A stretch of DNA of 37,101 bases from Nitrospirota bacterium (lineage in GTDB: Bacteria; Nitrospirota; Thermodesulfovibrionia; Thermodesulfovibrionales; UBA6898), in assembly GCA_021814065.1 (NCBI GenBank), contig JAKAIZ010000004.1:1-37101 (forward strand), written 5' to 3'. The notes beneath the pieces were generated by a model. That model did not search any database. It had not been told where the DNA came from and saw only the letters and a list, made by a program, of their open reading frames with translations. Below are positions 1 through 37,101 of the stretch, in pieces (position 1 is the stretch's first letter; every line of letters begins with the position of its first letter). Made by a program: the position numbers and the translations under genes.

Positions 1-82
1 GATGAGCCGTATTTCCCTCAAGATAATCCATTATCGCAAGCCTTTGCGGAGTCAATTTAAACCCTATCTCTTTATACTTCAT
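1..82 (-). CDS. Fur/PerR-family metalloregulator, N-terminal fragment
   Basis: Only the first 27 codons lie inside the window; the gene runs off the left edge on the minus strand and is too short for the ORF track. It starts at ATG (82) with a GAGAAG ribosome-binding site upstream and reads MKYKEIGFKLTPQRLAIMDY..., ending at the window edge just after NTAH. The LTPQRLAI stretch followed by YL-GN--H is the typical start of the winged-helix DNA-binding domain of Fur/PerR proteins, which repress genes in response to iron or peroxide. A perfect 23-bp inverted repeat sits about 25 bp upstream of the start and probably is its own operator. Which metal or stress it senses cannot be told, because the metal-binding residues lie outside the window. 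Confidence 0.85.
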   Translation of the reverse strand, partial: MKYKEIGFKLTPQRLAIMDYLEGNTAH

Positions 83-106
83 AATGTATATATCTTCTCA
101 TCTAAT

Positions 107-129
107 AATAGTTCTTGTCAAGAACTATT
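107..129. promoter_or_regulatory. Perfect 23-bp inverted repeat, probable Fur/PerR-type operator
   Basis: The half-site AATAGTTCTTG is followed by one T and then its exact reverse complement CAAGAACTATT (11-1-11). The odd-length centre and AT-rich arms fit Fur/PerR-family operators. The centre also contains TTGACA on the minus strand (116-121), a consensus -35 box pointing at the Fur-like gene that starts at 82. Repressor binding here would block that promoter, so autoregulation is the simplest reading. The assignment to this regulator is an inference from position and symmetry. Confidence 0.7.
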
Positions 130-213
130 TCGTATCGATTCTTATGTGAGGCAACGGGGAACTTTTTTTAAATCCAAAGGCCGACGATATCCTATGTGTG
201 AAATCATATCCGA

Positions 214-277
214 CCATAGCCCACCCCGAAGGATCGAAAGACTCTCCTTTTATCGATAAAAGTCTGCCATAGCCCAC
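214..277. repeat. 16-bp palindrome flanked by 11-bp direct repeats
   Basis: The perfect palindrome CTTTTATCGATAAAAG (247-262) lies between two identical copies of CCATAGCCCAC (214-224 and 267-277). On the transcript, AGACT/AGTCT pairs could extend the hairpin. The rest of 130-411 contains no convincing gene on either strand. The unit looks like a small dispersed repeat or a nested hairpin element rather than a known riboswitch class; I do not recognise a riboswitch consensus in it. Confidence 0.5.
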
Positions 278-350
278 GGAGGCGGGCATCCCGACTCCTT
301 GGAAAAATTGCATCCCCCTTTCCGCTGATCAGGCATGCCACGTCGTGCCC

Positions 351-380
351 TTGAATGATTCCGGCCTTTTCCCCTATTCT
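351..380 (+). promoter_or_regulatory. Possible sigma-70 promoter for the LOG-family gene
   Basis: TTGAAT (351-356) and TATTCT (375-380) are 18 bp apart, upstream of the gene that starts at 412. Both boxes depart from consensus, so this is only a suggestion. Confidence 0.3.
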
Positions 381-411
381 TATAGACAAATTCTCTGCAA
401 GGAGCGAACCA

Positions 412-1092
412 ATGGAAGACCTTAAGACATCGGAAACATGGCGTGTATTCAGAATCCAGTCGGAACTCGTCGAGGGCTTCGAGACGCTTCACGACCTCGG
501 CCCTGCAGTGACGATTTTCGGTAGTGCAAGACTTTCCCGCGGCAATAAATACTACGACGACGCTATAGCGCTTGGGACGATGCTTGCGGATGACGGATTC
601 GCAATCATTACCGGCGGCGGCCCTGGAGTCATGGAAGGTGCTAACAAGGGCGCCAAGAAAGGCAAATCCCACTCGGTCGGCCTGAATATCGAAATCCCCT
701 CCGAACAGATCGCCAACAAATACCAGGACATCAGCCTCTCCTTCCGCTATTTCTTCATACGGAAGCTGATGTTCATCAAATACGCGATCGCCTTTATTAT
801 CTTCCCCGGCGGTTTCGGAACCATGGACGAACTCTTCGAGGCCCTGACGCTTTCACAAACCAGGAGAATAAAATCTTTTCCCATAATTCTTTATGGCACA
901 GAATACTGGAAGGGGCTTGTCGACTGGATGAAGAACACGCTCGTGAAGAACGGCACAATCTCACGCGAGGACTTCGCCCTCTTCTCAGTCGTCGATAAAC
1001 CCGAAGAGGTCCGTTTTTTGATCAACGAGCATTACCGGGTCTTCGGAGGAATGAGACCTAAGCCTAACAACCAAAGGAAGACGCGAAAATAA
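412..1092 (+). CDS. LOG-family (TIGR00730) nucleotide phosphoribohydrolase-like protein
   Basis: A 226-residue Rossmann-fold protein with the two family signatures GGGPGVMEG (residues 68-76) and PGGFGTMDE (132-140). Proteins of this family, long misnamed lysine decarboxylases, cleave the N-glycosidic bond of nucleoside 5'-monophosphates (LONELY GUY/YgdH/PpnN-like); the Glu of the second motif belongs to the active site. The ORF track begins at 355, but AAGGAG at 399-404 places the true start at ATG 412. The gene is monocistronic and converges on hemE with only 16 bp between the stops and no visible terminator. The substrate cannot be told from the sequence. Confidence 0.88.
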   Translation: MEDLKTSETWRVFRIQSELVEGFETLHDLGPAVTIFGSARLSRGNKYYDDAIALGTMLADDGFAIITGGGPGVMEGANKGAKKGKSHSVGLNIEIPSEQIANKYQDISLSFRYFFIRKLMFIKYAIAFIIFPGGFGTMDELFEALTLSQTRRIKSFPIILYGTEYWKGLVDWMKNTLVKNGTISREDFALFSVVDKPEEVRFLINEHYRVFGGMRPKPNNQRKTRK

Positions 1093-1108
1093 CCCGCGGA
1101 CGACGAAG

Positions 1109-2137
1109 TCAGACCCGGCTAAGTCTGTGGACCGCCTCGACCATCGCAATCGCATTTTCTGTCGGGGTCTCGGGCAGAATACCGTGTCCGAGATTAAATA
1201 TGTGCCCCCGTGCGGTCTCCGCCTTATTAAGAATGTCCTGCACCCTTTCTTCGATATGCTCCTGAGTTCCGAAGAGGACGCAGGGATCGAGATTCCCCTG
1301 CACCGTTACCTTTTTCCCAAGCGCCTTGACCGCCTTGTATATGTCCACGCGCCAATCGATGCCGACGACATCGGCCCCGGCCTTTTTGACGAGGTCGAGG
1401 AGTCCCGCGCAGTCGTTCACAAAGAAAATAACCGGCACATCGAATTTCTTCACAGCCTTGATCGCCTTCTTGACGTGAGGGAAAACGGCGCTCTCGTAAT
1501 CGAAGGGAGACAGGTTTCCGCCCCATGAATCAAAGATCTGCACCGCCTGTGCCCCTGCCCTTATCTGGGCAGAGAGGTAATCGATCACCGTTGCCGTTAT
1601 CTTTTCCATAAGTCCCTGGAAGAGTCCCGGGTTCTGATACATCATCTTTTTCGTGTTCACGAAATTTTTCGAACTGCCGCCCTCGATGATATAAGTCGCC
1701 AACGTATAGGGCGCGCCGGAAAACCCTATGAGCGGTACCTTCTCCGCGAGTTCCCGCCTGAGCATCCTGATCGTCTCGAGCACAAAGGGCATGCTGTCTT
1801 CGGTATCGGGGATAAGAAGTTTGTCGACGCCGGATTTATTCCTCACCGGCTCCCCGAGGATCGGTCCTTTTTTGTCGGAGAACTCAAGGTGCATCCCCAT
1901 CGCCTCGACGGGGATGAGGATATCGGAAAAGAGTATCGCGGCGTCCACCCCGAGTATGTCTACCGGCTGCAGCGTCACCTTTGTTGCAAGCTCGGGCGTC
2001 TTGCATAGCGTCAGAAAATCGACCTTTGCCCTGACTTCCTGATATTCCTTCAGATACCTGCCCGCCTGTCTCATAAGCCAGACCGGTGTATAATCGACTT
2101 TCTCCCCCCTGCACGCCTTCAGAAACGTATCGTTCAT
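1109..2137 (-). CDS. hemE: Uroporphyrinogen decarboxylase
   Basis: A 342-residue cytoplasmic enzyme that removes the four acetate carboxyls of uroporphyrinogen III to give coproporphyrinogen III. The N-terminal family signature [12 protein letters not shown], the [17 protein letters not shown] segment and the late GNLDP and GHGI motifs are all present and the length is normal. The ORF track opens at 2176, but the start is ATG 2137, preceded by AAAGGTGG and overlapping the stop of the upstream radical SAM gene by four bases (ATGA). This coupling makes it the last gene of the hflX - radical SAM - hemE unit and ties it to heme synthesis rather than to siroheme alone. Confidence 0.96.
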
Positions 2138-3204
2138 TTTTCCACCTTTCTCGGTTTTCTCGGGACGTAACTGCAAAAAGGTTCTTCCTCAAGATAATCC
2201 CCGTAGACTGAATAGGCCCTTGCCCTGCATCCGCCGCAGACGTTGATGAATTCGCACGATCCACACTTGCCCTTGTACTTCTTGAAGTCCCTCAGGTTCT
2301 TGAATAGTTCAGACCCTTCCCATATCTCCTTAAACGACTGTCTGCGGACATTGCCAGCTGGCAACGGGAAATAACTGCAGGGCAGTACGTTGCCGTCGAC
2401 ATCGATCAGGCAGATGAGCTGACCAGCAATACATCCTTTCGCCCCTCCGGTCGAAAACTTGAGGGTCCGCTTCTTGAAATTCCCGCCCTCCTTCTTCGAC
2501 TGCTGGAGCACCACACGGTAATAATGGGGCGCACAGGTGGGTCTAACGAGCATCGTATCTTCGTCCTTTTCCATCTGATAATGCCAGTCGAGTATCTCTT
2601 CGTAATCTTCCTTGCTGATGAGCTCGTTCATGATCTCCTCTCCCCGGCCGGTAGGAACGATCATGAACATATACCAGGCCGTTGCGCCCAGATCTTTCGC
2701 AAGACGGTATACCCTCGGTATCTCCTCCTGGTTTCTCTTAGTGAATGAGGAATTGATAATAAATTCTATACCGTGCTTCTTAAAAAGCTTCGCTGCGTTT
2801 ATCGTACCGTTGAAAGCGCCTTTCTGGCTTCTGAAGTCATCGTGTACGCCTTCTTCCGAGCCGTCGAGACTGAGGGAGACTATCCGGATACCCGAAGACT
2901 TTATTTTCTCGCAGATAGCGTCATCGACCAGTGTGCCGTTCGTTGCGAGGCACATCCGCAACCCCTTGTCCGTACCGTATCTGGCGATCTCGAAGACATC
3001 CTGCCTCACCAGCGGCTCTCCTCCGGAAAGCACGACGACCGGCGCGGCATAACTTGCGATATCGTCGATTACCCTGAACGCCTCGGACGTCGGAAAGTCA
3101 GGATGGCCCTTCACATCCATCTCCGAGGACGAGCGGCAGTGCACGCAATGCAGGTTGCATCTCCTCGTGATCTCCCAGGCTATCCATTTCGGCGCAAATT
3201 CCAT
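2134..3204 (-). CDS. ahbD: Radical SAM/SPASM protein, probable heme b synthase (AhbD-like)
   Basis: A 356-residue radical SAM enzyme. The cluster motif CNLHCVHC (C16, C20, C23) follows a WEITRR lead typical of AhbD/NirJ proteins, and LSGGEPL is the SAM-binding GGE motif. The C-terminal SPASM region carries a Cys-rich block ending [18 protein letters not shown], which would hold auxiliary Fe-S clusters. AhbD oxidatively decarboxylates two propionates of Fe-coproporphyrin III to vinyl groups, giving heme b without oxygen. The start is ATG 3204 behind GGGGAGA. The stop overlaps hemE (ATGA), so the two are coupled. NirJ or a related peptide-modifying SPASM enzyme is the alternative, but the hemE linkage and C-terminus favour AhbD. 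Confidence 0.8.
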
Positions 3205-3256
3205 CTTTTTCTCCCCACTCTCTCTTGTTCAGATTGTAAAAAGGACCGCGTCTGTA

Positions 3257-4933
3257 TTATACCCTTGCCCCGACCATTTTTTCACCAAAGATGCCCTCTT
3301 CGATCGCAGCAAGCAGAGGACCGAAGGTGCCCTTGTCAAGCGCGGAGACCGCCAGGGCGTCAAAGCGGACTGTAACGTTGTCGATCTCTTCGGAGGAGAG
3401 CCGGTCGATTTTGTTGAAAACGAGAAGCCGTGCCTTACCGGAAATACCGAGCTCCGAAAGGATGCGCTCCACCGAAGAGATATGCTGTTCGAACCGCGGG
3501 TTCGACGCATCGACCACATGCAAAAGCAGGTCGGCATCTTCAAGCTCCTCAAGGGTGGCCTTGAAAGCGGCCAACAGGTCCCTCGGTAGGTCCCGTATGA
3601 AACCCACGGTATCTGTGATCACTACCTCGCGTTCCCTCGGAAATCTCAGACGCCTGCTCGATGTGTCGAGCGTGGCGAAAAGTTTGTCCTCCACAAAGGT
3701 CTCGCTCTTGGTCAGCGCGTTAAGGAGTGTGGACTTGCCGGCATTCGTATATCCGACGATCGAAACGATCGGAATATTCGTTGCTACCCTGCGCGACTTC
3801 CTCTGCTGCCGCGCCTTGCTCAGCACCCTAAGCTCCCTTTCGAGTAGTCCTATGCGGTCCCTAACCCTCCGTCTGTCGATCTCAAGCTTCATCTCGCCGG
3901 GTCCCCTGCCGCCGATCCCTCCCATCAGCCGCGACATGGCCGTCCCCTTTCCCGTAAGCCTGGGCAGACGGTATTTGAGCTGGGCGAGTTCCACCTGGAC
4001 CTTCCCGTCCCGGCTGTGTGCGCGCCTAGCGAAGATGTCGAGTATCAGCTGGGAACGGTCAATCACCTTCAATTCGGTGAGCTCGCTGATCGATTTAATC
4101 TGGGATGGGCCCAGGTCCTGGTCGAATACAAGAAGGGTGGCGCCCCTGTTCATCGCCGTGATAACAAGTTCCTTCAACTTCCCCTCCCCCATGAGATATT
4201 TGGGGTTTATCTCTTTTGGTCGCTGAATCACCGCATCGAGGACGATGACGTCGCTCGACTCGGCCAGCTCCCTCAGTTCCTCAACAGAATCCTCCTGCTC
4301 GAATTTCGGTTTTGCAGACACGCTGATAAGAATCGCCTGTTCCCCGCCGGAGGCTTTTCCTCCCCGCTCCCGCTGGCCGGAGACCGCAGATCCCCTTGCC
4401 CTTTCGAGTTCTTCATCAAGCGCCGAGATAAAAGGCCCATAGTCGAACCGGTGCCGGTAAAAATCTTCACGGGGCAAAATTTCAAACGGTTTTCTCTCCC
4501 CGTGGGGCAGGAGATGGGCGATAAAGATATCGGCAGGTTGGCTGTCCCTCACGCCCACGGCAGCCATGACATCGAACCTCAACAGCGCCAGATCGGTGAG
4601 GTCGTCCTGGTTCAGCGGTTCGTTCCTCAGGTGAGTATGGATAAATCTGAGTCCCCGAAGTGCCCTTCTTCCGATGGGATACCCGTCAAGCGGTGGAATG
4701 AAAATACCCTTCGCGTCGCCGACGATCACGTGAGTGACCGTTCCCTTCCGCGATATAATCACCCCTATCTGACGGTTTATTTCGTCCGAAAGCTGCGCGA
4801 GATATTTCCCAAGTTCGACACTGATCAGCTCGTCGTGAAGCCGCCTTCTGTAAATCCTCTCGAGAGCGTGGATCTGACTTCCCTTCAGCCCCGTCAGTTT
4901 TCCGTAAAGTGCCGGTATTCCCTTTTCCTCCAA
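3257..4933 (-). CDS. hflX: Ribosome-associated GTPase HflX, N-terminally extended form
   Basis: A 558-residue GTPase that rescues or splits stalled ribosomes under stress. Residues from about 200 onward form the usual HflX N-terminal domain; the signature GGIGGRGPGE precedes the GTPase domain with G1 GYTNAGKST, G3 DTVGF and G4 NKID. The roughly 200-residue extra N-terminal domain (beginning IPALYGKLTGLKGSQ) makes it longer than the ~430-residue E. coli protein. The start is uncertain: the frame opens at TTG 4933 with GGAGG lying just inside it, and an ATG 17 nt upstream is out of frame. First gene of the minus-strand unit with ahbD and hemE (52-bp gap). Confidence 0.95.
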   Translation of the reverse strand: MEEKGIPALYGKLTGLKGSQIHALERIYRRRLHDELISVELGKYLAQLSDEINRQIGVIISRKGTVTHVIVGDAKGIFIPPLDGYPIGRRALRGLRFIHTHLRNEPLNQDDLTDLALLRFDVMAAVGVRDSQPADIFIAHLLPHGERKPFEILPREDFYRHRFDYGPFISALDEELERARGSAVSGQRERGGKASGGEQAILISVSAKPKFEQEDSVEELRELAESSDVIVLDAVIQRPKEINPKYLMGEGKLKELVITAMNRGATLLVFDQDLGPSQIKSISELTELKVIDRSQLILDIFARRAHSRDGKVQVELAQLKYRLPRLTGKGTAMSRLMGGIGGRGPGEMKLEIDRRRVRDRIGLLERELRVLSKARQQRKSRRVATNIPIVSIVGYTNAGKSTLLNALTKSETFVEDKLFATLDTSSRRLRFPREREVVITDTVGFIRDLPRDLLAAFKATLEELEDADLLLHVVDASNPRFEQHISSVERILSELGISGKARLLVFNKIDRLSSEEIDNVTVRFDALAVSALDKGTFGPLLAAIEEGIFGEKMVGARV

Positions 4934-5010
4934 AAAAAAGTATTCAACATTGTATTTCCTTTGTAGTATTTTAGCATAGATAACGAGACAATAAAGGCAC
5001 GGGAGGAACC

Positions 5011-5559
5011 ATGAAAGTCATTTCTGAACATGCGTCGGGGAAAAAGACAATCCGCCTCGTCCAGGGAGACATCACCGAAAGGGACGTTGATGCGATCGTA
5101 AACGCGGCAAACTCCTACCTCCAGCACGGGGGCGGCGTCGCCGGTGCGATCGTGAGGAAGGGCGGACGCATTATCCAGGAAGAAAGCGACAAAATAGGCT
5201 TTACCCCTGTCGGGACAGCGGTGATAACGGGAGCGGGGAATCTGCCTTCCAGGTTTGTCATTCATGCGGTGGGGCCCAGGATGGGCGAAGGGGACGAAGA
5301 CAATAAACTGACAAGCGCTGTCGCAAACATCCTCAGACTTGCATCCCAAATAAAACTCAAGAGCATCTCGCTTCCCGCGATCAGCTCCGGCATATTCGGC
5401 TTTCCGAAGGACAGGTGCGCGCAGATTCTCGTCCGTGAAGCCGAGTCATTTCTTAAAGAAAACAAAGATACCAGTCTCGATCTTGTCGAATTCTGCATCT
5501 ACGACGATCTGACTCTGGGATATTTCAGGAAAGAATTCGAACGGCTTGCGCGGGATTAA
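5011..5559 (+). CDS. Macro-domain protein (ADP-ribose binding / O-acetyl-ADP-ribose deacetylase type)
   Basis: A 182-residue single macro domain. The motif VDAIVNAANSYLQHGGGVAGAI contains the Asn and the glycine-rich loop that bind ADP-ribose, and PAISSGIFGFP is the second ligand-binding loop. Family members hydrolyse O-acetyl-ADP-ribose or remove ADP-ribose from modified proteins or nucleic acids. GGGAGGA at 5001-5007 supports ATG 5011. The gene is divergent from hflX, 77 bp away, and followed by an inverted-repeat element, so it looks monocistronic. Its exact substrate is unknown; no partner toxin such as a DarT-like ADP-ribosyltransferase is next to it. Confidence 0.9.
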   Translation: MKVISEHASGKKTIRLVQGDITERDVDAIVNAANSYLQHGGGVAGAIVRKGGRIIQEESDKIGFTPVGTAVITGAGNLPSRFVIHAVGPRMGEGDEDNKLTSAVANILRLASQIKLKSISLPAISSGIFGFPKDRCAQILVREAESFLKENKDTSLDLVEFCIYDDLTLGYFRKEFERLARD

Positions 5560-5585
5560 GAAAGTCGGAAGGACAGATCGATGAT

Positions 5586-5740
5586 CCTAAAAAACAGTTA
5601 AACACAGAGACTCAGAGGCACAGAGTTGAAAAAAAAGAGAAAACTCCTGAATTTACCACGCACACCGATGGCAACCCGAAATTTTACGGCAAACCGTTGT
5701 TTTCTCTGTGCCTCCGTGGTAAATGATCTGCCTTTTTAGG
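5586..5740. repeat. MITE-like element with imperfect terminal inverted repeats
   Basis: About 155 bp. The left end begins CCTAAAAAACAG and the right end finishes CTGCCTTTTTAGG. Inside, GAGGCACAGAG (5615-5625) is exactly complementary to CTCTGTGCCTC (5704-5714), so the arms pair imperfectly over about 40 bp. No ORF is carried. It fills the whole gap between the macro-domain gene and the vorB-like gene and could also act as a bidirectional terminator-like hairpin between these convergent genes. Confidence 0.6.
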
Positions 5741-5748
5741 ACGATGGG

Positions 5749-6813
5749 TTATTTCCTGCGTCCGTATTCAGCCTTAATCTTCTCGTATAATTCTTCCGGG
5801 GTAAAAACCACTCCGCCGGGTCTGCCGTAAAAAACCACATCGGCAGCGCCGTTGACCGCAAGCCTTACGTCTTCGACCATCTGCCCTGCGTTCATCTCCA
5901 CCACCATGAATTTCTTTCCCTTTCGGGCCATCTCCGCTATCCTTTTTTCAGGAAAAGGAAATAGCGTCACCGGCCTGAAGAGCCCGACTTTTTTCCCCTC
6001 TTTCCGAAGCTCCTGCACGGCCGACAGTGCGATCCGCGCGGCAATCCCGAAGGCGACCACCATGAGGGCCGCGTCTTCAGTATCATGTTCGTCGAACATC
6101 ACTTCTTTCTTCCTTACCAGATCGTACTTTCTGCAGAGCTCGTAGTTCTTCTGTTCCAGTTCCCCCTGCCCCATACAGAGGGAACGAACCACCCTCGGTC
6201 TGCGGCCTTTGCAGCCGTTCAATATCCAGTCTTTCTTAGGCAGACGCGGACGCACATACTTTGTGGGGTGAAACGGTTCCATCATCTGACCAACTACGCC
6301 GTCCCCGAGGATCACCACCGGCGTGCGGTACTCATCGGCCTTGTCAAAGGCCCGCATCGTGAGGTCCCACATTTCCTGCACGTTGAAGGGAGAGTACACG
6401 ATACACCGATAGTCCCCGTGGCCCCCTCCTTTTACTGCCTGAAAATAGTCTCCCTGGCTGGCGGTAATATTCCCGAGCCCGGGTCCGCCCCTTTGAATAT
6501 TGACGATGACCGCAGGAAGTTCGGCGCCCGCGAGAAAAGAGATCGCCTCCTGCATGAGACTGATCCCGGGACTGCTCGACGACGTCATCGCCCTGACACC
6601 GGCAGCCGAGGCGCCGTATACCATATTAATTGAAGCGATCTCGCTTTCCGCCTGGATAAAGACGCCATCGACCTCGGGCATCCTTCTCGCCATATATTCC
6701 GGTATCTCATTTTGCGGCGTAATAGGATACCCGGCGTAGAAGCGGCAGCCCGCCTGCACAGCCGCCTCGGCAATCGCCTCGTTGCCTTTTCTGAAAAATA
6801 GTTTCTTCCTCAT
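5749..6813 (-). CDS. vorB: 2-oxoacid:ferredoxin oxidoreductase alpha subunit (VorB/KorA-like)
   Basis: A 354-residue alpha subunit of the thiamine-diphosphate 2-oxoacid:ferredoxin oxidoreductases, which convert a 2-oxoacid and CoA to acyl-CoA, CO2 and reduced ferredoxin. It shows the AGCRFYAGYPITPQNEI start, the ESEIAS segment and SSSPGISLMQE typical of the family. The closest fit is the branched-chain (VorB) or 2-oxoglutarate (KorA) type; substrate specificity cannot be read off. AAGGGTGAGGG precedes ATG 6813. The gene stands alone: the beta (TPP-binding), gamma and ferredoxin-type subunits that normally follow are not in the window, and the next gene downstream lies on the other strand. Confidence 0.88.
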   Translation of the reverse strand: MRKKLFFRKGNEAIAEAAVQAGCRFYAGYPITPQNEIPEYMARRMPEVDGVFIQAESEIASINMVYGASAAGVRAMTSSSSPGISLMQEAISFLAGAELPAVIVNIQRGGPGLGNITASQGDYFQAVKGGGHGDYRCIVYSPFNVQEMWDLTMRAFDKADEYRTPVVILGDGVVGQMMEPFHPTKYVRPRLPKKDWILNGCKGRRPRVVRSLCMGQGELEQKNYELCRKYDLVRKKEVMFDEHDTEDAALMVVAFGIAARIALSAVQELRKEGKKVGLFRPVTLFPFPEKRIAEMARKGKKFMVVEMNAGQMVEDVRLAVNGAADVVFYGRPGGVVFTPEELYEKIKAEYGRRK

Positions 6814-6868
6814 CCCTCACCCTTTTTTGATTCCCTGCCGCTTGATCGCACGTCAGGAAATCCGCTTC

Positions 6869-6874
6869 ATTATA
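6869..6874 (-). promoter_or_regulatory. Extended -10 promoter element for the vorB-like gene
   Basis: The minus strand reads TGCTATAAT, a consensus -10 box with the TGn extension, 55 bp upstream of the start at 6813. No good -35 box is seen, which is usual for extended -10 promoters. Confidence 0.5.
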
Positions 6875-6918
6875 GCATATCGTTCCTTGACGGAATAGGT
6901 CTCATGCGCCCGTTTCGA

Positions 6919-6946
6919 TTGACAAACATCAGACTCTTTATTTAAC
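6919..6946 (+). promoter_or_regulatory. Sigma-70 type promoter for glyQS
   Basis: TTGACA (6919-6924) and TTTAAC (6941-6946) are separated by 16 bp, ending 23 bp before the glyQ start. The short leader leaves no room for a T-box or other attenuator. Confidence 0.55.
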
Positions 6947-6969
6947 ATTTTGTTTCACGAGGAGACCGA

Positions 6970-7845
6970 ATGTATTTTCAGGATCTTATACTGACGCTTC
7001 AGAGCTTCTGGTCTAAAAAAGGCTGCGTCCTGCTTCAGCCTTACGATATCGAGGTCGGGGCCGGAACGTTCCACACGGCAACTTTCTTCCGGGTCATCGG
7101 CCCGGAACCATGGAAGACCGCATACGTCCAGCCATCGAGGAGACCGACGGACGGCAGGTACGGGGAGAACCCCAACAGGCTCCAGCAGTATTACCAGTAC
7201 CAGGTCATCATTAAACCGTCGCCGGCAGACAGCCAGGAAATCTATCTCGAGAGCCTCTCTGAACTCGGTATCGACCCGACGAAGCACGACATCAGGTTCG
7301 TCGAAGACGACTGGGAGTCTCCGACCCTCGGCGCATGGGGGCTCGGCTGGGAGGTCTGGCTCGACGGCATGGAGGTGACCCAATTTACATATTTCCAGCA
7401 GGTAGGAGGAATAGACCTCACGCCGGTTTCGCTCGAAATCACTTACGGGCTCGAGCGGATCGCGATGTACCTGCAGGGCGCAGACAACGTATACCAGCTG
7501 AAATGGAACAAAGACCTTTTCTACGGAGACGTCCACCACATGGGCGAGGTCGAGGGATCAAAGTACAACTTCGACCACTCTAATGCCGAACTGCTTGCAC
7601 GACACTTCGACGATTGCGAGAAAGAGTCCGTCAGGATGAATACGACCGGTCTCGTGATCCCTTCTTACGAATTCTGTCTCAAGTGTTCGCACCTGTTCAA
7701 CCTGCTCGACGCAAGGGGCGCAATATCGGTGACCGAAAGGACAAAGTACATAGCCAGGGTCAGAAACCTCGCAAAGCTCTGCGCCGAGGCATTTTACCGG
7801 CAGCGGGAAGAGATGGGGTTTCCGCTCCTAAGGGGACAGAAATGA
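6970..7845 (+). CDS. glyQ: Glycyl-tRNA synthetase alpha subunit
   Basis: A 291-residue catalytic alpha chain of the bacterial heterotetrameric (alpha2-beta2) GlyRS, which charges tRNA-Gly. The opening [17 protein letters not shown] and the segment [20 protein letters not shown] are diagnostic class II aminoacylation-core sequences. Length is normal. GAGGAG stands 7-12 bases before ATG 6970. The stop overlaps the glyS start by four bases (ATGA), so equal amounts of both chains are expected through translational coupling. Confidence 0.97.
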
Positions 7846-9941
7846 GCGCCGTGAACCCGGAAACAGTAAGCGAGGAAACACCGCTGGAGCATGCGCTCCT
7901 GCTGGAAATAGGGACCGAGGAGATACCGGCCCGGTTTCTACCTCCGGCGATTGCCGACCTGAGAAATATCGCCTCGGCCCTATTCGCGGAGCACCGCATA
8001 CCTTATAAGGAGATAAGGTCGTATGCCACTCCTCGGAGGCTTGTCCTCATGATGAAGGGAGTATCCGCGGTGCAGAACGATGCGGTCAGGGAGGTCTTCG
8101 GCCCTTCGAAAAAAGTGGCCTTCGACGATCAGGGCAATCCGACAAAGGCAGCGGCGGGCTTTGCCGCCTCGCTTGGTTTACCGGTGTCGGAACTGGTAAT
8201 CAAGACAAAAGGAAAAGGCGAATATGTGGCAGCGGTCATCTCCGAGAGCGGCATGGAGACCAGGGCGGCATTGCCCGCGATATTCAGGAAGATCATCCTC
8301 TCTCTGCGTTTCCCCAAATCGATGAGATGGGGAAGCGGCAGCATGCTGTTTGTCCGTCCGATCCACTGGCTCGTAACCCTCTATGGTCAGGACACGGTGA
8401 GCGTGGAGATAGACGGTATCAAGGGCAGCAACATGACGCGAGGGCACAGGTTCCTCTCTCCTGCCGCGTTCCAGATAAGAGAGGTGAACGCCTACATAAA
8501 CGTGCTCGAGAACAACTTTGTCATTCTAGACCAGGAGAAGAGGGAAAAGGCGATACGCTCGGGCATCGACGATCTTGCGGCCCGGTCGGGCGGCCGGCCC
8601 GTGGCCGACGACGGACTTCTCGAAACAGTGAATTTTCTCGTCGAATATCCAGCGCCGGTCTTGTGCAGTTTTGACCGGGGATACCTGAAGCTCCCGAAGG
8701 AGCTGCTCATCACTGTGATGAAGGACCACCAGAAATACTTCGGCATCCAGGATGACGATGGGAACCTGCTGAACAGTTTCATCGTGATCAGCAACACCCG
8801 GGCGGAAAACAGCGAAACCGTCAGGACGGGTGCAGAACGGGTGATCAAGGCCCGCTTCGACGACGCTAAATTCTATTTTCACGAAGATAAGAAAATGTCG
8901 CTCGACGACAGGATCGGGCACCTGAAGAATGTTACCTTTCACGACAAACTGGGAAGTCTTTTTGACAAGACAGAAAGGACCGTCTCGATCGCGTCCTTCC
9001 TCGCCGACAAACTGGGTCCTGGGCTGAAGGAGAGACTCGTCAGGGCGGCAAGACTTGCAAAGGCCGACCTGATCACCGGCGTGGTCAGAGAATTCCCCGA
9101 ACTTCAGGGCATCATGGGCAGATACTATGCGCTCCACGATGACGAAGACAAGGGCGTCTCGCTGGCCCTCGAAGAGCAATACCTTCCCAAGTCCTTTGGC
9201 GGAAGGCTTCCGGAGACAGACCTAGGGGCCCTGTTAAGCCTCTCCGATAAGATAGACAACATCGCTTCGTTCTTCTCGATCGGCCTGATGCCGACCGGGT
9301 CGGAAGACCCATTCGCCCTCAGGCGACAGGCGATGGGCATAGTCTCGATTCTCACGGAGCGGGGATATGAGCTCTCGTTGCAGGATATTTTCGAAAAGGC
9401 CCTTCAGGAAGTGCCGGTAAAATCGGGGCGTGACGCCGCGGCAGAGATCCTGAACTTCATGGAGCAGCGTCTGGAGTTTATGCTTTCGTCAAAGGAATAC
9501 ACACAGGACCTCATTAAGGCCGTCCTGCCGCTGAGCCGGTCCTGTTCCATGAAGGGGGTCCTCGCCCGCATAGAGGCGCTGAGACATTTTAGGGAAGAGG
9601 ATATCTTTCCCTCTTTTCTCCTTGCGATAAAAAGGGTGAACAACATCATACCGAAGGCGCCCCTCCCGCCTCTGCGGGACAACCTTCTTGTCCAGGATGA
9701 GGAAAAAAACCTCTATGCGATATTCCTCGACTTAAGAGAAAGAACATCAGCCCTCATCGAAAAAGAGCAATTCGCCGAATGCCTTGCTGTGTTTTCGGGG
9801 ATAACGTCTGCGGTCAACGGCTTTTTCGACAAGGTACTCGTCATGGACAAACAAGAAGAGATCAAGCTAAACAGGCTCGCACTGCTCAAAGAAATATGGG
9901 CGGCCGCGTCGCTCCTCGCTGATTTTTCGAAGCTTTCCTGA
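7842..9941 (+). CDS. glyS: Glycyl-tRNA synthetase beta subunit
   Basis: A 699-residue beta chain that recognises tRNA-Gly and is needed for GlyRS activity. It opens with [18 protein letters not shown], shows YATPRRL and the SMRWG...FVRPIHW block, and ends with a helical anticodon-binding (DALR-like) region. The ORF track starts at 7614 because the frame is open upstream inside glyQ, but ATG 7842 overlapping the glyQ stop is the natural start and gives the usual family length. It converges on the PP2C gene with only two bases between stop codons and no terminator. Confidence 0.97.
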
Positions 9942-9943
9942 AA

Positions 9944-10711
9944 TCAACCGTCCGAGATTTTCACCACGATCATACTTATATTGTCCCGCGCGCCGGAGGC
10001 CATCGCCTTATCGAAAAGGCACTCAGCCTCGCCATGGAGCGGCAGAAAACAGTCCTCCATGTCCGGCCGGCCGACACTCTCCCAGAGTCCGTCAGAGCAG
10101 ATAAGAAACGTCTCATGACCTGACAGATTTACCTCTCTCACATCCACTGCCGGAGACGCGCCTTGCAGATCTCCGATCAGCGCGGAGGTGAGAATGTTTT
10201 TCTGGGGGTGCGTCCGCATCTCTTCTTCGGTGATCACGCCCTCTTCCAGAAGCCTCTGTACCAGGGAATGGTCCTTCGTAAGCCTCTCCAGGACATCGCC
10301 ATTCCAACGGTATAACCTGCTGTCTCCACAATGAAAGAGAAAACACCGGCCGGCCCCCACAAACAGCCCCGTTGCGGTGGTGCCCAATCCGTAACTGTCC
10401 CTGTCTTTTTCCACGAGCCAGTTCAGGGCCGATTTGGAGGATTTCATTATATCGATGAGGTCTTCAGTGCCTTCTACCGCCACGTATTTATCTTTGAGAA
10501 TCTCGAGTACCGTCCTGCTCGCGACTTCACCCCTCTGATGCCCTCCCATGCCGTCCGCGACGGCATAGATCTGTGTTTGTTCGAAAGACGCGACACAAGT
10601 CACTCTCTCCTGGTTCGTCTCGGAGACGACGATATTATTCAGGAGCAGACTGTCTTCATTGTTCTTTCTGATCTTACCGACATTAGTGATATAGCAGGCT
10701 TCCACTCGCAC
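9944..10711 (-). CDS. PP2C-family protein serine/threonine phosphatase (Stp/PrpC-like)
   Basis: A 255-residue single-domain metal-dependent phosphatase. Metal-binding motifs are all present: NNEDS near the start, AVADGMGGH, GDSRLYRWNG, LICSDGLWE and ARDNISMIVV. Such enzymes reverse Hanks-type kinase phosphorylation. The frame opens at TTG 10756, but AGGGAG at 10721-10726 points to GTG 10711, giving a normal length. No Ser/Thr kinase gene is within the window, so its partner must lie elsewhere. It is convergent with glyS and divergent from rplM. Confidence 0.92.
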   Translation of the reverse strand: MRVEACYITNVGKIRKNNEDSLLLNNIVVSETNQERVTCVASFEQTQIYAVADGMGGHQRGEVASRTVLEILKDKYVAVEGTEDLIDIMKSSKSALNWLVEKDRDSYGLGTTATGLFVGAGRCFLFHCGDSRLYRWNGDVLERLTKDHSLVQRLLEEGVITEEEMRTHPQKNILTSALIGDLQGASPAVDVREVNLSGHETFLICSDGLWESVGRPDMEDCFLPLHGEAECLFDKAMASGARDNISMIVVKISDG

Positions 10712-10826
10712 TCTTACACCCTCCCTGACTCCTATGTTTCGCTGACGATTTATCAAGTATACAGCATATCGGCGGTCGGTTACGGATAAAATTAAGCGGC
10801 CCTATCCCGCGTTCGGTGGAATGATA

Positions 10827-10856
10827 TTGACAATTCCCCTTTGATTCTATTATGTT
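10827..10856 (+). promoter_or_regulatory. Sigma-70 type promoter for rplM-rpsI
   Basis: TTGACA (10827-10832) and TATGTT (10851-10856) with an 18-bp spacer, 45 bp before the rplM start. The AT-rich downstream stretch fits a strong ribosomal-protein promoter. Confidence 0.6.
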
Positions 10857-10901
10857 ATATAGTTCTCAAAAATTCTGAAAAGAAAGTAAAGAGGTTTACT
10901 G

Positions 10902-11327
10902 ATGAAGACTCAATTCGCGAAAAAGGGTGATATCGACCGGAAGTGGTATGTGGTCGATGCGAAAGACGCGGTCTTGGGAAGGCTCGCGGTCAAAGTCGCC
11001 ACTTACCTCAGGGGCAAGAATAAAGCGGTTTTCACTCCTAATGTCGACACCGGCGATTTCGTAATCGTGGTCAATGCCGATAAGGTGCGTCTCACCGGGA
11101 AAAAACTGACCGATAAAATCTATTACCACCATTCCGGATACATCGGCGGAATAAAGGCGAAGACGGCCAAGGACATGCTGGAGCAGACACCGGAGAAGAT
11201 CGTCGAGAAGGCGGTCTGGGGCATGCTCCCGAAGAACCGGCTCGGGAGGACGATGATCAAGAAGCTGAAAGTATACAAGGGAACCGAGCATCCTCACAAG
11301 GCCCAGTCCCCGGAAATTTTGCAATAA
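10902..11327 (+). CDS. rplM: 50S ribosomal protein L13
   Basis: A 141-residue protein of the large ribosomal subunit, an early assembly protein binding 23S r[26 protein letters not shown] and the C-terminal [25 protein letters not shown] are typical. It is the first gene of the usual rplM-rpsI pair, 10 bp ahead of rpsI, under the promoter at 10827-10856. Confidence 0.98.
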
Positions 11328-11337
11328 AGGAGCGCAC

Positions 11338-11730
11338 ATGGCCGAAATAAAATATACAGCGACAGGAAGAAGAAAGACCTCTATCGCACAGGTAAACCTC
11401 ACCCCCGGAACAGGCAAGATCACCGTGAACAAGAAACCGGTGGAAACCTATTTCCCGCGGGAGGTGCTCCGCATGATCATCCGTCAGCCGATCGAACTGG
11501 TCGGTGCAAGCGGCAAACATGATATCGCCGTGAAGGTCGAGGGCGGAGGGCCGACGGGGCAGGCGGGAGCCATCAGACACGGCATCTCCAGGGCGCTCAC
11601 CAAAATGGACGCGGACCTCAGGGGAAGACTGAAGAAGGAAGGATTTCTCACCAGGGACCCGAGAGAAAAAGAGAGAAAGAAATACGGACTCAAAGGAGCG
11701 AGAAAACGCTTCCAGTTCTCAAAGAGATAA
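11338..11730 (+). CDS. rpsI: 30S ribosomal protein S9
   Basis: A 130-residue protein of the small ribosomal subunit whose basic C-terminal tail reaches the P-site t[14 protein letters not shown] at the start, [19 protein letters not shown] in the middle and the [17 protein letters not shown] tail are family hallmarks; the final KR is intact. AAAGGAG precedes ATG 11338. An intrinsic terminator follows at 11774-11806. Confidence 0.98.
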
Positions 11731-11773
11731 CGCACGCTTAAGAGCGGAAGCTCTGAAGTCGTTCAGGATATCC

Positions 11774-11806
11774 AAGGGCCCGTTCTTGAAACGGGCCTTT
11801 TTGTTT
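11774..11806 (+). terminator. Rho-independent terminator after rpsI
   Basis: GGCCCGTT (11777-11784), a five-base loop and AACGGGCC (11790-11797) form an 8-bp stem followed by TTTTT. Ends the rplM-rpsI transcript. Confidence 0.9.
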
Positions 11807-11815
11807 ATGCACTGC

Positions 11816-11834
11816 GGGCGGGGAGACCCCGCCC
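11816..11834. repeat. GC-rich REP-like hairpin
   Basis: GGGCGGGG, loop AGA, CCCCGCCC, followed by CTAC: a perfect 8-bp palindrome with no T-tract, between the rpsI terminator and argC. It resembles dispersed palindromic intergenic repeats seen in many environmental genomes and is similar in style to the hairpin at 30839-30869. Confidence 0.5.
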
Positions 11835-11861
11835 CTACGACGAATCGAAAAGGATCGACAA

Positions 11862-12902
11862 ATGAAAAAAGTTGCGATTTGCGGCGCCAGCGGGTACACG
11901 GGGATTGAGCTTCTGCGTATTCTGTCCGGCCATTCCAAAGTCGAGGTGTCAGCGGTAACGTCCGAGAAATCGGCTGGCAAGAAACTGGCTGCGTTGTTCC
12001 CGCACCTTCACGGATATGGCGGCCTCACATACGAGCCGCTTAACAAAGAAAAGCTCCTGACCAAGGCTGATTTATTTTTCCTTGCGCTACCTCATGGCGC
12101 CTCCCAGGAGGCGGTCAATTTTTTTTATCGTAACGGCAAGAGGGTGATAGATCTTTCGGCGGATTACAGACTGAGAAACGCCGCGACGTACAAAGAGTGG
12201 TACGGGCTCCCGCATGAGTTCGTCTCCACTCTCAGGAAAGCCGTCTACGGCCTGCCGGAGATATACCGGAGCAGGATCAAGAAGGCGGCCCTTATCGCGA
12301 ACCCCGGCTGTTATCCGACAAGCGCGATCCTCGGCCTGCTGCCCGCGCTTAAGGCAAAGATTGTCGACGTCGGCTCGATCGTGATTGACTCGAAATCAGG
12401 GACGAGCGGCGCGGGGAGAAAGGCCGACGTTGCGGTCTCTTTCTGCGAGGTAAACGAAGGGTTTAAGGCATACGGCATCGGCACGCACCGGCACACTCCT
12501 GAGATCGAGCAGGAATTGTCGGCACTCGCAGGCAAAGAGATAAGGGTAAATTTCACCCCACATCTTCTGCCGGTCGATAGAGGGATACTTACGACTATTT
12601 ATGCCAAAATGACGAAGAAGGCGGACACAGCTTCTGTGCTGAATGTCTATCGCAAGAGATACGCGGAAGAGCCCTTCATCAAGGTGCAGGATGAAGGTGT
12701 CTTGCCGAATATCAAGAATGTGAGAGGGACAAATGTCTGCGAAATCGGGGTAAAGGTGAACGCCAGGACGAATACGCTGGTCGTCGTCTCAGCGATCGAC
12801 AACCTCGTAAAAGGGGCATCAGGCCAGGCGGTCCACAATATGAATCTCATGATGGGCTTTCCGGAGCAGGAAGGGCTGGACAAAATCGCCCTCTTCCCAT
12901 AG
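11862..12902 (+). CDS. argC: N-acetyl-gamma-glutamyl-phosphate reductase
   Basis: A 346-residue NADPH-dependent enzyme that reduces N-acetylglutamyl 5-phosphate to the semialdehyde in arginine biosynthesis. The Rossmann motif GASGYTG, the catalytic cysteine in NPGCYPTS and the later THRHTPEIEQ histidine segment are present. AAAGGA stands shortly before ATG 11862. argJ follows 14 bp downstream with its own strong ribosome-binding site, so the two form an operon. Confidence 0.97.
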   Translation: MKKVAICGASGYTGIELLRILSGHSKVEVSAVTSEKSAGKKLAALFPHLHGYGGLTYEPLNKEKLLTKADLFFLALPHGASQEAVNFFYRNGKRVIDLSADYRLRNAATYKEWYGLPHEFVSTLRKAVYGLPEIYRSRIKKAALIANPGCYPTSAILGLLPALKAKIVDVGSIVIDSKSGTSGAGRKADVAVSFCEVNEGFKAYGIGTHRHTPEIEQELSALAGKEIRVNFTPHLLPVDRGILTTIYAKMTKKADTASVLNVYRKRYAEEPFIKVQDEGVLPNIKNVRGTNVCEIGVKVNARTNTLVVVSAIDNLVKGASGQAVHNMNLMMGFPEQEGLDKIALFP

Positions 12903-12916
12903 GAGGATATACGCTT

Positions 12917-14113
12917 ATGCCTGGCATTAATGACATGAAAACTCATCCAGGGTTCCTTTTTTCGACAGCCGAGGCCGCGATCAAGAAACCGGGCCGCAAA
13001 GACATCGCCCTCATCGTCTCCGAAGTCGAGTCGAATATCGCAGGCACCTTCACGAAGAATGCTGTAAAAGCTGCTCCGGTCAGGCTCTGCATGCGAAATA
13101 TAAAGTCCGGTAAGGGCAGAGTGATTATCGTGAACAGCGGCAACGCCAACGCCTGCACGGGAAAGCGTGGGATGCAAGACGCAGAAAAGATTGCTGCGGA
13201 CGTTTCTCGGCGACTGGACATTAAACCTTCTCTCGCATACATCTGCTCAACCGGCGTGATAGGAACGCCGCTTCCGATGGAGAGAATAACTCCCGCACTC
13301 GATGCACTCGTTGGCAATGTCGGCAGATCTTCTTTCGCAGACGTGGCGGAGGCGATCATGACGACGGATACCTTCCCGAAGATTGTATCGAGAAGCCTGA
13401 AGATCGGCGGCAAGTCGGGGACGATCACAGGGGTATGCAAGGGCGCAGGAATGATCGCGCCGAACATGGCGACGATGCTCTGTTTCATCCTCACCGACGT
13501 CGCGCTCGAAAAAAGAGCGTTGGGCGCAGCTTTGAAGGAATCTGTAAGTAAGTCTTTCAACCGGATCACGATAGACGGCGACATGTCGACGAACGACACG
13601 GTCCTTCTCATGGCAAACGGCATGCTCGGCAACGCGCCAATTACCCTGAAGTCAAAGTATTTCAGCGCATTCAGTAAGGCGCTGGACGAGGTCACCTACG
13701 CGCTTTCCAAGCTTGTGGTGAAGGACGGCGAGGGGGCGACGAAGCTTATCGAAGTAATAGTGAAAGGCGCAAAGAGCGACTCGCATGCCCTGAAAGCTGC
13801 GTTCGCGATCGCGAACTCAAGCCTTGTCAAGACGGCGATCTACGGCAACGACGCCAACTGGGGTAGGATCATGTGCGCCGTAGGATATTCGGGGATCCCC
13901 TTTCACGAAGAGAAGGCAGACGTCTTTTTCAACGCAGTCCAGGTCGTGAAAAGAGGGCTTGCAAACAACAAGGACAAGGAAGCGACCGCTGCGTTGAAAT
14001 CCAAGGAGATAGCTATTACCATCGATCTTCACGCCGGCAAGTCATCGGCCAGGGTACTCACCTGCGATTTCACCGAGGAATACATCCGCATCAACGCGGA
14101 ATACAGGACGTAG
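12917..14113 (+). CDS. argJ: Glutamate N-acetyltransferase / amino-acid acetyltransferase
   Basis: A 398-residue self-cleaving enzyme that moves the acetyl group from N-acetylornithine to glutamate (and in bifunctional forms uses acetyl-CoA). The autocleavage site lies in KGAGMIAPNMATMLCF, where the Thr of ATML becomes the N-terminal nucleophile of the beta chain. NSGNANACTG and GNDANWGRI are further family motifs. AGGAGG precedes ATG 12917. With argC upstream it gives the recycling arginine route; argB and argD are not in the window. Confidence 0.97.
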   Translation: MPGINDMKTHPGFLFSTAEAAIKKPGRKDIALIVSEVESNIAGTFTKNAVKAAPVRLCMRNIKSGKGRVIIVNSGNANACTGKRGMQDAEKIAADVSRRLDIKPSLAYICSTGVIGTPLPMERITPALDALVGNVGRSSFADVAEAIMTTDTFPKIVSRSLKIGGKSGTITGVCKGAGMIAPNMATMLCFILTDVALEKRALGAALKESVSKSFNRITIDGDMSTNDTVLLMANGMLGNAPITLKSKYFSAFSKALDEVTYALSKLVVKDGEGATKLIEVIVKGAKSDSHALKAAFAIANSSLVKTAIYGNDANWGRIMCAVGYSGIPFHEEKADVFFNAVQVVKRGLANNKDKEATAALKSKEIAITIDLHAGKSSARVLTCDFTEEYIRINAEYRT

Positions 14114-14155
14114 CCGCCGGATCTTTTTGGTATTGCCGACGTGGGGAAGTAAGGA

Positions 14156-14923
14156 TCACCCTATCTTAAATGTATCCAGAATCCCGTACAGGGCCGCGAC
14201 TGCAGGCGAATCTGAGGGAAGCCCCACTATCCCTTTGCCCTGAAGGTCGAACTCGAAGATGTTATGGTCCTGGGGTATAAGTCCTGCGACCGTCAGCCCG
14301 AGTTCCTCCGCCACTTTCTTTAGTTCCTGTCCCTCGTCACCAGATACGCGGTTGATGATGAAGGCGTGTTTGGCGACGTCCAGTTCGAGTTCCTTAACCA
14401 GCCCGTCGATCCTCTTGGCGGTGCGCACCCCCCGGACCGTCGGATCGCTGACGATCAAAAGGAGATCGACCTTGTGCGTAGTGCGCCGGCTAAGATGTTC
14501 CATCCCGGCCTCGTTGTCGATCACGACATAAGAGTATGTCTCCGAGAGCTTGTCGGTGTATTTTCTGATAATGTTATTGGCGGCGCAGTAACAGCCCGGG
14601 CCTTCAGGCCTCCCCATGACAATAAGATCAAATCCTCTCGCCTCGATGATCGACTGCTGCACCTGGTAATCGAAGAGCTGTTCCATCGACATACCGCCGG
14701 GCCGATCGCTTCCGCTACGAATAGTCTGGAGCGACTCTTCCCTGAGGTGCCCTATGGTGGCGTGCACATCGACGCCCAGAGCCTCGTTCAGACAGGAATT
14801 GCTGTCTGCGTCTACCGCCAGCACCGGTTTCTTTTTTTTCTCAATCAGATATTTAACGGTCAGGGCGGCAATACTCGTCTTTCCTGTGCCGCCCTTCCCG
14901 GCCAATGCCACTACATATGCCAT
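14156..14923 (-). CDS. cooC: CooC-family ATPase (carbon monoxide dehydrogenase nickel-insertion type)
   Basis: A 255-residue MinD/ArsA-like P-loop ATPase with a deviant Walker A GKGGTGKT (residues 9-16) and a GPGCYCAANN motif (C111, C113). The CxC pair is characteristic of CooC/AcsF, where it binds metal at the dimer interface to load nickel into the CODH or acetyl-CoA synthase cluster. No cooS, acs or corrinoid genes are nearby, so the client is encoded elsewhere or has diverged. It is convergent with argJ. GGAAGT on the minus strand precedes ATG 14923. Confidence 0.87.
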   Translation of the reverse strand: MAYVVALAGKGGTGKTSIAALTVKYLIEKKKKPVLAVDADSNSCLNEALGVDVHATIGHLREESLQTIRSGSDRPGGMSMEQLFDYQVQQSIIEARGFDLIVMGRPEGPGCYCAANNIIRKYTDKLSETYSYVVIDNEAGMEHLSRRTTHKVDLLLIVSDPTVRGVRTAKRIDGLVKELELDVAKHAFIINRVSGDEGQELKKVAEELGLTVAGLIPQDHNIFEFDLQGKGIVGLPSDSPAVAALYGILDTFKIG

Positions 14924-15077
14924 ATTTAAATACTTCCTTTTCGTTTTCTTTAATTATATATCATTTCCTTACGCGGAAGGCTATCAAGGTCCATTATTGA
15001 CCATCCACAACCTGTCCTCCTCAGGCGGATCCGCCCGTGGCGGAAGGCTCCGCACAGCCCTGGTATGTAGCGATGAA

Positions 15078-15155
15078 CCTTTTTCTGAATGTCAGTCAAG
15101 ATTACAGCTGCGTTTACGTGAATCAAAATCATATATGGACTTTTTCAGCATGTCC
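15078..15155 (+). repeat. Dispersed intergenic repeat, copy A
   Basis: TGCGTTTACGTGAATCA (15109-15125) followed by CTTTTTCAGCATGTCCTCC (15137-15155), with a related CTTTTTCTGAATGTCAGTC upstream (15078-15096). The same 17-mer occurs reverse-complemented at 36621-36637 and, with one mismatch, at 22459-22475. The remainder of the 322-bp gap 14924-15245 holds a GC-rich palindromic stretch around 15025-15056 and no convincing gene. Confidence 0.6.
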
Positions 15156-15245
15156 TCCTTAGCCTTCCTGCACAGATAAGTTAATTAGCCATGCTTGGCG
15201 CCCATTTTCATGACAGCATCCTGCTGATTGTCGTATCATATAAAG

Positions 15246-16634
15246 ATGACCGAAAAAGATAACAGAAAAGTTCCTCTGATCGATACACATTGTCACCTCG
15301 ACATGTCCGAGTTCGACAACGACAGGGAGGATGTCATCGCTAGGGCAAAGGACACCGGATTTGAGGCGCTGATAACCGCAGGATCAGACTTCGACAGCGC
15401 CGCAAGAGCGATGGAACTCGCGACCCGGCATGATTTTATCTATGCGGCGATCGGCGTCCATCCCCATGATGCGAAGGATTTTTCTGACGAAATATACCTC
15501 GATCTCGTCTCCCGCTCAAGGAACAGGAAGGTCGTCGCGATAGGCGAGACCGGACTCGACTACCATTACGACCACTCGCCCCGCGACGTCCAAAGGGAGG
15601 TCTTCAGAAAGCATCTGCGCCTCGCGAAGGAGGCCGGGCTGCCGGTCATAGTCCACAGCAGGGAGGCGAAGGAGGATACGATGGCGATCCTTGCCGAGTC
15701 GGGCATAAACCAGGGTGTCTTGCACTGCTTTTCGGGTGACCTTGATATGGCGGAGCAGGCTATGTCGATGGGGCTTTCCCTATCGCTTGCAGGTCCCGTA
15801 ACGTTCAAGAAGTCATCGCGCTTGCGCGAGATAGCGCGCATCATCCCCGACGACTATCTGTTGATCGAGACCGATGCCCCCTATCTTTCGCCGGAACCGC
15901 TCAGAGGCAGGCGCAATGAGCCGTCATACCTGGAATACACTGCAAGGTTCATCGCAGATCTGAGAGAGATCAGTCTTGACGACCTGGCACGGATCACGAC
16001 GCTCAACGCCAAACGGCTTTTCGGGATAGGGACCCTCCCTGACAGGGCAGAGATCGCCTACCAAATCCGGGACAGTCTCTACCTGAACATCACGAACCGC
16101 TGCACCAACGCGTGCTCTTTCTGCGTAAAGTTCCGTTCCGATTTTGTCAAAGGTCACAGACTGCGACTCAGCCAAGAACCCACCGAAGAGGAAATCACCC
16201 TCTCGATAGGCGACCCTTCCCTTTATAAGGAAGTGGTTTTCTGCGGTTACGGCGAGCCACTCGAGCGGTTGGACGCTGTAAAGGATGTGGCCCGCTGGAT
16301 AAAGGAACGGGGAGGAAGGGTAAGGATCAACACTAACGGTCACGCCAATCTCATCCACAAGCGGGACATCCTTCCCGAGCTGAAAGGGCTCGTCGACAGC
16401 ATCTCGGTCAGTCTTGACGCGCAGGACGAAGCCACCTACAACAGACTCTGCAAGCCGGTGTTCAAGAACGCCCACGCAGAGATCATCCGGTTCATCAGAC
16501 AGGCAAAGGAATTCATCCCGGACGTTCAGGCGACGGTGGTAGAGCTTGAGGGGGTGGATATTGAAAAATGCCGCGAGATAGCCGCACAACTCGGGGTAAA
16601 GCTCAGAATCCGGAAACTCGACGTTGTGGGCTGA
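15246..16634 (+). CDS. TatD-family deoxyribonuclease fused to a radical SAM domain
   Basis: A 462-residue two-domain protein. Residues about 10-265 form a TatD metal-dependent hydrolase: DTHCHLD, GVHPHD, IGETGLDYHY, VIVHSR, LHCFSGD and ETDAPYLSP supply the metal ligands. Residues about 275-462 form a short radical SAM domain with CTNACSFC (C near 286, 290, 293), CGYGEPL and a SISVSLDA strand. Separate TatD-linked radical SAM proteins are known as a family of unknown function; here both are one chain. The frame opens at TTG 15228, but ATG 15246 is preferred. The 3' end overlaps the convergent HD-GYP gene by 32 bp. The substrate of the SAM domain is unknown. Confidence 0.9.
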   Translation: MTEKDNRKVPLIDTHCHLDMSEFDNDREDVIARAKDTGFEALITAGSDFDSAARAMELATRHDFIYAAIGVHPHDAKDFSDEIYLDLVSRSRNRKVVAIGETGLDYHYDHSPRDVQREVFRKHLRLAKEAGLPVIVHSREAKEDTMAILAESGINQGVLHCFSGDLDMAEQAMSMGLSLSLAGPVTFKKSSRLREIARIIPDDYLLIETDAPYLSPEPLRGRRNEPSYLEYTARFIADLREISLDDLARITTLNAKRLFGIGTLPDRAEIAYQIRDSLYLNITNRCTNACSFCVKFRSDFVKGHRLRLSQEPTEEEITLSIGDPSLYKEVVFCGYGEPLERLDAVKDVARWIKERGGRVRINTNGHANLIHKRDILPELKGLVDSISVSLDAQDEATYNRLCKPVFKNAHAEIIRFIRQAKEFIPDVQATVVELEGVDIEKCREIAAQLGVKLRIRKLDVVG

Positions 16635-17715
16635 AGTTCTCCACCCACTTCAGGAACGCCCCGACCACAAAGGGATCGAACTGGGTCCCGGCGCATCTCA
16701 TGATTTCGTTGATCGCGTCTTCCTTCGTTTTCATTTTCCGGTAGGGTCTGTCTGAAGTCATCGCATCGAAGGCGTCCGCCACGGCGAGAATGCGCGCCAT
16801 AAGCGGTATCTCTTCCCGCTTCAGACCGAAGATGCCGTTCCGCCCGTCCCAGTGTTCGTGATGATATTTAACACCCTGGATGATTTCTTTGAACTGCTTC
16901 AGTTCCACGAGTATTTCGGCGCCGAGGGCGGCATGCCTCTTGATCTCGATCCATTCCTCCGGTTTGAGCTTGCCGTTCTTGTTCAGGATCTCTTTCGGCG
17001 TAGCAATCTTCCCTATGTCGTGAAGGAGCGCACTGATTTTCAGCTTCTCCAGCACCTCTTTCTCGAGCCCCAATACCCGGCCGATGCCGATGGAATACTC
17101 CGTGACCCGCTCCGTATGCCCTGCTGTCCAGCATGAGGACGCCTCAAGCGCCTTCACAAGCGACCGTATCGCGCCCAACAGCAGCGACTCAAGCTCGCTG
17201 TAAAGCATGGCGTTTTCTATCGCAAGTCCCGCCTGGGCCCCAATCGCCGAGAGGAGCTTGGAATCGTTTGAATAAAATTCCTCTTTGGACTGCTTGTCCG
17301 CGACCACGATTGCGCCGATGACCTTAACCTTGCCGATAAGGGGGCAGACCATCAGCGACGACAGTTCAGGCATAAAGTCTTTATGCTCCGTCTCGGCAAG
17401 CCTGCAAAAAGCCGACGCTTTTTTTGAATCTATCGAGTTCCAGATGGCCCTCGACTTCTTGTCGAACACGCGCGTATCATCCCAGTTTCCCTTGCTCACC
17501 TTCGTGCTGAGCTTCTCGCCCTTTTCGTCGAGAAATAGGACTGCGGCGGTACGGACCCCGATCGTATTGATCGCCTCGTTCGTAATTCTCAGCGCGATCT
17601 CGTCGATGCTGAGGAAAGAGAAAACCTCGGATATGCGGTAGAGAAGGGAGAGCTCCTCGTATACGTTGCTCAGCTCCTGGATCGTCAATGATAGGTCATG
17701 TTCACGGCTTATCAA
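16603..17715 (-). CDS. GAF/HD-GYP-type phosphohydrolase
   Basis: A 370-residue cytoplasmic protein: coiled lead, GAF domain (about 40-175), then an HD-GYP-like domain. HDIGK (about 235) and HHE (about 283) keep the metal-binding residues of cyclic-di-GMP phosphodiesterases, but the signature after HHE-WDG reads RNGIFGL instead of xGYPxGL, so the GYP triplet itself is replaced. Activity on c-di-GMP or another nucleotide is therefore uncertain. It starts at TTG 17715 (AGAGG nine bases upstream), overlapping the receiver gene by 14 bp, and is the last gene of the YeiH-kinase-receiver operon. Probably the output arm of that pathway. Confidence 0.88.
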   Translation of the reverse strand: MISREHDLSLTIQELSNVYEELSLLYRISEVFSFLSIDEIALRITNEAINTIGVRTAAVLFLDEKGEKLSTKVSKGNWDDTRVFDKKSRAIWNSIDSKKASAFCRLAETEHKDFMPELSSLMVCPLIGKVKVIGAIVVADKQSKEEFYSNDSKLLSAIGAQAGLAIENAMLYSELESLLLGAIRSLVKALEASSCWTAGHTERVTEYSIGIGRVLGLEKEVLEKLKISALLHDIGKIATPKEILNKNGKLKPEEWIEIKRHAALGAEILVELKQFKEIIQGVKYHHEHWDGRNGIFGLKREEIPLMARILAVADAFDAMTSDRPYRKMKTKEDAINEIMRCAGTQFDPFVVGAFLKWVENFSPQRRVSGF

Positions 17716-18076
17716 CTATCATCACCTCTTCCACCATTTCCAAAAGCGCCTTGGGACTGAAGGGCTTCGTGATGTACCGCGTAACGCCGCTGCGCAGGCC
17801 GAGTTGCTCGTCCGCATCCTGACCTTTCGCGGTAAGCATAAAGATGGGGATTTCCGCTATTTCGGGATCGCGCTTAAGGATCTTGCAGAGTTCTATGCCG
17901 CTGAGTTCCGGCATCATCCAGTCGAGGATGATAAGCCCCGGCTTTTCCTTCTTTATGACCTCTACCGCGCCCACGCTGCTCCTCAGGGTTACGACGTCAA
18001 TCATGGCCTTCTTGAGCTTGTCCTCAATCATCATCAGGATGAACGGTTCATCATCAATTACCACGACCTTTTTCAT
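17702..18076 (-). CDS. CheY-like single-domain response regulator
   Basis: A 124-residue receiver without output domain. The acidic pair D8-D9, phosphoacceptor D52 (LIILDWMMP), T82 and K104 (ITKPFSP) are all present. It overlaps the histidine kinase stop by four bases (ATGA) and the HD-GYP start by 14 bases, so the three are translated together. It likely receives phosphate from the kinase and acts by protein contact, perhaps on the HD-GYP protein encoded immediately downstream. Confidence 0.93.
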   Translation of the reverse strand: MKKVVVIDDEPFILMMIEDKLKKAMIDVVTLRSSVGAVEVIKKEKPGLIILDWMMPELSGIELCKILKRDPEIAEIPIFMLTAKGQDADEQLGLRSGVTRYITKPFSPKALLEMVEEVMIVDKP

Positions 18077-21000
18077 TTCATCTCCCGTCGGGGAAGCGAC
18101 AAGACCACTTCTGTCCCTTCGCCAGGTTTACTCCTGATTTCCATGCTGCCGCCATGCATCTTGACGATCTCACGACACAGAGAGAGACCAAGTCCTGTTC
18201 CCTTGATCCGCTGCCCGTGCTTGCCGCGATAAAACCTTTCGGGAAGATGAGAGAGGTCGTCCTCCGAGATGCCCCACCCGCTGTCGGAAACGGTAATCAC
18301 GACACCCCCTTTCGCATCCTCTACGCTGATATGGACACGGCACCCATCGTCTGAAAACATCAGCGAATTGTCGATAAGATTCGTCAGCACTTGCTTTATC
18401 TTCCCCTCGTCCCCGACCACATATCGGGCCCCGTCGACATCATATTTAATCTCGGCCTTCTTTTTTTCCACGAGCGGAGAAAAAGACCGCGACAGGCCCG
18501 ACAAAAGTTCTTCCATGTCTACACTTACCAGTTTCAAGATCTCTTTGCCGCTCTCTATCCGCGCGATACTCAACAGATCGGAGACCATATTGGACAGCCT
18601 TATCCCCTCACTCAGAATAGTACGCAGATATTTCTTCGCCCGCTTGTCGTCGATGTCTTCTTCAAGAATCATCTCGGTCATTCCCACGATTGCGGAGAGC
18701 GGTGTTCTGAATTCGTGCGAGACTGACCGTATTATCTCGGTTTTCATCCGGTCTATCTCTTTCTCGTGGCTTATGTCCCGCACCAGGTTTACTACCCCGG
18801 ACACCCCTCCCCCTGCGTCCAGCACCGGGGTGGCGCTTATCAGGACTGCATTTCTGTTTTGGAAAGCGCTGGTCAGGAAGGTCTCCCGGCTCATCCTGCC
18901 TCCGTTCAGCGCATCATCGAAACATTCACCGAGGGAAAACCTGAAATCAATGTTGTCATCCGAATACCTGAACACGTCGCAGATCGGCATCCCGACGGCA
19001 GCGGCAGCTGTAACGCCCGTCATTATTGAGAAGGCCTTATTGACTGAAATGATCCTGCCGTTGACATCGACTGTAATTATACCATCCGCCACGCTCTGAA
19101 GAATAGTGTCCGAGAGTCCCTTTTCCGTAATCGCCTTAAGATAAAAATCCGATCGCTCTATCGATACGGCCAGGATATTCGCGATAATCTTGAGGAAATG
19201 GAGTTCGTCTTCCTTAAACTCCCTCGTCCCCAAATAATAGAGGGAATATACACCGACAGTCTTTTCCCCAATATGCATGGGAACGGCGATGACAGACTGG
19301 AACTGCGAGTTGCCTATATCGGAGGCCAGATAAAATTTGGCCTCCGCCCGGATGTCTGCAATCACTGTGGGGGCCCTTCTCTCCACGGAATATCCCTCGA
19401 TGGAACTTACCGTGTTCGCATAAATAAGTTTGCCCTCTCTCCCGCTTTCGGGAGCTGCCGACTTGAGGATGAAATTCCCCTTCTGGTCCCTTACGAGCAG
19501 CCAGACAAGATCAGCCGAGAATATGTTCCTGATCAATTCGAGAACCGGTCCCATCACGTCCCTCAGTTCTATCGCCGACCCCAGCCTCGTCGAGAGCGAG
19601 AGGATCTGCGCCTGCTCTTCCTCCCGCCTGGATCTCTGGTGCTCGTAAAGTTCCCTCATCTTCTCGTACAGCTTGATATTTTCGAGAGCAATCCCAGTCA
19701 TTTCTCCAACGGAAGTGAGGATATTTTCTTCCTCGGATGTGAAATTATGCGTCCTGAAACTAAAGAGGCAGAAGACGCCGATGACCCTCTCCTTGCCACG
19801 GACGGGTATGCAGCAATATCCCTTCATCCCCGAATGTTTTATAAAGGACCGCTCTATCCTTTGGTCCTTCGAAAGGTCCGAGGTCGTCATCACCTGCCCG
19901 GTGACCGCCACCCTGCCGGGTACGTCCTCACCGAGCCTTATCCTCCCCATCATCTTCACGAATTCCTCCGATATCCCGCGGTGATACTGACAGACCATCT
20001 CTCTTTTGGCATCGTCGATGAAAAATATACCTCCCCCGTCCATGCTCAGCATCTCTATCATCCTGTCGAGGATTTTCGTAAATATTTCGTCTGCTCTCAA
20101 TGACTTACTGAGAATTCCGGCGATACTGTTAAGTGCAACCAACTCTCTGTTTTTGTTGAATATCTCTTCCTCGTGTTTCATGCGTCCCGTAACATCCCGG
20201 ATGAGTTCTATCACGTGAAGCACGTTGCCCGAGGAATCCTTGATGGGACTCGCCACGATTTCGTGAAACTTTCTTTCGCCGGAAGGACCGGCGTGCTGGT
20301 GAGTCGTCCGGTAATTCTTTCCGGTGATGAACACAGTCTGGGCAGGACACTCGTGCCCCTCGGTCCAGCACGGCTTACCCATATGGTGGGCTATCACATG
20401 ACAAAACTGACCGATCACAGGCCCCCCCGCCTCCGTCATGGCGACCCTGTTCGCCCTGATAATGTTGTACCCCTTGTCGATCACGAAGAGCTGGTCTTCG
20501 ATGCTGTCCATGATCGTTTCGACGTATTCCTTCTCGCGCTGTAGCTCGTTTCGGAGTTCCCGCTGTTCCCTGAAGTCTTTAAAAATACCGATCTTACCGA
20601 CTATCTTGTCCCCTTCGAATATCGGAGACCCGCTGATCAGCACCGGTATTTGTATACCGTCCCGCGAGAGCATGCTGATCTCATAAATCGATGAAATCCC
20701 CCTGTCTCTTTTCTCCTCAATTTGCTTGCGGATCACAGCGGCATTTTTCTCGTCGAAGAAATCATAGAGCAAAGCGCCTAATACTTCTTCCCTCGCATAA
20801 CCGAACATCCTGGTAAATGCCGGATTCACGTCCGAAATCCTATTTCCCGCGTCAACGACCCAGAGAGGATCTACCATCGCGCCCACATACGTGTCTTTAC
20901 GCTGCAGCTCAAGCGTCTTTTCACGCAGGGTAGCCGCCATCTCGTTGAAGGCCCTCGTCACTTCACCAAGTTCGTCATCGGAGACGATCGGCAGACGTAT

Positions 21001-21324
21001 GTCGAGATTGCCCTCCTTCATCAGTTTCGATCCTCTCAGAAGCCCTTTCAGAGAGATCAGCATGCCCCTCGAAAAGAGGATGGACAGCATGAGCGCAAGC
21101 ACCAGAATGTAAAACACAAAGGGAACCAGTGATTCGATAAGTTTGTCGGAAAACTCCCTGTGCGGTTGTGTATAATCCCCATTCCCGGGGGGATGGAGCG
21201 ACTCCTCCTCCGCAATCATCTTATTGACCTGTTTCACGACGGTAAATGTCAATGGCACCACGATAAGGGACGCGAAGATCAGAAAGATTACGATATGTTT
21301 ATAGATAATCTTCGTTTTCGCCAT
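18073..21324 (-). CDS. Multi-domain membrane sensor histidine kinase (HAMP-PAS-PAS-GAF-GAF-PAS-HisKA-HATPase)
   Basis: A 1083-residue inner-membrane kinase. Two membrane helices (about 11-33 and 68-90) enclose a short outer loop; a HAMP linker follows (ending DDELGEVTRAFNEMAATL). Then come a PAS domain (about 145-260), a second PAS with a Cys/His-rich segment FCHVIAHHMGKPCWTEGHEC (about 307-326), two GAF domains (about 400-555 and 575-735), a third PAS (about 740-850), HisKA with SVSHEFRTPL (His near 870), and an ATPase with NLIDNSLMFS, DSGWGI and GTGLGLSL. It overlaps YeiH (TGATG) and the receiver (ATGA). The many sensor domains imply intracellular redox or ligand sensing; the ligand is not identifiable. 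Confidence 0.94.
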   Translation of the reverse strand: MAKTKIIYKHIVIFLIFASLIVVPLTFTVVKQVNKMIAEEESLHPPGNGDYTQPHREFSDKLIESLVPFVFYILVLALMLSILFSRGMLISLKGLLRGSKLMKEGNLDIRLPIVSDDELGEVTRAFNEMAATLREKTLELQRKDTYVGAMVDPLWVVDAGNRISDVNPAFTRMFGYAREEVLGALLYDFFDEKNAAVIRKQIEEKRDRGISSIYEISMLSRDGIQIPVLISGSPIFEGDKIVGKIGIFKDFREQRELRNELQREKEYVETIMDSIEDQLFVIDKGYNIIRANRVAMTEAGGPVIGQFCHVIAHHMGKPCWTEGHECPAQTVFITGKNYRTTHQHAGPSGERKFHEIVASPIKDSSGNVLHVIELIRDVTGRMKHEEEIFNKNRELVALNSIAGILSKSLRADEIFTKILDRMIEMLSMDGGGIFFIDDAKREMVCQYHRGISEEFVKMMGRIRLGEDVPGRVAVTGQVMTTSDLSKDQRIERSFIKHSGMKGYCCIPVRGKERVIGVFCLFSFRTHNFTSEEENILTSVGEMTGIALENIKLYEKMRELYEHQRSRREEEQAQILSLSTRLGSAIELRDVMGPVLELIRNIFSADLVWLLVRDQKGNFILKSAAPESGREGKLIYANTVSSIEGYSVERRAPTVIADIRAEAKFYLASDIGNSQFQSVIAVPMHIGEKTVGVYSLYYLGTREFKEDELHFLKIIANILAVSIERSDFYLKAITEKGLSDTILQSVADGIITVDVNGRIISVNKAFSIMTGVTAAAAVGMPICDVFRYSDDNIDFRFSLGECFDDALNGGRMSRETFLTSAFQNRNAVLISATPVLDAGGGVSGVVNLVRDISHEKEIDRMKTEIIRSVSHEFRTPLSAIVGMTEMILEEDIDDKRAKKYLRTILSEGIRLSNMVSDLLSIARIESGKEILKLVSVDMEELLSGLSRSFSPLVEKKKAEIKYDVDGARYVVGDEGKIKQVLTNLIDNSLMFSDDGCRVHISVEDAKGGVVITVSDSGWGISEDDLSHLPERFYRGKHGQRIKGTGLGLSLCREIVKMHGGSMEIRSKPGEGTEVVLSLPRREMK

Positions 21325-22271
21325 CAGAACAAGTTCCTAATAAGATACATGAGCAAAACAACCAGGCCCCAGGAAAAAGAGATCACCCCAAGCGGCAGAA
21401 TACCCTGTTCTATGAGGGAATCAAAATCAACGGAAAAACCGATTGCCGCAAGCGCCGCGCTAAGGCAGAAATTGCTCGTGCCCTTGAAATACTCCATAAC
21501 ATGCGCAAACGCTCCGCTCATGTTCACCCCCACTGCAAGGAGTATAAAAACGATCACGAACCACGGGATCTTCACTCGCCTTCCCTCCTTCCCGGAATAA
21601 AAAAGCGAGGCAGTCACGAGGAAGAAAAGAAAGGACATCCTGATGAGTTTGATCTTCTCCGCAGCAGCAGGACATTCAGGACATACGTTCAGTGCCGCCA
21701 CCTTCACTTGTCCGAGCATCGGCAGTGTCGTACCGGCCAGAAAGTTGAATTCGACGCGTGTCAGCGAAAGGGTGTCGTTGAGCATCGGATAGAAGATCAT
21801 CCCGGTCAGCCCAAGCATCATCACAGATATTACCGCTACGGATGTCTCCTCTCTCTTCGCCCCTATCAGCGGTGAAATAACGGCAATCGCAGATGCCCCG
21901 CATACCGAAAGTCCGGACGCGAGAAGCACTGCCACTTTTTTTTCAATGCCGAATATCCCTGCGATAAGAAGCGTAAGCCCGAACAGCGCCGAGAATACCA
22001 AAAAAATCGCCAGCAACTGCCCCCAGCGCAGCTCGTCCAGAACAAGCTGCGATCCGTACAGCGCGATCCCGAGGGGGAGGAAGAAAGTCAGGGCTGTCTC
22101 CGTTCCCCTTTCGAAATAGTCCCTGTTGCCGATCATGTTCCCCGCAAGCATGCCGACGATGATCGAGATTACAAGGGCATCGAAAGAGGCATGAAGAGTC
22201 GACAAAAAATATGCCAATGCGGCAATGACAAGGACGACGCAGAATCCCGCGATATGATCTTCGGTCTTCAT
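21324..22271 (-). CDS. YeiH/UPF0324-family integral membrane protein
   Basis: A polytopic membrane protein with about ten hydrophobic segments. The family features GLSVCGASAIAVISPL and GTTLPMLGQVKVAA are clear, as is the LPLGIALYGSQL region. Some members have been proposed as sulfate or other anion exporters, but function is not settled. A CPEC motif sits in the loop after GQVKVAALNV. The frame opens at GTG 22361 with an ATG at 22313; ATG 22271 (315 residues, MKTEDHIAG) matches the usual family start best, although no strong ribosome-binding site marks any of them. The stop overlaps the kinase start (TGATG), so it heads the signalling operon. Confidence 0.85.
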   Translation of the reverse strand: MKTEDHIAGFCVVLVIAALAYFLSTLHASFDALVISIIVGMLAGNMIGNRDYFERGTETALTFFLPLGIALYGSQLVLDELRWGQLLAIFLVFSALFGLTLLIAGIFGIEKKVAVLLASGLSVCGASAIAVISPLIGAKREETSVAVISVMMLGLTGMIFYPMLNDTLSLTRVEFNFLAGTTLPMLGQVKVAALNVCPECPAAAEKIKLIRMSFLFFLVTASLFYSGKEGRRVKIPWFVIVFILLAVGVNMSGAFAHVMEYFKGTSNFCLSAALAAIGFSVDFDSLIEQGILPLGVISFSWGLVVLLMYLIRNLF

Positions 22272-22458
22272 GTTTTTTTTTATGTTTTTCTCAAGTGTAC
22301 CATAAATACCCGCCATGAAGAAACAGGCCGTATTGTCCCCGAAGAAGCCGTTGACGACCACGTTCAGTCGGAATACGCCTGGCAGACGAAAAGTCCCGTC
22401 TGGATGCTGTCCTTACTGTTACTTATTTAAGCGGAACAATGAAGGCAGTGTTTGATTG

Positions 22459-22475
22459 TGATTCAAGTAAACGCA
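22459..22475 (-). repeat. Dispersed intergenic repeat, copy C
   Basis: TGATTCAAGTAAACGCA on the plus strand, one mismatch from the 17-mer at 36621-36637 and the complement of that at 15109-15125. Read on the minus strand it points toward the YeiH gene, and the following CACAATCAAA also resembles copy B. Confidence 0.55.
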
Positions 22476-22491
22476 GGCGAGACCCTCGCCT
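22475..22491 (-). terminator. Hairpin after hisS, possible weak terminator
   Basis: AGGCGAG, a three-base loop and CTCGCCT form a perfect 7-bp stem just downstream of the hisS stop. The minus-strand tail GCGTTTAC is poor in T, so termination efficiency is doubtful; the hairpin abuts repeat copy C. Confidence 0.35.
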
Positions 22492-22499
22492 CCCCTTAG

Positions 22500-23789
22500 C
22501 TATGGTCGGTGCTCTTCCGCTTTACCTCGCGCCACACTGCGCAGGAAGTCGCGCAAGCCAGACGCAGCGACTGCACCTTCGGCCGCATCCGAAAGCCTCT
22601 TCCATTTCAGCTCACCTGCACGCAGTTCGTCATCGCCGATGATAAAGACATACTCTGCAGCGAGACGGTCTGCCTTTCTCATCTGGCTTTTCAACGAGGC
22701 TGCGCCATCGCCGAGTTCGGTCCAGTACCCATCCTGCCGCAGGCCGTCCGCAATGAGGATACCCTCGGCGCCGGCCCTCTCCCCGATCACCGCGATAAAA
22801 GCGGCGGGGCGTGGGAGGTCCTCCCGCACAGTCATTTTCAGGAGCTCGACGATTCTCTCCATACCTACAGCAAATCCCACCGCAGGCGTCTCCGGCCCGC
22901 CGAACTCCTTCACCAGCCGGTCATATCTTCCCCCGGCGGCGACCGCGTTCTGGGCGCCCAGGTTCTCGCTCGTCACTTCGAAGGTGGTACGTGTGTAGTA
23001 GTCAAGTCCCCTCACCATCTCAGGGTTCACCACATAGGAGATACCGAGCTTTTCGAGCAGATGAAGGAGCCTTTCGAAATGCGCCCTGCAGTCTTCACAG
23101 AGGTGATCGGTTACCCTGGGTGCCCCCTTTCTAACCTCCCTGCAGCCCTCCACTTTGCAATCCAGAATCCTCAGCGGGTTCACGTGGTATCTGCGCCGGC
23201 AGTCGGTACACAGGTCGTCGAGTCTGCCGGCAAAAAAAGACAAAAGTGCCTCCTTGAACACAGGTCTGCACTTTTCGCATCCGATCGAATTGACCTGAAA
23301 CCTGAGATTGGGCAGCCCGACCCCGGCAAGAAATCGCCCCAGCATCGAAAGCATCTCGGCGTCGGTCTCGGCATGCGGAGAGCCGAAACACTCCGCCCCT
23401 GTCTGGTAAAATTGTCTCAAACGTCCCAACTGCGGCCTTTCGTATCTGAACATCGGCCCTGCATAATAGAATTTTTGCGGTGACGGCATATTGAAAAGGT
23501 GGTTTTCCACATAACAACGGACCACCGGTGCGGTCCCTTCAGGCCTGAGAGTGATGCTGCGGCCGCCCTTGTCCTCAAAGGTGTACATCTCCTTTTCTAC
23601 GATATCGGTGTCCTCGCCGATGCTCCTCGTAAAGACGCCCGTTGCTTCGACGATCGGCGGCCTAATCTCCCCGAACCCGAAAGACGAGAATACCTCCCGC
23701 GCCTTCTCTTCGACCGACTGCCAGATGTAAATATCAGGCGGCATGACATCTTTCATGCCCTTCAGCGCCTGGAAACGTCCGGAACTCAT
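22500..23789 (-). CDS. hisS: Histidyl-tRNA synthetase
   Basis: A 429-residue class II synthetase. Motif 2 (FRYERPQLGRLRQFYQTGAE), the histidine-A region VRGLDYYTRTTFE and motif 3 (AVGFAVGMER) are present, and the C-terminal anticodon-binding domain is complete. A Cys-rich insertion (about 170-240, with CEKC, CTDC, CKVEGC and CEDC pairs) is seen in this family in several phyla. ATG 23789 overlaps the divIVA stop by four bases, so it is the last gene of the yggS-proC-yggT-divIVA-hisS operon. Confidence 0.97.
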   Translation of the reverse strand: MSSGRFQALKGMKDVMPPDIYIWQSVEEKAREVFSSFGFGEIRPPIVEATGVFTRSIGEDTDIVEKEMYTFEDKGGRSITLRPEGTAPVVRCYVENHLFNMPSPQKFYYAGPMFRYERPQLGRLRQFYQTGAECFGSPHAETDAEMLSMLGRFLAGVGLPNLRFQVNSIGCEKCRPVFKEALLSFFAGRLDDLCTDCRRRYHVNPLRILDCKVEGCREVRKGAPRVTDHLCEDCRAHFERLLHLLEKLGISYVVNPEMVRGLDYYTRTTFEVTSENLGAQNAVAAGGRYDRLVKEFGGPETPAVGFAVGMERIVELLKMTVREDLPRPAAFIAVIGERAGAEGILIADGLRQDGYWTELGDGAASLKSQMRKADRLAAEYVFIIGDDELRAGELKWKRLSDAAEGAVAASGLRDFLRSVARGKAEEHRP

Positions 23790-24265
23790 TCTTCGCCTTC
23801 TCCCCTGTTTTCGCCTTCCCTGAACGCATCGTGTTCGAGCATCCTGACATGATTTTCGATCAGCCTCTTCAGCTCTTCCTTGAAATGACGGCGTATCCCT
23901 TTCAGATCGACGATGTCTTCGTGGATCTTTATCACCTTCTCCTGCGCCTCCCTGACCAGATTATCGGCCCTTAACTCCGCCTCCTTGATCAGGAGTTCCG
24001 CCTCCTTCCGCGCATTGGTCTTGTAATCTTCGACCATCTGCTGGGCCGTCATGAGGGTCTCGCGCATCGTAGATTCCATATCTTTGTACTCCTTGATATG
24101 ATTCTCCGCCCTCTGCACGTTCTCCTTCAGCGAAGCGTTCTCCCGGAGAAGCTCCTCCATCTCCTCCCTGATCACTTCAAGAAAGGCGTAGACCTCCTCG
24201 ACATCGAACCCCCTGAACTTCATCGGGAACTGCTTCTGCTGAATGTCCAGCGGCGTGATTCTCAT
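23786..24265 (-). CDS. divIVA: DivIVA-domain protein
   Basis: A 159-residue protein with the conserved N-terminal lipid-binding start MRITPLDIQQKQFPMKFRGFDVEEVYAFLE followed by a long coiled coil (about 30-150). DivIVA proteins recognise curved membrane at poles or division sites and organise cell growth or division. GAGGAGGAT, lying in the end of yggT, precedes ATG 24265. The neighbourhood (yggS, yggT) is the same as in the Gram-positive ylm/divIVA cluster, supporting a role in division or envelope growth. Confidence 0.93.
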   Translation of the reverse strand: MRITPLDIQQKQFPMKFRGFDVEEVYAFLEVIREEMEELLRENASLKENVQRAENHIKEYKDMESTMRETLMTAQQMVEDYKTNARKEAELLIKEAELRADNLVREAQEKVIKIHEDIVDLKGIRRHFKEELKRLIENHVRMLEHDAFREGENRGEGEE

Positions 24266-24268
24266 AGC

Positions 24269-24574
24269 TTATCCTCCTCCAAACCTGATTCCTATTTTTA
24301 TGAGAGACCGTACCAGAAATGACTGCACGAATATAATAGCAAGAATGACCACGATAGGAGAAATATCGATCGGCCCGAGCCTATGACCGATGACCCTTCT
24401 GATAGGACGAAAGACCGGCTCGGTCACGGAGTAGAGAAACCTGACGATGGGGTTATAGGGGTCCGGATTCACCCAGCTTATCAGCGCCGCAACAATGACG
24501 ACCCACTTATAGATCTCAAGCAGCATGTCGAAGATCTTTGCCACGGCAACGATGAAATCACCAAAGACGAACAC
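24269..24574 (-). CDS. yggT: YggT/YlmG-family membrane protein
   Basis: A 101-residue protein with two membrane segments (about 20-37 and 73-92) separated by ALISWVNPDPYNPIVRFLYSVTEPVFRPIRRVI, the conserved YggT loop. The family is linked to cell division and osmotic stress, without a defined activity. It starts at GTG 24574, overlapping the proC stop by one base (TAGTG), and its last codons hold the divIVA ribosome-binding site. Confidence 0.93.
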   Translation of the reverse strand: MFVFGDFIVAVAKIFDMLLEIYKWVVIVAALISWVNPDPYNPIVRFLYSVTEPVFRPIRRVIGHRLGPIDISPIVVILAIIFVQSFLVRSLIKIGIRFGGG

Positions 24575-25362
24575 TATTCCCTCCTTCCAAGTTCTTCCGA
24601 TCTCTTCCGCGCGGCCAGAAGGGCATCGAACACAATGTCTCGCACAGACTTCATCTCAAAGACCTTTAGTCCCGCCTCGGTAGTGCCGCCCGGCGAAGTC
24701 ACCATGATCCTCAATTTCTCGGGCGACATTCCCGAATCGAACAGCCTGGCCGTCCCGAGAAGCGTCTGGACCACCAGCACCGATGAATCGGCAGCAGAAA
24801 GCCCCATCTTTTCTCCTGCGGCGATCATCGCCTCGGCAAACAGCGCGAAGAAGGCCGGTCCGCTGCCGGATACGGCAGTGACCGCATCCATCATCTCTTC
24901 CGGGAGGGTGAGCACGCTTCCTATCGACATAAGAATAGCCTTCACCGTGTTCAGCCCGGGGCCGTAAAAACAGCCGCATAAGGACATGACCGACATGCCT
25001 TCCTGCACCAGCGCCGGGGTATTCGGCATCACTCTTATCAGCCGCTCGGTCTTCAGTTTGGATCCGAGATAGGCTAGCGTAATACCGGCGGCGATCGAGA
25101 CGACGGTCTTTTCTTCGCTCACCGCAGGGGTAATCTCATCGAGCACCGCGCCCATATTTTGCGGTTTTACGGCAAGTATGATGACATCGCAGGCCGAGAC
25201 GACCTCCACGTTGGAAGAGGTCGCCGAAAGGCCGTACGCCGCTGCAAGTTCATGCCGCCTTTCCTCTCTGGGCTCGGAGACCATAATGTCCCTCATCCCC
25301 TTCGACGTCATCCCCTTTATCATCGCCTCCGCCATATTTCCGCCGCCGATAAAGCCGATCAT
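24574..25362 (-). CDS. proC: Pyrroline-5-carboxylate reductase
   Basis: A 262-residue cytoplasmic enzyme that reduces pyrroline-5-carboxylate to proline with NAD(P)H. The N-terminal dinucleotide motif IGFIGGGNMAEAMIKG, the VIRVMPNTPALVQEG strand-loop and the C-terminal AVSGSGPAFF...SPGGTTEAG signature are clear. Length is normal. It overlaps yggS upstream (ATGA) and yggT downstream (TAGTG), so it is embedded in the division-linked operon. Confidence 0.97.
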   Translation of the reverse strand: MIGFIGGGNMAEAMIKGMTSKGMRDIMVSEPREERRHELAAAYGLSATSSNVEVVSACDVIILAVKPQNMGAVLDEITPAVSEEKTVVSIAAGITLAYLGSKLKTERLIRVMPNTPALVQEGMSVMSLCGCFYGPGLNTVKAILMSIGSVLTLPEEMMDAVTAVSGSGPAFFALFAEAMIAAGEKMGLSAADSSVLVVQTLLGTARLFDSGMSPEKLRIMVTSPGGTTEAGLKVFEMKSVRDIVFDALLAARKRSEELGRRE

Positions 25363-26093
25363 GCCTCCTCCTTTTTTCTCTCTCCGAAGATCGCCGTTCC
25401 CACCCGCACCATGGTCGCGCCCTCTTCAACCGCTATTTCGAAGTCATTCGACATTCCCATTGACAGTTCCTTCAACGGGAAGCCCTCTGCTTCAGCCTTG
25501 TCTCTGATTTCCCTTAATTTTCTAAAGAAGGGTCTGGCTTGCTGCGGGTTCGCAAAGTAAGGCGGTATCGTCATGAGCCCTTCGACCTTCAGGTGCCTCA
25601 TGCCTCTTAACCTCTCGAGCAGCCATATTACTTTTCCCTGTGATATACCATACTTACGTTCTTCATCTGAAAGTTTTACCTGAATAAGTATTCTTTGCGT
25701 TTTGTTTATCTTCTCCGCCGAACTGTTCACCATTTCCGCAAGCTCCTCGGAATCAACGGAATGTATCAGGTCGAAAAGCTCGACCGCCACTTTTGCCTTG
25801 TTCTTCTGCAGATGACCGATAAGGTGCCAGCGCGGCCTGTATCCCTTCAAAGTCCCTCCGGGGGGTACGCCAAGCAGATTTCTTATATGCGCGATCTTCT
25901 CGCGAAACTCCTGCACCCTGTTCTCGCCGAAGTCCCTTAGTCCCATTTCGAGCGCCCTCACAACCACATCCGCAGCCACATTCTTCGTCACCGCGATGAG
26001 TCTTACATCATGAGGCTCCCTCCCGGCCCTCATGGCTGCATGGGAAATCGCCCTGTAGATCTTCTTTATATTTTCCGAGAGGCCGCGTTCCAT
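25359..26093 (-). CDS. yggS: YggS/YlmE-family PLP-binding homeostasis protein
   Basis: A 244-residue single-domain PLP-binding protein of the alanine-racemase N-terminal fold. AVTKNV carries the PLP lysine, LIGHLQKNKAK and SVDSEELAE are family motifs, and LSMGMSNDFEIAVEEGATMVRVGTAIFG is the C-terminal phosphate-binding region. The family keeps pyridoxal phosphate balanced and has no classical enzymatic activity. The ORF track opens at 26174; ATG 26093 gives the normal start (MERGLSENI). First gene of the yggS-proC-yggT-divIVA-hisS operon. Confidence 0.95.
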   Translation of the reverse strand: MERGLSENIKKIYRAISHAAMRAGREPHDVRLIAVTKNVAADVVVRALEMGLRDFGENRVQEFREKIAHIRNLLGVPPGGTLKGYRPRWHLIGHLQKNKAKVAVELFDLIHSVDSEELAEMVNSSAEKINKTQRILIQVKLSDEERKYGISQGKVIWLLERLRGMRHLKVEGLMTIPPYFANPQQARPFFRKLREIRDKAEAEGFPLKELSMGMSNDFEIAVEEGATMVRVGTAIFGERKKEEA

Positions 26094-26208
26094 GGTTAAT
26101 CCAGAAAGTATTATACTATTATCTCTCGCAATAAAATTCAATAAATTGGGGCAGATCAGCAGCGTCGGAAACAATGGGAGAATTTATATCAGCACCTAAG
26201 AAAGGACC

Positions 26209-26832
26209 TTACATCGCCGCTCCCAAGACAAACCAGGAGCCAAAGCAGATAAGGAAAAGACCACAGGCAACCAGCATGATCCTGTACACTTTATCGCTCA
26301 TAACTGCCCTGCCCTTTGCCACTGCAAGCGAGAGTAGACTGTACCAGCCGAGATCCGCAGCGATGTGACCGGCAAAAAAGGCGATCACGCCCGGGGGACC
26401 GTATTTCAATGCGCTCACGAGATATCCCAGTCCGATAGTCAGCCACCAGATGACCCAGTAGGGGTTCGAAAGACTTCCCACAATACCTGCAACGACGGGG
26501 TTCATCCCGGCCCGCCTTCCCTCTGCCTTCATCTCAAGCCTGGCGCTCCGACCGTCCTTGAGCAGCATCGAGCCCATCAATATCAGAATTATGCCGCCTA
26601 TGAGGCCTATCACCAGTTTCGTCCCTTCCGCGGAGACAGCAGGCATCAGGCCGAAGACGATAAGGAGGACGACGATCGCCTCGAGGAGGCCGTGTCCGAA
26701 TATAATCAGAGGTCCTGCAGAGAAGCCCCGTTTCACCGATTCTCCCACAGTGATCGTGAAGAGAGGTCCCGGCACCAGCGCTCCAGACAGGGCGACCACG
26801 AATGAGGTGACTGCGATCAACAGGATGCTCAT
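26209..26832 (-). CDS. LysE/RhtB-family exporter
   Basis: A 207-residue inner-membrane protein with about six hydrophobic helices. The N-terminal SGALVPGPLFTITVGESVKRG is the conserved LysE-family start, and SLSNPYWVIWWLTIGLG is the mid-protein signature. Family members export amino acids or related small molecules; the substrate cannot be assigned. It overlaps the radical SAM gene upstream by four bases (ATGA), hinting that it may export a product of, or be co-regulated with, that enzyme. A 115-bp gap without features separates it from yggS. Confidence 0.87.
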   Translation of the reverse strand: MSILLIAVTSFVVALSGALVPGPLFTITVGESVKRGFSAGPLIIFGHGLLEAIVVLLIVFGLMPAVSAEGTKLVIGLIGGIILILMGSMLLKDGRSARLEMKAEGRRAGMNPVVAGIVGSLSNPYWVIWWLTIGLGYLVSALKYGPPGVIAFFAGHIAADLGWYSLLSLAVAKGRAVMSDKVYRIMLVACGLFLICFGSWFVLGAAM

Positions 26833-28463
26833 AGACCGACCGCCCCACAGTATTCATTCCAGAGCCTCTCCTTCGGAACGCCGGCATCGATAAAATCCCA
26901 CGGAAGGATCTCCTCCCCGGACTTTTGCCTGAACAGAAAGAAATCACTATTGATCCCGGGATGGCCTTCTCTCAGGGAAAATTCCTGTCCTGAGGCCAGA
27001 TACTCCGCCAATCCGGAAAGACGCCTGTCGCCGAGTGAAAACAACCCCTGCAGGTATGCGTACTTCGGGACGTCGTGGAATACCCTCACACCCCTGAGGC
27101 CCGAAAGTCCCTTCTTAAGATATTTCAGTCTCTCCTTTACGTCTTTCAGCGCAGCCATCGGATGCCACTGAAAGGGCGTAAACGGCTTCGGCACGAAAGT
27201 GCTGACGCTCAGGGTGATAAACCCCCGGACCGTATTCTCTCGTATCTTCCGTACAAGCGCGATAATTCCCTCGATGTCTTCTGTCCGTTCCGTCGGAAGC
27301 CCGATCATGAAATAAAGCCGAAGGGTCTCTATACCGCCTTCAAGAATAAGCCCCGCGGTCTCGAATATGTCCTGATCGGAGATCTTCTTGTTGATGACGT
27401 CCCTGAGCCGCTGGGTGCCCGCCTCAGGAGCGATTGATATACTCTTATGTCCCTTCATCAGGGCAACGATCCTGCCGCTTCTGGGACTTGCCCGCAAAGA
27501 AGTGATCGAAAAATCCACTCCCTCTATCGACAGTACCTCCTCCGCCATTGGATAATCCGTGAGCGAGGGGCCGACAAGACCGACCTTCCTGGTCTGCGCT
27601 AATGCCTCCCGGATTTCATCCCTGAGCACTACAGGGTCTTTGCGCCTCGCCGGCTTGTAGATGCGGCCGGCCACGCAGAACCGGCATGACCAGACGCACC
27701 CGCGCATCGTCTCCAGAAGATACATGTCGGAAAACTCGGCCTCCGGAGTCGTGATACGCTGCTTCATGGGAGATGTGGAAATATCAGCTACCGTCCTTTT
27801 GCGGATGACCGCGCTCGCGGGAGGAAATGCCTTCCTCGATATAATGCCCCCGCCCTCACCGGAATAGGAAACCTCGTACAAACGGGGGACGTAAATACCT
27901 TCAATTTTCGCCGACTCCCGGAACAGCGCATCCTTTGAGCGGGACGTTCTGAAGACCGCCAGAAATTCAGGAAGCGCCTCCTCAGCCTCCCCGATCACAC
28001 AGATATCGAAAAAATCCGCCAAAGGTTCGGGGTTGTAGAATGCACATACACCGCCCATGATCACCACGGGATGCCCGCTTTGCCTCATCGGCGACCTAGC
28101 GGGAATATTCGCCAGTTTCAACATTTTTATCACATTCGGGTAATCATTTTCGAATGAGACCGAAAAGGCGACGATATCGAATCTGCCAAGCGGCCGCTTG
28201 GATTCCAGAGCAAATATTTCGTCGCCCGTCCTCTCGTATTCCGCCATTTCTTCAGGCCCTGGAAGAAAAGCCCTTTCGCATACCACGTCATCCATATCGT
28301 TCAGCAGCCCGTAGATGCCCTGATACCCCAGGTTCGACATGCCCACCGAATAGGTGTTCGGGAAAACCAGGACAACGTTGATCTTACCGCCCGGATCTTT
28401 AAAGACGGTCCCCTTCTCTTTGGAGAGCAGATATTCGGCCTTGCCTAGAAGTTTTTTGTTCAT
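26829..28463 (-). CDS. B12-binding-type radical SAM protein (TIGR03960-like)
   Basis: A 544-residue protein. The N-terminal part (FPNTYSVGMSNLGYQGIYGLLN, then ESKRPLGRFDIVAFSVSFENDY and GGVCAFYNPEPLADFFD) is the cobalamin-binding-like domain of this uncharacterised family. The radical SAM core follows with CVWSCRFC and the APEAGTQRLR segment. The ORF opens at 28502, but ATG 28463 with AAGG upstream is the better start. In many genomes a related protein is followed by a small Cys-rich or DUF2344 domain; none is attached here. It may methylate or otherwise modify RNA or protein; the reaction is unknown. Divergent from smpB, coupled to the LysE gene. Confidence 0.85.
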   Translation of the reverse strand: MNKKLLGKAEYLLSKEKGTVFKDPGGKINVVLVFPNTYSVGMSNLGYQGIYGLLNDMDDVVCERAFLPGPEEMAEYERTGDEIFALESKRPLGRFDIVAFSVSFENDYPNVIKMLKLANIPARSPMRQSGHPVVIMGGVCAFYNPEPLADFFDICVIGEAEEALPEFLAVFRTSRSKDALFRESAKIEGIYVPRLYEVSYSGEGGGIISRKAFPPASAVIRKRTVADISTSPMKQRITTPEAEFSDMYLLETMRGCVWSCRFCVAGRIYKPARRKDPVVLRDEIREALAQTRKVGLVGPSLTDYPMAEEVLSIEGVDFSITSLRASPRSGRIVALMKGHKSISIAPEAGTQRLRDVINKKISDQDIFETAGLILEGGIETLRLYFMIGLPTERTEDIEGIIALVRKIRENTVRGFITLSVSTFVPKPFTPFQWHPMAALKDVKERLKYLKKGLSGLRGVRVFHDVPKYAYLQGLFSLGDRRLSGLAEYLASGQEFSLREGHPGINSDFFLFRQKSGEEILPWDFIDAGVPKERLWNEYCGAVGL

Positions 28464-28543
28464 GCAGAAAACCTTATCGATATTATACCTGCTCGAGAAC
28501 AAGAATGATTTTCAATTGTGGCTAAGGCGTGTTAATATTTCGA

Positions 28544-28987
28544 ATGAAGATCGTCGCACAGAACAGAAAGGCCTTCCATGACTATTCGATAGAAGAGACT
28601 GTCGAGGCAGGTATCGTCCTGACCGGCACCGAAGTCAAGTCCCTGCGGGAGGGGAAGGCAAACCTCAAGGACAGTTACGTCCTCGTCAAAGATTCTGAAG
28701 TCTTCCTCCTCAACTGCCACATAAGCCCCTATACCCACGGGAACATCATGAACCATGACCCCGTAAGGACCCGCAAGCTGCTTCTGCACAAGAAGGAGAT
28801 CGCTCGCCTCCTGGGCAAGACGATCCAGAAGGGATATTCGCTTATCCCACTTAAAATTTACTTCAAGGACTCCCGCGCAAAGGTCGAGGTTGGCCTTGCG
28901 AGAGGGAAGAAGATGTACGAAAAGCGCGAGTCTATCAAAAAACGCGAGGCAGACCGCGAAATAGAGAGGGCCATGAAAAGCCGCTGA
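28544..28987 (+). CDS. smpB: SsrA-binding protein SmpB
   Basis: A 147-residue OB-fold protein that carries tmRNA to stalled ribosomes in trans-translation. [35 protein letters not shown] and the basic tail [16 protein letters not shown] are typical. The ORF opens at GTG 28529; ATG 28544 is the usual [10 protein letters not shown] start. The ssrA gene begins 22 bp after the stop, so both partners of ribosome rescue are side by side. Confidence 0.97.
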
Positions 28988-29009
28988 ATGTGTTAAAATA
29001 TATATGAAA

Positions 29010-29354
<345 letters not shown>

Positions 29355-29378
29355 GAATAATATCTAATCTAGTCCTAT

Positions 29379-29519
29379 GTAAAACGTGAATGCGACGAAT
29401 GTGGTCAGACTTTTTTAACTGAAAGCGCAGCAGCGTGTCCGGTGTGTGGGTGTACCTGTTATCATCTTAGGGTGAGATCGTTGAACCGGTGGCCTCTGGT
29501 CAAGGCGAAACGCGCATAG
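29379..29519 (+). pseudogene. Zinc-ribbon mini-protein, start codon missing
   Basis: An open frame of 46 codons reads VKRECDECGQTF, then SAAACPVCGCTCYHL and a basic tail ending VKAKRA. The spacing of the CxxC pairs is a classic zinc ribbon. In-frame upstream is a TAG at 29370-29372, and no ATG, GTG or TTG lies between this stop and the first cysteines, so the N-terminus seems lost at the junction with ssrA. It may be a decayed cargo gene of the island, or use a non-standard start. Too short for the ORF track. Its 3' end overlaps the next small ORF. Confidence 0.5.
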
Positions 29520-29662
29520 ATGACCTTCTCCCGGTGGTCCGGTCGATACTGCGCGAGTTAAGCCGTAAAACTTATGAGCGCACATTCCAGGGCCAGGAGT
29601 GGGCCCGACTCATTGATGAGGCGCTTGAAGAGATCCGGGGCCGCTTATCACCGGCAAGATAG
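29489..29662 (+). CDS. Hypothetical 57-residue island protein
   Basis: A short ORF starting at GTG 29489 (GGGTGAG upstream) and ending at TAG 29662: VASGQGETRIDDLLPVVRSI, a helical middle rich in R and E, and a tail ending GRLSPAR. It overlaps the end of the zinc-ribbon frame by 31 bases in another frame, as coupled small genes of mobile elements often do. The predicted helices suggest a small regulatory or DNA-contacting protein, but I recognise no family. It is not in the ORF track because of its size. Confidence 0.45.
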   Translation: MASGQGETRIDDLLPVVRSILRELSRKTYERTFQGQEWARLIDEALEEIRGRLSPAR

Positions 29663-29675
29663 AGAATTTCCCTAT

Positions 29676-29706
29676 TTGACAAGAAGGGCACAGTGGGTTT
29701 AGACTT
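29676..29706 (+). promoter_or_regulatory. Possible promoter upstream of the 158-residue island gene
   Basis: TTGACA (29676-29681) is a consensus -35 box; TTAGAC after 17 bp is a poor -10. It would start transcription about 60 bp ahead of the gene at 29770. Confidence 0.3.
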
Positions 29707-29769
29707 GAAGAGACAACTTGGAAGGGTTGTCACAAACAATGCCGGAAGGCAGAAAGATGGAGGAATCCA

Positions 29770-30246
29770 ATGGTTGACACCAAGAAGTTAGAAGAAGTAG
29801 CAACCCTCCTTAACAAACAGTCAGACTCCCTCAACAAAACGCTTCAGAAGATTCAAGACAAGCTCAATAGCCTCAACGTGGGTCTTGAGGCGTGGGCTAG
29901 CGGTTGGCTCTCAAATGAATCCTTAGCGATGGAAGAGGACAGCAGGGGGAACATTATAACTCCATTCCCGGGCGCTACCTCAAGGGCGCGTGTGGTTTTT
30001 TGCGGTTATGCCCGAACCGGACGGGGATGGGGATTAGCGATCCGGCCGGCAGTGGTTTACTACGATGCTGAACTGTGCTATCTGGGCGAACACAATGGAG
30101 ATCCGCAGCCACTGATAGAAACTCCAAGGGATATTCGCATTGCGGCACTAGAGCACATCCCCGAGGTGATCGGTCAACTACAGGAGAAGGCCGAGCAAGC
30201 TATCGAAGCCATAGAGAAAGCTAAAGTTATAGCAGACGAACTATAA
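29770..30246 (+). CDS. Hypothetical island protein with coiled-coil ends
   Basis: A 158-residue protein of unknown function. The first 40 residues form a heptad-rich coiled coil (LEEVATLLNKQSDSLNKTL...), the centre (about 60-120, with PFPGATSRARVVFCGYARTG and GWGLAIRPAVVYYD) looks like a compact beta domain, and the last 30 residues (GQLQEKAEQAIEAIEKAK) are helical again. GGAGG stands seven bases before ATG 29770. Two intrinsic terminators follow. It is the only full-length gene between the two copies of the ssrA 3' end, and thus probably cargo of the integrated element. Nothing in it resembles an integrase or toxin. Confidence 0.75.
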   Translation: MVDTKKLEEVATLLNKQSDSLNKTLQKIQDKLNSLNVGLEAWASGWLSNESLAMEEDSRGNIITPFPGATSRARVVFCGYARTGRGWGLAIRPAVVYYDAELCYLGEHNGDPQPLIETPRDIRIAALEHIPEVIGQLQEKAEQAIEAIEKAKVIADEL

Positions 30247-30275
30247 ACAACCCAAACCCCTTCCAGTTGTCTCTT

Positions 30276-30300
30276 AGCCCCCCTGACCGGGGGCTTTTTA
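30276..30300 (+). terminator. Rho-independent terminator after the island gene
   Basis: AGCCCCC (30276-30282), a six-base loop and GGGGGCT (30289-30295) followed by a run of T. Confidence 0.88.
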
Positions 30301-30369
30301 TTTGCTCATACGTCGCATGAGACAGAGGTTCTTTCCAAGGCGGTATAGATAGACCGGCCCCTTTCAATG

Positions 30370-30400
30370 GCCCTGGGGCGTTACTCCGGGGCTTTTTTTT
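30370..30400 (+). terminator. Second rho-independent terminator
   Basis: GCCCTGGG pairs with CTCCGGGGC (with G-T pairs) around a GCGTTA loop and is followed by eight T. It lies about 75 bp beyond the first terminator. Tandem strong terminators insulate the island gene from the region beyond. Confidence 0.8.
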
Positions 30401-30502
30401 GGGGCGAAATGGGTAGCTATAACTATTATTGTGTGTTTTTCTATGTCTATGCGACGTTCACTCAAGTCTTTTTTCCTTTATTTACACTAGGTTTAACTTC
30501 AC

Positions 30503-30525
30503 TTCGCTTCCCGGCGCCGCCACCA
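30503..30525. other. Putative attR: decayed copy of the ssrA 3' end
   Basis: TTCG, one base, then TTCCCGGCGCCGCCACCA: 21 of 23 bases match the 3' end of ssrA at 29332-29354. One difference (T to G) would break an acceptor-stem pair, as expected of a displaced non-functional copy. It is followed by AATCTTTTG. The stretch 30526-30894 beyond it has no confident gene, only the hairpin at 30839-30869. Confidence 0.7.
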
Positions 30526-30838
30526 ATCTTTTGTTCAAGGGGTTAATTTTAGGACTGAAACGTTATTTCGCTTTGCTCTCGTTTTGCTTTTAGGTCTACC
30601 GCCTGCCCTCTCCGGTTGACCAATTCTTCAAGTCTCAGGAGCGTGGCATGGCACACAGATCTTTTAAAGAGTTCACGACGACGCGATATTTTCGAGCGGA
30701 CGAAACTCTATGATGATTACGAACAGAATTGAAGACCTTTCAGCATCTCACAGGAGTTTTCATCGAGAAGCTTACCCAAAAGCATTCCGCTACAAGGTTA
30801 TCTATCCCTGTCTTTCCTTATAGTCACCGCAAGACAGC

Positions 30839-30869
30839 GAGTAGGCGGGACAGTCGGTCCCGCCTACTC
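30839..30869. repeat. Perfect 13-bp stem hairpin downstream of degP
   Basis: GAGTAGGCGGGAC, five-base loop, GTCCCGCCTACTC. It stands 26 bp beyond the degP stop. No T-tract follows on the minus strand, so it is more like a REP-type palindrome or an mRNA-stabilising 3' structure than a rho-independent terminator. The sequence resembles the GC-rich hairpin at 11816-11834. Confidence 0.6.
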
Positions 30870-30894
30870 ATAAAAATCATCCGGGAATACTGCG

Positions 30895-32352
30895 CTATGG
30901 TTTTATCGTTACGTAGATATACCCGCCGCTCCGGTAAATCAATAGGAGCACGTCTTCTTTCGCTCCGATCTTCGAGGCAACATCCTCATAATTTTTCAAC
31001 CCCCGTATCTCTTTGCGGTTGATTTCCTCGATCACATCGTTCTTTGCCAGTACGCCACTTGCGGGACTGGTCTCGCTCACCTCTGCGACGATCACGCCTT
31101 TTACGTTGTGCGGAAGGCCGAGGGCATCCCTCTCACCGGGGGTGATCTCCTGCACTGAGACTCCCGAGAGCGCGTTGTGGTGCTCAACGGTCCTGGTCAC
31201 TTTTGCTGCCTCCGGCATTTCTCCGATGATGATCTTGAGCGTGACCTCTTTACCGTTTCTCAGTACTTTGACGTCTGCCTCTTTGCCCGGGGCCGTATTC
31301 GCAGTCATATTCCTTAGGCTCGTGGTATCTTCGACCGTCTGGCCGTCATATGCTATGATGAGGTCCCCGCGTTTCAGCCCGGCCTTTTCCGCAGGGCTGT
31401 CCTTCATCACATCCGTTACCAGCGCACCGTGCTCCCGGGAAATCCCAAGAGACTTCGCAATCTCAGGGGTCAGATCCTGGATCGATATACCGAGCCAGCC
31501 TCGTATGACCTTGCCATATTTGAGAATGCTCTGGGCCACGGCATTTGCCATGTCGGAGGGGATTGCGAAGCCGATGCCCATGTATCCGCCGCTCGTAGAA
31601 AATATAGCCGTATTGATCCCGACAAGCTCGCCGTTGGTGTTGACAAGCGCACCGCCGGAATTGCCCGGATTTATCGCAGCGTCGGTCTGAATAAAGTCTT
31701 CATAGGCAGATATCCCCACATTCGATCTTCCGGTTGCGCTTACAATACCCATCGTGATCGTCTGGTTCAGTCCGAAGGGATTGCCTATCGCGAGGACGAC
31801 GTCGCCGGGCTTCAACAACCTGGACTGGCCGATCTTTATTGCCGGCAGGTCCTTTGCCTCGATCTTTACAACAGCGATGTCAGTCTTGGGATCGGCCCCA
31901 ATGACCTTACCCTTGAACTCACGTTTGTCATAAAGGATGACCTTGATCTCGTCTGCGCCCTTCACCACATGGTTGTTGGTCAGGATGTAACCGTCCTTTG
32001 AGACAATCACCCCTGAGCCAAGTGCAGCTTGTTTGAATTTTCTCGGGTGTGCCTGTCCCTCCCCAAAAAACTTTCTGAACATCGGGTCGTTAAAAAAGTC
32101 GCCGAAGGGACTTCCCTGCATAGTGACAGTCGTTGTGGTGGAAATATTCACAACCGATGGTCTTGCCACCTCTGCCACTTCAGACAACGCCTGGCTCATC
32201 TTGCCGAGGAACTCCCTCGATGCAACTGAAACCCCCGAATCCTGCCCCCGCGCCGTCTGCTGCAGTCCAGGCCCTAACAGACATAAAAACATTACCGTAA
32301 CAGCCGCTGTCCTTATCAGCAAAGTACTCTTTCTTTTACTGCTCGCGTTCAT
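30895..32352 (-). CDS. degP: Periplasmic serine protease of the DegP/HtrA family
   Basis: A 485-residue Do-like protease with an N-terminal signal peptide (basic start, hydrophobic AAVTVMFLCLLGPGL, cut near residue 36). The catalytic triad is in TNNHVV (His about 126), KTDIAVV (Asp about 155) and NPGNSGGAL (Ser about 231). Two PDZ domains follow (starting near RGWLGISIQDL and in the last 90 residues). An acidic/aromatic loop GDFFNDPMFRKFFG is typical of the group. GAGGAGG precedes ATG 32352. It degrades or refolds damaged envelope proteins. Monocistronic; divergent from the GNAT gene. Confidence 0.96.
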   Translation of the reverse strand: MNASSKRKSTLLIRTAAVTVMFLCLLGPGLQQTARGQDSGVSVASREFLGKMSQALSEVAEVARPSVVNISTTTTVTMQGSPFGDFFNDPMFRKFFGEGQAHPRKFKQAALGSGVIVSKDGYILTNNHVVKGADEIKVILYDKREFKGKVIGADPKTDIAVVKIEAKDLPAIKIGQSRLLKPGDVVLAIGNPFGLNQTITMGIVSATGRSNVGISAYEDFIQTDAAINPGNSGGALVNTNGELVGINTAIFSTSGGYMGIGFAIPSDMANAVAQSILKYGKVIRGWLGISIQDLTPEIAKSLGISREHGALVTDVMKDSPAEKAGLKRGDLIIAYDGQTVEDTTSLRNMTANTAPGKEADVKVLRNGKEVTLKIIIGEMPEAAKVTRTVEHHNALSGVSVQEITPGERDALGLPHNVKGVIVAEVSETSPASGVLAKNDVIEEINRKEIRGLKNYEDVASKIGAKEDVLLLIYRSGGYIYVTIKP

Positions 32353-32513
32353 AAAAAACCTCCTCGAATTGTTATGAATGTTTCGCGGACATAAACTTAG
32401 TTATGACGCCGCATCAGGAGTGCACTGCCGGCATGGCCCTGCATCTCCGCCTACTTTTTACCCTATCACATAAAAAGACTACTTTCAACATGCCGAAATG
32501 GGTACAATTCACG

Positions 32514-32542
32514 TTGACATCATGAAAAAAGGTGCTCATAAT
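32514..32542 (+). promoter_or_regulatory. Sigma-70 promoter of the GNAT-rhomboid-rluD operon
   Basis: TTGACA (32514-32519), a 17-bp spacer and CATAAT (32537-32542), only nine bases before the ATG at 32552. The transcript would have a very short leader, matching the lack of a good ribosome-binding site. Confidence 0.7.
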
Positions 32543-32551
32543 TAAACACCC

Positions 32552-33115
32552 ATGCTGATCGCAAAAGTACCGAGATCGATACACAAGGGAGACCTTACGC
32601 TCAGGCCGCTGAGGATATGGGACGGTCCCTTCCTTTCGAGGATGTTGATGAAGGACGATATCCTCAGGTCCTGTGGGCTGAGCAGGCCACTCGAAATACC
32701 GTGGTTTTCTTTTTATCGACGGTTGAAGGCGATGTTTCCCCTCGCCTACCGTATCGAATACGCATCAGAGTCAATAGGGTTTATCGGCCTTTGCAACCTC
32801 CGGCCTGACCATTCGGCCGAAGTGTCACTTATGATATTCAAGTCCTCCTGCCGACGCATGGGATTAGGAACGATCGCCTTCCGTCTGCTCTCAGAGGCAC
32901 TTGGAGGGAATCATCTTGTAAGAAGATGGGTTGTTTCGGTCAGGAGGGACAACGCTCCGGCATACGCGTTCTGGAGGAAACTCGGGTTTGAGGAGGTTTG
33001 GCAGGACGGAGAGACTGTAAGAATGGCCCTGTCCGCCGGCAAACAGAGGACGGACCGGAATTCTCCGGGGCATCAGACAGTTGCAGAAAGATTTTTTATT
33101 CAGGGTAACGCATGA
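32552..33115 (+). CDS. GNAT-family N-acetyltransferase
   Basis: A 187-residue acetyltransferase. LTLRPLRIWDGPFL is the usual first strand of the fold, IGFIGLCNLRP and AEVSLMIF the central strands, and RRMGLGTIAFRLL the acetyl-CoA pyrophosphate loop (R-x-x-G-x-G form). NAPAYAFWRKLGFEEV is the C-terminal signature. The tail after residue 160 is basic and probably unstructured. The acceptor (protein N-terminus, antibiotic or metabolite) is unknown. The stop overlaps the rhomboid start by four bases (ATGA). Confidence 0.88.
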   Translation: MLIAKVPRSIHKGDLTLRPLRIWDGPFLSRMLMKDDILRSCGLSRPLEIPWFSFYRRLKAMFPLAYRIEYASESIGFIGLCNLRPDHSAEVSLMIFKSSCRRMGLGTIAFRLLSEALGGNHLVRRWVVSVRRDNAPAYAFWRKLGFEEVWQDGETVRMALSAGKQRTDRNSPGHQTVAERFFIQGNA

Positions 33116-33762
33116 TTCCCTTGAGCGATATTGACAGGCGTCCCTTCCGGTTCCCGGTCGTGACGGCACTTATCATCGGAGCGAATGTCATCATGTTCTT
33201 TCTCGAACTGACTAACGGCCAGTCTTTCATCCTTCGGTGGTCCCTGATCCCCGCGAAGATATCAGCCGGTCATGACCTCATCACTATTCTCACCGCGATG
33301 TTCATGCATGGCGGCTGGCTGCATATCATCGGCAATATGGTCTATTTCTGGGCATTCGGCCCGGAGATAGAAGACACCATGGGCCGCATTCGTTATCCTA
33401 TCTTTTATCTGGCAGGCGGGCTTGTCGCAACCATGGCGCAGGTCATGATTAATCCCTTATCCAACGTACCGAATCTCGGCGCAAGCGGCGCAATCGCGGC
33501 GGTGATGGGCGCGTTTCTCGTCACCTTCCCCAAAGACAGGATAAGGACCGTCGTTTTCATCGGGTTTTTTTTCACCATTACGTTCATACCCGCACTGATC
33601 CTTGTCGTCTTCTGGTTCGTACTGCAACTCCTGAGCGAGATCGGAAGTATCATGGAGCGGAACTCGGACGGTGTTGCCCATATGGCTCACATCGGAGGCA
33701 TACTCTTTGGCATACTCACTGCACGTTTCTTCGAGATAAAGAAAAGGCTCCAGCGAAATTGA
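33112..33762 (+). CDS. Rhomboid-family intramembrane serine protease
   Basis: A 216-residue membrane protein with six or so hydrophobic helices. The HGGWLHIIGNMVYFWAFG loop, the catalytic serine in GASGA (about residue 126) and the catalytic histidine in AHMAHIGG (about 193) are intact, so it should be active. Rhomboids cut transmembrane segments of client proteins. It sits between the GNAT and rluD genes, overlapping each by four bases, so the three are translated as one unit. Confidence 0.93.
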   Translation: MIPLSDIDRRPFRFPVVTALIIGANVIMFFLELTNGQSFILRWSLIPAKISAGHDLITILTAMFMHGGWLHIIGNMVYFWAFGPEIEDTMGRIRYPIFYLAGGLVATMAQVMINPLSNVPNLGASGAIAAVMGAFLVTFPKDRIRTVVFIGFFFTITFIPALILVVFWFVLQLLSEIGSIMERNSDGVAHMAHIGGILFGILTARFFEIKKRLQRN

Positions 33763-34718
33763 CTGCGGCCGCACGAAATACCGCATGCAAACGCGATTTC
33801 ATTGTGACGTCCGAAGACGCCGGCGCCAGGGCAGACGTTCTCGCTTCATCGGTTTTCGGAATAACCCGCTCCCAGATACAGCACCTCATCGAAAAGGGGC
33901 TGCTCACGGTCAACAGACTTGCAGTAAAGCCGAACTATAAAGCAAAGCCGGCTGACATCATAGCATTGACGATTCCTGAGGCCGAGGAGAAACTCATACC
34001 GCAAGATCTGCCTGTCAGGGTCCTCTACAGCGACGATTTTCTGGTCGTACTGGACAAGCCCGCCGGCATGGTCGTCTACCCTGCCGCAGGTCATAGCAGC
34101 GGAACGCTGATGAACGCTGTTGCACATTACTGCACAAAACTGGCCTCTGTCGGTGCACCCTTAAGGCCGGGAGTAGTACATCGTCTCGACAAAGATACGT
34201 CGGGGGTAATGGTAGTTGCGGTAGACGACGGTGCCTATTATGGACTGGTCGAGCAATTCCGGAAACGAACTATAGACAGGAAATATAAGGCTATTGTCTA
34301 CGGAAATTTAAAAGACGACTGCGGGGAAATTTCCTCAAGAATAGGGAGGTCGGAATCCGACAGAAAAAAGATGTCTACCCGGACTAGCCGGGGCAAGGAG
34401 GCGGTCACCGCCTGGAAGGTGCTCGAACGGTTCGGGGCCGCCACATTGATCGAAGCTAAACTTGGGACCGGAAGGACCCACCAGATCAGGGTCCATTTCG
34501 CGTCGGTCGGCCATCCGGTCCTCGGAGACAGTACGTACGGCAAGAAAACCCTGCTGACGATTCACGGGAAGAAGATCGTATTCCCGAGGCAGATGCTGCA
34601 TGCGGAACTGCTCGGCTTCATCCACCCGGCGACCGGCAAGCATATGGAATTCAGGACCGATCTCCCGCAGGACATGAAGGAAATAGTCACCAAGCTGAGG
34701 CATACAATCGGGGTTTAG
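33759..34718 (+). CDS. rluD: RluD-type 23S rRNA pseudouridine synthase
   Basis: A 319-residue RluA/RluD-family enzyme: N-terminal S4 RNA-binding domain (ITRSQIQHLIEKGLLTVN), then the catalytic domain with HRLDKDTSG (Asp about 143) and GRTHQIRVH. RluD makes pseudouridines in helix 69 of 23S rRNA; RluC-like specificity cannot be excluded. The reading frame opens at TTG 33759, overlapping the rhomboid stop in TTGA. No nearby ATG fits, so TTG is accepted. The last bases overlap the remnant on the minus strand. Confidence 0.93.
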   Translation: MTAAARNTACKRDFIVTSEDAGARADVLASSVFGITRSQIQHLIEKGLLTVNRLAVKPNYKAKPADIIALTIPEAEEKLIPQDLPVRVLYSDDFLVVLDKPAGMVVYPAAGHSSGTLMNAVAHYCTKLASVGAPLRPGVVHRLDKDTSGVMVVAVDDGAYYGLVEQFRKRTIDRKYKAIVYGNLKDDCGEISSRIGRSESDRKKMSTRTSRGKEAVTAWKVLERFGAATLIEAKLGTGRTHQIRVHFASVGHPVLGDSTYGKKTLLTIHGKKIVFPRQMLHAELLGFIHPATGKHMEFRTDLPQDMKEIVTKLRHTIGV

Positions 34719-34835
34719 GAGCGGAGTTTTCCCCAGTTGATGACGTCCGCGACCCGGTCTACGTCAGACAATGTCCTCACAGTCGATGCCCGGGGCCGGA
34801 TACTTTGCGAGAAGACCCAAGACATTCTTTTTCAT
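34715..34835 (-). pseudogene. Remnant of a DUF2064/TIGR04282-type glycosyltransferase-like gene
   Basis: On the minus strand a frame starting at ATG 34835 reads MKKNVLGLLAKYPAPG, which matches the N-terminal FxKxPxPG motif of this family, but ends at a TGA after 23 codons. The next frame carries TLSDVDRVADVINWGKLRS to a TAA at 34715-34717, reminiscent of the family's LPDIDTPEDL end. The simplest reading is a gene with a large internal deletion that joined both ends out of frame. It lies downstream of zwf, overlapping the rluD stop. Short length makes the call tentative. Confidence 0.35.
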
Positions 34836-34900
34836 CGGTAATAAATTCCAGTCTCAAGGCCGTAACCTATTCTCCCTTTTGTCCTTCATTCCGACCTTTC

Positions 34901-36454
34901 TCAAAGCGCTCTCCATGCCCGTCCGTCCCTCTGTATCAGCAGGTCGGCTTCCGGCGGACCGGACAGACCGGCAGCATAATTCGGGAACGTGGTGAACTCC
35001 GCGGCAGATTCCAGACGCTCAAGCAACGGTGAGAGCAGCGCCCACGTCTGTTCGACCCCGTCTTCTCTCACAAAAAGCATCTGGTCTCCCTGCATGCAGT
35101 CGAGTAATATCCTCTCATAGTCGCCCAGGGCCGATATCTTCTTGTAGGAGAAGTCCATCGTCTCGGTGCCGAGACAAACCCTCGTTCCCTGGGTCTTGGC
35201 CTGGAAGATAAGACTGGTCCCTTCATCCGGCTGGACCCTCATGATCAGGGTATTCGGCTCTATCCTGCCTTCGAGGGTGCCGGCGAACATCAGATGGGGA
35301 ACAGCCCTGAAATGTACCGATATCTCGGCCTTTCGAGAGGTAAGTCTCTTCCCCGAACGGAGGTAAAAAGGCACGCCGTTCCACCTCCAGTTGTCGATAA
35401 ACACCTTGAGCGCGGCATATGTGGCCGTAACCGAATCTTCCGGAATGCCGTCTTCTTCCCTGTAGCCAACGACGTCGTGTCCTCCGATTGCGCCCTTGCC
35501 GTACTGACCCAGCACGACCACCTCACCCACCTCTTCCGTTGGAAACGGTCTTACCGAACGAAAGACCTTCACCTTTTCGTCGCGGACATGTTCCGCCTCG
35601 AAGGCGACCGGAGACTCCATGGCAGTAAGGGCAAGAAGCTGGAAGATATGGTTCTGGAACATGTCCCGGATCACCCCTGCCTTGTCGTAATATCCTGCCC
35701 TGTGTTCGACCCCGAGCGTCTCCGAAACCGTTATCTGCACATGGTCGATATATCGCCTGTTCCAGAGGGGTTCGAAGATCGAATTCGCAAACCTGAACAT
35801 CAGGATATTCTGGACCGTCTCCTTTGCAAGATAATGGTCCATCCGATAAATCTGGCCCTCTCCGAAGGACTTTCTCAGAACCCCGTTCAGCCTTTCGGCG
35901 GATTCGAGGTTCCGGCCGATCGGTTTTTCGATCACTATGTGCGCATACCCCTTCTCCTCGCGCGAAAGACCGGTAGTCCCAAGGTTCGACGCCACCGTTT
36001 CATAGATATCGGGAGGTACTGCGAGATAGAAAATGCGGTTTCCGGTTGTATCATGCCTTTTTTCGAGGTCGGTGATCCTTCTTTTAAGCAGCCTGTACGA
36101 GCCTGTCTGGGCATAGTCGGCCTTCACGTAATAAAGCCTTTGCGAAAAGTCGGTCCAGGACCGGAAATCGAAATCGCCTGCAAGCGCGCCCTGCGCGGCA
36201 TCACGCACGGTCCCGCGAAAAGCGGCCCTTTCCATGTCTCTTCTGGCAACTCCGATGACAAAAAAATTCCCGGGAAGGAGGCCGTTTTTTGCGAGCCGGT
36301 AGAGCGAGGGCAACAACTTTCGCCGGGCGAGATCTCCTGTAGCCCCGAAGACCACGAGGCAGAAGGGACGGGGGATCTCGACATCGCAACTCTCCAGGGT
36401 TTTATAGATAATACCGGTAAACTTATCGGGAGAAAGCGCCTTGATTTCGTCCAT
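34901..36454 (-). CDS. zwf: Glucose-6-phosphate 1-dehydrogenase
   Basis: A 517-residue NAD(P)-dependent enzyme, first step of the oxidative pentose phosphate pathway. The dinucleotide motif FGATGDLARRKL (about 36-47), IEKPIGRNLESA and the substrate/catalytic segment RMDHYLAKETVQN (about 204-216) are present. AAGGAAAA precedes ATG 36454. No pgl, gnd or opcA gene is next to it. Transcribed after a 308-bp gap containing an inverted-repeat element. Confidence 0.96.
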   Translation of the reverse strand: MDEIKALSPDKFTGIIYKTLESCDVEIPRPFCLVVFGATGDLARRKLLPSLYRLAKNGLLPGNFFVIGVARRDMERAAFRGTVRDAAQGALAGDFDFRSWTDFSQRLYYVKADYAQTGSYRLLKRRITDLEKRHDTTGNRIFYLAVPPDIYETVASNLGTTGLSREEKGYAHIVIEKPIGRNLESAERLNGVLRKSFGEGQIYRMDHYLAKETVQNILMFRFANSIFEPLWNRRYIDHVQITVSETLGVEHRAGYYDKAGVIRDMFQNHIFQLLALTAMESPVAFEAEHVRDEKVKVFRSVRPFPTEEVGEVVVLGQYGKGAIGGHDVVGYREEDGIPEDSVTATYAALKVFIDNWRWNGVPFYLRSGKRLTSRKAEISVHFRAVPHLMFAGTLEGRIEPNTLIMRVQPDEGTSLIFQAKTQGTRVCLGTETMDFSYKKISALGDYERILLDCMQGDQMLFVREDGVEQTWALLSPLLERLESAAEFTTFPNYAAGLSGPPEADLLIQRDGRAWRAL

Positions 36455-36575
36455 ATTCCGTTTTTTCCTTCAGTATTGCAGAGCGCGGGCCTCTCACAAA
36501 GATTGTAGCAGAAAAAAAAGGGACGGAAAAGCGAAACGCACAAGGCCTCATTGCTGATGTTGTATAACGGACGAA

Positions 36576-36731
36576 GACAGACATGTCGAAAAACGCCATA
36601 CAATCGGCAGGATTTTATTGTGATTCACGTAAACGCAAACTCGACGCCTTCCGCTCTCTTGAAAGGCAGGCTGCAATGCCCGTGGTTCATAAGCGGAGCC
36701 TCGACTATGGCGCTTTTTCACCATGTCTGCC
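36576..36731. repeat. MITE-like element, copy B of the dispersed repeat, with terminal inverted repeats
   Basis: The left end begins GACAGACATGTCGAAAAACG and the right end finishes CTTTTTCACCATGTCTGCC; both carry a TATGGCG-type inner edge and are inverted over about 25 bp with a few mismatches. Inside lies TGATTCACGTAAACGCA (36621-36637), the same 17-mer as copies A and C, and a second nested inverted repeat (GACGCCTTCCGC against GCGGAGCCTCG). It is about 156 bp, non-coding, and fills most of the aspS-zwf gap 36455-36762. No transposase is associated. Confidence 0.6.
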
Positions 36732-36762
36732 CTCGCTAATATATGTTTTGTGACGGTAAGCG

Positions 36763-37101
<339 letters not shown>

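Follow-up and report, generated by a model that had tools for sequence, protein, structure and literature searches.

The window, the whole stretch of 37,101 nucleotides analysed here, is contig C47 of a fragmented 3.33-Mb genome (G000) and carries three copies of a dispersed repeat that share a 17-mer. The 17-mer is perfect at 36621-36637 (+) and 15109-15125 (-) and has one mismatch at 22459-22475 (+); these are the positions given by a sequence-only reading of this DNA, and all three were borne out by direct sequence match, against a chance expectation of 0.08 at up to three mismatches in shuffled sequence. The window also contains a tmRNA gene at 29010-29354 (+) (Rfam RF00023). The features of the repeat are as follows.

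36552-36761, + strand: best-preserved window copy of the probable MITE, some 210 bp long, with the TGATTCACG strand defining its orientation (covariance-model match at 36570-36739, E=4.5e-35)
36552-36568, + strand: decayed 5' terminal inverted repeat TGCTGATGTTGTATAAC (consensus CCYTNANNTTGCATAA), by consensus alignment
36576-36601, + strand: 5' inner arm, the 25-bp terminal repeat of the sequence-only reading
36621-36637, + strand: conserved 17-mer core, in which positions 8-9 pair with 14-15 (C-R-UNNN-Y-G), by match and covariation
36706-36736, + strand: 3' inner arm
36743-36761, + strand: decayed 3' terminal inverted repeat
15016-15164, - strand: second copy, decayed, with an optional TTCCGCC..GGATCCGCC..GAGGA module (covariance-model E=1.8e-8; module site 15024-15035)
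15109-15125, - strand: 17-mer core of the second copy
22429-22523, + strand: third copy, heavily decayed, with its core at 22459-22475 carrying one mismatch (covariance-model E=0.0024); too little remains to place its ends

The outer ends of the copy at 36552-36761 were set by eye, by aligning to the terminal-repeat consensus. Its core is bracketed by the inner arms AGACATGTCGAAAAACGCCATA ... TATGGCGCTTTTTCACCATGTCT, and CTTTTTCAGCATGTC adjoins the core at 15109. The 25-bp inverted repeats around the 36621 copy, previously taken for the ends of the element, are present but are inner arms, the true ends lying about 25 bp farther out. A terminator or promoter role for the window copy was considered and rejected, as one terminator-like site (0.5 expected) and no promoter were found.

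A search of G000 with the 17-mer, as the sequence-only reading had proposed, did yield more copies: 49 sites at two or fewer mismatches, 28 of them exact, with none for a reversed control pattern. When copies are aligned, the 17-mer sits on the left of the apical region of an imperfect palindrome of about 212 bp, with the layout GAGGGCAGACATGCTGAAAAACGCCATACAATCGGCAGGATTTGATTG-core-about 60 nt-GGAGCCTCGACTATGGCTGTTTTTCAGCACATCTGCCCTC and the outer repeats another 25 bp or so outside. A covariance model built on the 170 inner nt identifies about 74 distinct places in G000 at E<0.01, and the core lies within two mismatches in 45 of the 57 places scoring above 53 bits; core conservation is therefore not just a product of core-based searching. 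The element is thus short, multicopy and without coding capacity, as is characteristic of a MITE. It matched no Rfam family in a covariance-model search, and literature searches returned no earlier description of it.

Variation within the family is also apparent. An optional palindromic module around GGCGGATCCGCC occurs at 15024-15035 and at 11 other genomic sites, only inside element copies, and its internal position is shared by different subfamilies; because all 12 sites fall within the element, the GGATCCGCC palindrome was rejected as an independent nested repeat. Two further copies (L109 and L123) are derivatives in which a short CCCGAAAGCCTTCGGGA palindrome stands in place of the whole apical loop.

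The marks of transposition are found at the outer boundaries. The outer terminal repeats read CCYTNANNTTGCATA(A) and are worn in most copies, being degenerate in old ones and intact in L261, L267 and L268. The target duplication is 4 bp, of the TTAA/TAAA/TTTA/TTGA type, and exact duplications flank 5 of 31 copies against 0.5 expected, a count reached in none of 3000 reshuffles. Comparison of L033 with genome G001 reveals a clean 218-bp insertion with TTGA repeated, and further clean duplications accompany L261 (TGAA), L267 (TAAA) and L268 (TAAA), each of 213 bp. Empty sites with contiguous flanks are present in G001 for the G000 copies L016, L024, L026 and L033, and in G004 for L016, L026, L008 and L046. 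Mobility of the element thus appears well supported by comparison of sequences.

A search for a transposase with matching ends, likewise proposed from the sequence alone, succeeded in a related genome. There (G048), an element with the same ends carries an uninterrupted gene (L320:427-1857) for a complete transposase of 477 aa, which belongs to the IS1380 family (PF13701, 3e-39; NF033539, 2.8e-66, 223.9 bits against a cut-off of 180). Its termini are CCCTAACGTTGCATAAAAA and ACCTTGTAGTTGCATAAAA, while the intact MITE L268 begins CCCTAACGTTGCATA and ends, reversed, ACCTTGCAGTTGCATAAAA; the start of L268 corresponds to the right end of the G048 IS (15/15 bases) and its end to the left end (about 18/19). 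The inner motif ATGCTGAAAAAC of the MITE is present also just inside the left end of this IS. The flanks of the G048 IS show no matching duplication (ATAA versus TTGA). G001 contains a multicopy IS with the same end and an IS1380-type remnant beside that end, its contigs breaking inside the IS. In the fragmented assembly of G000 itself, neither an intact IS with these ends nor an IS end was found. The sole IS1380-family transposase gene of G000 (C33:190-1374, L289) lies near a contig end, and no such repeat is visible in its contig.

On the basis of the shared ends, the element is therefore filed as an IS1380-type MITE, a link that seems well supported at the sequence level, and we infer that it is mobilised in trans by an IS1380-family transposase. 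In our main reading, to which we assign a probability of roughly 0.85, the repeat of about 212 bp is a MITE, a transposable element that is non-autonomous and probably depends for its movement on a DDE transposase of the IS1380 family (piggyBac-like) supplied in trans. The outer repeats CCYTNANNTTGCATA(A) would be the substrate of this enzyme, and 4 bp of a TTAA-like target would be duplicated. The earlier suggestion of a mobile MITE that has become a regulatory sequence is supported in its mobile part, through the terminal repeats, the 4-bp duplications, the empty sites and the transposase with matching ends; its regulatory part is a conjecture.

Much younger than this element is a second MITE of about 236 bp with the same ends, CCCTAACGTTGCATAAAGTGTGTGTATTTAGG...CTTTATGCAACTGGAAGG (L259, L260, L258, L265 and L280, in G000, G001 and G004), whose duplications are TTTA, TCAA and TTAA. 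In G001 it accounts for dozens of terminal-repeat matches, and many contigs break there.

The position of copies relative to genes was assessed with gene calls made by codon usage, orthologous duplicates being removed before orientations were counted. In 41 cases the TGATTCACG strand has the same sense as the flanking genes, against 9 in which it is antisense. At all three window copies the TGCGTTTAC strand faces the next downstream gene, as had been noted before, but this rule applies to the three window copies only and is reversed in the genome-wide count. The upstream stop codon abuts the 5' end of the element in 18 of the 58 copies that lie downstream of a gene, which is consistent with stop codons serving as a T-N-N-A target; at L008, L026 and L033 the stop position is native, since the empty sites show it. 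Copies settle in intergenic sequence, and as the target often includes a stop codon, the upstream gene stays intact. The copies that are kept are mostly sense and 3' of a gene, where they would probably be co-transcribed with it as a long hairpin.

Slots between genes also appear to be used more than once. In five cases an intergenic slot is occupied in a sister genome by another subfamily in the same orientation (L002/L174, L003/L141, L019/L255, L036/L124 and L045/L312), and in two cases in the opposite orientation (L046/L151 and L015/L160). At these slots flank identity is about 95%, while divergence between the elements is 15-30% for the stem and 30-50% for the loop, with the core nearly unchanged. 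Such re-use in sister species exceeds expectation and may reflect repeated insertion or exchange between copies.

The interior of the element is conserved in its pairing and loop motifs. Among 30 G000 copies, both partners have changed in 15 of 23 stem pairs, and pairing is kept in 92% of cells, compared with 41-54% in slid versions. Within the order, the covariance model detects full-length relatives in 27 of 177 genomes, representing 19 of 85 genera, and in relatives at family distance the stems differ and the loop motifs are kept. Across 38 diverse sequences (alignment A5), the arms contain 136 double-changed cells against 44.4 in shuffled data, and at core pair 9-14, 27 sequences have G-C and the other 11 A-T, with no exceptions, while 8-15 is always C-G; RNAalifold independently proposes the same core pairs plus a GGC..GCC hairpin. 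Conservation of an inner hairpin and loop across a whole bacterial order is unusual for such an element and suggests that the folded part does something, with the stem, core hairpin and GGC..GCC hairpin acting, as we infer, as a folded strand. A role in mRNA stability or processing would be the most likely, and one in transposition less likely. In the arms, 16 G-T wobbles stand against 29 A-C mismatches; because G-U is not the commoner, these counts do not prove that the sense RNA is under selection. Part of the arm covariation could stem from templated correction between the palindrome arms, and pairing may be kept through DNA hairpin formation rather than through sense RNA. Two wider distributions were considered and rejected: three viral 17-mer matches lack the arms, and about 13 matches beyond Nitrospirota, which mostly fall within ORFs, appear to be due to chance.

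What the conserved interior serves can be argued in more than one way. It is conceivable, and deserves serious weight while falling short of even odds, that the element is a purely selfish MITE whose palindrome and core serve transposition, as a hairpin or for transposase binding, with no host role. The clear marks of transposition accord with this, as does the motif ATGCTGAAAAAC shared with the IS. The core itself, however, is missing from the IS (best match with 6 mismatches) and from the younger MITE with the same ends, and is therefore not needed by this IS1380 transposase; nor would an orientation bias be expected.

Alternatively, though this is less likely than not, a structured RNA family may have been spread long ago by transposition and now be domesticated, retained to serve the host at the 3' ends of mRNAs or in intergenic positions. 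Core pairwise identity is 0.94 against 0.44 for the rest of the apical loop, in a set chosen with at most three core mismatches, and the retention of the core in covariance-model matches, the order-wide architecture, the strict core covariation and the sense bias all point in this direction. Against it, presence varies between species of one genus, copy number ranges from about 1 to 74, the arms show no wobble preference, and the core evolves no more slowly than the arms in orthologous copies (5/170 versus 4/349 to 9/340).

Two further readings are very improbable. A REP/REPIN-type element moved by a RAYT (Y1) transposase would account for dispersed intergenic palindromes, and RAYTs exist in the genome, but they are also found in relatives without the element, none adjoins a copy, no linked RAYT gene flanked by copies was found, and the 4-bp duplications and DDE-type ends, with their match to IS1380, disfavour it. 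A family of parS-like chromosome-partition or other DNA-binding sites is hardly credible either: TGATTCACGT matches half of the parS consensus TGTTTCACGTGAAACA at 9/10 bases, but the other half-site does not fit, the palindromic TGTTYCACGTGRAACA is lacking in the element, the copies are dispersed, and canonical TGTTCCACGTGGAACA is confined to two sites at C171, which lie 36 bp from each other.

Returning to the IS1380-type MITE, the element is a piggyBac-like one with a likely partner identified. The sequence between MITE ends is usually regarded as filler. In this element it is the outer ends that wear away, while stem pairing, the core hairpin and the motifs of the loop are retained across different families within one order; it therefore lends itself naturally to the question of when a selfish repeat turns into an RNA or DNA structure with a function. 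As a tentative proposal, which may well prove wrong, this could be a mobile family with an interior module, a structured RNA (or single-strand DNA hairpin) not described so far, that is shared throughout an order of Nitrospirota and kept sense and 3' of genes: transposon-spread, host-retained post-transcriptional elements whose copies turn over at the same intergenic slots.

Comparison with known systems places the element in context. The ERIC/IRU repeats of enterobacteria are likewise dispersed, intergenic, MITE-like imperfect palindromes of many copies. The target duplication of ERIC is TA, whereas here it is 4 bp, with IS1380-matching ends, in another sequence and another phylum. Like the copies placed 3' of genes here, ERIC/IRU repeats have been reported at gene 3' ends (PMC10969869, a review). 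The Correia elements of Neisseria (CREE/NEMIS) are short MITEs that reach transcripts, form hairpins and are cleaved by RNase III (PMC10969869), but they have other ends and another target, and in the present element the interior is conserved beyond the terminal repeats. Similarly, the Tn3-derived TIMEs are non-autonomous and keep short stretches of conserved core that are thought to influence how transcripts fold (PMC4133298), but differ from the element here in their Tn3 ends, 5-6-bp duplication and usually single copy. The element also resembles the IS1380 family and the piggyBac superfamily, in ends starting CCCT/CCTT, in TTAA-like 4-bp duplications and in the matching transposase found, the element here differing in being non-autonomous. 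A MITE review names no IS1380 MITE, and for one IS1380 element, from Paracoccus, the duplication listed is 5 bp (PMC3281130). In piggyBac, for which IS1380 serves as outgroup, duplications are TTAA with the variants TAAA, TCAA and GTAA, and the ends are of CCCTT type (PMC10813416); both the duplications and the end type fit the assignment of the element as an IS1380-type MITE.
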